From: an uncultured Pelagibacteraceae bacterium
GTDB lineage: Bacteria; Pseudomonadota; Alphaproteobacteria; Pelagibacterales; Pelagibacteraceae
NCBI GenBank assembly: GCA_902612345.1
Contig: CACMDE010000004.1
Location: 1 to 64,000 of the forward strand
DNA: 64,000 nucleotides
Direction of reading: 5' to 3'
Position 1 is the first letter of the stretch. Each line of letters opens with the position of its first letter. Below, piece after piece: positions 1 to 64,000 of this stretch. The notes under the pieces were generated by a model. That model had not been told where the DNA came from. It ran no database searches and saw only the letters and a program-made list of their open reading frames with translations. The position numbers were made by a program, and so were the translations under genes.

Positions 1-300
1 AAAAAAGGTGATAAATTTGTTCTTGATAAAAAATATTATAAAAATATTTCTGCTTATATAATAGGAAAAAAAAAAAATTTTTTTATAAAACAATTTAAAA
101 ACAAAATTAAATTTAAATATCTTTCAAATTTAAAAAAAACAATTTTAACTTTAGAAAAAGATTTAAAAAACGATAAAAAAATAAAAACACTTATATTTAG
201 TCCAGCTGCCGCCTCTTTTGATCAATTTAAAAACTTTGAGGAGAGGGGTGAATATTTTAATAAATTAGTAAAAAAAATAATTTTAAAAAGCAAAAGATGA
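1..300 (+). CDS. murD: MurD, UDP-N-acetylmuramoyl-L-alanine:D-glutamate ligase (C-terminal part)
   Basis: This reading frame is open from the first base and ends in TGA, so only the last 99 residues are present and the ORF track missed it. MurD adds D-glutamate to UDP-MurNAc-L-Ala in the cytoplasm during peptidoglycan precursor synthesis. The visible part ends with the conserved MurD signature SPAAASFDQFKNFEERGEYF, which belongs to the C-terminal ligand-binding domain. Its stop overlaps the ftsW start by 4 bases (ATGA), and murD-ftsW-murG-murC is the usual dcw gene order. The N-terminal and ATP-binding domains lie outside the window. Confidence 0.93.
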   Translation, partial: KKGDKFVLDKKYYKNISAYIIGKKKNFFIKQFKNKIKFKYLSNLKKTILTLEKDLKNDKKIKTLIFSPAAASFDQFKNFEERGEYFNKLVKKIILKSKR

Positions 301-1418
301 TAAATAAAATTAATATCTATAACAATTACTACAGTTGGTGGAAAAATGTTGACAAAACAATTCTCATATTTGTAGTCTCTTTTTTTGTAGCTGGATTATT
401 CTTTTCACTTGCCTCAACTTCTCTAATTGCTTCGGATAGATTAAATACAAATTCTTACTATTTTTTTATCAAACATTTAGCTTTTATTTTATTAGGTTTA
501 TCGATAATGTTTACTTTTTCATTATTTGAGGAAAATTTTTTATTAAAAATTTCAATTATTTTTTTTGTTTTATCTTTTTTATTCTTATTATTAGTTCCAT
601 TTATAGGAGCGGAAGTTAAAGGTTCTAAAAGATGGATAGATCTTCCCTTTTCTCCAAGATTTCAACCTATTGAATTAATTAAACCATTTTATGTTGTGAT
701 TCTTGCAATTTTACTAAATTATAAAAAATACAATTTATATTTTAAATATTTCTTAACATTAATATTAATTATTCCTGTTGTTTTACTTTTAATTTCGCAA
801 CCAGACATTGGTCAATCAATGTTAATAATTTTTACCTGGCTGGTTTTAATTTTTGTTTCAGGAATAAATTTATTTATTTTTTTTGGATTATTTGTTTTTT
901 TTGTTGTATTTCTTTCATATTTAATTTTTTTTGTTGAAAAATTTAGCTATATTAAAATAAGAATATTTTCTTTTTTTGATGGATCAAAAAGTAACTATTC
1001 TCAAGCTGAAAAAGCATCAGAAGCAATAATTGACGGAGGATTTTTTGGAAAAGGAATTGGAGAAGGAACCTTAAACTCAAAAATTCCTGAAGCTCACACT
1101 GATTTTATCGTTTCAGTTATTTCTGAGGAATTTGGTATAATAATTATATTATTAATAATGTTGGCCTTCATGTTCTTTGCATACATAATCTTTAAAAAAA
1201 TTAAAGAAACTGGCGATAACAGATTCAAAATGATCCTTATAGGATTAATATCATTGCTTTTAATGCAAACATTTGTTCACGTTGGAGTTAATTTAAGAGT
1301 ATTGCCCACAACTGGCATGACACTCCCTTATATAAGTTATGGTGGATCATCTATAATTAGCATTTCTATAATTTCTGGAATCATTTTAAATTTAACTAAA
1401 AGGAGAGTATTTAATTGA
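297..1418 (+). CDS. ftsW: FtsW, SEDS-family septal peptidoglycan polymerase
   Basis: FtsW is an inner-membrane SEDS glycosyltransferase that polymerises lipid II at the division septum. The 373-residue protein has about nine to ten hydrophobic segments. SEDS motifs are in order: GSKRWIDL (about 109-116), QPIELIKP (about 123), SQPDIGQS (about 167), EAHTDF (about 265-270, whose Asp matches the essential catalytic Asp of the family), and PYISYGGSS near the C terminus. The start overlaps the murD stop by ATGA and the end overlaps the murG start. RodA is the only close alternative, and the position inside the mur cluster favours FtsW. Length is normal for a streamlined genome. Confidence 0.95.
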   Translation: MINKINIYNNYYSWWKNVDKTILIFVVSFFVAGLFFSLASTSLIASDRLNTNSYYFFIKHLAFILLGLSIMFTFSLFEENFLLKISIIFFVLSFLFLLLVPFIGAEVKGSKRWIDLPFSPRFQPIELIKPFYVVILAILLNYKKYNLYFKYFLTLILIIPVVLLLISQPDIGQSMLIIFTWLVLIFVSGINLFIFFGLFVFFVVFLSYLIFFVEKFSYIKIRIFSFFDGSKSNYSQAEKASEAIIDGGFFGKGIGEGTLNSKIPEAHTDFIVSVISEEFGIIIILLIMLAFMFFAYIIFKKIKETGDNRFKMILIGLISLLLMQTFVHVGVNLRVLPTTGMTLPYISYGGSSIISISIISGIILNLTKRRVFN

Positions 1419-2476
1419 ATAAAATTTTAATATCTACAGGTGGCTCAGGTGGACATGTCATCCCCGCACTAAATTTATTTTACCATCTTCAAAAAGATTT
1501 TGATGTTTACCTTTATACAGATAAAAGGGGCGCTAAGTATTTTCCAAAAGAAGTGAAAAAAACAGTTTTTGATGTTAAACAAATTCCAGAAAAAAAATAT
1601 CTTTTACCATTAAAAATTATTTTTTTATTTTCTTCGTTTATCAAATCATTAATTTATTTGAGAAAAAAAAAATTTGATATTGTTGTAAGTACTGGTGGCT
1701 ACATGTCCCTCCCAATAGTTTTAGCGGCAAAATTATATAAAAAAAAAATTTTCTTATTCGAACCAAATTCCATAATTGGAAAATCTAATAAATTTTTGCT
1801 AAGATTTTCAAACAAAATCTTTTGTTATGATAAGAATCTAAAAGGTTTGAATAAAAAATATTTAAAAAAAATAGTCGAAATTCCTCCAATTTTGAACAAA
1901 TGTTTTTATATAAAAAATATTAATAAAATTAAACATGATACAATTAAGATTTTAATTATAGGAGGCAGTCAGTCATCATTATTTTTTACCAAACATCTTA
2001 AGAGTGAAATAATAAATATATCAAAAAGATATAAAACAAATTTATCTCAACAATTATCTCCAGGTTTTGATGTAAACAGTTATAAAAAAGACTATGACAA
2101 ACATAATATAGAAAGCCATTTATTTTTTTTTAATGAAAACTACTTATGTAATCAAAATAATTTTGATATTGCTATTTCAAGGTCAGGGGCGTCCTCTTTA
2201 GCAGAGTTGGCCCATTTAAACATACCTTTTATTGCCATTCCATTTCCTCATGCAATAGACAATCATCAATATTTAAACGCAAAGAAATATTATGATTTAA
2301 ATTGTTGTTGGATAATAGAAGAAAAAAACTTTAAATCAGGAGATATATTTGAAATTATTAATCAAATAATGGTTAATAAAAATGAATATATTAATGTAAA
2401 AAATAATCTTAAAAAATTTAATGCAAATATTACATGGGAAGGTATTAACAAAAGATTAACAAAACATTTTTTATGA
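1415..2476 (+). CDS. murG: MurG, lipid II-forming GlcNAc transferase
   Basis: MurG transfers GlcNAc from UDP-GlcNAc to lipid I on the cytoplasmic face of the membrane, making lipid II. The 353-residue GT-B protein has the N-terminal loop GGSGGH (residues 9-14), STGGYMSLP near residue 92, and a C-terminal UDP-GlcNAc site with SRSGASSLAEL followed by the basic/aromatic loop PFPHAIDNHQ. The start is TTG in a TTGA overlap with the ftsW stop. No in-frame ATG nearby would keep the glycine-rich loop, so TTG is preferred. It overlaps murC by ATGA at its end, consistent with one polycistron. Confidence 0.95.
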   Translation: MNKILISTGGSGGHVIPALNLFYHLQKDFDVYLYTDKRGAKYFPKEVKKTVFDVKQIPEKKYLLPLKIIFLFSSFIKSLIYLRKKKFDIVVSTGGYMSLPIVLAAKLYKKKIFLFEPNSIIGKSNKFLLRFSNKIFCYDKNLKGLNKKYLKKIVEIPPILNKCFYIKNINKIKHDTIKILIIGGSQSSLFFTKHLKSEIINISKRYKTNLSQQLSPGFDVNSYKKDYDKHNIESHLFFFNENYLCNQNNFDIAISRSGASSLAELAHLNIPFIAIPFPHAIDNHQYLNAKKYYDLNCCWIIEEKNFKSGDIFEIINQIMVNKNEYINVKNNLKKFNANITWEGINKRLTKHFL

Positions 2477-3870
2477 AAATAAGTTTAGGTAAAAAAGAAA
2501 TAATCTATTTTGTAGGCATAGGCGGTATAGGAATGAGTGGTCTTGCGCTAATAATGAAAGGCTTAGGTTTTAATGTTAAAGGTTCTGACCAGCAAATTGG
2601 TAAAAATATTGAAAGATTAAGAAAAAACAAAATAAATGTACAAGTTGGTCACAAAAAAAAAAATATATCTAAAGCTACTATACTAGTAATTTCATCTGCA
2701 ATAAAAAAAAATAATCCAGAATTTTTAGAGGCAAAGAAAAAAAAAATACCAATTTATAAAAGGGGAGACATGTTAGCAAATATAGTAGCTTTATATAAAA
2801 ATGTTGTAGTAGCTGGATCACATGGAAAAACAACAACAACTTCTATTATTTCGACAATTTTTTCTAAGTCAAAATTGGATCCAACTACAATTAATGGTGG
2901 AGTAATTAATTCAATTGGAAATTCTGCGAAACTTGGCAAAGGAGAGTGGTGTGTTCTAGAGTCAGATGAGTCTGATGGTAGTTTTTTACAATTGCCATTT
3001 ACATATTCAGTTATAACAAATATTGATGATGAGCACCTTGAACATTATGGCTCAATTGAAAATTTAAAAAAAAGTTTTATTAAATTTATAGAAAAAACAC
3101 CATCATTTGGAAAAACCTTAGTTTGTATTGACGACAAAAATAATAGGTCAATCTTAAAACAAACTAAAAATCAAAATATAATTACTTATGGATTCAATGA
3201 AAAATCAAATTTTAAAATAAAAAATATTAAACTTCTAAGTAGCATTTCTAAATTTGATTTAGAAATTGATTTACCCAATCAAAAAAAACAAATTATTAAA
3301 TCATTTAAAATTCCTTTGGTAGGAACTCACAATATAAAAAATAGTTGCGCATCAATAGCTGTTGCAATATTGATGGGTATATCAGTCAGTCTAATTAAAA
3401 AAGCTATTTTTGATTTCAAAGGTGTCCAAAGAAGATTTAATTTTATATTTGAACATAAAAAAAGTATTTACTATGACGATTATGCTCATCATCCAACGGA
3501 AATATATGAATTACTTAAATCTACGAGAAATGTTTATAAATCAAAAAAAATAATATCTATATTTCAACCACATAGGATTTCTAGGTTAAACTCTTTAAAA
3601 AATAGATTTACAAAATGTTTTAATTTTTCTGACAAAGTCATACTGTGTCCAATTTACAAAGCAGGAGAAAATCTTAAATTAAAATTTAACTATATAAATT
3701 TTGCAAAAGAAATCATAAAAAACTCAAAAGTTGAATTAATAATGATAAGTGGTCAAAAAGATTTAGGAAAATATATTAAACAAAACGTTTATGGAGATAA
3801 AATTGTTATAGGGATGGGTGCTGGGTCTATATCGAGTTGGATGAGGAATTTACCTGTATTAATTAAATGA
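2473..3870 (+). CDS. murC: MurC, UDP-N-acetylmuramate:L-alanine ligase
   Basis: MurC ligates L-alanine to UDP-MurNAc with ATP, the first peptide step of peptidoglycan synthesis. In its 465 residues the N-terminal Rossmann motif GIGGIGMSGLA is at about 15-25, the ATP loop GSHGKTTTT at 115-123, DESDGSF near 166, and the C-terminal Mur-ligase motif DDYAHHPTE near 340. Length is usual for the family. It is linked by 4-base ATGA overlaps to murG upstream and murB downstream. Nothing is missing from the catalytic set that can be checked by eye. Confidence 0.96.
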   Translation: MKISLGKKEIIYFVGIGGIGMSGLALIMKGLGFNVKGSDQQIGKNIERLRKNKINVQVGHKKKNISKATILVISSAIKKNNPEFLEAKKKKIPIYKRGDMLANIVALYKNVVVAGSHGKTTTTSIISTIFSKSKLDPTTINGGVINSIGNSAKLGKGEWCVLESDESDGSFLQLPFTYSVITNIDDEHLEHYGSIENLKKSFIKFIEKTPSFGKTLVCIDDKNNRSILKQTKNQNIITYGFNEKSNFKIKNIKLLSSISKFDLEIDLPNQKKQIIKSFKIPLVGTHNIKNSCASIAVAILMGISVSLIKKAIFDFKGVQRRFNFIFEHKKSIYYDDYAHHPTEIYELLKSTRNVYKSKKIISIFQPHRISRLNSLKNRFTKCFNFSDKVILCPIYKAGENLKLKFNYINFAKEIIKNSKVELIMISGQKDLGKYIKQNVYGDKIVIGMGAGSISSWMRNLPVLIK

Positions 3871-4784
3871 TATTAAATGATTTAGAAAAAATTGAATTTT
3901 CTGATAATTCACGTTTAAATTTTGATTATGATTTAAATCACTTAAATTGGTTTAATATTGGTGGTAAATCAAAAATTTTTTTGTTAGCAAATTCTCTGTC
4001 AGATTTATCGTTATTTTTAAATAAATATAAGCAAAGAAGTAAAATTTATATATTAGGAGCTGGATCAAATACACTTTTTGATGACGATATTTACGACGGA
4101 GCTGTTATTAAGCTAGGAAAGAATTTTAATAATATCTCTAAATTAAATGATAACTCAATTATTTCTGGGAGCTCTTGTTCAGATAAAAAAGTTGCTGAAT
4201 TTGCCATGGAAAATGGAATTGAGGGATTTGAATTTTTATCATGTATTCCTGGATCAATTGGAGGTGGAATAAGAATGAACGCAGGTTGTTATAATAGGGA
4301 ATTTAAAGATATTTTAATCTCTGTTCAGGCCATTGATTTTGCTGGTAGAGTTTCGACAATACCTTCATCAAAAATTATTTTTAAATATAGATCAACAGAT
4401 TTACATAAAAATCTAATTTTTTTAAGTGGAACATTTAAAGGAACAATTTCAATTAAAGATAAAATAAAAAAAAAAATTGAAGAGTTAAAAAATAAAAAAG
4501 AATATTCTCAGCCACTAAGAGTTAAAACAAGCGGAAGTACTTTTAAAAACCCAATAAATCAAACAAATAAAAAAGTTTGGGAATTGATAAGGGAGTCAAT
4601 TGATATTCAAAAAGTAAATAAAATGTTTGGAGATGCTACAGTTTCAGAAAAACATTGCAATTTTTTAATTAATAAAGAGAAAGCATCATCAAAAGACATG
4701 AAAAATCTTATCAATTTTATTAAACAAAATGTATATAAGAAAACCGGGGTTGAACTTGAATTAGAGATAATTTTAACTTCTTAA
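3867..4784 (+). CDS. murB: MurB, UDP-N-acetylenolpyruvoylglucosamine reductase
   Basis: MurB is an FAD/NADPH enzyme that reduces enolpyruvyl-UDP-GlcNAc to UDP-MurNAc in the cytoplasm. The 305-residue protein carries the FAD motifs NIGGKS (about 30), LGAGSNTLF (about 63-71) and IPGSIGGGIRMNAGC (about 127), then the type-I-like C-terminal region with SGSTFKNP (about 222), whose serine is the expected proton donor, and GDATVSEKHCNFLIN. It begins with ATG inside an ATGA overlap with murC and ends 3 bases before ddl. Confidence 0.95.
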   Translation: MILNDLEKIEFSDNSRLNFDYDLNHLNWFNIGGKSKIFLLANSLSDLSLFLNKYKQRSKIYILGAGSNTLFDDDIYDGAVIKLGKNFNNISKLNDNSIISGSSCSDKKVAEFAMENGIEGFEFLSCIPGSIGGGIRMNAGCYNREFKDILISVQAIDFAGRVSTIPSSKIIFKYRSTDLHKNLIFLSGTFKGTISIKDKIKKKIEELKNKKEYSQPLRVKTSGSTFKNPINQTNKKVWELIRESIDIQKVNKMFGDATVSEKHCNFLINKEKASSKDMKNLINFIKQNVYKKTGVELELEIILTS

Positions 4785-4787
4785 AAA

Positions 4788-5705
4788 ATGAAGAAAAAAA
4801 TATTAATACTTGCAGGAGGATACTCTAAAGAAAGAGAAATTAGTATAAAAACCGCCAAAGCCGTATTTGAACAAATTAAAAATAATTATAAATGTAAAAT
4901 CCTTGATCCAAAAAACGGTTTCATAAATGAAATAAAAAAATTCAAACCAAACGTAATTTTTAATGCATTACATGGAAGATATGGTGAAGATGGGTATATT
5001 CAACTAATTTTAGAAAATGAACGAATAAAATATACGCATTCAGGAGTAGAAGCCTCATCTATTTGTATAAATAAAATAATTTCAAAAAAAATATTTAGCA
5101 AAAATAAGATACTTTCACCAAAATATTTAGTCTTTAGAGAAAACTATGAGGAAAATTTCAAAAAAATTTATAAACAAATTGTCAAAAATTTAAAATTTCC
5201 AGTTGTCATAAAACCAATTAATGAAGGATCAAGTGTTGGTGTCTTCATTTGTAATAAACGTAATTTTTTTAAAAATTTAAAAAAATTAAGAACTGAAAAA
5301 GAAGTTCTTATTGAGCAATATATACCTGGAAGAGAGATACAAGTTGCAATTATGGGAGACAAAAAATTGGGAACTATCGAGCTAGTGCCTAAAAGAAATT
5401 TTTATGATTATAAGGCAAAGTATGATAAAAATGCTAAAACTAAACATATACTGCCAGTTGACCTACCAAAAAACAAAATCAATGAAGTAGAAAATATTGC
5501 TTTAAAAGTCCATAAAACAATAAATTGTAAAGGTATAACACGTAGCGATTTTAGATTTTATAATAATAAGTTTTATTTACTTGAAATTAACACCCAGCCA
5601 GGCATGACAAAGCTATCCTTAGTACCTGAAATAGCTAAATATAAAGGTATCAATTTTTATAATTTAATAAAGTGGATAATAAATGACGCTTCAATCAATA
5701 GATAA
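4788..5705 (+). CDS. ddl: D-alanine--D-alanine ligase
   Basis: Ddl joins two D-alanines using ATP to make the dipeptide added by MurF. The 305-residue ATP-grasp protein has the N-terminal loop GGYSKEREIS (10-19), HGRYGEDGYIQ (about 62), the ATP-grasp segment KPINEGSSVGV (about 142), and the C-terminal EINTQPGMT that holds the Mg-binding Glu and Asn. The residue before YGEDG is Arg rather than the common Pro, a small variation. Its last 23 bases overlap the ftsQ start, so translation of the two is probably coupled. Confidence 0.94.
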   Translation: MKKKILILAGGYSKEREISIKTAKAVFEQIKNNYKCKILDPKNGFINEIKKFKPNVIFNALHGRYGEDGYIQLILENERIKYTHSGVEASSICINKIISKKIFSKNKILSPKYLVFRENYEENFKKIYKQIVKNLKFPVVIKPINEGSSVGVFICNKRNFFKNLKKLRTEKEVLIEQYIPGREIQVAIMGDKKLGTIELVPKRNFYDYKAKYDKNAKTKHILPVDLPKNKINEVENIALKVHKTINCKGITRSDFRFYNNKFYLLEINTQPGMTKLSLVPEIAKYKGINFYNLIKWIINDASINR

Positions 5706-6366
5706 AAGAAAAATATACTTTTACTTATTTTTATTTATTATTTTGTTGAGTATTCACAATATTAATTCTATTGAAAATTTTGATAAATTTTTCAAAATTA
5801 AATCTATTAATCTTAAAAGCGATATAGAGGACAAATTAAATAAGGAAATTACCAATTCATTAAATCAATTTTATAATAGGAATATTTTTTCTTTAAGTAT
5901 CGACGAAATGCATAATATTCTTGGAAAATACAATATTATAAGTGAATTTAGAGTAAGAAAAAATTATCCATCATCTATAGATTTAGAAATAAAAAAAACG
6001 ATTATTTTAGCATATTATTTTTCCGACAACCAAAAAATATATTTAGGAGAAAATGGAAAACAAATCAAAAAAAATATTATCAATTCAAATTTACCTTTAA
6101 TTGTTGGAGATATTAATATTAAAAGTTTTATAGTTTTAAAAAATAATTTAATTAAACAAGGATTTATTTTTGAAGATTTTAATAAATTTTATTATTTTAA
6201 ATCTAAAAGATGGGACCTTTTGTATAAAAATAAACTGTTAATTAAATTACCATCTAATAATCTAGAAAAATCTTTATTGATCCTTAAAGATACTATTAAA
6301 AACATTAATATAGATAATATAAGAATAATTGATTTAAGAATTGGAGAAACAATAATTTTATCATGA
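5683..6366 (+). CDS. ftsQ: FtsQ, divisome membrane protein
   Basis: FtsQ is a bitopic inner-membrane protein that links early and late division proteins. The 227-residue product has a short basic N terminus, one hydrophobic segment (about 10-26), then a POTRA-like region with IKSINLKSD and the FRVRKNYPSSIDLEIKKT stretch typical of FtsQ/DivIB, followed by a beta-rich periplasmic domain. Sequence conservation is weak and the call leans on position between ddl and ftsA. The chosen ATG lies 23 bases inside ddl. It gives a short cytoplasmic tail, shorter than in many alphaproteobacteria. Confidence 0.88.
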   Translation: MTLQSIDKRKIYFYLFLFIILLSIHNINSIENFDKFFKIKSINLKSDIEDKLNKEITNSLNQFYNRNIFSLSIDEMHNILGKYNIISEFRVRKNYPSSIDLEIKKTIILAYYFSDNQKIYLGENGKQIKKNIINSNLPLIVGDINIKSFIVLKNNLIKQGFIFEDFNKFYYFKSKRWDLLYKNKLLIKLPSNNLEKSLLILKDTIKNINIDNIRIIDLRIGETIILS

Positions 6367-7505
6367 TTAAAATTACTTCACCGGTTTCAATTTTAGAATT
6401 TGGATCAAGTCACTTAAGATTGGTAGTTTATGATAAATCAATTCTGAATCAAAAAGTATTTTATGAAGAAAGAAATGATAATATTATTAATACAATTCCA
6501 ACTGAAGATAACACATTATTTAAACTGATAATAAATGCTGAAAAAGATATTGGGCAACACCTTAATGACATTATATTGGTTTTAGACTCCACATCTGTAC
6601 AATCTTTAGATTTTTCACTTAAAAAAAATTATGAAAAAAGATTATTTCTCAAAGATGATTTAGACCAATTTATAAGAGAAAGCGAACAAATTGTAAAAAA
6701 ATTTAATCAAGATAAAAATATTTTACATACTATTATTTCTAAAATCACTATTGATGATAAAGTTTTTGAGGAATTGAAAGATATCTCTATAAGAGTGAGT
6801 GAGGTTGTAATTGAATTCAAATTTATAATTATTGAAGAATTGAATTTAAATTTTATTAAAAATTTACTGTTGAGTAAACATATATCAATTAAAAATATCT
6901 ACTGTGCAAGTTATATAAATTCTCTAAATTTAGTTAATAAAATGGAAAAATATAAATATATTTCATTTATAGATATAGGTTTAAATAAAAGTTCTTTATC
7001 TATCTTCAATGAAAATAAATTAGTATATATTAATAACACACATATAGGAGGAAAACATATAACTAAAGATATCTCAAAAATATTAAACTTAGATTTCAAT
7101 AAAGCTGAGTTAGAAAAATTAAAGTTTTCAAAATTAAATAAGATTGATGATAACGACAAAAATAATGAATTATTAAAGAAAATCATAAATTCAAGAGTTG
7201 AAGAAATTATTGAGTTATTATTCTCAAATTGTCCATTATTAAAAAATAATTTTTTTGACAATGATTTAAAACTTTATTTTTTAGGAAATGGTTCAAAGGT
7301 ATTAAATGAAAACCTTCTTTCATTTGGATCAGATTTTTCTTTTATAAATGAAATGTCCATAATCAATCAAAAAAAGGAAGAATGTTGCGACGCTACTATA
7401 AAGTTCATAAATAGTATTGAAAAAATACAACCAAAAAAAATAAATTTGAGCCTAGAAAATAAGGGTTTTTTTGAGAAACTATTTGAATATTTCAGTAATA
7501 AATAG
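6363..7505 (+). CDS. ftsA: FtsA, divergent actin-like divisome protein
   Basis: FtsA anchors FtsZ filaments to the membrane through an actin-like ATPase fold. The 380-residue protein is divergent but retains the order of motifs: phosphate-1-like LEFGSSHLRLVVYD (about 11, with Glu where Asp is usual), phosphate-2-like FIDIGLNKSSLSIF (about 201), IGGKHITKDIS (about 228), and an adenosine-site-like FLGNGSKV (about 306). It ends in the amphipathic tail GFFEKLFEYF, the expected membrane-targeting helix. It overlaps ftsQ by ATGA. In most bacteria ftsZ follows directly; here the next gene is lpxC. Confidence 0.88.
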   Translation: MIKITSPVSILEFGSSHLRLVVYDKSILNQKVFYEERNDNIINTIPTEDNTLFKLIINAEKDIGQHLNDIILVLDSTSVQSLDFSLKKNYEKRLFLKDDLDQFIRESEQIVKKFNQDKNILHTIISKITIDDKVFEELKDISIRVSEVVIEFKFIIIEELNLNFIKNLLLSKHISIKNIYCASYINSLNLVNKMEKYKYISFIDIGLNKSSLSIFNENKLVYINNTHIGGKHITKDISKILNLDFNKAELEKLKFSKLNKIDDNDKNNELLKKIINSRVEEIIELLFSNCPLLKNNFFDNDLKLYFLGNGSKVLNENLLSFGSDFSFINEMSIINQKKEECCDATIKFINSIEKIQPKKINLSLENKGFFEKLFEYFSNK

Positions 7506-7564
7506 CAATTTTCTGTAACAAATGTTGTTTTTTGAAGAGTATTTTTTTTTATTATAAGTTTGGG

Positions 7565-8485
7565 ATGTCAATTTTAAATCAAAAAACAATTTACGATAAA
7601 ATATCCTTTAAAGGAATAGGTTTACACACAGGTAAACTAGTTGAGTTAAATCTTTTACCATCAGCACCTAACACTGGTATAATTTTTAAAAGAATAGATT
7701 TAAAAAAAAATAATATTATTTTACCTACATATAACAATGTTGTTGACACCACATTGTGTACAACTTTATCAAATGAACATGGTGTAAAAGTTTCAACTAT
7801 AGAGCATTTAATGGGAGCTTTGTATGGTGTAGGAATTGATAATTTAGTTGTAGAAGTAAACTCCCAAGAATTACCAATTTTAGACGGATCAGCAAAAATA
7901 TTTATAGAAAAAATTTTATCTACTGGAATAAGATCTTCATCTTCCCCAATTAAATTAATAAAAATAAACAAAAAAGTATTATATTCTGAGGGAAGCAAAA
8001 CTATATCTTTAGATAAATCTAAAGTTTCCTCTGATATAAATTTTCAAATAAAGTATGATAATAAAGTTATCAGCACACAAAAGAATAAAATTAATGTATT
8101 TAGTGATGATCTAAAAGAAATTTTTGAATCAAGAACATTTTGCTTATACAAAGATGTTGAAAAACTTCAACAGTTAGGTTTTGCAAAGGGAGGAAGTTTG
8201 GAAAATGCTATTGTTGTAGGTGATAATGAAATTTTAAATAAAGAAGGTTTAAGAAATTCTAAAGAGTTTGTGAATCATAAAATCTTAGATTGTATGGGTG
8301 ATCTTTACCTCTCTGGTTATAGAATTGTTGGATCTTTGGTTACCTCAGAAGGAGGACATGGGCTAACAAATAAGATACTTAGAAAACTATTTTCTGATAA
8401 ATCTAACTTTACAGTTATTGAAATTAAAGAAAAAACTTTACCTTATCAAATTTTAGATAGATCAAACCTGAAGTCTATAGCATAA
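7565..8485 (+). CDS. lpxC: LpxC, UDP-3-O-acyl-GlcNAc deacetylase
   Basis: LpxC is the zinc deacetylase that commits the cell to lipid A synthesis. The ORF track begins at a TTG at 7532, but the ATG at 7565 (MSILNQKTIYDKISFKGIGLHTG) matches the usual LpxC N terminus. With this start the zinc and catalytic residues are E80 and H81 (TIEHLMG), H238 and D242 (NHKILD) and H265 (EGGHGLTN), almost identical to E. coli numbering. This supports an intact enzyme of 306 residues and an outer membrane with lipopolysaccharide. Only 59 bases separate it from ftsA, leaving no room for ftsZ. Confidence 0.95.
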   Translation: MSILNQKTIYDKISFKGIGLHTGKLVELNLLPSAPNTGIIFKRIDLKKNNIILPTYNNVVDTTLCTTLSNEHGVKVSTIEHLMGALYGVGIDNLVVEVNSQELPILDGSAKIFIEKILSTGIRSSSSPIKLIKINKKVLYSEGSKTISLDKSKVSSDINFQIKYDNKVISTQKNKINVFSDDLKEIFESRTFCLYKDVEKLQQLGFAKGGSLENAIVVGDNEILNKEGLRNSKEFVNHKILDCMGDLYLSGYRIVGSLVTSEGGHGLTNKILRKLFSDKSNFTVIEIKEKTLPYQILDRSNLKSIA

Positions 8486-8522
8486 AAATAGAAATTTTTT
8501 TAATTTGTGTTATTAAATACTA

Positions 8523-13070
<4,548 letters not shown>

Positions 13071-13074
<4 letters not shown>

Positions 13075-15098
13075 TGCTTAATTCTTTTCTGATACCTTAA
13101 CCAACCAGGGCTTTTAATTTCGCTTTCATAATCTATATCTTGATTAAAATCAAATTCGTCACTTTCATCATTTAAGAATTGGTTATTTTTTTTAATATTT
13201 TTTTCTGGGAGTTCGTCAATAAATCTTGATCCAATACTATCTATCCAATCTCCTTGATAAAATCTATTAATTGAAAAGGAAATATGGGCAATTTTTTTAG
13301 CTCTTGTTATTCCAACATAAGCTAATCTTCTTTCTTCTTCCAATCCACTCTGACCTTTCTCTTCCATAGATTTTTGGTGAGGAAATAATCCTTCTTCCCA
13401 ACCAGGTAAAAAAACTATATCGAATTCTAAACCTTTGGAAGAATGCATTGTCATTAAATTAACTTTCTGACCCTCCCAATCTTGATCAATAGAGGTTGCT
13501 AATGCGACATGCTCTAAAAAGCTCTCTAGATTGTCGAATTCTTTCATTGCGTTCAAAAGTTCTTTAATATTTTCAAGTCTATTTTCGTTTTCTAAATCTT
13601 TTTTGTCTTTAAGCATTTGGCTATAACCAGATTCATCCAAAATTATTTGTAATAATTTGACGTGATTAATTTTTTTTCGTAGTTCAAATCTCCATTTATC
13701 TATAAGACTCAGTATTGAATTTAATCCTATTTTAGGTTTTGGTTTAATTAAATTTAATTCGATCATTTTTTTTGCACCATCTTCAAGTGAAAATCCATTT
13801 TTTTTAGCATAATCATAAATTGCTTTAATTGTAGTTTCTCCAATTGATCTTTTAGGGACATTAATAATTCTTTCAAATGAAAGATCATCCCTTGGCTGAT
13901 TAATAATTCTTAAATACGCGATACAATCTTTTATTTCAGCTCTCTCGTAAAATTTTATTCCTCCAATAATTCTATATGGTATACCTATTTTTAAAAAACG
14001 TTCTTCAAATTCTCTAGTTTGAAAAATTGCTCTAACTAAAATCGAAATATTGTTCAAGTTAAACTTTGATTTTAGCTTTTCTATTCTCTCTCCAATTCCA
14101 ATTGCTTCATCCTTGCCGCTTCTATAACTATCAAGATAAACGCTCTCACCATCTTCACCGTCTGTAAAAAGAGTTTTTCCAACCCTGTTTTCATTATTAG
14201 AAATTAGACTTGAAGCAACTGATAAAATATTTTGTGTTGATCTATAATTTTTTTCCAATCTAATTATTTTCGTATCAGTATAAATTTTATCAAATTCAAG
14301 AAAATTTTTTATTTCTGCACCTCTCCAGCTATAAATAGATTGATCATCATCACCTACGCAACAAATATTTTTATTTTCTTCTGCTAATAGTTTAAGCCAT
14401 TTACTTTGTATAAAGTTTGTATCTTGATATTCATCAACCAATATATATTTAAAATTTCTTGAATACATTTTCGTAATATCTGGATTATTTTCAAAAATCT
14501 TAATACAGTGGAGTATAAGATCATTAAAATCACAAGCATTTAAATCTAAAAGTTTAGACTGATAAATTTCATAAATCTTAAGAAATGAAGCTTCTAATCT
14601 TTCACTTTTTTTAAGCAGAACATCCGCTGGATACCAACCTTTATTTTTCCATTTTTCAATTACATTTAATATAAAATTAGGGGAGATTTTTTTTGTATCT
14701 ATGTTCTCTGATTTACAAATATTTTTTATTAATTTTTTTTGATCATCTTGATCTAGTATTGTAAAGTTATAATTTAAGTTAGCTGCACGAGCATGTTTTC
14801 TCAAAATTTTTACACAAATAGCATGAAAAGTTCCAACCCAAGGCATTCCAAAATTCTTTTTTTTTAAGTTAAATAAAATTCTATTACGCATTTCACTCGC
14901 AGCTTTGTTAGTAAAAGTGACAGCTAAAATTTCACTTGGATCAGCTTTTTTAGATAAAATAATATGACAAATTCTAGATGTTAATACTTTAGTTTTTCCA
15001 GACCCTGCTCCAGCCACAATCAGAAGGGGACCATTTAAATATGTCACAGCTTCTTTTTGTTTATCGTTCAAATTATTTATATAATCAAAATTTAACAT
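13071..15098 (-). CDS. uvrD: UvrD/PcrA-type superfamily 1 DNA helicase
   Basis: This 3'-5' DNA helicase acts in mismatch and excision repair and in recombination control. The 675 residues contain the SF1 motifs in order: Q motif LNDKQKEAV, Walker A VAGAGSGKTKVL (about 28), motif II LVDEYQDTN, motif III GDDDQSIYSWRGAE, motif IV LEKNYRST, motif V MTMHSSKGLEFD and motif VI YVGITRAKK. The C-terminal tail is short and acidic compared with E. coli UvrD (720), closer to PcrA in size. No GTTC-N7-GTTC box is visible in the 34 bases before the start, so an SOS role is not evident. Confidence 0.93.
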
Positions 15099-15132
15099 TT
15101 TATATTTAAGTTGTATAAGTACTTTCTAAATT

Positions 15133-16533
15133 ATGAAAAAAAATACAATAATTACTTTTAAAAGTAATTTTTTAAAAGAACAAGATCCTTTTCATCTAGT
15201 TGTTATTTTTTTTATAATCTTTTTTGGCACAGCTATTTTTTTTTCAATACCAACATTTTATGATTATACAAAATTCAACCAAGAAATTAAAGAAACGATC
15301 AATAAAGACTATAAAATCCAAATTGACAATTTAGAGAATATTAGCTTTAGATTTATACCATCCCCACATTTACTGATAAAAAAATCTGAAATTAAAATCA
15401 AAAATAATGAAACCGAACCTGTGGCGAATCTAAAAAATACTAAAGTATATATTTCATTATTAGATTTTTATAAAAAGGATAAATTTAACATTAAAAGAAT
15501 AGAAATTGATAAAGCTAACTTATATCTAAATAATTTATCATTAACAAATTTCATACAAAATTTGAAAAAAAATATTGTTAAAAAAATTTTAATTAAGAAA
15601 AGTACAATTTTTTTTAAAAATGAAAAGGGAGATATTATTTTATTATCAAAAATTCAATTACTCAATTATAGAATTGATTTTCAAAATAATAAGAAAATTT
15701 TTGAAATAGATGGTAATCTATTTGATTCTAATTATGAATTTAAATATTCAATTGACTATAAAATTCCTGATGTTCAAAATATTAGACTAGAGTTTAAAAA
15801 TCCAAATATTTTATTTGAAAATAAATTAATTGAAAATTTTAACTCCACTACACTCGATCAAGAAGGAATATTAAATATAGAATTTTTAAGTAATAAAAAT
15901 AGTATTAAATACGAAATAAAAAAAAATAATTTAAGTTTAATACGATCTGATACGAAAAATTCAAACTTTGATTTGATAGGCTCGATAAATTTTAAGCCTT
16001 TTCATTTTAATTTGATTGTTGATTTAAAAGAAATAAATTTAATAAAATTAGAAAATATTTTTTATAATATTTATAAAAATAAAAAGTTAAAATTAAATAA
16101 TCTATCAGGAACATTACAATTAAATTTTAGTAATATTGATAATAAAGTTCTCAAAACAGGTTCAATAGATTTAAAAATTGAAAATTCAGATCTAATAACA
16201 AAAAAAGATATATTTAATTTAAGTGATTTTGCAAATTTAGAAATTGTAGATTATCAATATTTAGACAACAGTGGCCAAATACTTCAAATGAAAGTAAAAG
16301 TTAATATAAGAAATAGAGAAAAATTTAATAGATTTCTTTTTAATTTTAGAAAAAATAAAATTAATCATGATAACTTATACTTTATTTACCAATTTGATAA
16401 TGAAAGTAGAACAAACCTAATCTCAAAGATATCAAATAAAGAGTTTTTAAGTGGAAGTGAACTTTATAAATTTAATAACTTGCAACAACTAAAAGTTTTA
16501 TTAAAAGATGAAGATCTTTTTATGTGGGATTAA
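15133..16533 (+). CDS. AsmA-like envelope protein
   Basis: The 466-residue product has a cytoplasmic N terminus of about 20 residues, one strong membrane segment (about 21-40), then a long beta-rich, Asn/Lys/Ile-rich region. The stretch [21 protein letters not shown] resembles the AsmA N-terminal domain, where phospholipid-transport or outer-membrane-assembly proteins carry a FxPxPxLxLxxxxI pattern. AsmA-like proteins are anchored in the inner membrane and extend into the periplasm, where they are linked to lipid movement. This assignment is by pattern and is moderate. It is divergent from uvrD (34 bases apart) and overlaps fumC convergently by 14 bases. Confidence 0.6.
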
Positions 16534-17908
16534 TCATTTTTTTTGGGTTTACAATTTTAAAATATTCTTTTTCAGTCAAAAGTTTACTCTTAACTGCTTC
16601 ATGTTTTAAGGTAGTTCCATTTTTAAGTGCGGCTTTAGCAATTCTAGAAGCTTTATCATATCCAATTTTAGGAGTTAAAGCAGTTACTAACATTAAAGAA
16701 TTTTCTAAATCAGATTTAATTTTTTTTGTATTAGCTTTTATTCCTTTAACACAGAATTTTGCAAAATTTTTTGAACTATCTGCAATTAAGTCAATAGATT
16801 GTAAAATATTATGGGCAATTAATGGTTTAAATACATTTAATTCGAATTGACCTTGTGATCCAGCAATAGTAATTCCATTGTGATTACCAATTACTTTAAC
16901 ACAAACCATGGTAACAGCTTCTGATTGTGTGGGATTTACTTTTCCTGGCATGATAGAAGAACCTGGTTCATTCGCTGGAAGTATCAATTCACCGTATCCT
17001 GCCCTTGGACCGGAACCGAGATATCTTATATCATTTGCAATCTTCATAAGACAAACTGCTGCAGTATTTAATGTTCCAGAATAATTTACTATAGCATCAT
17101 GAGCTGCTAGAGCAGCAAATTTATTTTTTGCAGGTTTAAAATTAATCTTTGTTAAATTACTTATTTCCCTACAAATTTTTTTATCAAAATTTTTTTTAGT
17201 ATTGATTCCTGTGCCAACAGCTGTCCCACCTTGAGCTAAAAAATATATTTCTTTTAATGCATTTTTGATTCTTAAAATTGTGTCTTCCAATTGAGAGTGG
17301 TAACCTGAAAATTCTTGGCCCAAAGTTAATGGCGTTGCATCTTGTAGATGAGTTCTTCCAACTTTAATAATATTTTTAAATTGATTTGATTTTCTTTTTA
17401 ATTCTTTATGTAAAAGATTCAGCGAAGGTAATAGTTTATCTCTTGTTTCAATAGCTATTGCTATATGAATTGCACTTGGAAAGACATCATTAGTCGACTG
17501 CGATTTATTTACATGATCGTTTGGATGTACAGGTTTTTTCGATCCAAGCTTACCTTTTAAAATTTGTATTGCTCTATTTGAAATAACTTCATTTACATTC
17601 ATATTGGTTTGGGTGCCAGATCCTGTTTGCCAAACTTTTAAAGGAAAATGTTCTTCAAGCTTACCTTTAATAACTTCGTCTGCAGCTCTTATTATCGAAT
17701 TTGCTATTTTTATATCTATTTGTTTTTCTTTTTTATGAACAATTGCTGCTGATTTTTTTATAATACCAATTGATTTGATTAGTACTGACCTTACTTTAAA
17801 TTCTCCAATATCAAAATATTTTTTTGATCTTTGAGTTGATGCTCCCCAATACTTATCCACAGGCACATCAATTCCACCAATGCTGTCGTACTCTTTTCTA
17901 GTTTTCAT
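16520..17908 (-). CDS. fumC: Fumarate hydratase class II
   Basis: FumC converts fumarate to malate in the TCA cycle, in the cytoplasm and without an iron-sulfur cluster. Its 462 residues fit the family. Signatures seen are [14 protein letters not shown] (about 100), [14 protein letters not shown] (about 130), [20 protein letters not shown] (about 184) and the fumarase/lyase signature [11 protein letters not shown] (about 317) with the catalytic serine loop. Aspartase is the nearest alternative, but HPNDHVN and the overall motif set fit class II fumarase. It is transcribed away from the MazG-like gene with a 77-base A+T-rich gap between their starts. Confidence 0.95.
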
Positions 17909-17985
17909 AATATAATTAAAGGTATTAAAATGTTATACATTAAAAAATTTAAAAATCCTAGCAGATGAAAAAATAAGGAGAAAAA

Positions 17986-18363
17986 ATGACTAATTTTGAA
18001 AAAGTAGGTTTATTTATGAGTACCTTTGGGCAAGAACTAAAAAAAAAATCTGAGCTTTCAACTGAGAAAATTAACTCTTTGAGATTAAGCTTGATTCAAG
18101 AGGAGTTAGAGGAGTTAACTAAAGCAATAAAAGAAAATGATATTCTTGAAGTAGCTGATGCTCTTACAGATATTTTATACGTTACTTATGGAGCTGGACA
18201 TGCCTTTGGAATTAACCTAGACAATTGTTTTAACGAGGTACAAAAATCTAATATGAGTAAATTGGGAAAAGATGGGAAGCCAATTTATAATGAGCATGGC
18301 AAAGTAATGAAAGGGCCAGATTATTTTAAGCCTAATTTGTCAAAATTTATTGTTACTGATTAA
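17986..18363 (+). CDS. MazG-like nucleotide pyrophosphohydrolase
   Basis: The 125-residue protein is an all-alpha NTP pyrophosphohydrolase of the MazG/HisE-like superfamily. The metal-binding pattern is visible as LIQEELEELTKAI (about 36-48, the ExxE part) followed by EVADALTDILYVTYGAG (about 55-71, the ExxD part). Such enzymes hydrolyse (d)NTPs or related compounds and may sanitise nucleotide pools, but the substrate cannot be read from sequence. It may instead be called phosphoribosyl-ATP pyrophosphohydrolase-like; a true HisE would be expected near his genes. A clear AAGGAG ribosome site precedes the ATG. Its TAA shares a TTAA with the stop of convergent ygfZ. Confidence 0.8.
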   Translation: MTNFEKVGLFMSTFGQELKKKSELSTEKINSLRLSLIQEELEELTKAIKENDILEVADALTDILYVTYGAGHAFGINLDNCFNEVQKSNMSKLGKDGKPIYNEHGKVMKGPDYFKPNLSKFIVTD

Positions 18364-19241
18364 GACCAAAATGGTTTAATTATTTTTATTTTAGCTTTTT
18401 CTGTTAAAAAAATTTCTTCCATTTTAAAATTAGGATCCTTAAATTTAAAAAGTCCAAAAGAAAATTTAGAATTGTTGATAATTTTTCCTATCTCAGTATT
18501 ATTTATTTTAATTATATCATCATTATTAATATTTCCCTCGATGATTTTAACAGGATAAATTCTTCTACTAATTTTCTCTTTCAATTTCATTCTAGCTGTA
18601 TTTTCTTGACCAACATAACAACCTTTTTTAAAATCAATTGCATTTAATTCTTCTGAATTAGTTTCTAAGCCAAATATTTTGTTTTGAAAATTTTCTGTGT
18701 CTGAGCTAGGAATTCCAAGAGAGTGACTTAATTGATAATACTCCTCAATATGAGAAATTTTTAAATTTAATTTTTTTGATGATAAATATAGTTTTTCTAA
18801 ATTTATTACTATTCTTGCCCCTAATTTAATACATCTTGGATCTAAAACTACCGGATCTTCCCTAAATTTAATAGTTGTACCTAATTCAATATTTTTTTCA
18901 AAATCAGTGAAATTCTCTTTTGAAAGTGCAGCAACTACAAATTCATTTGAAAGATTTGTAATTTCTACCTTTGATCGTAATTTATATAGAGTCAGTTGTT
19001 TGTATAGACTTTCTATTTGATATTTTGGACAATCTAAAAAGTAACCACTTTTGTGTTTGATAACAATAAATTCAAACAAGTATTTTCCTTGAGGTGTTAA
19101 TAAATATGAAAAACAACTATGATTTTCCGAAACTTTTTTTAAATCATTACTAATTATATTTTGTAAATAATTAAAAGAATCTTTCCCATTAATATAAACA
19201 ATGCCTCTATCTTCTAATATATAAATACTCTCTTTTTTCAT
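18360..19241 (-). CDS. ygfZ: YgfZ/IBA57-type folate-binding protein
   Basis: YgfZ proteins bind folate and support maturation or repair of some [4Fe-4S] enzymes. They are structurally related to GcvT but lack aminomethyltransferase activity. The 293-residue product carries the diagnostic motif KGCYVGQENTARMK (about 205-218) with the conserved cysteine, and an N-terminal segment VYINGKDSFNYLQNIISND typical of the family. The region after the motif is the short beta-barrel. It faces pyrC divergently with a 43-base gap and overlaps the MazG-like gene end by 4 bases. It is separate from the true gcvT at 56897. Confidence 0.88.
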   Translation of the reverse strand: MKKESIYILEDRGIVYINGKDSFNYLQNIISNDLKKVSENHSCFSYLLTPQGKYLFEFIVIKHKSGYFLDCPKYQIESLYKQLTLYKLRSKVEITNLSNEFVVAALSKENFTDFEKNIELGTTIKFREDPVVLDPRCIKLGARIVINLEKLYLSSKKLNLKISHIEEYYQLSHSLGIPSSDTENFQNKIFGLETNSEELNAIDFKKGCYVGQENTARMKLKEKISRRIYPVKIIEGNINNDDIIKINNTEIGKIINNSKFSFGLFKFKDPNFKMEEIFLTEKAKIKIIKPFWS

Positions 19242-19284
19242 AATTGCTTATCAATAGATTATAATATAATAACTTTTTTACTAT

Positions 19285-20592
19285 ATGTTAGATTTAATAA
19301 TTAAAAATGGACAATGTTACATAGATGGTGATTTAAAAAATGTTGATGTTGCTATAAAAGATGGAAAAATTCACCAGATAGGTAAAATTTCAGAAAAAGC
19401 AAAGGAAGAAATAAACGCCAAAGGTCAAACTGTGTTACCAGGATGTATTGATACACAAACACATTTTAGAGAGCCAGGTTCAACTGACACAGAAGATCTT
19501 CATTCAGGCAGTAGAGCAGCAATTTCAGGTGGAATAACAAGTGTATTTGAAATGCCAAATACAAATCCACCAACTTCCAATATGAAAGAGTTTCAAAGAA
19601 AGTTAGATCTCGCAAAAAATAGAATGTATTGTAATTATGCCTTCTATTTTGGTGCAACAGCTGATAATTCACAGGATCTAGCAAGCTTGAAAGATTTAGA
19701 TGGATGTTGCGGTATCAAATTATTTGCAGGCTCATCGACTGGTAATTTATTAGTTGCAGAAGAAAAAGATATAGATAAAGTTTTTCAAAACAGCTCAAAG
19801 GTTGTAGCTGTACATTCTGAAGATGAAGCCATTTTAAATACAAATAAAAAATTAATTAAAAAAGGGGATGTCCATACTCATCCAATTTGGAGAAGTGTAG
19901 AATGTGCAATGTCATCAACAAGAAGAATTGTTAAAATTGCTGAGCGATATAATAAAAAAGCCCATATACTTCACATTACAACAAAAGAGGAGATAGATTT
20001 TTTATCTCAACATAAAGGAAATATTTCATTTGAGATCACTCCCCAGCATTTAACTTTGTTTGCTCCTGATTGTTATAATAAACTTGGAACTTATGCTCAA
20101 ATGAACCCTCCAATAAGGGATAAATCTCATTACGATAGATTATGGTATGCAGTTAGAAATAATTTAAATGATACAATTGGATCTGATCATGCTCCACACC
20201 TTAAGGTAAATAAAGATAAAGAATATCCAAATTCACCATCAGGAATGCCAGGGGTTCAAACTATACTCCCAGTAATGTTAAACCATGTAAATGAAGGAAA
20301 GCTTACACTAAATCAATTAATTAATTATGTCTGCGAAAATCCAATTAAAATTTTTAGAATTAAAAATAAAGGATTTATCAAAGAAGGTTATGATGCTGAT
20401 TTTACAATTGTCGATATGAATAGAATAATAGAAATTAAAAATGAAAATATAGAAAGTAAGTGTAAATGGTCACCATTTAATCGATACAAGTTTAAAGGTA
20501 CTCCTGTAGCAACAATAATAAATGGTGAAATAAAAATGAAGGATGGAAAAATAATTGGAGATCCATCTGGTAAACCTTTAGTTTTTAATTAA
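19285..20592 (+). CDS. pyrC: Dihydroorotase-family amidohydrolase (class I type)
   Basis: Dihydroorotase closes carbamoyl-aspartate to dihydroorotate in pyrimidine synthesis. The 435-residue protein has the class I scaffold: an N-terminal beta-sandwich strand (DLIIKNGQCYIDG), TIM-barrel strand 1 with DTQTHFREPG (about 56), FEMPNTNPPT, a lysine in GIKLFAGSSTG, VAVHSEDE, HILHITTKEE and IGSDHAPH, and a C-terminal strand. The first metal His of the usual H-x-H is Gln here. As I recall, this DTQxHFREPG form is common in alphaproteobacterial copies, so function is likely but not certain; allantoinase or hydantoinase activity is an alternative. It overlaps the SMR gene convergently by 8 bases. Confidence 0.82.
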   Translation: MLDLIIKNGQCYIDGDLKNVDVAIKDGKIHQIGKISEKAKEEINAKGQTVLPGCIDTQTHFREPGSTDTEDLHSGSRAAISGGITSVFEMPNTNPPTSNMKEFQRKLDLAKNRMYCNYAFYFGATADNSQDLASLKDLDGCCGIKLFAGSSTGNLLVAEEKDIDKVFQNSSKVVAVHSEDEAILNTNKKLIKKGDVHTHPIWRSVECAMSSTRRIVKIAERYNKKAHILHITTKEEIDFLSQHKGNISFEITPQHLTLFAPDCYNKLGTYAQMNPPIRDKSHYDRLWYAVRNNLNDTIGSDHAPHLKVNKDKEYPNSPSGMPGVQTILPVMLNHVNEGKLTLNQLINYVCENPIKIFRIKNKGFIKEGYDADFTIVDMNRIIEIKNENIESKCKWSPFNRYKFKGTPVATIINGEIKMKDGKIIGDPSGKPLVFN

Positions 20593-20920
20593 TTACTTTA
20601 GATGAATACATATTAACTAATGTTAAACCGATAACAATTAGAAATAATCCTAGAATAACTTGCCAGTTTAATGTCTGGCCATAAATTAAGTAGCCAAGTA
20701 TTGCTACTGTGAAAATACCCAGCCCACACCAAGTTGCATAAACTACTGCCAAAGGAAGTTTTGTCACAACAATTGACAAACAAAAAAATGCACAAATATA
20801 AAAAATGATAAGAAAACCAGTGGGTATTGGTTTACTAAATCCCTTTGTAACTGGTAGCAACATTGTGCCGGCAACTTCAAAAAAAGTAGCAGCAATCAAA
20901 ATTAAATATGTTTTAAGCAT
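20585..20920 (-). CDS. SMR-family small multidrug/guanidinium-type exporter
   Basis: This 111-residue inner-membrane protein has four hydrophobic helices and the SMR signature. The essential helix-1 Glu sits in ATFFEVAGT (about residue 15), and the helix-3 motif YATWCGLG is present (about 65). SMR proteins work as dual-topology dimers exchanging protons for cationic drugs, quaternary ammonium compounds or guanidinium; the substrate here cannot be decided. Its start base coincides with the last base of the prpE stop, so it is translated from the prpE transcript. This raises the possibility of a housekeeping export role. Confidence 0.87.
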   Translation of the reverse strand: MLKTYLILIAATFFEVAGTMLLPVTKGFSKPIPTGFLIIFYICAFFCLSIVVTKLPLAVVYATWCGLGIFTVAILGYLIYGQTLNWQVILGLFLIVIGLTLVNMYSSKVIN

Positions 20921-22815
20921 TATTTTAATATACCATTTTTTATTAAATTATCTTTTATTTCATCTAAAATCACAGGGTCATCTATTGTTGCTGGCATTTT
21001 ATATTCCTCTTTATCAGCAATTTTTCTAACTGTACCCCTTAATATTTTGCCTGATCTTGTTTTAGGTAATCTTTTAACAACTATCACAGTTTTGAAGGCT
21101 GCAACTGGTCCAACTTTATCTCTAACCATTTGAATACATTCTTTTGAAATAATTTCATTTTCTTTTGTAACTCCAGCTTTTAAAGCAATCAGACCAATTG
21201 GAAGCTGACCTTTCAATTGATCTTTAATTCCAATAACTGCACATTCAGCTACTGATTGATGTTCTGATAAAACTTCCTCTATTGCGCCAGTGGATAATCT
21301 ATGACCTGCAACATTTATAATGTCGTCTGTTCTAGACATGATCCAAACGTAACCATCTTCATCAATATGTCCCGCATCATAAGTTTGGTAATAACCTTCA
21401 TAATTTGTCATATAATTTTCTTTATATCTTTCATCGGCATTCCATAGTGTAGGAAAAGTACCAGGTGGCAAAGGAAGTTTTACAACTATATCGCCCATTT
21501 CATTTGGCTTTGCCAAAGTACTATCAGGTTTAATTATTTTTACATCATATCCTGGTACAGGTTTACATGCAGAACCATATTTAGTTTTTTGCATTTCGAT
21601 ACCAGTGCAATTTCCACTAATTGACCAACTTGTTTCTGTTTGCCACCAATGGTCGATTACAGGAACATTTAATAAATTTTCTGCCCACTTAATCGTATCT
21701 GGATCTGCTCTTTCACCAGCTAAGAATAAAGACTCAAATGAACTTAGATCATACTTTGAAAAAAATATTCCTTCAGGATCTTCTTTTTTAATAGCTCTAA
21801 ATGCTGTCGGCGCTGTAAATAAAGATTTAATTTTATAATCAGATATTATTCTCCAAAAAACTCCTGCATCTGGAGTCCCCACTGGTTTTCCCTCAAATAA
21901 GACAGTAGTACATCCCTTAAAGAGAGGGGCATAAACTATATAAGAGTGACCAACAATCCATCCAATATCACTTGCTGACCACCAAACATCATTTTCATCA
22001 ATATTATAAATATTCTTCATGGTCCATTTTAGAGCCGCAATATGTCCTCCCGTATCTCTTACAATACCTTTTGGCACACCAGTCGTTCCAGAAGTATACA
22101 AAATATATGCAAAATCATTTGATCTCATTTCAACACAATCTTTATCTTTTGCATTTGATAGTGCCTCATTCCATGTAATTTCTAATGGTGCCTTTAAATT
22201 TATTTCATGTCCTTTTCTTTGAAAAAAAACAACTTTTTCTATTTTGTGTTTGGCAAGATTTATAGCTCCATCTACTAATGGTCTATATTCAACTGTTCTT
22301 CCAGGCTCAAATCCACAAGATGCTGTAATTAAAATTTTTGCTTTGCTATCATCAATTCTACTTGCAAGCTCATTTGATGCAAAACCACCAAAGACAACCG
22401 AGTGTATTGCTCCAATTCTACCACAAGCTAGCATTGCAATAACCGCCTCTGGTATCATTGGCATATAAATAATAACCCTATCTCCTTTTTTAACACCAAG
22501 ATTGTCTAAAGCTCCCGCAAACTTCGAAACTTTTTCTTTAAGTTGGTTAAATGTAAATTTAGCTTTGTTACCAGTTATTGGACTATCGTATATTAATGCA
22601 ATTTTTTCACCTTTACCTTGATCAATATGGAAATCCAAAGCATTGTAACAAGTATTTGTAACTCCATCCTCATACCATTTATAAAATGGAGGATTAGATT
22701 TATTTAAAATTTTGGTAGGTTTTTTAAACCAAAAGATATCTTCAGATACACTTTTCCAAAAATCTTCAGGATTTTTTATTGAATTTTCATAAATTTGATT
22801 AAATTTTTGACCCAT
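20920..22815 (-). CDS. prpE: Propionyl-CoA synthetase (acyl-CoA ligase)
   Basis: This 631-residue AMP-forming ligase activates propionate, and perhaps acetate, with ATP and CoA. The N terminus NSIKNPEDFWKSVSEDIFW is the ACAS N-domain. The AMP-binding motif YILYTSGTTGVPKGIVRDTGG (about 233), WWQTETSWSISG, SRTDDIINVAGHRLSTG and the C-terminal catalytic lysine in KTRSGKILRGTVRK are all present. RDTGGH and WWSASDIGWIVGHSYIVYAPL resemble PrpE more than Acs. It is transcribed away from proteorhodopsin across a 215-base gap and is followed by the SMR gene. Confidence 0.9.
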   Translation of the reverse strand: MGQKFNQIYENSIKNPEDFWKSVSEDIFWFKKPTKILNKSNPPFYKWYEDGVTNTCYNALDFHIDQGKGEKIALIYDSPITGNKAKFTFNQLKEKVSKFAGALDNLGVKKGDRVIIYMPMIPEAVIAMLACGRIGAIHSVVFGGFASNELASRIDDSKAKILITASCGFEPGRTVEYRPLVDGAINLAKHKIEKVVFFQRKGHEINLKAPLEITWNEALSNAKDKDCVEMRSNDFAYILYTSGTTGVPKGIVRDTGGHIAALKWTMKNIYNIDENDVWWSASDIGWIVGHSYIVYAPLFKGCTTVLFEGKPVGTPDAGVFWRIISDYKIKSLFTAPTAFRAIKKEDPEGIFFSKYDLSSFESLFLAGERADPDTIKWAENLLNVPVIDHWWQTETSWSISGNCTGIEMQKTKYGSACKPVPGYDVKIIKPDSTLAKPNEMGDIVVKLPLPPGTFPTLWNADERYKENYMTNYEGYYQTYDAGHIDEDGYVWIMSRTDDIINVAGHRLSTGAIEEVLSEHQSVAECAVIGIKDQLKGQLPIGLIALKAGVTKENEIISKECIQMVRDKVGPVAAFKTVIVVKRLPKTRSGKILRGTVRKIADKEEYKMPATIDDPVILDEIKDNLIKNGILK

Positions 22816-22863
22816 TATGATTTGTTAATAAGAACCATTTTAATATAGATTTTATGTTACAGG

Positions 22864-22893
22864 TTGTATTTAATTTTAAAAAGTTAGTAAAAT
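22864..22893 (+). promoter_or_regulatory. Possible sigma-70 promoter of proteorhodopsin
   Basis: TTGTAT and TAAAAT are separated by 18 bases in the gap before the rhodopsin gene. The -10 matches five of six consensus positions and the -35 only three, so the call is weak in this A+T-rich DNA. If correct, the 5' leader would be about 130 bases long and would contain the three inverted repeats listed next. The rest of the 22816-23030 gap shows no ORF. Confidence 0.3.
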
Positions 22894-22927
22894 CAATACT
22901 TTTTAATGTCCAAAAAAACTTTTAATA

Positions 22928-23002
22928 CCTAAGTAATTTTGTTATTAAGCCCCTAACTTAGGAATGACCACTATGGTTATTCTGTAGTTTAAATTTAAAC
23001 TA
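22928..23002 (+). repeat. Three adjacent inverted repeats in the proteorhodopsin leader
   Basis: Three inverted repeats lie end to end. CCTAAGT pairs with ACTTAGG (22928-22934 with 22956-22962). AATGACCA-CTA-TGGTTATT makes an eight-pair stem with one G-U (22963-22981). The 18-base perfect palindrome TAGTTTAAATTTAAACTA is at 22985-23002. They end 13 bases before the ribosome site GAGGGAG. No U-run follows any of them, so they are not simple terminators. They may form a structured 5' UTR, or the palindrome may be a protein site. Confidence 0.5.
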
Positions 23003-23030
23003 TAAATAAACGAAAGAGGGAGTTTTTAAT

Positions 23031-23801
23031 ATGAAAAAACTTAAACTTTTTGCGCTAGCATCAATTGCTCTATTGGGCTTTTCAGGTGCTGCAAACGCAG
23101 AAACTGTTCTCTTAGCCGCTGATGACTTCGTTGGAATATCTTTTTGGGTAATTTCAATGGGTATGTTAGCTGCTACTGCATTCTTTTTCATGGAAAGAGG
23201 ATCAGTTGCATCTGGTTGGAAAACTTCAGTAACAGTTGCAGGTCTTGTAACTGGTATTGCATTTATCCACTACATGTACATGAGAGGTGTATGGGTACAA
23301 ACTGGTGAGTCACCAACAGTATATAGATACATTGACTGGCTAATCACTGTGCCATTACAGATGATTGAATTCTATTTAATTCTTGCAGCTGTAAGAAAAG
23401 TACCAGGTGGTATTTTCTGGAGATTATTAATTGGATCTTTAGTAATGCTAATTGGTGGATACTTAGGAGAAGCAGGATACATCAACGCACTACTTGGTTT
23501 CATTATCGGTATGGCTGGATGGTTCTACATCTTGTATGAAGTGTTCTCAGGTGAAGCTGGTAAAGCGGCAGCTAAAAGTGGTAACAAAGGTTTGTCTACT
23601 GCATTTGGCGCAATGAGAATGATCGTAACAATTGGTTGGGCAATTTACCCATTAGGTTATGTATTTGGTTACCTAACTGGTGGTGTAGATGCAAATTCAC
23701 TTAACGTGATTTACAACCTAGCAGACTTTATTAACAAAATCGCATTTGGTTTAGTTATTTGGGCTGCAGCGATGCAAAATACATCAGCTAGAGCAAGATA
23801 A
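23031..23801 (+). CDS. Proteorhodopsin, blue-absorbing type, light-driven proton pump
   Basis: The 256-residue retinal protein pumps protons outward across the inner membrane in light. A signal peptide (MKKLKLFALASIALLGFSGAANA) precedes seven membrane helices. Key residues match green proteorhodopsin shifted by five: H80 (H75), D102 (acceptor D97) in RYIDW, E113 (donor E108) and K236 (Schiff-base K231) in NKIAFG. The spectral tuning position, equivalent to L/Q105, is Q110 in VPLQMIE, predicting blue absorption. A strong ribosome site GAGGGAG precedes ATG. Codons use more C endings (TTC, TAC, ATC, AAC) than neighbours, suggesting high expression. A strong terminator follows. Confidence 0.97.
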   Translation: MKKLKLFALASIALLGFSGAANAETVLLAADDFVGISFWVISMGMLAATAFFFMERGSVASGWKTSVTVAGLVTGIAFIHYMYMRGVWVQTGESPTVYRYIDWLITVPLQMIEFYLILAAVRKVPGGIFWRLLIGSLVMLIGGYLGEAGYINALLGFIIGMAGWFYILYEVFSGEAGKAAAKSGNKGLSTAFGAMRMIVTIGWAIYPLGYVFGYLTGGVDANSLNVIYNLADFINKIAFGLVIWAAAMQNTSARAR

Positions 23802-23823
23802 TTAAATTTATCGAACTTTTAAT

Positions 23824-23866
23824 AAATAGGGCGAGTATGTTTTACATACTTGCCCTATTTTTTTAT
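23824..23866 (+). terminator. Rho-independent terminator after proteorhodopsin
   Basis: A 17-pair stem, AAATAGGGCGAGTATGT against ACATACTTGCCCTATTT with a single G-U pair and a three-base loop, is followed directly by a T-run. It lies 22 bases after the rhodopsin stop and before the ferredoxin gene. It should make most rhodopsin messages monocistronic, with limited read-through into ferredoxin. It is the strongest hairpin in the window. Confidence 0.93.
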
Positions 23867-23883
23867 ATAACTATATAACATTT

Positions 23884-24204
23884 ATGACTAAAATTACTTA
23901 CATCGAACATAATGGTAAATCTCATACTATAGAGGTACAAAATGGATTAACTGTTATGGAGGGAGCAGTGCAAAATGATATTCCAGGAATAGATGCAGAC
24001 TGCGGTGGCTCAATGGCTTGTGCCACTTGTCACGTTTATGTCAAAGAAGATTGGTTTAATAAAATTCCTTCAAAAACTGAAGGTGAAGATGATATGTTGG
24101 ACCAAGCTTTTGAACCAAAGCCAAATAGCAGACTTAGTTGTCAACTAATCGTCTCTGATGATTTAAATGGTTTGATTGTTAATCTACCAGAAAAACAAGT
24201 TTAA
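23884..24204 (+). CDS. [2Fe-2S] ferredoxin, adrenodoxin-like
   Basis: The 106-residue electron carrier has the [2Fe-2S] cysteine pattern of the adrenodoxin/putidaredoxin class, C-x5-C-x2-C in [15 protein letters not shown] (about 39-53) and the fourth Cys in LSCQL (about 89). The acidic stretch TEGEDDML is typical of the partner-docking helix. It follows the rhodopsin terminator and its last base overlaps the start of the flavoprotein reductase, its likely electron donor. Class members serve P450s, Fe-S assembly or oxygenases. Other Pelagibacter genomes are recalled as having the same rhodopsin-ferredoxin-reductase order. Confidence 0.93.
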
Positions 24205-25217
24205 TGATAAATACAGATGCATTAATAATAGGAGCAGGTCCAACAGGATTATTTACAGCACACCAATTAAAATTAATTGGATTAAATTGTGAGGTTGTAG
24301 ATAATCTAGACAAAATTGGAGGACAATGTATTGAATTGTATCCAGACAAACCTATTTATGATATTCCAGCAGTACCAGAGTGCACTGGCAAAGAACTTAC
24401 AGATAATTTAATTAATCAATTAAAACCCTTTGATATAAAATTTCACTTAAGTGAAAGAGTTGAGCAAGTAAAAAAAATAAATGATTATTGGAATGTTAAA
24501 ACTAATAAGGGAACAGAATTTCAAACCCCAAATATAATTATTGCAGGAGGTGTTGGTTCTTTTGAGCCGCGAAAGTTTATTCCAAAAGAATGCGAAAAAT
24601 ATGAAAATACTTCAATTTTTTATTCTGTTAAGGATAAGTCTATTTTTAAAGGAAAAATAGTCTCAATTTTTGGAGGTGGAGATAGTGCATTAGACTGGGC
24701 CATTGAATTATCAAAAGATGCGAAGGTTAATTTAATACATAGAAGAGATGAGTTTAGAGGAGCTGAGTCAACCTTGAAAAAAGTACTTGAGCTACAAAAA
24801 GATGGGAAAATTAATTTATATACCAAATATCAGCTTAAAAGTGTACATGGTGATAATAAATTAGAAGCCATAGATATTATTCACGACAATAAAGAAAATA
24901 TAAATTTAAAAACAGACTTTGTTCTAGGGTTTTTTGGTTTGATTATGCAATTAGGACCTATAGCAAATTGGGGGCTTAATTTAGATAGAAAAACAATAAG
25001 TGTTGATACTGAAAGATTTGAAACTAATCAAAAGGGTATTTATGCAGTGGGAGATATATGTAATTATCCAGGAAAATTAAAACTTATTCTGTCGGGATTT
25101 CATGAAGGTGCACTAGCGGCTAGAGCATGTTTTAAACTTGCAAGGCCGGATGAAAAATATCGATTTGAATTTACCACGACTTCAACAAGTCTACTAAAAA
25201 GATTAGGTAAAAAATAG
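24204..25217 (+). CDS. Ferredoxin--NADP reductase, thioredoxin-reductase-like type
   Basis: The 337-residue flavoprotein has an N-terminal FAD loop IGAGPTGLFTAHQL (about 8), GGQCIELYPDKPIYDIP (about 42), an NADPH loop GGGDSALDWAIEL (about 156) with RRDEFRGA, and a C-terminal FAD motif YAVGDICNYPGK. The CxxC pair of true thioredoxin reductases is absent, so this belongs to the YumC/TrxR-like ferredoxin-NADP reductase group. It probably passes electrons between NADPH and the ferredoxin encoded just upstream. The ATG overlaps the ferredoxin stop by one base, and GST follows with another one-base overlap. Confidence 0.9.
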   Translation: MINTDALIIGAGPTGLFTAHQLKLIGLNCEVVDNLDKIGGQCIELYPDKPIYDIPAVPECTGKELTDNLINQLKPFDIKFHLSERVEQVKKINDYWNVKTNKGTEFQTPNIIIAGGVGSFEPRKFIPKECEKYENTSIFYSVKDKSIFKGKIVSIFGGGDSALDWAIELSKDAKVNLIHRRDEFRGAESTLKKVLELQKDGKINLYTKYQLKSVHGDNKLEAIDIIHDNKENINLKTDFVLGFFGLIMQLGPIANWGLNLDRKTISVDTERFETNQKGIYAVGDICNYPGKLKLILSGFHEGALAARACFKLARPDEKYRFEFTTTSTSLLKRLGKK

Positions 25218-25846
25218 TGATTGAATTATTTTCGTCTGATACTCCAAATGGAAAAAAAATAAGCATTATGCTCGAGGAGATAGGATTAGAATATAAAGTA
25301 ACTAAATTAGATTTATCAATAGGTGAACAATTTAAACCTGAATTTAAAAAGATAAGCCCATTTTCGAAAATACCTGCAATAGTCGATCATTCGAATAATG
25401 AAGAAGCAATATTTGAGTCAGGTGCAATATTAATTTATTTAGCCGAAAAAAGTGGCAAGTTTTATGAAAAAAAAAATAAATTAAAAATTGACCAGTGGCT
25501 TATGGCCCAGATGGGCTCAATAGGACCTTTCATTGGACAGTATCATTATTTTTATCATTTTAATAAAGGCATAAGCCAAATTGGTGAAAAAAGATATTTT
25601 GAAATGACAAAAAGTATATATAAAGTTTTAGATGATCATCTGGTCGGAAATAAATTTTTGAGCGGTGAAAATTATACCATTGCAGATATAGCAACTTGGC
25701 CATGGATAGCTAGACATCATTGGCATGACATTGGTTTAAATAATTATAAAAATTTATGCAAATGGTATGAAATGATTGCTGAAAGACCAGCGGTTATTAA
25801 AGGTTATAAATTTATCGACAAAGATTCCCAAATACCAAAACCTTAA
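25217..25846 (+). CDS. Glutathione S-transferase family protein
   Basis: The 209-residue protein has a thioredoxin-like N-terminal domain (SSDTPNGKKISIMLEE, SPFSKIPAIVD with the cis-Pro, and ESGAILIYLAE) and an all-helical C-terminal domain (GENYTIADIATWPW). This matches the YfcG/Ure2p-like Nu class, which binds glutathione or GSSG and reduces disulfides. The start is GTG at the last base of the reductase stop (TAGTG). The context with ferredoxin and reductase suggests a redox role, but the substrate is unknown. Its TAA shares a TTAA with the stop of convergent dksA. Confidence 0.88.
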   Translation: MIELFSSDTPNGKKISIMLEEIGLEYKVTKLDLSIGEQFKPEFKKISPFSKIPAIVDHSNNEEAIFESGAILIYLAEKSGKFYEKKNKLKIDQWLMAQMGSIGPFIGQYHYFYHFNKGISQIGEKRYFEMTKSIYKVLDDHLVGNKFLSGENYTIADIATWPWIARHHWHDIGLNNYKNLCKWYEMIAERPAVIKGYKFIDKDSQIPKP

Positions 25847-26259
25847 TCATCTGCGTAAACTTTTTCTTCTTTCTCATGTTTCTCTTGAGCAGCAATACAC
25901 AAAGTTGCAACTGGTCGAGCTATAAGTCTTTTTAAGCCAATAGGTTCTCCAGTGTCTTCACAAAAACCATACGTTCCATCTTGAATTCTTTTTAAAGCTG
26001 ATTCTATTTTTGATATTAATTTGATTTGTCTATTTATAGCTCTTAATTCTACATTTTTTTCTGTATATGAACTTGCTTGGTCAACAATATCAGCAGACGT
26101 ACTATTATCATCTAAAGAACTATTATAAATAGCTTCGTTGCTAGTTCTCTTAAGATCTGTTTTCCAGTCTTGTAATTTTCTTTTAAAAAAAGCAAGATGT
26201 TTAGGACACATGTACTTTTCAGTTTCTTTTGGAATATATGTTTTAGAAATTTTTACCAT
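25843..26259 (-). CDS. dksA: DksA-type RNA polymerase-binding regulator
   Basis: DksA binds in the secondary channel of RNA polymerase and, with ppGpp, adjusts rRNA and amino-acid promoters. The 138-residue protein has the coiled-coil region (FKRKLQDWKTDL to SKIESALKRIQDG) and the C-terminal globular part YGFCEDTGEPIGLKRLIARPVATLCIAAQEKHE. Only two of the classical four zinc cysteines remain, the first and the third. Alphaproteobacterial DksA proteins are known to lose some or all of these. The coiled-coil tip carries DNSTSADIVDQAS, with two Asp near the tip. It has its own promoter (next entry). Confidence 0.9.
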   Translation of the reverse strand: MVKISKTYIPKETEKYMCPKHLAFFKRKLQDWKTDLKRTSNEAIYNSSLDDNSTSADIVDQASSYTEKNVELRAINRQIKLISKIESALKRIQDGTYGFCEDTGEPIGLKRLIARPVATLCIAAQEKHEKEEKVYADD

Positions 26260-26278
26260 TTCAATATTAAAAACTTGG

Positions 26279-26308
26279 TGAATATATTCATCAATTAAAT
26301 ACTGTCAA
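26279..26308 (-). promoter_or_regulatory. sigma-70 promoter of dksA with a palindrome over the -10
   Basis: On the minus strand TTGACA (26303-26308) is followed after 16 bases by TATATT (26281-26286), a near-consensus promoter about 20 bases before the dksA ATG. The -10 is embedded in the perfect 12-base palindrome TGAATATATTCA (26279-26290). A regulator bound there would block the promoter, although short A+T palindromes can arise by chance. Confidence 0.6.
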
Positions 26309-26337
26309 GAAAGCATTATTTGTATAAATTGTTGAAA

Positions 26338-27666
26338 ATGGCACAAAATAAAAAAAAATTATTAAATTTATTTTATATTTTTCTGGCAACTCATTTAGTT
26401 CTATGGACAGTTGTACCATCAATAGTTAATCACAATTTACCACTAGACACAATAGAAGCTTTAGCTTGGGGTAGTAATTTAGATTGGGGTTTTAATAAAC
26501 ATCCTCCGTTGAGCGCTTTTTTTACTGAAGTTTTTTTTATTATATTTGGATCTCAAGACTGGGCATATTATTTATTAAGTCAGATTTTTTTAATTATTTC
26601 TTTTTATTTTGTTTTTAAACTTTCAAATGAAATATTAGGTAATTTGAAGTTAAGTTTTATTTCAGTAATTTTACTAGAGGGAATATTTTTTTATAATTTC
26701 ACGACACCAGAATTTAACGTAAACGTTTCTCAGCTACCATTTTGGGCAATAACTGCTTACTTTACATGGAAAATTTTTGAAAAAAAAGACCCACAAGCAA
26801 TTGATTTAATTTTATTAGGGATAGTGGCAGCACTTGGTATTCTTTCAAAATATTTATTTTTATATTTGTTAATTTCGATCGATTTACTATTTTTTTATTT
26901 AATATTTCTTTTAAAAGATAGGAAATTTAAATTTTCATACCTAATATCTTTCGAGGTATTTTTATTATTGCTCATACCTCACTTAATATGGCTAACAAAT
27001 AATAATTATGTAACAATTGTTTATGGATTTGCAAGAACTGGAACCTCAAGTTTTGAAATAGAAAATCATTTAATTAATCCACTAATATTTATAGTCAAGC
27101 AAATTGGAATTTTAATCCCATTTTTTATTCTTTGTTCTTTCTTAATAAGCAAATTTAAATTTAAAATTAATTTTAAAGACAAAAAATTACTTTTTTTAAT
27201 TTTTATTAGTCTAGCCCCTATAGTACTAATGTTAATTACATCAATTGTTACTGGATCAAAAATAAGAACTATGTGGATGACACCTTTCTATTTATTTCTA
27301 GGCTTACTTGTAATTTATATATTTAAAAATCAAATTAATTTTAAAAAAATTAATAATTTTTTAATTTGTTTTATATTTTTATTTTTAATGTCACCTTTTT
27401 TATATGGATATATTTCAATTACAAAAGATAATAAGAGAACTGATTATCCAGGAAAACAAATTGCAGCAAAAATTCAGTTCGAGTGGGATCAAAATTTTGA
27501 TGAGCAGATAGGCTTTGTTATTGGCAATGAATGGAAAGCTGGAAATCTTTCATACCACTTAAAATCTAGACCTACATGGGAGGGTTTTATAGAAAGTAGC
27601 AATATTCTAGATGAGGCTAAAGAATATATTTGCATAGATGATATTTGTGTAGGAACATACAAATAA
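26338..27666 (+). CDS. ArnT/PMT-like membrane glycosyltransferase (GT39/GT83 type)
   Basis: The protein has about eleven to twelve hydrophobic segments. Its first periplasmic loop, PLDTIEALAWGSNLDWGFNKHPPLSAF, matches the dolichyl-phosphate-mannose/ArnT glycosyltransferase pattern with acidic residues and HPPL. Such enzymes transfer a sugar from a polyprenyl-phosphate donor to lipid or protein on the outer side of the inner membrane. The ORF track begins at a TTG (26320); the ATG at 26338 (MAQNKKK) is preferred, giving 442 residues. The GT2 enzyme at 28689 could make its polyprenyl-phosphate sugar donor. Acceptor and sugar are unknown. It lies 78 bases from divergent dksA and 3 bases before the deaminase. 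Confidence 0.78.
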   Translation: MAQNKKKLLNLFYIFLATHLVLWTVVPSIVNHNLPLDTIEALAWGSNLDWGFNKHPPLSAFFTEVFFIIFGSQDWAYYLLSQIFLIISFYFVFKLSNEILGNLKLSFISVILLEGIFFYNFTTPEFNVNVSQLPFWAITAYFTWKIFEKKDPQAIDLILLGIVAALGILSKYLFLYLLISIDLLFFYLIFLLKDRKFKFSYLISFEVFLLLLIPHLIWLTNNNYVTIVYGFARTGTSSFEIENHLINPLIFIVKQIGILIPFFILCSFLISKFKFKINFKDKKLLFLIFISLAPIVLMLITSIVTGSKIRTMWMTPFYLFLGLLVIYIFKNQINFKKINNFLICFIFLFLMSPFLYGYISITKDNKRTDYPGKQIAAKIQFEWDQNFDEQIGFVIGNEWKAGNLSYHLKSRPTWEGFIESSNILDEAKEYICIDDICVGTYK

Positions 27667-27669
27667 ATT

Positions 27670-28671
27670 ATGAATAATTTTGAAAGCATTGAAAATTTTA
27701 TAAAAAATGTTCCAAAGTCAGAACTTCACCTACATATTGAAGGGAGTTTAGAGCCTGAATTAATGTTTAAATTATCAAAAAGAAATAAAGTTGAAATTCC
27801 TTTTAAATCTATTGAAGAAATTAGATCTGCATATAATTTTTCAAATTTAGATTCTTTTTTAAAAATTTATTATGAAGGATCAAATGTATTAATTACTGAA
27901 CAAGATTTTTTTGATCTCACTTGGGAATATATATTAAAATGTAAGAGAGATAATATTGTTCATACAGAAATATTTTTTGACCCACAGTCTCATACTGAAA
28001 GAGGTATAGAATTCGATACTGTTATAAATGGAATAAACAAGGCTTTAATCAAAGCAAAATCTGAATTTGGAATTACCTCAGAAATTATTATGTGTTTTTT
28101 AAGACACTTAGATGAAGAGCTATGTTTTGAAGTTTTAAAGCATGCAACAAAGCATAAAGACAAAATTATTGGTGTAGGTTTAGACTCATCGGAAAAAGGA
28201 AATCCTCCTCAAAAATTTAAAAGATTATTTGATGCCGCAATTAAAGAAGGTTTTTTAACAGTGGCTCATGCCGGAGAAGAGGGTCCCCCAGAATATATTT
28301 GGGAAAGTATAAATTTACTTAAAGTAAAAAGAATAGATCATGGTGTTCAATGTCTAAAAGACAAAAAGCTTGTAGAAATACTTAAGGAAAAAAATATTCC
28401 CTTAACTGTTTGTCCTTTATCAAATATTAAACTATGTGTTTTTGATAAGCTTGAAAATCATAACTTAAAAGAAATGTTAGATAATGGTCTAAGAGTAATG
28501 GTCAATTCTGATGATCCAGCCTATTTTGGTGGATATTTAAATACAAATTTAATTGAAACTTCTAAAGCCTTAAATTTAAGAATAGAAGATATAAAAGTTT
28601 TAATTAAGAACTCTTTTAAATCCTCATTTTTAGACGAAAAAAGTAAAAATAGTTGGCTGAATAAGATATAA
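27670..28671 (+). CDS. Adenosine/adenine deaminase (adenine-type favoured)
   Basis: The 333-residue TIM-barrel zinc enzyme deaminates adenosine or adenine, releasing ammonia and inosine or hypoxanthine. Metal and catalytic motifs are complete: ELHLHIEGSL (about 17-26), VAHAGEEG (about 199-206), RIDHGVQ (about 223) and NSDDPAYFGGY (about 279). The last motif, with SDDPAYFGGY rather than the NTDDP form of adenosine deaminase, resembles bacterial adenine deaminases of the ADD-like group, so adenine is the favoured substrate. It is 3 bases after the glycosyltransferase gene and 17 bases before the GT2 gene, on the same strand as the urease set. Confidence 0.87.
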   Translation: MNNFESIENFIKNVPKSELHLHIEGSLEPELMFKLSKRNKVEIPFKSIEEIRSAYNFSNLDSFLKIYYEGSNVLITEQDFFDLTWEYILKCKRDNIVHTEIFFDPQSHTERGIEFDTVINGINKALIKAKSEFGITSEIIMCFLRHLDEELCFEVLKHATKHKDKIIGVGLDSSEKGNPPQKFKRLFDAAIKEGFLTVAHAGEEGPPEYIWESINLLKVKRIDHGVQCLKDKKLVEILKEKNIPLTVCPLSNIKLCVFDKLENHNLKEMLDNGLRVMVNSDDPAYFGGYLNTNLIETSKALNLRIEDIKVLIKNSFKSSFLDEKSKNSWLNKI

Positions 28672-28688
28672 TTTTTACTAAATATTAA

Positions 28689-29558
28689 ATGAAAATTAAA
28701 ATTTTAATTCCTATCTTTAATGACTTTGAATCAGTATCGAAATTATTAATAGATATTAATTCTACATTAAGTAATTTAAATCCAGACTTTTCAGTAATTT
28801 TAGTTAATGACGCTTCAACTGAAAAAAATAACATTGATGTTTCCAACATAGATAAAATAAATTCGATAAAGATTATTAACATTAAAAATAATCAAGGACA
28901 CGCAAGATGTATTGCAACTGGTCTAAAATATATTTTTGATAATGAAGAATTTGATTATATTATTCCTATGGATGGTGATGGAGAAGATAGACCACAGGAA
29001 ATTTCAAAATTTATTGAATTTTTTAAATATGATGACACAAATCCAATTGTTGGTGAAAGAATAAAAAGATCTGAGGGATTGGTTTTTAAAATATCATATA
29101 CTATTCATAAATTAGTTACTTTTATTTTTACAGGGCATTCAATTAAATTTGGGAATTATACTTGTTTACCAAAGTCAACTGTAGAAAAAATGATAAATGA
29201 AAAAGCAACATGGAGTAGTTTTTCAGGTGCTTTAGCAAAATTAGAAAAAAATAGATCCACTATTCCATCTATAAGGGGAGAAAGATATTTTGGTCCTTCA
29301 AAAATGAGTTTCTTTAATTTAATTAAACATTCCCTATCTATTATTGCAGTATTTAAAATAAATGTGATTATCAGATCAATTTTATTTTTTTTAATTTATA
29401 TTTTTTTAATTTCTGAAAATCTAAATTATGTAACTTCAATTCCTTTAATAGCAGCCTTAGCTTTGGTAATTTCTGTCTTAGCAATTTCGAAGAGAGAAAA
29501 TATTGGAGAATTAAATGACTCTTTATCGAATATTGAAAATATAGAGGAAATTAAGTGA
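28689..29558 (+). CDS. GT2-family (DPM1/GtrB-like) glycosyltransferase
   Basis: The 289-residue protein has a GT-A domain beginning ILIPIFNDFESV, a nucleotide-sugar/metal motif IPMDGDGEDRPQEI (about 96-109), and two C-terminal membrane helices (about 228-270). This architecture matches polyprenyl-phosphate sugar synthases, which make the lipid-linked donors used by ArnT/PMT-like enzymes such as the one at 26338. The sugar is not predictable. Its TGA overlaps the GTG start of the lyase-like gene by 4 bases. Confidence 0.82.
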   Translation: MKIKILIPIFNDFESVSKLLIDINSTLSNLNPDFSVILVNDASTEKNNIDVSNIDKINSIKIINIKNNQGHARCIATGLKYIFDNEEFDYIIPMDGDGEDRPQEISKFIEFFKYDDTNPIVGERIKRSEGLVFKISYTIHKLVTFIFTGHSIKFGNYTCLPKSTVEKMINEKATWSSFSGALAKLEKNRSTIPSIRGERYFGPSKMSFFNLIKHSLSIIAVFKINVIIRSILFFLIYIFLISENLNYVTSIPLIAALALVISVLAISKRENIGELNDSLSNIENIEEIK

Positions 29559-30391
29559 ATAAAATTTTACTTACTATTTTTATGGTTTTTTCATTTTCTG
29601 GATCAGTATTTTCTGACAATCATAAAACTAATTTTAAAGATATAAAGGGATATAAGAAACAATTTCTTTCTATGTCAGAGAAAAAGGTAAATAGAATAAA
29701 AGAAGTAAAAGCTTCGGATGGTTTTCCAGTTTACGAGGGAAAAACAAGTATTCAAGTCACCGTTAATAGAGAAGATGCTGGATGTGGAAAAGGAAAAGCA
29801 CAAACGACACAAATTCAATGTGACGGCAAGGGTAATAGAAGTAGACAAGAAATACACCTTGGCGAAATGAAACTAAAAAATAAAGAACATATTTTTGAAT
29901 ATGCAGTATACTTTGATGAAAGTTACGAACCTTTAGAGAAAGGCGCAGTAGTTATAATCGGTCAAATGCATACCGATAACAAAGCTAAAGGGTGCCATAG
30001 TTGTTGTCATTTTTGGGCTCAAGATTTTAAATATAAAGGTGAACACCATTATAGTTGGGCAAGTAAAGCGGCTTATTCATCAGAGCCTGTTATTATAGGA
30101 AAGATTGAAGACTTAAAAGGGAAGTGGACACATTTAAAATTTCATGTTCTGTGGAAGCTTGACGAAACTGGTAGATTTAAAATTTATAAAAATAACGAAG
30201 TTATAGCTGATTTAAAAAACATAAAAACTCTAGCTGATACCTGTACGGGTGGTTATATGAAGTTTGGAATTTATAGACATAGAACTATTGGTTATTGGAA
30301 TTCTGATTGGGAAAGTTTACCAGATCAAAGAATATATTTGGATGGCATTATATTTAGAAAACCAAAAAAAGAAGAAAAATTTAAAAAATAG
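29555..30391 (+). CDS. Secreted polysaccharide-lyase-like protein (heparin-lyase fold)
   Basis: A signal peptide of about 20 residues (ILLTIFMVFSFSGSVFS) precedes a beta-rich domain. The pattern RQEIHLGEMKL, EYAVYFDES, IGQMHTDNK, GKWTHLKFHVLW, IYKNNEVIADL, YMKFGIYRH and IYLDGIIFRK is that of the jelly-roll Polysacc_lyase/alginate-lyase-like families. An unusual cluster CHSCCHFW near residue 148 and other cysteines could form disulfides. The likely role is binding or cutting an acidic polysaccharide in the periplasm or outside, but neither substrate nor activity can be read. The start is GTG within the GT2 stop. It lies 11 bases before ureD, so the two may share a transcript. Confidence 0.65.
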   Translation: MNKILLTIFMVFSFSGSVFSDNHKTNFKDIKGYKKQFLSMSEKKVNRIKEVKASDGFPVYEGKTSIQVTVNREDAGCGKGKAQTTQIQCDGKGNRSRQEIHLGEMKLKNKEHIFEYAVYFDESYEPLEKGAVVIIGQMHTDNKAKGCHSCCHFWAQDFKYKGEHHYSWASKAAYSSEPVIIGKIEDLKGKWTHLKFHVLWKLDETGRFKIYKNNEVIADLKNIKTLADTCTGGYMKFGIYRHRTIGYWNSDWESLPDQRIYLDGIIFRKPKKEEKFKK

Positions 30392-30402
30392 ATAGAATTT
30401 AA

Positions 30403-31215
30403 ATGATGAATATTATTCAAAAAAAACTAGAAAAATCTAAAGGCAGATTAGAAGTAAAAATAAAAGATCAAAACTTACAAAAACTTTATCAACAAGGATC
30501 TTTAAAAGCTTTGATGCCAGATTTTCATGAGAATTTAAAACAATTAATGCTTATAAACACAGCTGGAGGAATTACTAGTGGAGATGAATATGATTATGAA
30601 TTTGAAATTGATAACTCCAATCTTTGTATTTCAACTCAAGCAGCAGAAAAAATTTATAGTGGTTACGGCAATCCTGCTAATCTAAAAATAAATTTAAATT
30701 TGAAAAATAATTCAACTGTATTTTGGTTACCTAAAGAATTAATTTTATTTAATAATTGTAACTTAAAAAGAAAAATAGATTTTAATTTATCCAAAGACTC
30801 AAATTTAATTCTTTGTGAAAATATTATTTTTGGACGCACTTCAATGAAAGAAATTTTTGAAAAAGGATATTTTTCAGATTTTTGGAATATTAATTTTGAT
30901 GACAAACTAATTCATTCCGAAGCAGTAAATACAAATTTAATTGAGAAAAAAAATTTGAATAGCTTTTCAACATTAAATAATAATTCCGCTGTTGCGACAA
31001 TTATTATTGTAGGAAAAAAATTTTTAGACAATATTGATGATTTATCTGATATTTTAACAAATAATGAAAATACTAATTCAAATTATTCTAATTGGGACAA
31101 TAAATTGATCGTAAGACTTTTATCTAAAGATAGTTATAATCTTAAATTTGCAATTGATAAAATTTTGTCTTATTTTTTTGAAGGTTCAAAAATACCAAAA
31201 ATATGGAATATATAA
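30403..31215 (+). CDS. ureD: Urease accessory protein UreD
   Basis: UreD (UreH) is the scaffold that binds apo-urease and, with UreF and UreG, guides nickel delivery. The 270 residues contain the family segments INTAGGITSGDEYDYEFEI (about 50), TQAAEKIYSG (about 78) and WLPKELILFNN (about 107), then FGRTSM. Sequence is otherwise Lys/Asn-rich and less conserved, as is normal for UreD. Two adjacent ATGs (30403, 30406) are possible starts. It is the first gene of ureDABCEFG and abuts ureA with no gap. Confidence 0.93.
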   Translation: MMNIIQKKLEKSKGRLEVKIKDQNLQKLYQQGSLKALMPDFHENLKQLMLINTAGGITSGDEYDYEFEIDNSNLCISTQAAEKIYSGYGNPANLKINLNLKNNSTVFWLPKELILFNNCNLKRKIDFNLSKDSNLILCENIIFGRTSMKEIFEKGYFSDFWNINFDDKLIHSEAVNTNLIEKKNLNSFSTLNNNSAVATIIIVGKKFLDNIDDLSDILTNNENTNSNYSNWDNKLIVRLLSKDSYNLKFAIDKILSYFFEGSKIPKIWNI

Positions 31216-31518
31216 ATGAAACTTACTCCTAGAGAAAAAGATAAACTTTTAATAAGTCTTGCAGCAATAGTTGCTAAAAATAGATTGTCAAAAGGTATAA
31301 AATTAAATTATCCTGAAGCAATAGCTTTAATATCAGATTTTGTAGTTGAGGGAGCTAGAGAGGGAAAAAGTGTTGCAGAACTGATGGAGGCAGGAGCTCA
31401 TGTTATTAAAAAAAAGGATTGTATGGAAGGCATCTCAGATATGTTGAAAGAAGTTCAAGTAGAAGCTACTTTTCCTGATGGAACTAAATTGGTAACTGTG
31501 CACAAACCTATAAGATGA
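31216..31518 (+). CDS. ureA: Urease gamma subunit
   Basis: This is the small structural subunit of urease, which hydrolyses urea to ammonia and carbamate in the cytoplasm. Its 100 residues cover the whole family: [13 protein letters not shown] at the N terminus, [31 protein letters not shown] in the middle and a [18 protein letters not shown] tail. It is encoded separately from beta, as in most proteobacteria and unlike Helicobacter. It follows ureD immediately and overlaps ureB by ATGA. Confidence 0.97.
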
Positions 31519-31832
31519 CAATTATTATGAAGCCAGGTGAAATAATTTCAAATAAAGAAGAAATAGATTTAAATAAAGACTCTAAGGTTACTAAGCTTAA
31601 AATTTCTAATTCTGGAGACAGGCCAGTGCAAGTCGGAAGCCATTATCATTTTTTTGAAACAAATGAATATTTGATTTTTGATAGAGAATTATCATATGGA
31701 AAAAGATTAAATATACCATCAGGAACTGCTGTGAGATTTGAACCAGGTCAATCCAAAGATGTTGAGCTTATAGAAATAAATGGACTAAAAAAAATATATG
31801 GCTTCAATAAGAAAGTTATGGGTAATTTATAA
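31515..31832 (+). CDS. ureB: Urease beta subunit
   Basis: The 105-residue beta subunit of urease packs on the alpha subunit. The segment [19 protein letters not shown] (about 36-54) and the [24 protein letters not shown] region are diagnostic. The first ATG overlaps ureA (ATGA). An internal ATG four codons on (MKPGEIISN) aligns better with the usual N terminus MIPGE and may be the true start. It ends one base into the ureC start codon. Confidence 0.96.
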
Positions 31833-33538
31833 TGGTTAAAGTTTCTAGAGCAGCTTATGCAGATATGTATGGTCCTACTACTGGAGACAAAGTAAGGCTT
31901 GCGGATACTGACTTATTTATTGAGGTTGAAAATGATCTAACCATTTATGGTGAAGAGGTAAAGTTTGGTGGTGGAAAAGTAATTAGAGACGGGATGGGCC
32001 AATCACAAACTAGCAGAAAAAAGGGAGCTGCTGATACAGTTATTACTAATGCTTTAATAGTTGATGTGGATGGAATTTATAAAGCTGATGTTGGTTTAAA
32101 AGATGGAAAAATTTTTGAAATTGGCAAAGCTGGAAATCCAGATACTCAATCTAAAGTAAATATTGTTATTGGTCCAGGAACAGAGATAATTGCTGGAGAA
32201 GGAAAAATTTTAACCGCAGGAGGTTTTGATAGTCATATTCATTATATATGTCCTCAACAAATTGATGATGCCTTACACTCAGGTATCACAACTATGCTTG
32301 GAGGAGGGACTGGGCCTGCTCATGGCACACTTGCAACAACTTGCACACCAGGTCCATGGCATATCGAAAGAATGATTCAATCTGCTGATGGTTTCTCTAT
32401 GAATTTAGCTTTTGCTGGTAAAGGAAATTCTTCTTTACCAGATGGCCTTCAAGAACAAATTCTTGCTGGAGCTTCAGCTCTCAAATTACATGAAGATTGG
32501 GGAACCACTCCTGCAGCAATTGATAATTGCTTGAATATTGCTGATAAAAATGATGTACAAGTTATGATTCATACAGATACTTTAAACGAAAGTGGATTTG
32601 TAGAAAATACTATAAAAGCAATAAACAAAAGAACTATTCATGCTTTTCATACAGAGGGTGCTGGTGGCGGGCATGCTCCAGATATAATTAAAGTTTGTGG
32701 AGAAGAGCATGTTATTCCCTCCTCAACAAATCCGACCAGACCATATACAGTCAATACAATAGAGGAACATTTAGACATGCTTATGGTTTGTCACCATCTC
32801 GATAAATCTATTCCAGAAGATGTAGCATTTGCTGAAAGTAGAATTAGACGAGAAACAATTGCAGCAGAAGATATTCTTCATGACATGGGGGCTTTTTCAA
32901 TTATTGCATCTGATAGCCAAGCAATGGGAAGAGTTGGAGAAGTTATAATTAGGACTTGGCAAACTGCACATAAAATGAAAGTTCAAAGAGGAAGTTTACC
33001 AGAAGAAAAAGGGAATAATGATAACTTTAGAGTTAAAAGGTATTTAGCAAAATATACAATTAATCCAGCAATTGCTCATGGAATTTCAAAATATATTGGT
33101 AATATTAAAAAAAATAAACGAGCAGATTTAGTTTTATGGGACCCAGCATTTTTTGGTGCTAAACCTGAGATGATATTGATAGGAGGAAGTATAGCTTGTG
33201 CTCAAATGGGAGACCCAAACGCGTCAATTCCAACTCCACAGCCAGTATATACTAGACCAATGTTTTCATCGTTTGGAACTTCGTTAGAAAAATCTTCAGT
33301 AATTTTCACAAGCAAATTGGCCCTTGAAAAGAACTCATTAAAAAATGCAAGTATAAGAAAAGATTTATTGCCTGTTGAAAATACAAGATCTATTTCAAAA
33401 AAAGATATGATTCTAAATAATAAATGTCCAAAAATTGAGGTAAATCCAGAGACATATGAGGTAAAAGCTGATGGTGAAATAATTACTTGTGAACCAGCAA
33501 AAGAGTTACCTTTGGCACAAAGATATTTTATGTTTTAA
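31832..33538 (+). CDS. ureC: Urease alpha subunit (catalytic, nickel)
   Basis: The 568-residue catalytic subunit of urease carries every active-site residue. Nickel ligands are H135 and H137 (DSHIHY), carbamylated K218 with H220 (ALKLHED), H247, H273 and D361 (SDSQAMG). The mobile flap holds C320 and H321 (VCHHLD). These are offset by one from Klebsiella urease, so the enzyme should be intact. With adjacent ureA and ureB it forms the (alpha-beta-gamma)3 enzyme. No urea or nickel transporter gene lies in the window. Confidence 0.98.
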
Positions 33539-33541
33539 ATT

Positions 33542-33985
33542 ATGGATAATTGTTTTTTAATCGTAAATAAAATAGCCAAAAATAAAGCAAAAGATTATAT
33601 ATCTTTATCTTATGATGAGAGATTTTTAAGAAGAAAAAAACTTGTTTCAGATAACGGTTTTGAATTTTTAGTAAATTTACCAGAGACAAAATCACTATCA
33701 GAAAATCAGGCATTTAGGCTTCAAAGTGGAAATTTGATTTTGATAAAAAACAAAAAAGAAAGTTTACTTGAAATAAAAGGTAAAAATTTAATACAACTGA
33801 TATGGCATATAGGAAATAGGCATATGCCATGCCAAATTGAAAAAGATAGAATTTTTATTCAGTATGACGAAGTAATAAGAAAAATGATATTAAAATTAGG
33901 TGGAAAGGTTAAGAAAGTTTCAAGACCTTTTAAACCTGAGGGAGGAGCATATGGAATTGGTAGAACCCTTAACCATAAACACTAA
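33542..33985 (+). CDS. ureE: Urease accessory protein UreE (nickel metallochaperone)
   Basis: UreE delivers nickel to the urease maturation complex. The 147-residue protein has the N-terminal peptide-binding domain (LSYDERFLRRKKLVSDNGFEFLVNLPE) and the C-terminal metal domain, with the conserved WHIGNRHMPCQIE (about 89-101) including the dimer-interface His. The His-rich tail of Klebsiella UreE is reduced to NHKH. It lies 3 bases after ureC, and its 3' end overlaps ureF by 35 bases. Confidence 0.92.
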   Translation: MDNCFLIVNKIAKNKAKDYISLSYDERFLRRKKLVSDNGFEFLVNLPETKSLSENQAFRLQSGNLILIKNKKESLLEIKGKNLIQLIWHIGNRHMPCQIEKDRIFIQYDEVIRKMILKLGGKVKKVSRPFKPEGGAYGIGRTLNHKH

Positions 33986-34631
33986 AATTAAAAGTAAAAA
34001 AGACTTAAAACAAGCTATACAAATTCTTCAAACTTGGTTTTCACCTTCATTTCCAGTTGGAAGTTTTTCATATTCTCATGGTTTAGAGGCAATGATTAAC
34101 GATAATTTTATTAAGTCAAAAGAGGATATATTGGATTATTTAAAATGTATTTTAAAACATGGAACTGGTAAAAATGATGTAATTTTAATGAAATATACTT
34201 ATCAAGGAGAAGATTTAAATGAACTTGCTTTATCACTTTGTCCAAGCAAGGAAAGAAAAATTGAGTCTATTGAGATGGGAAATGCTTTTCGAAAAGTTTT
34301 AGGTGATAGTTGGGATTTTAAAATTCTTGAAAATACCGCATATCCAGTTGCAGTAGCTAAAGCAGCCAGACATTTTAATATACCACTTAACTTAACAGTA
34401 GTATCTTATCTACAATCTTTTGTGTCAAATTTAATAAATGTTTGTATTAAACATATTCCAATCGGACAAAAAATTGGACAAGACTGCATAATCAATACAT
34501 ATGATTTAATAAGAGAAGTAGAAAAAGAAAGTGAAACTTTAAACTTAGAAGATCTAGGTGGAATTTGTTTTAATAGTGATATCTATAGTATCAAGCATGA
34601 AAATTTGAAAATACGAATTTATAAAACATGA
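33951..34631 (+). CDS. ureF: Urease accessory protein UreF
   Basis: UreF works with UreD and UreG as a gatekeeper of nickel insertion. The ORF track begins at 33900, but the ATG at 33951 ([11 protein letters not shown]) follows a near-perfect ribosome site GAGGGAGGAG and gives a 226-residue protein of normal size. Family segments include [21 protein letters not shown] (about 24-44), [15 protein letters not shown] and the [13 protein letters not shown] stretch. The protein is all-helical, as expected. The end overlaps the ureG start by ATGA. Confidence 0.92.
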
Positions 34632-35248
34632 AAAATATAAATGGACCATTAAAAGTTGGAATAGGTGGACCTGTTGGTGCAGGAAAGACAAGTCTGACCG
34701 CTGAATTATGTAAGTTTTTATCAAATAAAATTTCTATGGCTGTAATTTCAAATGATATTTATACAAAAGAGGATGCAGAATTTTTAATGAAAGTTCAAGC
34801 CTTACCTCTTGAGCGAATTAAAGGAGTTGAAACAGGAGGTTGTCCACATACTGCGATCCGAGAAGATGCTTCAATCAATATGCTTGCTGTAGAAAACATG
34901 AAAAAAAAATTTCCTGATCTTGATTTGATTTTAATTGAGTCTGGTGGAGATAATTTAGCGGCAACTTTTAGTCCAGAATTAGTAGATCTTTCTATATATG
35001 TTATTGATGTTGGTATGGGTGGAGATATTCCCAGAAAAGGTGGTCCTGCTATCCAAAAGTCAGACCTATTAATTATTAATAAGACTGATTTAGCTCCTCA
35101 TGTAGATGTTAATCTTGAGACTATGAAAGAAGACGTAAAAAAGGCTCGTAATGGCTTACCTTATATTTTTTGCCAGATGAAAAAGCAAATCGGTGTTGAA
35201 GATGTTGCTAAATTTTTATTTTCATCAGGTGGACTATTGAGTTTTTGA
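34628..35248 (+). CDS. ureG: Urease accessory GTPase UreG
   Basis: UreG is the SIMIBI-class GTPase that couples GTP hydrolysis to nickel insertion into urease. The 206 residues hold the P-loop [11 protein letters not shown] (about 13-23), the metal motif [11 protein letters not shown] (about 74), [17 protein letters not shown] (about 104) and the guanine-specificity motif NKTDL. The protein is complete. It is the last gene of the cluster and meets umuC tail to tail with one base between them and no visible terminator. Confidence 0.97.
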
Positions 35249-35249
35249 T

Positions 35250-36527
35250 TTAAGCTCTAATCGTTGGTAAACAATAGAAATCAGCAGTATCTATTTTAGA
35301 AGAATATTGTCTTCGCATGTTCCATCTTTTTTGAACACCTGCACTTGCAAGACTTAAGGTTGATCTTCCATATCTATAATTAGTATTATCAATAGATCTC
35401 ATTAAACTATTTATCTTTTCATCTTTATCTGTTGAGAATAAATTTTTCTTTCCTTCTTCATTGGATAAACCTGTAAGCATCACACCTGCTTTCTGATATC
35501 GATATCCGTTTCTAAAAATACTATCTAAAATCGACATTGCTGCTTTAACAGTCTCAATACTATTGTTTGTTGCAATCGGAAAATCTAACGTTTTTGAATT
35601 TGAATAGTATCCAAAGTTTCTTTGGAAAGGACTTGTCCTAACAAAAACTGTAATTGCTTTTGCAACCAAAGATTCTGATCTAATTTTTTCAGATGCATTT
35701 AAACAATAATTTGCAACTGCTTCCCTTAGTTCCTGAAACTTTTCAACTCTTTTTCCGAATGATCTTGATACAACACAACTTTTTCTTTTTGACGTTGTAG
35801 TTTCTAAATTAATACAAGGAATCCCTCTTAGCTCCATTGCAGTTCTCGAGCTTAAAACATTTGAACTTTTTTTAATCCATGTATTAGATTTATTTTTAAG
35901 CTGTTTTGCATTGTAAATTCCATTTTTTTGGTAAAATTTGGTCAATTGTTTCCCAACTCCCCAAACATCATTAATTTCTACTTTCTCTAAAATTGGATCA
36001 ATATTTTCAATTCCAATTAAACTAGCCACACCTGATTGTGTTTTCTTTGCAATATGATTTGCAACTTTACTTAAGGTTTTTGTTTTAGCAATCCCAATAC
36101 TAGTTGGTATTCCTGTCCATTGTAAAACTGTAGCTCTAATTTCTTTTCCAACTTTTTCAACTTCTTGATCAGTAAAATTAGATAAATCTAAAAATGCCTC
36201 ATCAATTGAATAAACTTCAATATCAGAATTAAATCTTTTAAGTGTTCTCATTACTCTTCTTGAAATATCACCATACAAAGAATAATTTGATGAAAAAACT
36301 TGTACATTATTTTTTATAATAATATCTTTTCCTTTAAAATAAGGCTCACCCATTTTAATACCTAAAGCTTTTGCTTCATTAGATCTTGATATTATACAGC
36401 CATCATTATTTGATAAAACAACAACAGGTTTTTTTCTTATTTTGGGATTGAATAATCTTTCACAAGAAACATAAAAAGAATTACAATCAACTAGCGCTAT
36501 TTTCTTAGTACACTGAGTGGATGACAT
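35250..36527 (-). CDS. umuC: UmuC, Y-family DNA polymerase V catalytic subunit
   Basis: UmuC is the translesion polymerase that, with processed UmuD, bypasses DNA damage. The 425 residues contain the Y-family metal motifs ALVDCNSFYVSCE (about 11-23) and YSIDEAFLDLS (about 106-116), then GIAKTKTLSKVANHIAKK and the little-finger region with RKSCVVSRSFGKRV. Length fits E. coli UmuC (422). It overlaps umuD by 23 bases and is therefore co-translated with it, under the LexA box upstream of umuD. Confidence 0.95.
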   Translation of the reverse strand: MSSTQCTKKIALVDCNSFYVSCERLFNPKIRKKPVVVLSNNDGCIISRSNEAKALGIKMGEPYFKGKDIIIKNNVQVFSSNYSLYGDISRRVMRTLKRFNSDIEVYSIDEAFLDLSNFTDQEVEKVGKEIRATVLQWTGIPTSIGIAKTKTLSKVANHIAKKTQSGVASLIGIENIDPILEKVEINDVWGVGKQLTKFYQKNGIYNAKQLKNKSNTWIKKSSNVLSSRTAMELRGIPCINLETTTSKRKSCVVSRSFGKRVEKFQELREAVANYCLNASEKIRSESLVAKAITVFVRTSPFQRNFGYYSNSKTLDFPIATNNSIETVKAAMSILDSIFRNGYRYQKAGVMLTGLSNEEGKKNLFSTDKDEKINSLMRSIDNTNYRYGRSTLSLASAGVQKRWNMRRQYSSKIDTADFYCLPTIRA

Positions 36528-36900
36528 AAGTAACTACTCCCCATATAAAAATATCTTCTTCTTCATTAATTAAAATTCGATCATCAAAGTTTTTAGAGCC
36601 TGATGTTAAAAACTTTTTATCTCTTTCTTGAACTAAAGTTTTAACCACAAGTTCATCATGAACATTTGCGATAACAGTTGAATAATCTCTTGGTGTTAAA
36701 CTCTTATCTACAACTAATAAATCACCATCATTAATACCCACATCAACCATTGACTTTCCTTGAACTCTGATAATGAAGGTTGCTGGAACATTTTTTATTA
36801 AGTGAACATTTAGATCTATATCCTCCTCAATATAGTCTGTTGCAGGGGATGGAAAACCCGCGCCAGCCTTGTGTAAATAGTATGGTATTGTTAGTTTCAT
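36505..36900 (-). CDS. umuD: UmuD, self-cleaving S24 subunit of DNA polymerase V
   Basis: The 131-residue protein is a LexA/UmuD-like serine peptidase without a DNA-binding domain. The cleavage-site region AGAGFPSPATDYIEE aligns with E. coli CGFPSPAADYVEQ, so cleavage is expected between A14 and G15. The catalytic pair is S50 (GKSM) and K87 (VVKTL), with the same 37-residue spacing as E. coli S60/K97. The N-terminal arm is about ten residues shorter than in E. coli. RecA, encoded 3.4 kb away, would be the cleavage partner. Confidence 0.94.
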   Translation of the reverse strand: MKLTIPYYLHKAGAGFPSPATDYIEEDIDLNVHLIKNVPATFIIRVQGKSMVDVGINDGDLLVVDKSLTPRDYSTVIANVHDELVVKTLVQERDKKFLTSGSKNFDDRILINEEEDIFIWGVVTYVIHSVY

Positions 36901-36904
36901 AAAT

Positions 36905-36919
36905 GTTCTTATTTTGTTC
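36905..36919 (-). promoter_or_regulatory. LexA operator (SOS box) of umuDC
   Basis: The plus strand reads GTTC-TTATTTT-GTTC, which is GAAC-N7-GAAC on the gene strand. This is an exact match to the alphaproteobacterial LexA consensus GTTC-N7-GTTC. It lies between the -10 and the umuD start codon, ending 5 bases before the ATG, so bound LexA would block transcription initiation. Confidence 0.85.
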
Positions 36920-36928
36920 TCTAATATT

Positions 36929-36955
36929 ATTATAGAAGTTATCTACTAGTGTCAA
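36929..36955 (-). promoter_or_regulatory. umuDC promoter
   Basis: On the minus strand a perfect TTGACA (36950-36955) and a perfect TATAAT (36929-36934) are separated by 15 bases, shorter than the optimal 17. A shifted TAATAA at 17 bases is also possible. The LexA box lies immediately downstream, around the expected start of transcription. The umuD leader would be only about 20 bases and has no clear Shine-Dalgarno. Confidence 0.6.
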
Positions 36956-36979
36956 TTAGGTTGTATTTTGAGTCTGTAA

Positions 36980-37001
36980 GTGAATCAAAAGTGAATCAAA
37001 A
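36980..37001. repeat. Tandem 11-base direct repeat between umuD and the SOUL gene
   Basis: GTGAATCAAAA occurs twice in succession. Eleven bases is about one helical turn, as in many operator arrays. It lies upstream of both the minus-strand umuD promoter and the plus-strand SOUL gene. The remaining 37002-37073 region has no ORF and no convincing promoter hexamers. Confidence 0.4.
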
Positions 37002-37073
37002 CGAGAACATATAAACTACATATTGTGCTATTGTGGATAACTTAAACCAAGGATAGTTTAAAAATATACTAAA

Positions 37074-37631
37074 ATGAAAAAATTTTTATCAATTATTATC
37101 TTCAATTTAATTATAGTTTCAAATTCTATGGCTACTGAGCAACTTAAATATGAGACATTAGATGTAAATGAGATTTATGAAATTAGAAAATATTCTGACC
37201 GTTTAGTTATTGAAACAAAAACGTCTAACCAAAATAGTAGCTTTAGAAAATTGTTTAATTACATTTCTGGGAGCAACGAAAAAAATCAAGAAATTAAAAT
37301 GACAGCGCCCGTTACTCAAATAAAAAAAAATGGCAACATGACAATGCAATTTTACTTACCATCAGAATTTGATGAGAATAATGTACCAATTCCATCTAAC
37401 TCAGAGGTAAAAGTTTTAAATATGAAAGGTGGCTATTTTGCTGCCATTACTTATTCTGGGCGAGCATCTGATAAAAATTTTATTAAATATAAAGAAATTT
37501 TGGAAAATCAATTAAAAGAAGATAAAATAACAATATTGAGCCCACCTATAAGGGCAACTTACAATTCACCCTTTACTTTACCCATGTTACGAAGAAACGA
37601 AGTAATGTTTGAAATTGAAAGAAATACATAA
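37074..37631 (+). CDS. SOUL/HEBP-family heme-binding protein, exported
   Basis: The 185-residue protein begins with a Sec signal peptide (MKKFLSIIIFNLIIVSNSMA) and continues with a SOUL domain: YETLDVNEIYEIRKYSDRLVIET, FRKLFNYISGSNEKNQEIKMTAPVT and the late PFTLPMLRRNEVMFEI, all typical of the family. SOUL/HEBP proteins bind heme or porphyrin in animals and plants; bacterial copies are poorly characterised. The mature protein should be periplasmic. It is followed 9 bases later by the GFA-family gene with its own AAGGAGA ribosome site. Confidence 0.85.
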   Translation: MKKFLSIIIFNLIIVSNSMATEQLKYETLDVNEIYEIRKYSDRLVIETKTSNQNSSFRKLFNYISGSNEKNQEIKMTAPVTQIKKNGNMTMQFYLPSEFDENNVPIPSNSEVKVLNMKGGYFAAITYSGRASDKNFIKYKEILENQLKEDKITILSPPIRATYNSPFTLPMLRRNEVMFEIERNT

Positions 37632-37640
37632 GGAGAAACT

Positions 37641-38006
37641 ATGAAAAAATTATCGTGTCATTGTGGAGCAGTAGAGGCCGAGGTTAATGTACCTGAAAAA
37701 TTTGAAAAGGTAATGAGGTGTAATTGTTCAATATGTAAAAGAAAAGGATATGTGATGTCACCAGTTGGTGAAAATGATATGAAAATTATAAAAGGCGAAG
37801 ATAAGTTAACTTTGTATCAATACTATACAAATACAGCTAAACATTTTTTTTGTTCAATTTGTGGAATCTTTACTCATACAAGGCCACGAATTAATCCGAA
37901 ACTTTATATGATAAATATAGCATGTATTGAAGGAGTTGATCCTTTTGAGTATGAAAATGTTTTAGTAAACGATGGCAATAATCATCCACTAGATCAAAAA
38001 AAATAA
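37641..38006 (+). CDS. GFA-family zinc protein
   Basis: The 121-residue protein has the glutathione-dependent formaldehyde-activating (Mss4-like) zinc fold. Cysteines are in SCHCGAVEAEV (about 5-7), RCNCSICKRKG (about 27-32) and FFCSICGIFTHT (about 70-73), giving both zinc sites. Family members were named after Gfa, but most have unknown function and the formaldehyde activity is disputed, so no reaction is assigned. A strong AAGGAG precedes the ATG. It sits between the SOUL and glycerate kinase genes and may be co-transcribed with them. Confidence 0.85.
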   Translation: MKKLSCHCGAVEAEVNVPEKFEKVMRCNCSICKRKGYVMSPVGENDMKIIKGEDKLTLYQYYTNTAKHFFCSICGIFTHTRPRINPKLYMINIACIEGVDPFEYENVLVNDGNNHPLDQKK

Positions 38007-38013
38007 TCTATTT

Positions 38014-38943
38014 ATGATATCTGAAGAAAATTGTTATCAAAAAGTAAAATCTAAATGTTTCAAATTCATTTTTTCACAAGAAACTAAAGAAAATAAGTTT
38101 AAAAATAAAGATAGAATGCTAAAGAAATTTTTAATTCCTTTTTGTTTTTGGATTAAGTCAAAAGTTAACGAAAAAAAACCTTTCATTCTAGGTCTGGCAG
38201 GTGGTCAAGGAACTGGTAAAACTACAGTGACATCAATTGTTACAATTATATTAACAAAATATTTTAACTTAAAAGTATTTAAGATTTCAATTGATGACTT
38301 TTACAAAACCAGAAAAGAAAGATCAATCTTATCGAAAAAAATACATCCTTTACTTATGACTAGAGGTGTTCCTGGTACTCATGACACTAAAATAATTTCA
38401 AAATTTTTTAAGGGAGTTAAAAAAAATAAATTTACAAAAATTAGTGTTCCAAAATTTGATAAATCTGTGGATGATAGGTCTTCAAAAAGTAAATGGTATA
38501 AAGTTAGTTTAAAACCAGATGTAATTATTCTAGAAGGTTGGTGCGTAGGTGCTAGAGCTCAAAGTACAAATCAAATAAAAAAACCAATTAACTCATTAGA
38601 AAGAACAAAGGATTATGATTTAAAATGGAGAAAATTTGTAAATTTAAAACTTCAGAGAGAATATAAAAAAATATTTTCTCAACTAAACTCTTTAATTTAT
38701 TTAAAAGCAAAAAATTTTAAAATTCTTCAGCAATGGAGAATAAAGCAAGAAAAGAAATTGTGGCTTAATTCAAAAAAGAAAAAAAACCTTAAAATTATGA
38801 GCAAAGGTGATGTAATTAATTTTATGCAAACTTACCAAAGAATTACTCAAAATATGTTTAAAGACGCGCCAAAATATGCCTCGATTATTTTTAAATTAGA
38901 CAGTAAACATCAGATCAATTCAGCTACTTATAAAAAAAAATGA
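38014..38943 (+). CDS. D-glycerate 3-kinase-like P-loop kinase
   Basis: The 309-residue protein resembles plant/cyanobacterial glycerate kinase (GLYK) and YggC-type kinases. A P-loop GLAGGQGTGKTTVTSI (about 60-75) is followed by FKISIDDFYKTRKER, where the Asp probably contacts substrate, then HPLLMTRGVPGTHDT and LEGWCVGARAQ. The motifs RGVPGTHD and EGWCVG are characteristic of this family. The reaction would be ATP-dependent phosphorylation of D-glycerate to 3-phosphoglycerate, feeding glycolate or serine-derived carbon into central metabolism. Its stop overlaps the TolC-like gene start by ATGA. Confidence 0.83.
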   Translation: MISEENCYQKVKSKCFKFIFSQETKENKFKNKDRMLKKFLIPFCFWIKSKVNEKKPFILGLAGGQGTGKTTVTSIVTIILTKYFNLKVFKISIDDFYKTRKERSILSKKIHPLLMTRGVPGTHDTKIISKFFKGVKKNKFTKISVPKFDKSVDDRSSKSKWYKVSLKPDVIILEGWCVGARAQSTNQIKKPINSLERTKDYDLKWRKFVNLKLQREYKKIFSQLNSLIYLKAKNFKILQQWRIKQEKKLWLNSKKKKNLKIMSKGDVINFMQTYQRITQNMFKDAPKYASIIFKLDSKHQINSATYKKK

Positions 38944-40235
38944 AAAATACAATTGCCGCAATACTTATAACATTATTATTTTTTGGAAATGCTTCTGCAC
39001 AAACGATTTTGCAGGCTTTAAAAGAAGCATATAGTAGTAATGTTGAATTAAACGCAGAAAGAGAAAATTTAATTGTATCTGAACAAGATTTAAAAATTAT
39101 TAAAAGTGAATATCTTCCAAGTGCCACAATAACAACTTCAAAAAGTCAAGAAGATACAAATAAACTTACAAATCAATCTGGCGGAAATGCATCTATTAGT
39201 GATGTAGATCCGTTATCAACCTCAATTAAATTAGAACAAACCTTAATTGATTTTGGAAGAGGTGCTGATTATCAAAAGAAAAAAATAGGAATTGATTTAG
39301 CTAAAGAAAAATTACTAAAAAAGGAACAAGAAATATTATATAAAGCAATCGAGGCTTATTCTGGTTTAGTAGCAGCAAAAGAAAAAGAGGAAATTAATAG
39401 AAAAAATGTTGAACTAAAAATATCTCAATTGGAAACCGATAAAATTAGATTAGAAAGAGGAGAGGTTAAATTATCTGATGTTGCACAATCAGAATCTTCA
39501 CTAGCAGGTGCAAAAGCAAAATACATTCAATCTCAAAATGAATTTGTGACTAGTAAATTAAAATATGAGAATGTAATTGGAAGGGTAGATGTAAATACTT
39601 TACAGAAATCAATACAAGCTATTGTAAATATTCCAATAAGTTTAGAAAGTGCTATTGAATTATCAAAAACAAATAATCATGATGTTAAAATTGCTGAACT
39701 AGAACTTAAGCAGGCTGAAAAAGATATTACAATTGCAAAATCAGATTTAGCGCCAACAGCAAGCTTATCTCTTGAAAGATCTTATACTGAAGATCTGAGT
39801 ACTACTTATGATGAAAGAGAAAAAGATGTTTTAAAAGCAACAGTTAGTTGGCCGTTTTATTCTGGAGGAAAAAAATTTGCGATAATAGATAAAAATCAAA
39901 GTATTAAACTAAGGCAAAGATTACTTTTAGATAATGAAATTAAAAATAATTTAACTGAAGTTACAAGCGCCTGGGCCAATCTTCAATCATCTGAAAGTTT
40001 TTTAAATTCTGTGAGATCACAAGTTAAAGCAGCTGAAATCGCAAATGAAGGAATTACAGCTGAATATCTAAGTGGAGCAGGATCAAGATCGACTTTAGAT
40101 GTAATTCAGTCCAACTCTTTGTTATTAAATGCTCAAATCTCATTAGCTAATTCAGAGAGAAATTATCTCCTGGCTCAGTACAATCTCCTAAAATCAATTG
40201 GCTTACTTACTAGTAGCTACTTAAACCTTAAGTAA
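38940..40235 (+). CDS. tolC: TolC-like outer-membrane efflux protein
   Basis: The 431-residue protein is an outer-membrane channel partner for type I secretion or RND/ABC efflux. A signal peptide (cleavage after NASA) precedes two OEP repeats: TILQALKEAYSSNVELNAERENL, then long coiled-coil helices, with SLESAIELSKTNNHDVKIAELEL starting the second repeat near residue 240. Pseudo-repeated patterns GRGADYQKKK and YSGGKKFAIIDKN follow each coiled coil. Length matches E. coli TolC minus its tail. No inner-membrane partner is adjacent, so its pump is encoded elsewhere. Confidence 0.9.
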   Translation: MKNTIAAILITLLFFGNASAQTILQALKEAYSSNVELNAERENLIVSEQDLKIIKSEYLPSATITTSKSQEDTNKLTNQSGGNASISDVDPLSTSIKLEQTLIDFGRGADYQKKKIGIDLAKEKLLKKEQEILYKAIEAYSGLVAAKEKEEINRKNVELKISQLETDKIRLERGEVKLSDVAQSESSLAGAKAKYIQSQNEFVTSKLKYENVIGRVDVNTLQKSIQAIVNIPISLESAIELSKTNNHDVKIAELELKQAEKDITIAKSDLAPTASLSLERSYTEDLSTTYDEREKDVLKATVSWPFYSGGKKFAIIDKNQSIKLRQRLLLDNEIKNNLTEVTSAWANLQSSESFLNSVRSQVKAAEIANEGITAEYLSGAGSRSTLDVIQSNSLLLNAQISLANSERNYLLAQYNLLKSIGLLTSSYLNLK

Positions 40236-40239
40236 ATCA

Positions 40240-40325
40240 ACGTTTTTTAACTAAAAAAATATTTATATTGCAAATGAGAACAAAAGTAGTACATAATAAA
40301 TTATGATTCGACTGTTAAAAAACGT
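40240..40325. repeat. 12-base inverted repeat bracketing the recA promoter
   Basis: ACGTTTTTTAAC at 40240-40251 is the exact reverse complement of GTTAAAAAACGT at 40314-40325, with the recA promoter between them. The left arm begins 4 bases after the tolC stop and the right arm ends 17 bases before the recA ATG. In read-through RNA from tolC the arms could pair as a long-range stem. Confidence 0.45.
40268..40297 (+). promoter_or_regulatory. recA promoter with a LexA-like box in its spacer
   Basis: TTGCAA (40268-40273) and CATAAT (40292-40297) are 18 bases apart, a plausible sigma-70 promoter about 45 bases before the recA ATG. Inside the spacer GAAC-AAAAGTA-GTAC (40278-40292) matches the reverse complement of the alphaproteobacterial LexA box GTTC-N7-GTTC at seven of eight positions. 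Bound LexA here would cover the RNA polymerase site. Confidence 0.55.
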
Positions 40326-40342
40326 AAAAAAAGAGGAAAAAA

Positions 40343-41461
40343 ATGACGAAAAATAACTTAAAAGTGGTGAAATCCACAAAAGATAAAGAATTGGAAAATA
40401 AAGAAAAAAATAAAGCTTTAGACGCAGCAATAAGCCAAATTACTGATAATTTTGGAAAAGGCTCTGTAATGAAGCTTGGTCAACAAAAAGCTATGGATGT
40501 AGAGTCAGTTTCTACAGGATCTTTAAGTTTAGATTTGGCATTAGGAATTGGTGGACTTCCAAAAGGAAGAATTATTGAAATTTATGGACCAGAGTCATCT
40601 GGAAAAACAACATTAGCGTTACAAGTAGTTGCTGAGGCTCAAAAAGCAGGCGGTATTTGTGGCTTTGTTGATGCAGAGCATGCTTTAGATCCAGTTTATG
40701 CTAAAAAATTAGGCGTAGATACTGAAGAGTTATTAATTTCCCAACCAGATACTGGTGAACAAGCGCTAGAAATCACTGATACTTTAATTAAATCAGGTTC
40801 AATGTCAGTACTTGTTGTTGACTCTGTAGCGGCGTTAACTCCAAGAGCTGAAATAGAAGGTGATATGGGAGATCATCATGTTGGTCTTCAAGCAAGATTA
40901 ATGAGTCAAGCTTTAAGAAAGCTAACAGGCTCAATTTCACGAACAAATACAATGGTTATTTTCATTAACCAAATAAGAATGAAAATTGGCGTTATGTTCG
41001 GTAGCCCGGAAACTACATCAGGTGGTAACTCTTTAAAATTCTATTCTTCTGTTAGAATGGATATTAGAAGAACTGGAGCAATTAAAGATAAAGATGAAGT
41101 AATTGGAAACACAACAAGAGTAAAAGTTGTGAAAAATAAAGTTGCACCACCATTTAAAGTTGTTGAATTTGACTTAATGTATGGAAAAGGAATTAGCAAA
41201 ACAGGTGAGTTGATTGATTTAGGCGTTAAAGCTGAAATAGTTGAAAAATCAGGTGCTTGGTATGCTTATAAAGGTGAAAAAATTGGCCAAGGCAAAGAAA
41301 ATGCAAAACTTTATCTTGAACAAAATCCAAAAGCAGCTGCTGAAATTGAAATGACCATAAGAGAAAAAGCAGGATTGATATCCAAAAAAATAGAAGGAAA
41401 TCCTATCGAAAAAGAAAAAGTAGTACCTGCTGAAGAAGAAGCACCTTCCAAAAAAAATTAG
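40343..41461 (+). CDS. recA: RecA recombinase
   Basis: RecA forms the nucleoprotein filament for homologous recombination and triggers LexA/UmuD self-cleavage. The 372-residue protein has Walker [12 protein letters not shown] (about 84-94), the catalytic Glu region [10 protein letters not shown], Walker [10 protein letters not shown], loop L1 ([21 protein letters not shown]) and loop L2 ([16 protein letters not shown]), and an acidic C terminus (VVPAEEEAP). A basic N-terminal stretch of about 30 residues precedes the usual start (ALDAAISQI). The ribosome site AAAGAGG precedes the ATG. Confidence 0.98.
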
Positions 41462-41481
41462 CAGATAACTTTTAGTTGTTT

Positions 41482-41510
41482 AAAAGGGCGCTCGAAAGGG
41501 CGCCTTTTTC
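41482..41510 (+). terminator. Rho-independent terminator after recA
   Basis: AAAAGGGCGC pairs with GCGCCTTTTT (ten pairs, one G-U) around an eight-base loop, with the T-run built into the 3' arm. It begins 20 bases after the recA stop and separates recA from alaS. No other strong terminator of this type is visible apart from the one after proteorhodopsin. Confidence 0.92.
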
Positions 41511-41559
41511 CCATATAGATATATAGACATAGAAAAAAAAAGCTGTATTTTTAGAGAAT

Positions 41560-44223
41560 ATGGCAAAAACACTAAATGAAATAAGAACTACTTTTCTAAA
41601 GTATTTTGAAAAAAATAATCACACTATTGTGGAGTCTAGTAATTTAGTTCCTAATAATGACCCTACATTGATGTTTGCTAATTCAGGAATGGTCCAGTTC
41701 AAAAATGTATTCACAGGACTTGAGAAAAGAGATTATGTTCGTGCAACTACCTCACAAAAATGTGTTAGAGCTGGTGGAAAACACAATGATTTAGAAAATG
41801 TTGGGTATACACCTAGACACCATACGTTCTTTGAAATGCTTGGTAATTTTTCATTTGGCGATTATTTTAAAGATCAAGCAATAGAACTAGCATGGAATTT
41901 AGTTACTAAAGATTTTGGGATTGATAAAAATAGGCTTTATGTAACAGTTTTTAATGAAGATGATGAAGCATTTAACTTTTGGAAAAAAATTGCAGGCTTA
42001 AGTGAAAACAAGATAATTAGAATACCAACCTCAGATAATTTTTGGTCGATGGGGGAAACTGGTCCATGCGGCCCTTGTTCTGAAATCTTTTTTGATCATG
42101 GAGATAAGTTAAAAGGTGGTTTGCCAGGTACAAAAGATCAAGATGGCGATCGTTACATAGAAATATGGAATCTCGTATTTATGCAGTTCGAGCAGATTAC
42201 AAAAGATAAAAGAATTAATTTACCAAAACCATCTGTAGATACTGGAATGGGTTTAGAGAGAATTGCAGCCTTGTTACAAGGAACTCACGACAACTATGAA
42301 ACAGATCATTTTAAAAAAATTATAAGTGCTACATCTGAAGCTGTTAAAAAGAAGCCAGATCAAAATAATTTATCAAGTTTTAGAGTTATAGCTGACCATT
42401 TAAGAGCAAGCTCATTTCTAATTGCCGAAGGAGTTTTGCCTTCAAACGAAGGAAGAGGATATGTTCTTAGAAGAATAATGCGAAGAGGAATGAGACACTC
42501 CCATCTACTTGGATCTAAAGAACCAATTTTTTATAATATTTTTAAAACATTAATGGATGAGATGGCTGGAAACTATCCAGAACTCAAAAGAGCAGAAGCT
42601 TTAATTAAAGAAACTTTAAAAATGGAAGAGGAAAAATTTTTAGTTCTTCTTGAAAGGGGAATGAAAATACTAGATGAAGAAATTATAAAAATAGATAAAG
42701 TTTTACCAGGTGAAGTTGCTTTTAAACTTTATGACACTTATGGATTTCCTTTAGATTTAACTCAAGACATTTTAAAAAATAAATCACTAGAAATAGATAA
42801 TAAAAAATTTGATGACCTAATGAAACAAAGCAGGGAACTAGCAAAGAAAAATTGGAAAGGTTCTGGAGATAGCGCGGTTGATGATATTTGGTTTGCAATT
42901 AGAGACAAATTGGGGGCAACTGAGTTTCTTGGGTATGAAACTGATCAAGCAGAGGGAGTTGTTAAATCTCTTTTAAAAAACAACAAACAAGTTGAGTCTT
43001 TAAAATCAGGAGATGAAGGTATGATTATTTTAAATCAAACACCTTTTTATGGAGAATCTGGAGGACAAGTAGGTGACACAGGAGAAATAAGCTCAAATAA
43101 TTGTAAATTTGAAGTTTCAGATGTTCAGAAAAAATTAGGAGATCTGTTTGTTCACTATGGAAAAGTAATTTCTGGTGAAATTAAAATAAATGAAAGTGTT
43201 GAATTAAAAATTGATGTTGATCGAAGAGAAAATATAAGAGCCTATCATTCAGCGACACATTTACTACATGAGTCATTGAGAAGAGTTTTAGGAACTCATG
43301 TGACACAAAAAGGATCTTTAGTTGATGCAGATAGACTAAGATTTGACTTTAGTCATATGAAGCCAATCACAAATGATGAAATAGATAAAATAGAGAATTA
43401 TGTTAACTCAATGGTTGACACAAAATCAGATGTAAAAACAAGGCTAATGACGCCTAAGGAAGCAGTAGATAATGGTGCATTAGCATTATTTGGAGAAAAA
43501 TATGGTGAAGAAGTGAGAGTTTTATCAATGGGAAATGAAAAAAATAATTATTTTTCTACAGAGCTATGTGGAGGAACGCATGTGAGGAATACAGGTGATA
43601 TTGGTAAGTTTAAAATAATAAGTCAATCATCTATTGCGGCAGGAGTAAGAAGAGTAGAGGCGTTAAGAGAAAAGCAATTAGATAATTATTTAATAAATAA
43701 ACAAGAAACTCATCAATCCAATATTCAAAAAAATGAAAAAATCATAGATGAATTGTCAAATAAAATTATCAAATCAGGAATTAAACCAATTCTTGATAAA
43801 GATGATAAATTAGAATTAATCAAATCTCTTACAAAACAACTAGAAAATATAAATATTCAAAACGTCCTAAATGACAAGTCAAAAAATATAATTTGCGACG
43901 ATACTATAAAAAATATTAATGTTAGATTTCAGAGAATATATGATTTACCTTTAAAAGAATTAAGAAAACTAGTCGACAAGGGTAAAAAAGAATTAAAAGA
44001 AGGAATCGTAATTATTTTTGCTAGTAATGAAAATAAAGTTGGTTTAGCTGTCGGTATTACCGAAGGACTTACAATTAAATATGATTCTGTTCAATTTGTT
44101 CAAGCAGGATCCAAAATTATTGGAGGAACCGGAGGTGGAGGAAGACCAGATTTTGCTCAAGCGGGTGGAAATGATGAAAATAAAATAAATGAGGCCTTTT
44201 CTAAATTAAAATCTTTAATTTAA
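41560..44223 (+). CDS. alaS: Alanyl-tRNA synthetase
   Basis: AlaRS charges tRNA-Ala. The full-length 887-residue protein has the class II core ([32 protein letters not shown], and motif 3-like [13 protein letters not shown]), the editing domain with [10 protein letters not shown] and [13 protein letters not shown] that hold the zinc-type HxxxH...CxxxH residues, and the C-terminal oligomerisation domain with the glycine-rich [16 protein letters not shown]. All domains are present. The 3' end overlaps icd convergently by 9 bases. Confidence 0.97.
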
Positions 44224-45429
44224 TTTATTTTTTAACCTACCATCTAATTCATCTAGGAATTGGCTGGTATTTAAAAATTTGGTAGATGCACTTAATAAAA
44301 TTGCTAAATCTTTTGTCATTAAGCCATCTTCCACAGAATCGATACAAACTTTTTCTAGCGTTTCAGAAAATTTAATTAATTCATTGTTATTGTCCAATTT
44401 TCCTCTATGAGCTAAGCCTCTTGTCCAAGCAAAAATAGATGCTATAGGATTAGTTGAGGTTTCCTTTCCTTGTTGATGCATTCTATAGTGTCTAGTAACA
44501 GTACCATGTGCCGCTTCAGCTTCCATCGTTTTTCCATCTGGCGCCAATAATACACTTGTCATTAATCCTAACGAACCATATCCTTGAGCAACTGTATCTG
44601 ACTGAACATCTCCATCGTAATTTTTACATGCCCATATATATTTTCCACTCCATTTCATAGCACATGCCACCATGTCATCAATCAATCGATGTTCATAAGT
44701 AATTTTATTTTTTTCAAATTCTTCTCTAAATTCCTCTTTAAATACTTTTTCAAAAATATCCTTAAACCTTCCATCATATTTTTTTAAAATTGTGTTTTTA
44801 GTAGATAGGTATACTGGCCATTTTTTAATTAATCCATAATTTAGACAAGACCTAGCAAAATCTTCTATAGATTTGTCCAAATTATACATAGATAGAGCAA
44901 CACCAGGCCCATTAAAATCAAATACTTCAAATTTTTTTTCATCTTTACCATCTGTTGAAGTCCACTTAAGTTCTAATTTACCTTTTCCAGGTACTAAAAA
45001 GTCAGTTGCTCTGTATTGATCTCCAAAAGCATGTCTACCAATAACAACAGGATCAGTCCATGAGGGAACAAGTTTTGGAATATTTTTACAAATTATTGGT
45101 TCTCTAAATACTGTTCCACCAATAATATTTCTTATTGTTCCATTGGGCGATCGCCACATTTTTTTTAATTTAAATTCTTTTACTCTGGCTTCGTCTGGTG
45201 TAATTGTTGCACACTTAATTCCAACACCAATTTTTTTTATAGCATTAGCACTATCAACAGTAATTTGATCGTTTGTTTTATCTCTACTTTCCATGCCAAG
45301 ATCGTAATATTCGATACCAATGTCTAGATAAGGAAGGATCAGTTTATTCTTAATAAATTCCCAAATAACTCGGGTCATTTCATCGCCATCTAATTCGACG
45401 ACAGGGTTTTTGACCTTAATTTTGCTCAT
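44215..45429 (-). CDS. icd: NADP-dependent isocitrate dehydrogenase
   Basis: This 404-residue enzyme oxidises isocitrate to 2-oxoglutarate in the TCA cycle with NADP. It belongs to the eukaryote-like homodimeric subfamily common in alphaproteobacteria: [14 protein letters not shown] at the N terminus, [24 protein letters not shown] near residue 90, the metal-binding [18 protein letters not shown] near 270 and [12 protein letters not shown] near 305, with the His-Arg contacts for NADP. It has a 68-base gap to divergent psd, which holds no other gene. Confidence 0.96.
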
Positions 45430-45497
45430 ATTTTAGGTATATCTTTTAATAGACAGTGATTTATATACATGTTTAAAAAAAATTAGCAATAAAGGTT

Positions 45498-46145
45498 ATG
45501 ATTAGTAAAGTCTTTCCAAAAATACACGCTGAGGGATATAAGTTTATAGTTATATTCGGATTAGTGACATTGGTATTATATTTTATTAGTTCTTTTCTAG
45601 GATTAATAGGTTTAGTGTTAACTATCTGGTGTTATTATTTCTTTAGAGACCCAGAAAGAAAATCAATTAATAGCGAAGATTATCTTGTTAGCCCAGCTGA
45701 TGGTGAGATAATAAAAGTTGAAGAAGTTAATGGACCAAAAGAATTAGGTTTAGAAAATAAAAAAATGACAAAAATTAGTGTTTTCATGAATGTATTTGAT
45801 TGTCATGTAAATAGATCTCCATGTTCTGGTTCAATTTCAGAAATAAATTATGTAGCAGGAAAATTTATTAATGCTTCTATGGATAAAGCTAGCGAAGATA
45901 ATGAAAGATGTTACTACAAAATTAAAAACTCTTTTGGTGAGGATGTAATTGTAGTTCAAATAGCGGGTCTAATTGCGAGAAGAATTGTGACTGAATGTTC
46001 TAAGGATGATGTTATTCAGCAAGGATCAAGAATTGGCATGATTAGATTTGGAAGTAGAGCAGATATATATTTTGAGAATTATAAACCTCTTGTTAAGTTA
46101 GAGCAAAGATCGTTAGCAGGAGAAACATTGCTAGCAAAAAGATAA
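45498..46145 (+). CDS. psd: Phosphatidylserine decarboxylase proenzyme (short form)
   Basis: Psd makes phosphatidylethanolamine by pyruvoyl-dependent decarboxylation at the inner membrane. The 215-residue protein is the short proteobacterial/archaeal-like form. An N-terminal membrane segment (about 17-48) is followed by FRDPERKS, SPADGEIIKV (about 69), FMNVFDCHVNRSPCSG and the self-cleavage motif RFGSRADIYF, where S186 would become the pyruvoyl group. pssA follows with no gap, so both steps of PE synthesis are coupled. Confidence 0.93.
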   Translation: MISKVFPKIHAEGYKFIVIFGLVTLVLYFISSFLGLIGLVLTIWCYYFFRDPERKSINSEDYLVSPADGEIIKVEEVNGPKELGLENKKMTKISVFMNVFDCHVNRSPCSGSISEINYVAGKFINASMDKASEDNERCYYKIKNSFGEDVIVVQIAGLIARRIVTECSKDDVIQQGSRIGMIRFGSRADIYFENYKPLVKLEQRSLAGETLLAKR

Positions 46146-46940
46146 ATGGAAACAAAAAAAAATTTTAAAATTATACCACCAAGAAATCCAAGAGTATTAT
46201 TACCTAATATTTTTACTTTAGTAGGTGTTTGTATTGGACTTACATCAATTAAATTTGCTTTTGATGGCAGATTTGAAATGGCAGTTATAGCAATTATTGT
46301 TGCAGGTATCATTGATGGCTTAGATGGAAGAATCGCAAGATTAATTGGTGGAGCATCAAAAGTTGGAAAAGAATTAGACTCACTTACAGATGTAATTAGT
46401 TTTGGTGTTGCGCCCGCATTTATTATGTATTTTTTTGTTATGAAAGATTTGGGGAGAGTAGGTTGGTTAATTTCATTAATTTATGTTATTTGTGTAGCAT
46501 TGAGGCTAGCAAGATTTAATGTAAGTTCCAATGCAGGACCATCCTGGAAAGATAATTTTTTTGAAGGGGTGCCCTCACCAGCAGGAGGCATTTTAGTTTT
46601 AATACCATTAATATATAGTTTTAGTGAAATTCAATTTTTTAACTTAAATTATAATATATTCGTTCCAATTTTATTTTTAACTATATCTGTGCTTTTAATA
46701 AGTAAAATTCCAACATATTCACTAAAGAAAATTGTAGTTAAAAGAAGTATCACAATATTTTTATTGTTTGGTATAGTATTGTTTTTTGGCTTACTGCTTA
46801 TCTTTACATTTAACACTATTTTAATTTCAGCTTTAATATATCTTTTGATTATACCTATAAGTTCAATGCATTATCTTTCATTAAAGAAAAAATTTTCGAC
46901 ACAATTTGATGATAGTGATGATCATGAAGATATACTTTAA
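46146..46940 (+). CDS. pssA: CDP-diacylglycerol--serine O-phosphatidyltransferase
   Basis: PssA makes phosphatidylserine from CDP-diacylglycerol and serine, supplying substrate to Psd. The 264-residue membrane protein has the CDP-alcohol phosphotransferase motif D-G-x2-A-R-x8-G-x3-D-x3-D as DGLDGRIARLIGGASKVGKELDSLTD (about 58-83). About seven hydrophobic segments follow, with an acidic tail FDDSDDHEDI. It directly follows psd and overlaps the next glycosyltransferase gene by one base. Confidence 0.94.
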   Translation: METKKNFKIIPPRNPRVLLPNIFTLVGVCIGLTSIKFAFDGRFEMAVIAIIVAGIIDGLDGRIARLIGGASKVGKELDSLTDVISFGVAPAFIMYFFVMKDLGRVGWLISLIYVICVALRLARFNVSSNAGPSWKDNFFEGVPSPAGGILVLIPLIYSFSEIQFFNLNYNIFVPILFLTISVLLISKIPTYSLKKIVVKRSITIFLLFGIVLFFGLLLIFTFNTILISALIYLLIIPISSMHYLSLKKKFSTQFDDSDDHEDIL

Positions 46941-47854
46941 TGAAAGAAAATACGATAGTTTCACTAGCCGATTCAAATTATTTTGAACTTTTAAATGAAT
47001 TAATTGATTCAATTAAAAAATTTGATCAATCAAAATCTATTGCTATTTGTATACTTGATGCTGGACTAACAGAAGAACAAAAAAAAATATTGTCAGTAAA
47101 AGTTGATGAAATAAAAAATGCAGAATGGGATATTGAAGTACCCGGATTTAAAGTTAGAGGAAAAGAATGGTTAAAAAGCCAAGTTTCAAGAGCTTTTCTG
47201 CCTAATTATTTCCCAAAGTATAAAAAGTATTTATGGATTGATTGCGATGCTTGGGTTCAAGAGTGGTCATCAGTTGAACTATATTTTAAAGCATGTAGAG
47301 AGGGCAAACTTGGTATTACTCAAACTATGGCTCCTGGTTATAGAATAATGTCAAAAGTAAAATGGCTCTTTGGCAAATTAGCAGTAATAAAATCTCAAAA
47401 CTTTAAGCATGCTATTAGTTCTAAAATTGGAATTGAAAAAGCTAGAAAATTAGCTTTCGCCCCCCATATTAACATTGGTGTCTTTTCTTTAGAAAAAGAT
47501 TCAAAATGTTGGGGTGTTTGGCAGGAAAATTTAAAACAAACTTTAAGTGCGGGTCAAATATTTGGTTCTGAAGGATTGGCAATAAATATGAGTGTTTATA
47601 TAGATAAAGTTGAAACAGAATTTTTGCCTATAAACTGTAATTGGATTGCTAGTAATTTACTGCCAAAATTTGATGAAAATAAAAGTAAATTTGTAGAACC
47701 ATTTCTACCCAATCTTCCAATAGGAATAATGCATCTTGCAGCTGGTATTTGGAGCGATGGAAAAGATATGAGAATAGACAAGTCTGTCAAAGTAGATATC
47801 GTAACATTGGGTAAAAATAAAGTGTCAAAAAGTCTAAGGTATTTGTCTAATTGA
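46940..47854 (+). CDS. Putative GT-A glycosyltransferase (GT8-like)
   Basis: The 304-residue soluble protein begins with a GT-A-like strand (NTIVSLADSNYFELLNELIDSIKKF) and contains a DxD-type motif in YLWIDCDAWVQEW (about 94-106). A late segment SEGLAINMSVY and the ending LPNLPIGIMHLAAG-W are compatible with a GT8-type or small GT-A transferase. Donor and acceptor are unknown. It sits between pssA and rlmE with one- and four-base overlaps. This suggests an envelope role but may only reflect compact packing. Confidence 0.6.
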   Translation: MKENTIVSLADSNYFELLNELIDSIKKFDQSKSIAICILDAGLTEEQKKILSVKVDEIKNAEWDIEVPGFKVRGKEWLKSQVSRAFLPNYFPKYKKYLWIDCDAWVQEWSSVELYFKACREGKLGITQTMAPGYRIMSKVKWLFGKLAVIKSQNFKHAISSKIGIEKARKLAFAPHINIGVFSLEKDSKCWGVWQENLKQTLSAGQIFGSEGLAINMSVYIDKVETEFLPINCNWIASNLLPKFDENKSKFVEPFLPNLPIGIMHLAAGIWSDGKDMRIDKSVKVDIVTLGKNKVSKSLRYLSN

Positions 47855-48462
47855 AAAAAAACAAAATATCAAAAGAGTGGATCAATCGACAACACAGAGA
47901 TATTTACGTTAAAAAATCAAAACAGGAAGGTTTTAGGTCAAGAGCAGTTTATAAATTACAAGAAATCAACGATAAACATAAAGTTCTTAAAAATGGTTTA
48001 TCAGTAATTGATTTAGGAGCTGCACCAGGAGGATGGTCACAATTTGTAATTCAGAAATATAAAAAATGTAAACTGCTGTCTATAGATTTAAAAGAAATGG
48101 AGCCAATTGGTAATTCATATCAAATTATTGGAGATTTTAATGAAGAAAGTGCAAAAGAAAAAATTATAACTTATTTCAATGAAAAAGTTGATCTTGTGAT
48201 GTCTGACATGGCTGTAAATACTTCAGGAAATAAAAATTTAGACTCTGTTGTCACAGGTGAATTATGTTTAGAGGCTTTAAGATTTGCTAAAGACCAACTT
48301 AAACCAAGCGGTTCTTTTGTATCAAAAATATTCATGGGATCTACATTTAATGAAATTTTAGGTGAGGCAAAATTGACCTTTAAAGAAATAAATATTTATA
48401 AACCACCATCAAGCAGAAAAGAGTCAAAAGAAAGTTTCATAATTTGTAAAAAATTAAGATAG
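47851..48462 (+). CDS. rlmE: 23S rRNA 2'-O-ribose U2552 methyltransferase RlmE (FtsJ)
   Basis: RlmE methylates U2552 in the peptidyl-transferase A loop late in 50S assembly, using S-adenosylmethionine. The 203-residue protein has the SAM motif IDLGAAPGGWSQF (about 54-66). The K-D-K-E tetrad is visible as K in AVYKLQEI, D in VMSDMAVNTSG, K in FVSKIFMG and E in SKESFIICKKL. The start is TTG within a TTGA overlap with the preceding gene. It precedes guaB by 38 bases, which contain a weak A+T hairpin. Confidence 0.93.
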   Translation: MKKNKISKEWINRQHRDIYVKKSKQEGFRSRAVYKLQEINDKHKVLKNGLSVIDLGAAPGGWSQFVIQKYKKCKLLSIDLKEMEPIGNSYQIIGDFNEESAKEKIITYFNEKVDLVMSDMAVNTSGNKNLDSVVTGELCLEALRFAKDQLKPSGSFVSKIFMGSTFNEILGEAKLTFKEINIYKPPSSRKESKESFIICKKLR

Positions 48463-48500
48463 ACCACTTTTATTTATAAAAGAATCGTATATAAAAGATT

Positions 48501-49565
48501 ATGGATCCTATCAAAGAAGCACTTACATTTGACGATGTAACACTAGCCCCCAAATATTCTGAGGTCCTGCCGTCTGATGTTAATACCAGTATAAAACTTA
48601 CTAAAAATATTAAACTTAAAGTTCCATTATTATCTTCAGCAATGGATACTGTCACAGAATCAAAAATGTGTATTGCGATAGCGAAGGCCGGCGGAATAGG
48701 AGTTATTCATAGAAATTTAGATATAATGACACAAGTAGCTGAAATAAGAAAAGTTAAAAAACATAAATTATTAGTGGGTGCCGCTGTTGGAGCTGGGATA
48801 AATGAATTTGAGAGAGCAAAAAAAGTTTTAAAAGAAAATATTGATTTGATTGTCGTTGATACAGCTCATGGACATACAAAAAAAGTTGCAGACATAATAA
48901 AAAAAATAAAAAAAATTAAACCTAAAAAAACTGCATTATGTGCGGGTAATATTGCAACTGCAGAAGCCGCAAAATTTTTAATTAAATTAGGTGTTGATAT
49001 TATAAAAGTTGGTATTGGACCAGGATCAATTTGTACAACAAGATTAGTTGCAGGAATTGGCGTTCCACAGTTAAGTGCAATTTTAAATGTAAGAAGTGGT
49101 TTAAAAAAAAGAAAAACAGTAATAATCGCTGATGGTGGAATTAAGTTTTCAGGTGATATTGCAAAAGCCTTATCTGCTGGTGCAGATGCTGTAATGATAG
49201 GGTCCTTGTTTGCAGGTACAGATGAGGCGCCAGGGAAGGTTATTAAAAAGAATGGAAAATTATTTAAAAGTTTTAGAGGTATGGGGTCTATTGGAGCAAT
49301 GAATAAAGGTTCAGCTGATCGATATTTTCAAAAAAAACAAAATGATAGTTCAAAATATGTTCCTGAGGGAGTTGAAGGTTTTATAAAATATAAAGGGTCA
49401 GTTTTAAAAATTATCTACAAATTAGTTGGAGGGTTGAGATCATCCATGGGTTATTTAGGTTGTAAACAAATAAAGAATCTTAAAAATAAACCAAAATTTG
49501 TTAAAATAACGAAAGCTGGTTTTTACGAAAGTATGGTACATAATATTGATAAAGTAATTAGATAA
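48501..49565 (+). CDS. guaB: IMP dehydrogenase lacking the CBS (Bateman) module
   Basis: GuaB oxidises IMP to XMP, the committed step of GMP synthesis. The barrel is complete: LTFDDVTLAPKYSEVLPS, LLSSAMDTVTE, the catalytic-Cys loop GIGPGSICTTRLVAGIGVPQ (about 172-191), IADGGIKFSGDIAKAL, RGMGSIGAM, and the flap GSADRYFQ with VPEGVEG. The product is 354 residues against about 490 usual. The sequence runs directly from EIRKVKKH to LLVGAAVGAG, exactly where two CBS domains normally sit. GMP reductase is excluded by the IMPDH-type flap and GSICTTR loop. A TPR gene and guaA follow. Confidence 0.93.
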   Translation: MDPIKEALTFDDVTLAPKYSEVLPSDVNTSIKLTKNIKLKVPLLSSAMDTVTESKMCIAIAKAGGIGVIHRNLDIMTQVAEIRKVKKHKLLVGAAVGAGINEFERAKKVLKENIDLIVVDTAHGHTKKVADIIKKIKKIKPKKTALCAGNIATAEAAKFLIKLGVDIIKVGIGPGSICTTRLVAGIGVPQLSAILNVRSGLKKRKTVIIADGGIKFSGDIAKALSAGADAVMIGSLFAGTDEAPGKVIKKNGKLFKSFRGMGSIGAMNKGSADRYFQKKQNDSSKYVPEGVEGFIKYKGSVLKIIYKLVGGLRSSMGYLGCKQIKNLKNKPKFVKITKAGFYESMVHNIDKVIR

Positions 49566-49997
49566 ATGATAAAAAATTTTTTTATAACATTAATATTAGG
49601 TTTATTCCTAATTAGTAATTCATATTCAAAAGGAAGTTTTTATAATGAGGCTAAAAAACTTTTTGATAAGGAAAAATATGAGGAGTCAAAATTTTTATTT
49701 CAAAGAAATATTGTTTTTAATCCAAAAGAAGCTGCATCATATTTATATTTAGCTAAAATTTTCAAAATAGAGGAAAATCTTAAAGAAGAAGAAAAAAATC
49801 TAAATACAACTCTTTTGTTGGATCCAAAGAACGAAGAGGCTATTTATCTTTTAATGGATATTGAAATAGAGAGATCAAATTTTGCTAAAGTAAAAGATCT
49901 AAAAGAAAATTTTGAAAAAGTATGTTCAAAATTGTGTCCAAAAATTTCTTCTATAAATGAGAAATTGAAAAATTTTGATACACAAAATGAATCTTAA
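49566..49997 (+). CDS. Exported TPR-repeat protein
   Basis: This 143-residue protein has a signal peptide ([13 protein letters not shown]) and about three TPR-like helix pairs ([51 protein letters not shown]). A pair of cysteines sits near the C terminus (CSKLCPK). It probably acts as a periplasmic scaffold; no specific partner can be named. It starts immediately after the guaB stop, and its end overlaps the guaA start by 11 bases. It is therefore expressed with purine genes, although a functional link is not evident. Confidence 0.72.
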
Positions 49998-51549
49998 AGA
50001 CGACCTGTCTAAAATCTTGATCATAGATTTTGGTTCACAATTTACACAACTTATTGCTAGAAGAGTAAGGGAATTTGGTATTTATTCTGAAATCATTAGT
50101 CATAAAAAAATAAGTTCAAAACTAGATAAAAATCGTATAAGTGGAATAATTTTATCTGGAGGTCCTTTAAACGTTTACCAATCGAAAAAAGTAAAATTTA
50201 ACAAAGCAATATTTAAATGGAACAAGCCAATCCTTGGAATTTGTTTCGGACATCAAGTAATTTCAAAAGAACTTGGAGGGAAAGTCAAACAAGCTAAATA
50301 TAGAGAGTTTGGTTTAGCAAAGCTAAAAAGATTAAATAAAAGCAAGCTGGTAAATAATTTTTTTAACAAAAGTGGAATAAATAATGTCTGGATGAGTCAT
50401 GCTGATGAAGTTACAAAATTAGCAAAAGGATTTAGAGTTATTGCAGAAACAAACACATCGAAGTTTTCAATAATAGAAAATAAGTTAAAAAATTTTTATG
50501 GAATTCAATTTCATCCAGAGGTATCGCATACAGAAAAGGGGAAAGTCATAATCAAAAATTTTATTTTTTCTATTTGTAAAATGAAAAGAAATTGGACATC
50601 AAAAAATCAAAAACATATATTAATTAAAGAAGTAAAACAAAAGATAGGAAAATCAAAAGTTATTTGCGCTTTATCTGGAGGGGTTGATAGTAGCGTAGTT
50701 GCTAAGTTAATTCATAACGCTATAGGCAAGCAACTTACGTGTATTTTTGTAAATACAGGTTTATTAAGAAAAAATGAAGAATTAGAAGTTGTAAAAACAT
50801 TTAAGAAGAAATTTAAAATTAATTTAATTTATGTTGATGCTAAAAAATTATTTTTAAATAAACTAAAAAATATTAAAGATCCTGAAAAAAAAAGGAAGAT
50901 CATTGGAAATTTATTTATTAAGATTTTTGAAAAATATGCGAAAAAAATTAAAAATGTTAACTTTTTAGCTCAAGGAACTCTTTACCCAGATTTAATTGAA
51001 AGTAAATCAGTAACGGGAAGTCAAACATCTAAAATTAAATCCCATCATAATGTTGGTGGATTGCCAAAAAAAATGAAACTAAAATTGGTTGAACCTTTGA
51101 AACTCTTATTTAAAGACGAAGTGAGAAAATTAGGTTTAGAGCTTAAACTGTCAAAAGAAATTGTATTAAGGCATCCTTTTCCTGGTCCAGGCTTAGCGAT
51201 AAGAATGCCAGGTGAGATTACAGAAAATAAAATTAATATTTTGAAGGAAGCGGATAGTATTTTCATAAATTCTTTGAGAGAGTACAAATTATATAACAAG
51301 ATATGGCAAGCTTATGCAGCGATTCTCCCAGTTAAAACAGTTGGTGTGATGGGTGATAATCGAACCTATGAATTTATGTGCTTACTAAGAGCTATAACAT
51401 CAGAAGATGGTATGACAGCTGACTTTTTTAATTTTTCAAAAGATTTTATGCAGCTTGTTTCAAATAAAATAATTAATAATATAAAAGGTATTAATAGAGT
51501 GGTCTACGATATAACTTCTAAACCACCAAGTACAATAGAATTAGAATAA
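49987..51549 (+). CDS. guaA: GMP synthase (glutamine-hydrolysing)
   Basis: GuaA aminates XMP to GMP using glutamine and ATP. The ORF track begins at a TTG (49975); the ATG at 49987 (MNLKDDLSK) gives 520 residues and the normal N terminus before [17 protein letters not shown]. The class I amidotransferase triad is seen as Cys in GICFGHQ and His/Glu in FHPEVSHT. The ATP-pyrophosphatase P-loop is [14 protein letters not shown], followed by the dimerisation domain ending [17 protein letters not shown]. The gene completes guaB-TPR-guaA and overlaps panB by one base. Confidence 0.96.
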
Positions 51550-52325
51550 TGAAAAATAAAATAAAAAAAATAATTGAAAAAAAAAGTAAATCTAAAATAG
51601 TATGCTTAACAGCTTATTCAAAAAATATTGCTCAAATATTAGATAATCATGCAGATATTGTTTTAGTGGGAGACTCACTTGGATCAGTTCTTTATAATTA
51701 TGATACTACTAGAAAAGTAAATTTAAAAATGATGATTGAGCATACAAAAAGTGTAAGAATGGGTATCAAAAAAAGTCTTTTAGTAATCGATCTTCCTTAC
51801 AAAACTTATCGAAACAAATCAGAAGCTCTAAAAAATTCTAAAATAGCATTAAAAGAAACAAAATGTGATGCTGTAAAGATTGAGGGAGGAGCTAGAGTCA
51901 AAGAAATAGTTCATCATTTAGTAAAAAATAAAATACCAGTATTAGGGCATATAGGCATTACTCCACAAACTGTTAAAGGAAAGTTCAAGTCAAAAGGTAG
52001 GAGTGAAATAGAAAAGAACAAATTAATAAGGGATGCGCGTGCATTAGAGGATAGTGGCGCCTTCGGTATAGTTTTAGAATGTGTTTATAGTGATATATCA
52101 AAAAAAATTACAAATTTAATTAATATCCCAACAATTGGAATAGGCGCTTCAGTAAATTGTGATGGTCAAGTTTTGGTAACTGATGATATTTTGGGATTAA
52201 CTAACGCCAAAATTAAGTTTGTAAAAAAATATACAAATATTAAAAAGGTAATTAAATCTGCTGTATTGAAGTTTAAAAAGGAAGTAAAATCAAGCAAGTA
52301 TCCAACAAAAAGATATTCATATTAG
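51549..52325 (+). CDS. panB: 3-methyl-2-oxobutanoate hydroxymethyltransferase
   Basis: PanB makes ketopantoate from 2-oxoisovalerate and 5,10-methylene-tetrahydrofolate, the first step to pantothenate and CoA. The 258-residue barrel shows CLTAYSKNIAQIL, LVGDSLGSVLYN (about 39, with the metal Asp), VKIEGGAR (about 110), LGHIGITPQTV, GIVLECVYSDI (catalytic Glu) and IGIGASVNCDGQVLVTDDILGL. All match the family. No panC or panD is present in the window. It overlaps convergent terC by four bases. Confidence 0.95.
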   Translation: MKNKIKKIIEKKSKSKIVCLTAYSKNIAQILDNHADIVLVGDSLGSVLYNYDTTRKVNLKMMIEHTKSVRMGIKKSLLVIDLPYKTYRNKSEALKNSKIALKETKCDAVKIEGGARVKEIVHHLVKNKIPVLGHIGITPQTVKGKFKSKGRSEIEKNKLIRDARALEDSGAFGIVLECVYSDISKKITNLINIPTIGIGASVNCDGQVLVTDDILGLTNAKIKFVKKYTNIKKVIKSAVLKFKKEVKSSKYPTKRYSY

Positions 52326-52933
52326 AAGTATTTTAAAAATTGCTCATTTATTTTCAATATCTCTAGATCTGCAAGTCCACCTATTACTAACTGCAAAGCT
52401 ACAATTAAAATAAAACCAAGACCCACATATGCGATCCATAAATGTTTTTGAATATAATTTGCTAAATATGTAGCTAGAGCACCTGTTAATATTACAGATA
52501 ATACAAGACCAAATATCATGTATTCAAAATTACCTTTAGACGCTCCAACTACCCCAATTACGTTATCAAAGCTAATCGTAATATCAGCAAATAAAACTTT
52601 ATATACACTTTGAATGTAAGAAGGCTCATTAGATTTTTTAGTTGGAGACTTAATTTTTTTTATCTCAAATAAGTCTTTTCTTAAGTCGTTTACAATCCAA
52701 ATTAAAAGTAATCCACCTAGAATTTTAATAAAATAAAATTTAAATAAATAAGTAGCAAATAAAGCAAACAAAATTTTAAAGATTAATGCTCCACCAACTC
52801 CCCACAAAATTATTTGTCTTCTATTTTTGGGAACAAAATTTGCGGCAATTAATCCAATTATGATTGCATTATCAGCAGCTAAAATTATATCTATAAATAT
52901 AATTTGTGTAATTATAACAAGTTCTTCAACCAA
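52322..52933 (-). CDS. TerC/YjbE-family membrane protein
   Basis: The 203-residue integral membrane protein has about six to seven hydrophobic segments. The two TerC signature blocks are present: IDIILAADNAIIIGLIA (about 14-30) and DITISFDNVIGVVGAS (about 117-132). Related TerC/Alx/YjbE proteins are implicated in metal, especially manganese, export or metalation of secreted proteins. The exact role here is unknown. It is the third gene of pxpA-TPR-terC on the minus strand, 9 bases after the TPR gene. Confidence 0.85.
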   Translation of the reverse strand: MVEELVIITQIIFIDIILAADNAIIIGLIAANFVPKNRRQIILWGVGGALIFKILFALFATYLFKFYFIKILGGLLLIWIVNDLRKDLFEIKKIKSPTKKSNEPSYIQSVYKVLFADITISFDNVIGVVGASKGNFEYMIFGLVLSVILTGALATYLANYIQKHLWIAYVGLGFILIVALQLVIGGLADLEILKINEQFLKYF

Positions 52934-52942
52934 AGTTCTTTA

Positions 52943-53428
52943 TTAATACTTAGATTTTTTCTTTCCTTCAATAATTTCTTTGAGTTCTTCAAATTCTTTA
53001 CAATTACAATTTTTCAGTATATTCAGACGTTTTTTGGCTAGTTCCATTCTTCCCGTTGCAACATATAATTCTCCCAAGTATTCATTAATTCCAATATGAT
53101 TGGGTTCTATTGCAAGACCTTCTAAATAATATTTTTCTCCAGTTTCAAAATCACCAAGTTTCCTTGTAGTAAAACCTAAATAATTTAAAGTGTCTGCTTT
53201 GTTAGGAATTTCTGCATTTGATGCAATTAAAAGTTTTTGCGCCTTTTGATATCTTTTTTGAGCTTTATCAGTTTTACCTTTTTCCTCATATTTTTTTGCT
53301 TGCTTTACATATTTAATAGCTTTTTCATAATCAGTTTTCGTAGTACTGCTGTCACTACTAGAACCAGCTGAAAAAGAAGGTTGAATAAATGTTAAAACGA
53401 GCAAACTTGCTATTAATAAATTTTTCAT
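52943..53428 (-). CDS. Exported TPR-repeat protein
   Basis: The 161-residue protein begins with a signal peptide (LLIASLLVLTFIQPSFSAG) and a Ser-rich linker. Three to four TPR motifs follow (DYEKAIKYVKQAKKYEEKGKTDKAQKRYQKA, ADTLNYLGFTTRKLGDFETGEKYYLEGLAIEP, IGINEYLGELYVATGRMELAKKRLNIL), then CNCKEFEELKEII. It is probably a periplasmic protein-binding scaffold. Proteins of this type occur next to unrelated genes and no partner can be identified. Its ATG overlaps the pxpA stop by four bases. Confidence 0.75.
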   Translation of the reverse strand: MKNLLIASLLVLTFIQPSFSAGSSSDSSTTKTDYEKAIKYVKQAKKYEEKGKTDKAQKRYQKAQKLLIASNAEIPNKADTLNYLGFTTRKLGDFETGEKYYLEGLAIEPNHIGINEYLGELYVATGRMELAKKRLNILKNCNCKEFEELKEIIEGKKKSKY

Positions 53429-54204
53429 AATTGTTTAAATTTCTCCATCTTGTTTAATGGTTTAAGTATTAATCCATTTTTAACTAAATTATCTTTAATA
53501 GACTTTGCAGTCTCTAATGAACTAATATTGTCTCCATGTATACATATAGAGTCTATTTCACAAGGTATCTGCTTCCCGGAGAGACAATTTATCGCTTGGT
53601 TTTTAACCATACTTAAAACATGCTTTTTGGCTTGCTCTGGGTCTGTAATTAAGGCATTTGGGTTAGATCTTGATACAAGATTCCCATTGTCCTCGTAATT
53701 TCTATCTGCAAATATTTCACAAGCTATTTTCATATTTAGTTTTTTTGCAGCTGTTTCCATTTTAGACCCAGTCGGGACAAGATAAATTATATTTTTACCA
53801 ATTTCATTTACCGCTTTAGCCAAAACTAAAGCTAACTCCAAGTCCTCACAGGCCATATTATTTAATGCACCATGAGGTTTAATATGCGTCACGTTTTCAT
53901 TATGTTTAAATGCAATTCTTTGAAGTATTTCATATTGATCAATTATTAATTTTCTTATTTCAGAAGAAGATAAATTCATTCTTTTTCTGCCAAAGTTTTC
54001 TGGATCATTAAATGATGGATGTGCACCAATACTAACATTATTTTCTTTTGATATTTTTACAACCTGATCCATAGTTTCCTCATCACCAGCATGATACCCG
54101 CAAGCTACACTAGCAGAATTGACAATACCTAAAAGAAAGGGATCATTTTCGTTATTATGGAGCTTCGATTTTTCTCCTAAATCACAGTTGATATTAATTT
54201 CCAT
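53425..54204 (-). CDS. pxpA: 5-oxoprolinase subunit A (LamB/YcsF family)
   Basis: PxpA works with PxpB and PxpC to hydrolyse 5-oxoproline (pyroglutamate) to glutamate with ATP. The 259-residue barrel has NCDLGEK (5-11), SASVACGYHAGDE (about 31-43), IGAHPSFNDPENFGRKRM, HIKPHGALNNMA (about 107), EIFADRNYEDNGNLVSRS and ICIHGDN (about 222), all family signatures. It lies head to head with pxpB across only 28 bases, instead of being in one operon with pxpBC as in many bacteria. pxpA heads a minus-strand unit with a TPR gene and terC. Confidence 0.93.
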   Translation of the reverse strand: MEININCDLGEKSKLHNNENDPFLLGIVNSASVACGYHAGDEETMDQVVKISKENNVSIGAHPSFNDPENFGRKRMNLSSSEIRKLIIDQYEILQRIAFKHNENVTHIKPHGALNNMACEDLELALVLAKAVNEIGKNIIYLVPTGSKMETAAKKLNMKIACEIFADRNYEDNGNLVSRSNPNALITDPEQAKKHVLSMVKNQAINCLSGKQIPCEIDSICIHGDNISSLETAKSIKDNLVKNGLILKPLNKMEKFKQL

Positions 54205-54232
54205 AGCTTTTAAAAATTCATTATAACATAGG

Positions 54233-54907
54233 ATGATTAAAAATATATTAAATCTTGGGGATGCGTCGGTTTATTGTGACTTTGGCAAAGATGTTAATAA
54301 AGAAATAAATAATAATGTAATAAACTACTTTAATAATTTAAAGGATAAAAATATTGAAGGAATTACAAATATTACACCATCATATAATAAGTTGATTATA
54401 TCTTTTGATTTAGATGTTACAAATTTTTTTAAAGTAAAGAAAATAATCGAAAATTTAGAAATCAAAAAGGAAAATGAAAACAAAAAAAAATTAATTGAAA
54501 TACCAATATGTAGTGAAAAAAAATTTACACTAGATCATAATAGGTTAGAAAAAGCTCTTAAAATTAAATTTGACAAAATATTAGAAATTTTTTTTAGTAA
54601 AAAATATTTTTGTTATATGACTGGTTTTATTGCGGGCATGCCTTTTTTAGGAGATATAAGTGATAAACTTAGGGCAAAAAGACTAGAGACACCTAGGGTA
54701 AAAGTTCCGAAAGGATCTATAGGATTAACAGAACAGTTTTGCAATATTTATACCTATGAAAGTCCAGGTGGATGGAATATTATAGGCAATACTCCTTTAG
54801 AAATTTTCAATAAAAATAATCAAAAAAATCCTGCTTTAATTAATCCAGGAGATACAGTTAAATTTAAACAAATAACACAAGATGAATATGATAAAATCAA
54901 AAAATAG
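54233..54907 (+). CDS. pxpB: 5-oxoprolinase subunit B
   Basis: PxpB (KipI/AHS1 type) is the first half of the carboxylase-like heterodimer that, with PxpC, assists pyroglutamate opening. The 224-residue protein contains GDASVYCDFG (about 8), the central ISKKYFCYMTGFIAGMPFLGDI, where GFIAGMPFLG is the family motif, TPRVKVPKGSIGLTEQFCNIYTYESPGGWNIIGNTPL (the nucleotide-site loop) and a final PGDTVKF. The motif set is complete. It overlaps pxpC by 26 bases and is divergent from pxpA. Confidence 0.92.
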   Translation: MIKNILNLGDASVYCDFGKDVNKEINNNVINYFNNLKDKNIEGITNITPSYNKLIISFDLDVTNFFKVKKIIENLEIKKENENKKKLIEIPICSEKKFTLDHNRLEKALKIKFDKILEIFFSKKYFCYMTGFIAGMPFLGDISDKLRAKRLETPRVKVPKGSIGLTEQFCNIYTYESPGGWNIIGNTPLEIFNKNNQKNPALINPGDTVKFKQITQDEYDKIKK

Positions 54908-55844
54908 TTATTTCGAAATTGAGAGGGCGGGGATAAATACAACGTTTCAAGACTTAGGAAGACAAAATCTTAATCATATTGGCATTCCAGTAAGTGGAGC
55001 AATGGATAAAAGAAACTATATACTTGCAAATGCTTTGTTAAAAAAGGATTTAAATTCACCTGTTATTGAATTTGCTTATCAAGGTCCATTATTAAAATAT
55101 AAAGGTGAGGAAATATTTATTGTACTTACAGGAAATGTTAAATTTCAAATTGTAAGAGAAAATAAAAAAAAAATAATTGGTGAACCATACCATGTATATC
55201 TTATCCAAAATAATGATCAAATTGATATACAATCTACAAACAAATCAGTTTATGGTTATATTTCAATCAGCGAAGATTTTATTCTGGATAAAACCTGGGG
55301 CAGTTATTCAATAAATACAAAAGCAAAAATTGGTTCAAATAACGGGGAAAAATTATCTAATAATCAAAAAATTGATATCGATCATAAAAAAAAAAAATTA
55401 ACAATAACTAATTTAAATTATGTAAATTCTAAAATTCAGTATATAAGAGTTTTAAAATCAATAAACTTTGATTTTTTTTCTGAAAAATCAAAAAATATTT
55501 TTTTTAATAAAGAGTTCAAGGTTACAAAGTTATCTGACAGGATGGGCATGAGATTAGAAGGTCAAGTTTTAGAAAATGTTTTTAACTCAAATATTAAATC
55601 TGAAGGTCTAGTAAAAGGAGTAATCCAAGTTCCAAGCGATGGTAATCCAATAATTATGCTCTCTGATCACGGTACAATAGGTGGTTATCCAAAAATTGCA
55701 AATGTGATTAGTGCAGATTTTGATAAACTTGTTCAAATGATACCAGGTTCAGTTATAAAATTTAAACAAGTAAGTTTAGATGAAGCGGAGAAATTATTTA
55801 AATTATATAAACTTGAAACTGATAATTTAATTAATCAGATTTAA
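54882..55844 (+). CDS. pxpC: 5-oxoprolinase subunit C
   Basis: PxpC (KipA/AHS2 type) partners PxpB. The 320-residue protein has FEIERAGINTTFQDLGRQNLNHIGIPVSGAMD (about 12-43), with the GxxxTFQDxGR signature, GSNNGEKL, SDRMGMRLEG (about 224), EGLVKGVIQVPSDGNPIIMLSDHGTIGGYPKI (about 246) and the end PGSVIKFKQVS. Start may be the first ATG (MNMIKS) or the ATG two codons on. An EamA permease gene follows with a one-base overlap and may be part of the operon. It could move amino acids or 5-oxoproline, though that is only inference. Confidence 0.93.
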   Translation: MNMIKSKNSYFEIERAGINTTFQDLGRQNLNHIGIPVSGAMDKRNYILANALLKKDLNSPVIEFAYQGPLLKYKGEEIFIVLTGNVKFQIVRENKKKIIGEPYHVYLIQNNDQIDIQSTNKSVYGYISISEDFILDKTWGSYSINTKAKIGSNNGEKLSNNQKIDIDHKKKKLTITNLNYVNSKIQYIRVLKSINFDFFSEKSKNIFFNKEFKVTKLSDRMGMRLEGQVLENVFNSNIKSEGLVKGVIQVPSDGNPIIMLSDHGTIGGYPKIANVISADFDKLVQMIPGSVIKFKQVSLDEAEKLFKLYKLETDNLINQI

Positions 55845-56716
55845 TGAATATATTATTTAAGGTTCCTGGATCTATTCTAGTTTTTTTAGGAGCAATCACC
55901 TTAAGTTTTGGTGGATTGATCGTAAAATCATTTGAAGGTGCAAATCTATGGCAAATCTTATTCTGGAGATCTGTATTTTTTTGTCTTGTTATTATTATTT
56001 TTTTATTAATCACATATAAAAGACAGTTTTTTAAAGCTTTTATAAATTCTGGACTTCCAGGAGTTATAGGTGGAATTATTTTAGGTTGTGGTTTTTTTAG
56101 TTATGTATTTGCCATGTACAACACAACTGTTGCGAATGCTAATTTTATAATTCAAACTCAAACTTTATTTCTTGCTATCTTTGGATATCTTTTTCTTAAA
56201 GAAACTATTTCTAAAATTACTTTAGTTTCAATAATATTAGCTATTTCTGGTATTACACTTATGTTGGGAGATTCTTTGACCTCAGGACAAATGATCGGAA
56301 ATGTTATTGCATTTATAATGCCAATCTCTTTTGCTGTACTTATTATTATTGTTAGAAAATACCCTAGTGTAGACATGATACCTCTACAACTGATTGCTGG
56401 TGTTGTTGCAATGATTATAGGATATGTAGTAGCTGGAAGAGTAGATATCTCTTTGTATGATATATTTTTAGGTTTTTTAGCAGGTTTTTTTCAGGTAGGT
56501 TTTGGTTTTATTTTTATAACTATTGGTGCAAAAACAACTCCCTCTGCTGTAGTTGGAATCATTATGATGTCAGAGGCAATTTTTGGACCCCTTTGGGCAT
56601 GGATATTTATAAATGAACAGCCGCCACTAATTGTCCTTGTTGGAGGATCGATTGTATTATTTGCAGTTTTACTTCAATTTTTAAGTAAATTTATTTTAAA
56701 AAAAGAACCAAATTAA
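55844..56716 (+). CDS. EamA/DMT-superfamily transporter
   Basis: The 290-residue membrane protein has about ten hydrophobic helices in two EamA repeats (about 10-135 and 150-280). Motifs such as NANFIIQTQTLFLAIFGYLFLKETISK and AVVGIIMMSEAIFGPLWAWIFINEQPP are typical ends of each EamA repeat. DMT carriers export or import metabolites including amino acids and nucleotides, and the substrate is not predictable. It overlaps pxpC by one base, which suggests a joint role with 5-oxoproline metabolism. The glycine riboswitch begins 24 bases after its stop. Confidence 0.85.
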   Translation: MNILFKVPGSILVFLGAITLSFGGLIVKSFEGANLWQILFWRSVFFCLVIIIFLLITYKRQFFKAFINSGLPGVIGGIILGCGFFSYVFAMYNTTVANANFIIQTQTLFLAIFGYLFLKETISKITLVSIILAISGITLMLGDSLTSGQMIGNVIAFIMPISFAVLIIIVRKYPSVDMIPLQLIAGVVAMIIGYVVAGRVDISLYDIFLGFLAGFFQVGFGFIFITIGAKTTPSAVVGIIMMSEAIFGPLWAWIFINEQPPLIVLVGGSIVLFAVLLQFLSKFILKKEPN

Positions 56717-56739
56717 AGAATTTGTGATATAATAATATT

Positions 56740-56899
56740 GCGGAAGAGACTACTTCAATGTAGAGCCGAAGGAGCAACCACCCCGGAATCTCTCAGGCAA
56801 AAGGACCGCGCATATTAACTCTGGAAAAAGAACAGAAGTTCTTGCCGAAGGAGCAAAACTCTCAGGCCAATAGACAGAGGGGGTAAAAGAGTTAATATG
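56740..56899 (+). promoter_or_regulatory. Tandem glycine riboswitch with a start-codon-blocking platform
   Basis: Two glycine aptamers lie in tandem. Aptamer 1 (about 56740-56809) is closed by GCGG/CCGC and aptamer 2 (about 56819-56880) by CTCTG/CAGAG. Both contain the conserved GCCGAAGGAGCAA and TCTCAGGC blocks. The linker CATATTAACTCT (56811-56822) is the exact reverse complement of AGAGTTAATATG (56888-56899), which includes the gcvT ATG. That pairing shares CTCT with aptamer 2 P1, so the two are mutually exclusive. Glycine binding should free the start codon and turn on gcvT. Glycine-activated riboswitches are known in SAR11. Confidence 0.95.
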
Positions 56900-57934
56900 A
56901 TAAAAAAAACGTCTTTATATAATCTTCACCAAAAAAATGGTGCAAAACTCGTAGAGTTTGCCGGTTATCATATGCCAATACAATATAAGGATGGAATTAT
57001 TCAAGAGCACAAGTTTACTAGATCAAATTGTGGAATTTTTGATGTTTCTCACATGGGCCAATTATTTATTAATGGTCAAGAAAATCTAACAAAAGATTTA
57101 GAAAATATTTTTCCAGTTGATCTAAAAAATTTAAATATTAATCAAAGCAAATACTCATTTTTAATGAATGACAGTGCGGGAATCCATGATGATTTGATAA
57201 TTACAAAAATTAATGATGGGTATTTAATAATTTTAAATGCAGCTTGTAAGTATGGGGATTTTAAAATTATTAAAGAAAAGTTAAAAGATAAGTATGATTT
57301 AAAACTAGATGATAACCTTTCATTAATTGCTATCCAAGGACCAAAGGCAAAAATAATTTTAAATAAATGTATTTCAGGAATTGATAAATTAAAATTCATG
57401 CATGGTGGAAACTTTAAATTTAAAAATTATGAAGTATTTGTAACTAGATCAGGATATACAGGAGAAGATGGTTTTGAAGTTTCTATAGAAAATAAATTTG
57501 CAGAATTATTTGTAGAGGAATTACTTAAATTAGGAACTAAATTAATCGGACTTGGTGCTAGAGACACTCTAAGACTTGAGGCGGGCCTATGTCTTTATGG
57601 AAATGATATTGACTTAGATACAACCCCAATTGAAGCAAATCTTAAATGGGCAATTTCAAAAAATAGAATAAATACTAATTATCCAGGATCGAAAATTATT
57701 AAGGATCAGATTAAATCAGGGGTAAATAAAATTAGGGTAGGTATCAAGCCTGAAACTAGAATTATTGCTAGAGGAAATACAAAAATATTTAATCAGGATA
57801 ATAAAGAGATAGGAAAAATTACAAGTGGCACTTTTGGTCCTAGTGTTGATCATTCAATAGCAATGGGCTATGTTGAAAATAATTATGCTAACTCAAATAC
57901 AAAATTATTTTTAGAGGTGAGGGAAAAAAAATAG
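56897..57934 (+). CDS. gcvT: Glycine cleavage system T protein (aminomethyltransferase)
   Basis: GcvT transfers the methylene carbon of glycine from lipoylated GcvH to tetrahydrofolate and releases ammonia. The 345-residue protein has LVEFAGYHMPIQYKDGI (about 18), CGIFDVSHMGQ (about 45, with the conserved Asp), VTRSGYTGEDGFEVSI (about 182) and LGARDTLRLEAGLCLYGNDID (about 219). It is slightly shorter than E. coli GcvT (364). The start codon lies in the right arm of the riboswitch platform. A 57-base gap separates it from gcvH. Confidence 0.96.
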   Translation: MIKKTSLYNLHQKNGAKLVEFAGYHMPIQYKDGIIQEHKFTRSNCGIFDVSHMGQLFINGQENLTKDLENIFPVDLKNLNINQSKYSFLMNDSAGIHDDLIITKINDGYLIILNAACKYGDFKIIKEKLKDKYDLKLDDNLSLIAIQGPKAKIILNKCISGIDKLKFMHGGNFKFKNYEVFVTRSGYTGEDGFEVSIENKFAELFVEELLKLGTKLIGLGARDTLRLEAGLCLYGNDIDLDTTPIEANLKWAISKNRINTNYPGSKIIKDQIKSGVNKIRVGIKPETRIIARGNTKIFNQDNKEIGKITSGTFGPSVDHSIAMGYVENNYANSNTKLFLEVREKK

Positions 57935-57991
57935 CTGCAAATATTTGTAATTTACCATTTTACAAAAAAAACTATGTCAAAGGAGAAATAA

Positions 57992-58372
57992 ATGTCTGAG
58001 GTAAAATATTCAAAGGAACACGAATGGTTAAAGCTTGATGGAGATGTAGCTACCATTGGAATAACAAAACATGCAACAGAAATGTTAGGAGATATTGTAT
58101 TTGCTGAATTACCAGAAAAAGGTACAAATGTAGAAAAAGATGGCACAGCAGGCGTTGTAGAATCAACTAAAGCAGCGAGCGATGTTTATACTCCAGTAAG
58201 TGGAGAAGTGATTGATACAAATCAAGCCATAGTAGATGATCCATCTAAAATTAATCAAGATCCAGAAAACTCAGCATGGTTTTTTAAACTTAAAATAAAA
58301 GACCCCTCAGAAATTGAAACATTAATGAATAAAGACGATTACGATAATTTTGCAAAGGAGACATCAGCATAA
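57992..58372 (+). CDS. gcvH: Glycine cleavage system H protein
   Basis: GcvH is the lipoyl carrier shuttling the aminomethyl group between GcvP, GcvT and lipoamide dehydrogenase. The 126-residue protein has [20 protein letters not shown], the lipoylation site VESTKAASD with lysine 60, and the C-terminal [15 protein letters not shown]. The size is typical. A clear AAAGGAG ribosome site precedes the ATG. The 57-base gap after gcvT holds a weak TTTGTAA/TTACAAA stem. It overlaps gcvP by one base. Confidence 0.97.
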
Positions 58373-61242
58373 TGTTACCAAACTCAGAAAAAGATTTTAT
58401 AAAAAGACACATTGGTCCTTCTAAAGAAGATCAATCGAAAATGTTAAAAGAATTAAATTATCAATCACTAGATGATTTAATTGATAACACTATTCCAGAT
58501 AAAATAAAATTTAAAGGTGAATTAAATATAGGCGAATCTAATTCAGAATATGAAGCCTTAAGAAAACTAAGAGCAATATCAAAGAAAAATCAAGTATACT
58601 CAAATTTTATTGGCATGGGTTATTATGGAACTTATACACCATATGTTATTTTAAGAAATATATTAGAAAATCCAGGTTGGTATACTTCATATACACCTTA
58701 TCAGCCAGAGGTAGCTCAAGGAAGACTTGAAATGTTATTAAACTTTCAACAAATGATTGTTGATTTCACAGGAATGGATATTGCTAATGCTTCTTTGTTA
58801 GACGAAGGTACAGCAGCAGCTGAGGCCATGGGTCTTAGTCACAGATTAAATAAAAAAGATAGTAATTTAGTTTTTGTATCTAAAGATTGTCATCCCCAAA
58901 CAATAAATGTAATTCAAACAAGAGCTGAACCAATGGGTTTAAAAGTTTTAGTTGGTAAAGAGGATGAAGTTTTAGACCAATTAAAAGAAGATTTAGTTTG
59001 TGGAATTTTACAATATCCTGGAACATTAGGAGATATTAAAGATCCCAGTGAAGCAATTAGTAAAATTCATAAAAAAAATGGGAAGGCTGTATTAGCTTGT
59101 GATCTACTAACTTTAGCAAAATTAAAAACGCCAAGAGAACTTGGTGCAGATATAGCAGTTGGGAGTTCTCAAAGATTTGGAATTCCAATGGGATATGGAG
59201 GTCCACACGCAGCCTTTTTTGCAACTAAAGACGAGTATAAAAGATCGATGCCTGGAAGGATTGTTGGGGTATCAGTTGATAGACATGGCAATAAGGCATA
59301 TAGATTATCATTACAAACTAGAGAACAACACATCAGAAGAGATAAGGCGACAAGTAATATTTGTACTGCCCAAGCTCTATTAGCAATAGTGTCAGCTGCA
59401 TATGCTATTTATCATGGTCCAGATGGTATTAAAAATATTTCTGAAAGAGTCTCTCAATTAGCAAAAAGTTTTGCTGATAAAATAAAACAATCCGGATATG
59501 AACTTTATTCCAATTATTTTTTTGATACTGTTACAATTATTACAAAAGAAAAGACTGACCAAATTTATAAAAATGCTTTGAGACAAAAAGTTAATATACG
59601 AAAAGTGAATTCTGAAATGCTTGCTGTTTCGTTTGATGAGAGAAAAAATGTTTATAGAGTAAATCAATTATTAAAAATTTTTAATGCAGCAGAATCAATT
59701 AAAAAAGAGGACCCTTCAGTAAGTTTACCCAATTTACCAAAAAATTTATTAAGAACTTCAAAATATTTAGAACATCCAGTTTTCAACTTATATCATTCAG
59801 AAACTGAAATGCTTAGATATCTAAAAAGGTTGGAGGATAAGGATATAGCATTAAATAGAACTATGATAGCACTTGGTTCATGTACAATGAAGTTAAATGC
59901 TGCAGCTGAAATGATACCAATCTCTTGGAAGGAATTTGCTGAGCCTCATCCGTTTGTTCCAATTGAACAAATGGAAGGATTTAGAGATTTATTTACTGAT
60001 CTAAAAAATTGGTTGAGATCTATAACTGGTTTTTCAGGTGTTTCTTTACAACCTAATGCAGGTGCTCAAGGAGAATATGCCGGTTTAATGGTTATCAGAA
60101 AGTATCACGTAGATAGAGGTGAGGCTAATCGAAATATATGTTTAATTCCAAGTTCAGCACATGGCACTAATCCAGCAAGCGCACAAATGGTTGGAATGAA
60201 AGTAGTTGTTGTTAATTGTGATAAAGAGGGAAATGTTGATTTTGATGATTTAAAGAAAAAAGTAGAGCAACATTCAGAAAACCTTGGGGCACTAATGGTA
60301 ACGTACCCATCTACCCATGGAGTATTTGAAGAAAAAATAATTGATATTTGTGAGTTAGTTCATAAACATGGCGGCCAGGTCTACATGGATGGAGCAAATT
60401 TAAACGCTTTGGTCGGAGTTGCAAAGCCTGGAAATTTTGGTCCAGACGTTTGTCATATTAATCTGCATAAAACATTTTGCATTCCCCATGGTGGGGGAGG
60501 ACCTGGAATGGGTCCTATTGCTTGTAAAAAACATCTACAAGTTTATCTGCCTAACCATCCAGTTATAAAAGATTGTGGACCGACAACTGGAATTGGAGCA
60601 GTGTCAGCAGCCCCTTGGGGTAGTTCAAGCATTCTATCAATCTCTTGGATGTATATTAAAATGATGGGATCAGCAGGATTAAAGCTTGCTACTCAAGTTG
60701 CAATATTAAACGCAAATTATATTGCTCATAGACTAAAAGATCACTTTCCAATTTTGTACAAGGGATCAAATGGCAATGTTGCTCACGAATGTATTATTGA
60801 TATAAGAAATATTAAATCAGAAACAGGTGTAACAGAAGAGGACATAGCAAAAAGATTAATAGATTTTGGATTTCATGCACCAACTATGTCATGGCCAGTA
60901 GCCGGTACAATGATGATAGAACCGACTGAAAGTGAAGGCTTATCTGAAATTGATAGATTTTGTGAAACTTTAATTAAGATTAAACAAGAAATTGAAAAAA
61001 TTAAATCAGGTGAATTTGATAAAATAGACAATCCAATTAAAAATGCTCCTCATACAGACGCTGAGCTTGCTTCAGATAATTGGGAACATAAATATACGAG
61101 ACAAGAAGCGGCTTATCCATCAAAATTTTTAAGAGCTAATAAATTTTGGCCACCTGTTGCAAGAGTTGACAACGTATATGGTGATAAGAATATTTTTTGT
61201 ACATGTCCAAGCATGGATGAATTCAAAGAAGATGCTGCATAA
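58372..61242 (+). CDS. gcvP: Glycine dehydrogenase (decarboxylating), fused P protein
   Basis: GcvP is the PLP-dependent decarboxylase of the glycine cleavage system, here as one 956-residue chain (both halves fused, as in E. coli). It begins FIKRHIGPSKEDQSKML, with FIGMGYYGTYTPYVI and TPYQPEVAQGRLEMLLNFQ in the N half. In the C half, SSAHGTNPASAQMVGM and the PLP lysine motif INLHKTFCIPHGGGGPGMGP are intact. It follows gcvH by a one-base overlap. Six bases after its stop a FAD protein gene begins on the same strand, suggesting the riboswitch-controlled message may extend further. Confidence 0.97.
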   Translation: MLPNSEKDFIKRHIGPSKEDQSKMLKELNYQSLDDLIDNTIPDKIKFKGELNIGESNSEYEALRKLRAISKKNQVYSNFIGMGYYGTYTPYVILRNILENPGWYTSYTPYQPEVAQGRLEMLLNFQQMIVDFTGMDIANASLLDEGTAAAEAMGLSHRLNKKDSNLVFVSKDCHPQTINVIQTRAEPMGLKVLVGKEDEVLDQLKEDLVCGILQYPGTLGDIKDPSEAISKIHKKNGKAVLACDLLTLAKLKTPRELGADIAVGSSQRFGIPMGYGGPHAAFFATKDEYKRSMPGRIVGVSVDRHGNKAYRLSLQTREQHIRRDKATSNICTAQALLAIVSAAYAIYHGPDGIKNISERVSQLAKSFADKIKQSGYELYSNYFFDTVTIITKEKTDQIYKNALRQKVNIRKVNSEMLAVSFDERKNVYRVNQLLKIFNAAESIKKEDPSVSLPNLPKNLLRTSKYLEHPVFNLYHSETEMLRYLKRLEDKDIALNRTMIALGSCTMKLNAAAEMIPISWKEFAEPHPFVPIEQMEGFRDLFTDLKNWLRSITGFSGVSLQPNAGAQGEYAGLMVIRKYHVDRGEANRNICLIPSSAHGTNPASAQMVGMKVVVVNCDKEGNVDFDDLKKKVEQHSENLGALMVTYPSTHGVFEEKIIDICELVHKHGGQVYMDGANLNALVGVAKPGNFGPDVCHINLHKTFCIPHGGGGPGMGPIACKKHLQVYLPNHPVIKDCGPTTGIGAVSAAPWGSSSILSISWMYIKMMGSAGLKLATQVAILNANYIAHRLKDHFPILYKGSNGNVAHECIIDIRNIKSETGVTEEDIAKRLIDFGFHAPTMSWPVAGTMMIEPTESEGLSEIDRFCETLIKIKQEIEKIKSGEFDKIDNPIKNAPHTDAELASDNWEHKYTRQEAAYPSKFLRANKFWPPVARVDNVYGDKNIFCTCPSMDEFKEDAA

Positions 61243-61248
61243 TTCTTA

Positions 61249-62487
61249 ATGAAAATAGCTGTAATTGGATCTGGCATATCTGGATTAAGTGCAGCTTACT
61301 ACTTATCAAAAAACCACAAAGTTGATTTATTTGAAAAAGATGATCATTTTGGTGGGCATTCGTACACATTGGACTTAAATTTAAAAAATAAAAAAATATC
61401 AGTAGACATTGGTTTCATAGTTTTTAATTATAAGACTTATCCAAATCTAATTAATTTTTTCAAAGAAAATTCAATCGAGATTGAAAAAAGCAATATGTCA
61501 TTTTCAGTATCTGTGAAAGATACTAATTTTGAATATTGTGGCAAGGGTATTTCAGGGATGTTTAGTAATAAATCAAATATATTTAACTTAAAATTTTTAA
61601 ATATGTTTTTTGATTTAATAAAATTTTATAAAAAAAATAATAATTTAACAATATATGATAATAATTTAACTCTTGGAGATTATCTTACTAAGGAAAAATT
61701 ATCAAAAGAGTTTACCGATTATCACATAATTCCAATGGTTGCTGCAATATGGTCTATGCCACCTTATGAGGCTAGCCAAATGCCATTAAGTTTTTTTTTG
61801 AAATTTTTCCAAAATCATGGCTTATTTAAATTAAAAAATAGACCACAATGGTACACAGTTAAAAATAGAAGCAGAACATATGTTAATAAAATTCTCAATA
61901 AGATAAGTGGAGAACATTATAAAAATTATAAAATAAATTTAATTAAAAGACACAAAGAAAATATTGAAATATTTTATGGAGAAAAAAATGAATTCTTCAT
62001 TTATGACAAAGTAGTTATAGCAACACATGCAGATGAAGCCTTATCAATTTTAGAAAAGCCGACAGATGAAGAAAAAAATTTACTTTCAAATTTCAAATAT
62101 AAAAATAACTTAGCTGTAATACATACTGATAAAAATCAAATGCCTAGAAATAAAAAGACATGGAGCGCATGGAATGCAAAACTGAGTAAAAATGTTAGAG
62201 AAAATTCATCTATAACTTATTGGTTAAACCTATTACAGAATTTAAAGATAGATGAAGATATTTTTTTATCACTAAATCCTTTTGATAATATTGAAGAAGA
62301 AAAAATACTTAATAAAGTAACATTTACACACCCTTATTATGATAAATTAGCTCTAGAAAATCAGACAAGATTAAAAAAAATTCAAAATGTAAATAATACC
62401 TTATTTTGTGGTAGTTATTTCGGGTATGGTTTCCATGAAGATGGAATAACATCTGCAATAGATATGTTAAAATCATTTCATGATTAA
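61249..62487 (+). CDS. NAD/FAD-binding amine-oxidase-like protein (COG2907 type)
   Basis: This 412-residue flavoprotein has the N-terminal dinucleotide motif IAVIGSGISGLSAAYYLSKN (3-22), then FEKDDHFGGHSYT and VDIGFIVFNYKTYPNL, and a C-terminal FAD motif FCGSYFGYGFHEDGITSA. This matches the predicted NAD/FAD-binding family that occurs with DUF1365 and Cfa-like genes. In other alphaproteobacteria such sets are associated with the RpoE-ChrR singlet-oxygen response and with modified (furan-type) fatty acids. The gene overlaps DUF1365 by eight bases. The reaction is not established from sequence. Confidence 0.82.
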   Translation: MKIAVIGSGISGLSAAYYLSKNHKVDLFEKDDHFGGHSYTLDLNLKNKKISVDIGFIVFNYKTYPNLINFFKENSIEIEKSNMSFSVSVKDTNFEYCGKGISGMFSNKSNIFNLKFLNMFFDLIKFYKKNNNLTIYDNNLTLGDYLTKEKLSKEFTDYHIIPMVAAIWSMPPYEASQMPLSFFLKFFQNHGLFKLKNRPQWYTVKNRSRTYVNKILNKISGEHYKNYKINLIKRHKENIEIFYGEKNEFFIYDKVVIATHADEALSILEKPTDEEKNLLSNFKYKNNLAVIHTDKNQMPRNKKTWSAWNAKLSKNVRENSSITYWLNLLQNLKIDEDIFLSLNPFDNIEEEKILNKVTFTHPYYDKLALENQTRLKKIQNVNNTLFCGSYFGYGFHEDGITSAIDMLKSFHD

Positions 62488-63256
62488 GTATTCAAAGATT
62501 TACGCTGGAAAAGTAATACATACAAGATTTAAACCAAAAAAACATCACTTTAAGTATAATGTTTTTAGTATGTTAATTGATTTAGATGAAATAAATGAAC
62601 TAGATAATAATTTAAAATTTTTTTCATTTAATAAATTTAATTTAATTAGTTTTTTTAATATCGATCATGGAGATAGAGAAGGTGGTGATATTAAAAATTG
62701 GGTTAAAGAAAATTTGATAAAAAAGAAAATTAAATTTCAAAATATTAGAGTGGAAATACTATGTTATCCAAGAATAATTGGTTATGTGTTTAATCCACTT
62801 TCAATCTTATATGTTTATAATGAGAAAAATAAATTAATTTCAATTTTTTATGAAGTAAAAAATACATTTGGAGAACAACATACCTATATTTTTGAAACTA
62901 AAGATCAAAAATTAATAGAAAATAAATGTCACAAAAAGTTTTATGTATCACCTTTTATTGACATGGATTGTGAATATAACTTTAGCGTGACAAAGCCAGG
63001 AGATTCTATATCTGTAATAATTAATCAACATGATAAAGAAGGTAAGCTTTTATTTGCCTCACAAGATGGAAAAATACAGCATTTAACATCTAAAAACTTA
63101 ATACTTAATTATTTAAAGCATCCACTAATGACTTTTAAAGTAATAGTTGCAATACATTATGAAGCATTCAAACTTTGGATTAAAAAAGTAAAATTAGTAA
63201 AAAAGAAAATAAAAATTTTAAATAAAATTACTTTTGAGACCAATGAGTATAAATAA
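62480..63256 (+). CDS. DUF1365-family protein
   Basis: The 258-residue protein matches DUF1365 by KIYAGKVIHTRFKPKKHHFKYNVFSMLIDLDEI at the N terminus, FFNIDHGDREGGDI (about 54), LCYPRIIGYVFNPLSILYVYN (about 93-113), EVKNTFGEQHTYIF and KKFYVSPFIDMDCEYNF. Function is unknown. The family is almost always paired with the COG2907 flavoprotein and a Cfa-like methyltransferase, as here, so a part in fatty-acid modification is likely. It overlaps both neighbours (8 and 14 bases). Confidence 0.85.
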   Translation: MIKYSKIYAGKVIHTRFKPKKHHFKYNVFSMLIDLDEINELDNNLKFFSFNKFNLISFFNIDHGDREGGDIKNWVKENLIKKKIKFQNIRVEILCYPRIIGYVFNPLSILYVYNEKNKLISIFYEVKNTFGEQHTYIFETKDQKLIENKCHKKFYVSPFIDMDCEYNFSVTKPGDSISVIINQHDKEGKLLFASQDGKIQHLTSKNLILNYLKHPLMTFKVIVAIHYEAFKLWIKKVKLVKKKIKILNKITFETNEYK

Positions 63257-64000
63257 TATTTCAGACAAAATAGTTTTTAGAATGTTGAAGCACATTAAAC
63301 ATGGCGTATTGGAACTCACAAATCACGATAACAAAAAACATATCTTTGGAAAAGATTCCACTGGATTAGATGTAAGTATAAAGATTAATAAGCCAGACTT
63401 CACTTACAAAATAATTAAAAGTGGAAGTGTGGGATTAGCAGAAGCTTACATGAAAGGTGATTTTGAAACAAATAATCTTTCAAACTTAATAGAATTAACA
63501 GCGAAAAATATTAATATAATTTATAAATTTTCAGGAATTTTTGATTTTCGATTAATTAATATGATTAAGAATTTTCTTGTAAAGAATACTAAAATTAAAA
63601 GTAAAGAAAATATTGCTAAACACTATGATCTTGGAAATAATTTTTTTTCTTTGTGGTTAGATAAATCTTTAACTTATTCAAGTGCTATTTTCGATAATGA
63701 AAAAAAAGATTTAGAATCTGCACAATATAATAAATACTTAAAATTAATTAATTTAATTCAACCAAAGTCAGGAGATAAAATTTTAGAAATAGGATGTGGC
63801 TGGGGTGGCTTTGCTGAATATGTAGGTAAAAATTTAGATGTAAAGTTAGACTGTATTACAATTTCAAAAAAACAATATGAATTTGCAAAGGAGAGAATTT
63901 ATAAAAACCATTTAAATCATAAAATTAATATAGAATTAAAAGATTATAGAGATGTTAATGAAAAATATAACTCAATTGCATCTATTGAAATGATTGAAGC
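63243..64000 (+). CDS. Cyclopropane-fatty-acyl-phospholipid synthase-like methyltransferase (partial)
   Basis: The frame opens at the ATG inside the DUF1365 end and is still open at the window edge, so it was not in the ORF track; 252 codons are seen. Cfa family proteins use S-adenosylmethionine to modify unsaturated acyl chains of membrane lipids. The N-terminal lipid domain (KIIKSGSVGLAEAYMKGDFE) is followed by IAKHYDLGNNFFSLWLDKSLTYSSAIF and the SAM loop ILEIGCGWGGFAEY, then ITISKKQYEFAKERI and SIEMIEA, all typical. With COG2907 and DUF1365 it could serve a non-cyclopropane modification instead. Confidence 0.9.
   Translation, partial: MSINNISDKIVFRMLKHIKHGVLELTNHDNKKHIFGKDSTGLDVSIKINKPDFTYKIIKSGSVGLAEAYMKGDFETNNLSNLIELTAKNINIIYKFSGIFDFRLINMIKNFLVKNTKIKSKENIAKHYDLGNNFFSLWLDKSLTYSSAIFDNEKKDLESAQYNKYLKLINLIQPKSGDKILEIGCGWGGFAEYVGKNLDVKLDCITISKKQYEFAKERIYKNHLNHKINIELKDYRDVNEKYNSIASIEMIE

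Follow-up and report, generated by a model that had tools for sequence, protein, structure and literature searches.

The DNA analysed here, referred to as the window, is a stretch of 64,000 nucleotides from an uncultured bacterium of the Pelagibacteraceae, and contains a proteorhodopsin gene. SAR11 are the most abundant bacteria in the ocean, and their proteorhodopsin, a light-driven proton pump, ranks with the planet's most abundant light-harvesting systems. The gene is separated from a divergent open reading frame by an intergenic space at 22816-23030, in which there are two adjoining hairpins, here named P1 and P2. The features of the locus are as follows.

20920-22815, divergent: open reading frame upstream of proteorhodopsin, acetyl-/propionyl-CoA synthetase-like by sequence
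22919-22924, + strand: probable -35 element CTTTTA, which in relatives is of the CTTC type, with an 18-bp spacer, from the sequence
22943-22948, + strand: -10 element TATTAA with an upstream TG, from alignment to the HTCC7211 -10
22956, + strand: inferred transcription start site, to about ±1 nt, by homology to the HTCC7211 start site at 529616
22961-22983, + strand: hairpin P1, 9 bp plus a closing G-U, with a 3-nt loop at 22971-22973; 5'-terminal in the mRNA
22985-23002, + strand: hairpin P2, the near-invariant perfect palindrome TAGTTTAAATTTAAACTA; in the window the stem extends to 22983-23004
23015-23022, + strand: Shine-Dalgarno region AGAGGGAG, from the sequence; GGGAG is invariant in A2
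23020-23042, + strand: weak hairpin GAGUUUUU/AAAAACUU whose loop contains the start codon, from folding
23031-23801, + strand: proteorhodopsin gene, 256 aa, an open reading frame with orthologs 75-100% identical
23824-23860, + strand: intrinsic terminator after proteorhodopsin, a stem of 17 bp with a T run after it

The terminator is strong, and the ferredoxin operon downstream of it is probably expressed mostly from elsewhere.

Start sites have been mapped on Pelagibacter HTCC7211 by metatranscriptomic dRNA-Seq (Hou et al. 2016, PMC5069720), and Table 2 of that work lists bacteriorhodopsin at 529616-530457, with a start site ranked 10th. The coordinates in this table count the 5'UTR where a start site is given, because glcB has 2325 nt and a start 162 nt upstream in the text, while groL and tuf, which have no start site, are listed with plain gene lengths. 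In genome G163 the proteorhodopsin gene ends at exactly 530457 and its ATG lies 74 nt past 529616, and behind most of the other start sites in Table 2 there is also a suitable start codon in frame; the coordinates are therefore those of HTCC7211. The HTCC7211 leader is 74 nt long, with the published start 7 nt after the -10 element and 5 nt ahead of P1, and its mRNA reads, in order, AUCUU, P1 (GGUUUAGG-UAAA-CCUAAGCC), P2 (UAGUUUAUAUAAACUA), a linker, AGAGGGAG, UUUUUU and AUG.

When the -10 boxes are aligned, the window has by homology a start at about 22956, again 7 nt after the -10 element and 5 nt before P1, and a leader of 75 nt, not the approximately 130 bases given in a preliminary description of this DNA. 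The inferred start is thus upstream of both P1 and P2; a start downstream of 23002, which had been considered there, is not what the published map gives. The motif CTTY sits 20 nt 5' of the -10 hexamer in 108 leaders. As had been described, terminator-like sites are absent from the leader, and most genes are almost leaderless: among 19 other HTCC7211 genes with published start sites that were checked, 18 have leaders of 0-31 nt, the 19th being atpE with a doubtful value of 77.

Three back-to-back stems had been reported in the leader. The second and third, P1 and P2, are a conserved RNA element and are kept in relatives, but the first (22928-22962) lies outside the mRNA as a hairpin. Its arms, CCTAAGT at 22928-22934 and ACTTAGG at 22956-22962, do form a repeat; this spans the -10 element and the start site, and is therefore not an mRNA hairpin. 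In relatives whose proteorhodopsins are 97-99% identical (L001, L004 and L007) the repeat is disrupted. A CCCC/GGGG pairing obtained by folding 22900-23050 was discarded because it needs bases upstream of the inferred start. The second repeat, placed originally at 22963-22981, does adjoin the palindrome, its true extent being slightly larger, at 22962-22982 (9 bp) with a closing G-U at 22961-22983. The third is present as reported, a perfect palindrome of 18 bp (22985-23002).

The P1 stem is conserved as RNA: its sequence is almost free, and its pairing is kept. Folded from the inferred start, P1 and P2 together give -15.8 kcal/mol (z -4.57), and none of 200 shuffles was as stable. The palindrome is found in 110 of 111 distinct leaders, and beside it a P1 stem of at least 7 bp occurs in 89% of the 111, versus 3.8% of shuffles. 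The arms of this stem are diverse (GGAATGACCA, GGCTTAGG, TGGATCTATT, TAGGCTAATC, TGGTTGCAAT, GAATTCA). A plain MAFFT alignment with its columns fixed gives pairing in 83.5% of P1 cells, compared with 76.8 ± 0.7% when shuffled; in a structure-fitted alignment, which is biased towards the structure, the value is 93.1%, all eight core pairs have changes on both sides, and there are 225 double-changed cells against 69.6 ± 7.9 shuffled. On the coding-sequence tree, 112 double changes preserve pairing, where mis-registered or permuted controls give 8-13; the count of 112 is inflated by the stems having been picked per sequence. Among the imperfect pairs there are 240 G-U and 53 A-C, where shuffles give 6957 and 5105 respectively, the two kinds having been weighted alike in the choice of stem. 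Symmetry at the DNA level cannot give such an excess, and what is conserved is therefore RNA of the sense strand, that is the proteorhodopsin strand.

The predicted 5' tail before P1 is 3-6 nt long in 168 of 191 leaders. The P1 loops are mostly GAAG, GAAA, AUUA or GUAA, and many are stable tetraloops. In g5 and g6, two other genera, the stem is longer and unrelated in sequence, with its pairing intact. Two further candidates were rejected here: a leader peptide, since the 7-codon ATG frame within P1 arises by accident from the P1 sequence of this clade, and pairing of the 5' tail with the ribosome site, the tail sequence being unconserved.

The arms of P2, TAGTTTA...TAAACTA, make a perfect palindrome in 197 of 206 distinct leaders. 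Its centre has changed about nine times on the tree, each time to another self-complementary centre (AATT, TA, TATA, TTAA, ATAT), and the 16 bp and 18 bp forms interchange. Across lineages the centres cover all four possible A/T tetramer palindromes, which a hairpin loop would not need. The sole recurrent change in the arms replaces the A at position 2 of the 5' arm by G, which keeps a G-U pair; it arose four times, and its mirror never. The gap from the end of P1 to P2 is 0-2 nt at any P1 length, and the hairpins therefore probably stack. The exact palindrome has one copy in the window's own genome and one in each relative, at proteorhodopsin only, and a search for a palindrome regulon gave no further exact copy in the own genome, with other matches at chance level. 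Among imperfect palindromes, TAGTTTAAAAATATACTA at 37054-37071 is 3 nt 5' of a start codon, such matches being at chance level.

The only parts of the leader that are conserved in sequence are P2, the linker and the ribosome site, while the P1 arms and loop vary freely. A further helix, P3, would be formed by AAAAACU in the leader with AGUUUUU around the ribosome site. Of 206 leaders, 194 are predicted to have it, and one compensatory change, from AAAAAC/GUUUUU to GAAAAC/GUUUUC, distinguishes genera; it is not predicted in the window's own clade, where AGUUUUU can pair with codons 2-5. P3 is treated here as secondary. In most relatives AAAAACU is present on both sides of AGUUUUU, in the leader and in codons 2-5, so that two mutually exclusive hairpins are possible, around the ribosome site or around the AUG.

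A covariance model was built from the leader alignment and run on the own genome and on order-level genomes. In the own genome there is one significant site (E 8e-10, the next being 0.6), and at the order level the model matches 207 of 297 genomes, G163 at 529602-529689; G161 likewise carries the element. There is one significant match per genome, and those checked, in the own genus, g5 and g6, are directly upstream of proteorhodopsin. The match in g4 is off target, and the second matches in G268, G294 and G339, together with the match in G242, are weak, lack the palindrome and the leader organisation, and are attributed to chance. Most of the genomes without a model match, among those checked, are also without a proteorhodopsin match. 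The element is absent from the proteorhodopsins of 64-68% identity in three other genera (g2, g3 and g4), from an own-genus proteorhodopsin of 64% identity, and from paralogs at about 47%. A divergent proteorhodopsin of the same genus (64% identity, L134 in G084) has only a decayed leader remnant, ATAGTTTATACAGATAATA. Nineteen other top start-site genes of HTCC7211 have no comparable hairpins, their leaders being short or unstructured. The two-hairpin element is unique to the proteorhodopsin leader and is kept across three genera, and its existence as an RNA element is well supported.

The leader has no gathering-score match in Rfam 15, permissive scans giving chance matches only, and neither a description of the element nor a cis-element for control of SAR11 proteorhodopsin was found in the open-access literature. 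Comparison with published Pelagibacter intergenic RNA motifs had been suggested in the preliminary description. The motifs of Meyer et al. 2009 (rpsB, rpsL, ffh, SAM-V, SAR11_0636 and others; PMC2704228) are likewise conserved structured intergenic RNAs of SAR11, and mostly cis-acting leaders; however, their candidate table (>100 bp, >26% GC) does not include the intergenic region ahead of proteorhodopsin, and rhodopsin is unmentioned. Known RNAs that Rfam does identify in the window are a 5' ureB sRNA at 31989-32262 (- strand), a SAR11_0636 sRNA at 36959-37048 (+ strand) and a glycine riboswitch at 56731-56818 (+ strand).

A likeness can be seen to the ompA-type 5' stabiliser leaders of E. 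coli, which also place a 5' stem-loop on an abundant membrane-protein mRNA, keep structure over sequence, and occur in a host with RNase E and RppH. The SAR11 leader differs in its 5' tail of about 5 nt and in P2, which is invariant in sequence and self-complementary. It may thus be regarded as a structured 5' leader akin to a stabiliser and unusual in having an invariant hairpin that is self-complementary.

We hypothesise, with somewhat short of an even chance of being right, that the leader forms a hairpin at the 5' terminus which protects the mRNA against RppH and RNase E, with P2 as a sequence-recognised partner. Lying at the extreme 5' end, in many leaders closed by a stable tetraloop and probably in a stack with P2, P1 would hinder both RppH and the 5' sensor of RNase E from acting on that end. 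The shielded end would give a longer-lived mRNA and more protein per transcript, and a factor recognising P2, either an RNA-binding protein or a second RNA, would tune the protection or the access of ribosomes. It is established for E. coli that a structured 5' end protects an mRNA by keeping RppH and RNase E from acting, since RppH and the RNase E 5' sensor require single-stranded 5' ends (reviewed in PMC3997798). The leader has a stem-loop within a few nt of the 5' end, in which pairing is kept and sequence is free, and the decay enzymes are encoded by the host, RNase E and RppH being above the cut-off in four genomes. Against this, B. subtilis RppH needs 2-3 nt unpaired (PMC3997798), which the 5-nt unpaired tail exceeds, so that protection by P1 may be incomplete; the promoter alone could explain high expression; and a plain stabiliser needs neither the invariance of P2 nor its self-complementary centre. 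It is because a plain stabiliser explains neither the 5-nt tail nor the invariance of P2 that a recognising factor is considered likely. A bolder version, which we regard as a long shot, is that P2 is recognised in a manner new for bacterial leaders, through an RNA-binding protein specific to SAR11 that would match phototrophy to energy status, or through mRNA-mRNA pairing in tiny cells, conceivable because P2 is fully self-complementary in both RNA and DNA. If true, this would be the first case of a rhodopsin with an RNA regulator dedicated to it.

The invariance of the P2 arms while P1 drifts, and a centre that is always self-complementary and hence gives the full dyad symmetry of a dimeric DNA site, also suit a different arrangement, in which P2 acts as DNA: a homodimeric transcription factor bound to this operator at about +30 to +47 would repress or tune the promoter, and P1 would be a separate RNA hairpin. 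P2 does resemble the palindromic operators of dimeric transcription factors in being a perfect dyad near a start site. However, its half-site spacing differs by 2 bp between lineages rather than being fixed, the recurrent change to G is compatible with G-U in RNA and confined to one arm, P2 abuts an RNA hairpin of any length, and there is a single copy per genome and no regulon, although a regulator of one gene is possible. We rate an operator as unlikely but a live alternative, and tentatively place the RNA reading of P2 ahead of the DNA reading. The stability element, RNA regulator or light/nutrient operator suggested in the preliminary description can be narrowed in the same way: a structured, proteorhodopsin-specific leader is borne out by the covariation, the G-U bias, the start site and the one copy per genome, but no tie to light or nutrients was found, nor a regulon.

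Translational control, which we rate on a par with the operator, would have AGUUUUU, located between the Shine-Dalgarno site and the AUG, pair either with the upstream AAAAACU, putting the ribosome site in a loop, or with AAAAACUU in codons 2-5, putting the AUG in a loop, the balance being shifted by a factor, cold-shock proteins or temperature. The wide prediction of P3, and its GAAAAC/GUUUUC form in another genus, are consistent with this, as is the report that protein and mRNA changes in Pelagibacter are largely decoupled, with CspE and CspL as proposed regulators (PMC2864753). But P3 is missing in the window's own clade, its helices are nearly all A-U, poly-A and poly-U pair by default in AT-rich leaders, and P1 and P2 are left unexplained. 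A metabolite-binding riboswitch might be expected from the conserved structured 5'UTR and the heavy use of riboswitches in SAR11 (PMC2704228), but is very improbable: there is no conserved unpaired core or loop for a pocket, the P1 loop and arms varying freely, and there is no Rfam match, no terminator and no alternative pairing kept across lineages. Palindromes are common in AT-rich sequence, and functionless chance repeats account for stem 1; for P1 and P2 this explanation is refuted by the covariation in three genera and the near-invariance of P2, and as an account of the leader it has practically no chance of being correct.

With a 75-nt leader and a published start site, the way in which SAR11 sets the level of its proteorhodopsin becomes directly testable, and the element provides a conserved landmark for metatranscriptomes. 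It is worth adding that a palindrome scan of viral contigs gave many matches, and that contig L406 carries four copies of TAGTTTANNNNTAAACTA at 755-862, exactly 30 bp apart, in an operator-array-like arrangement.
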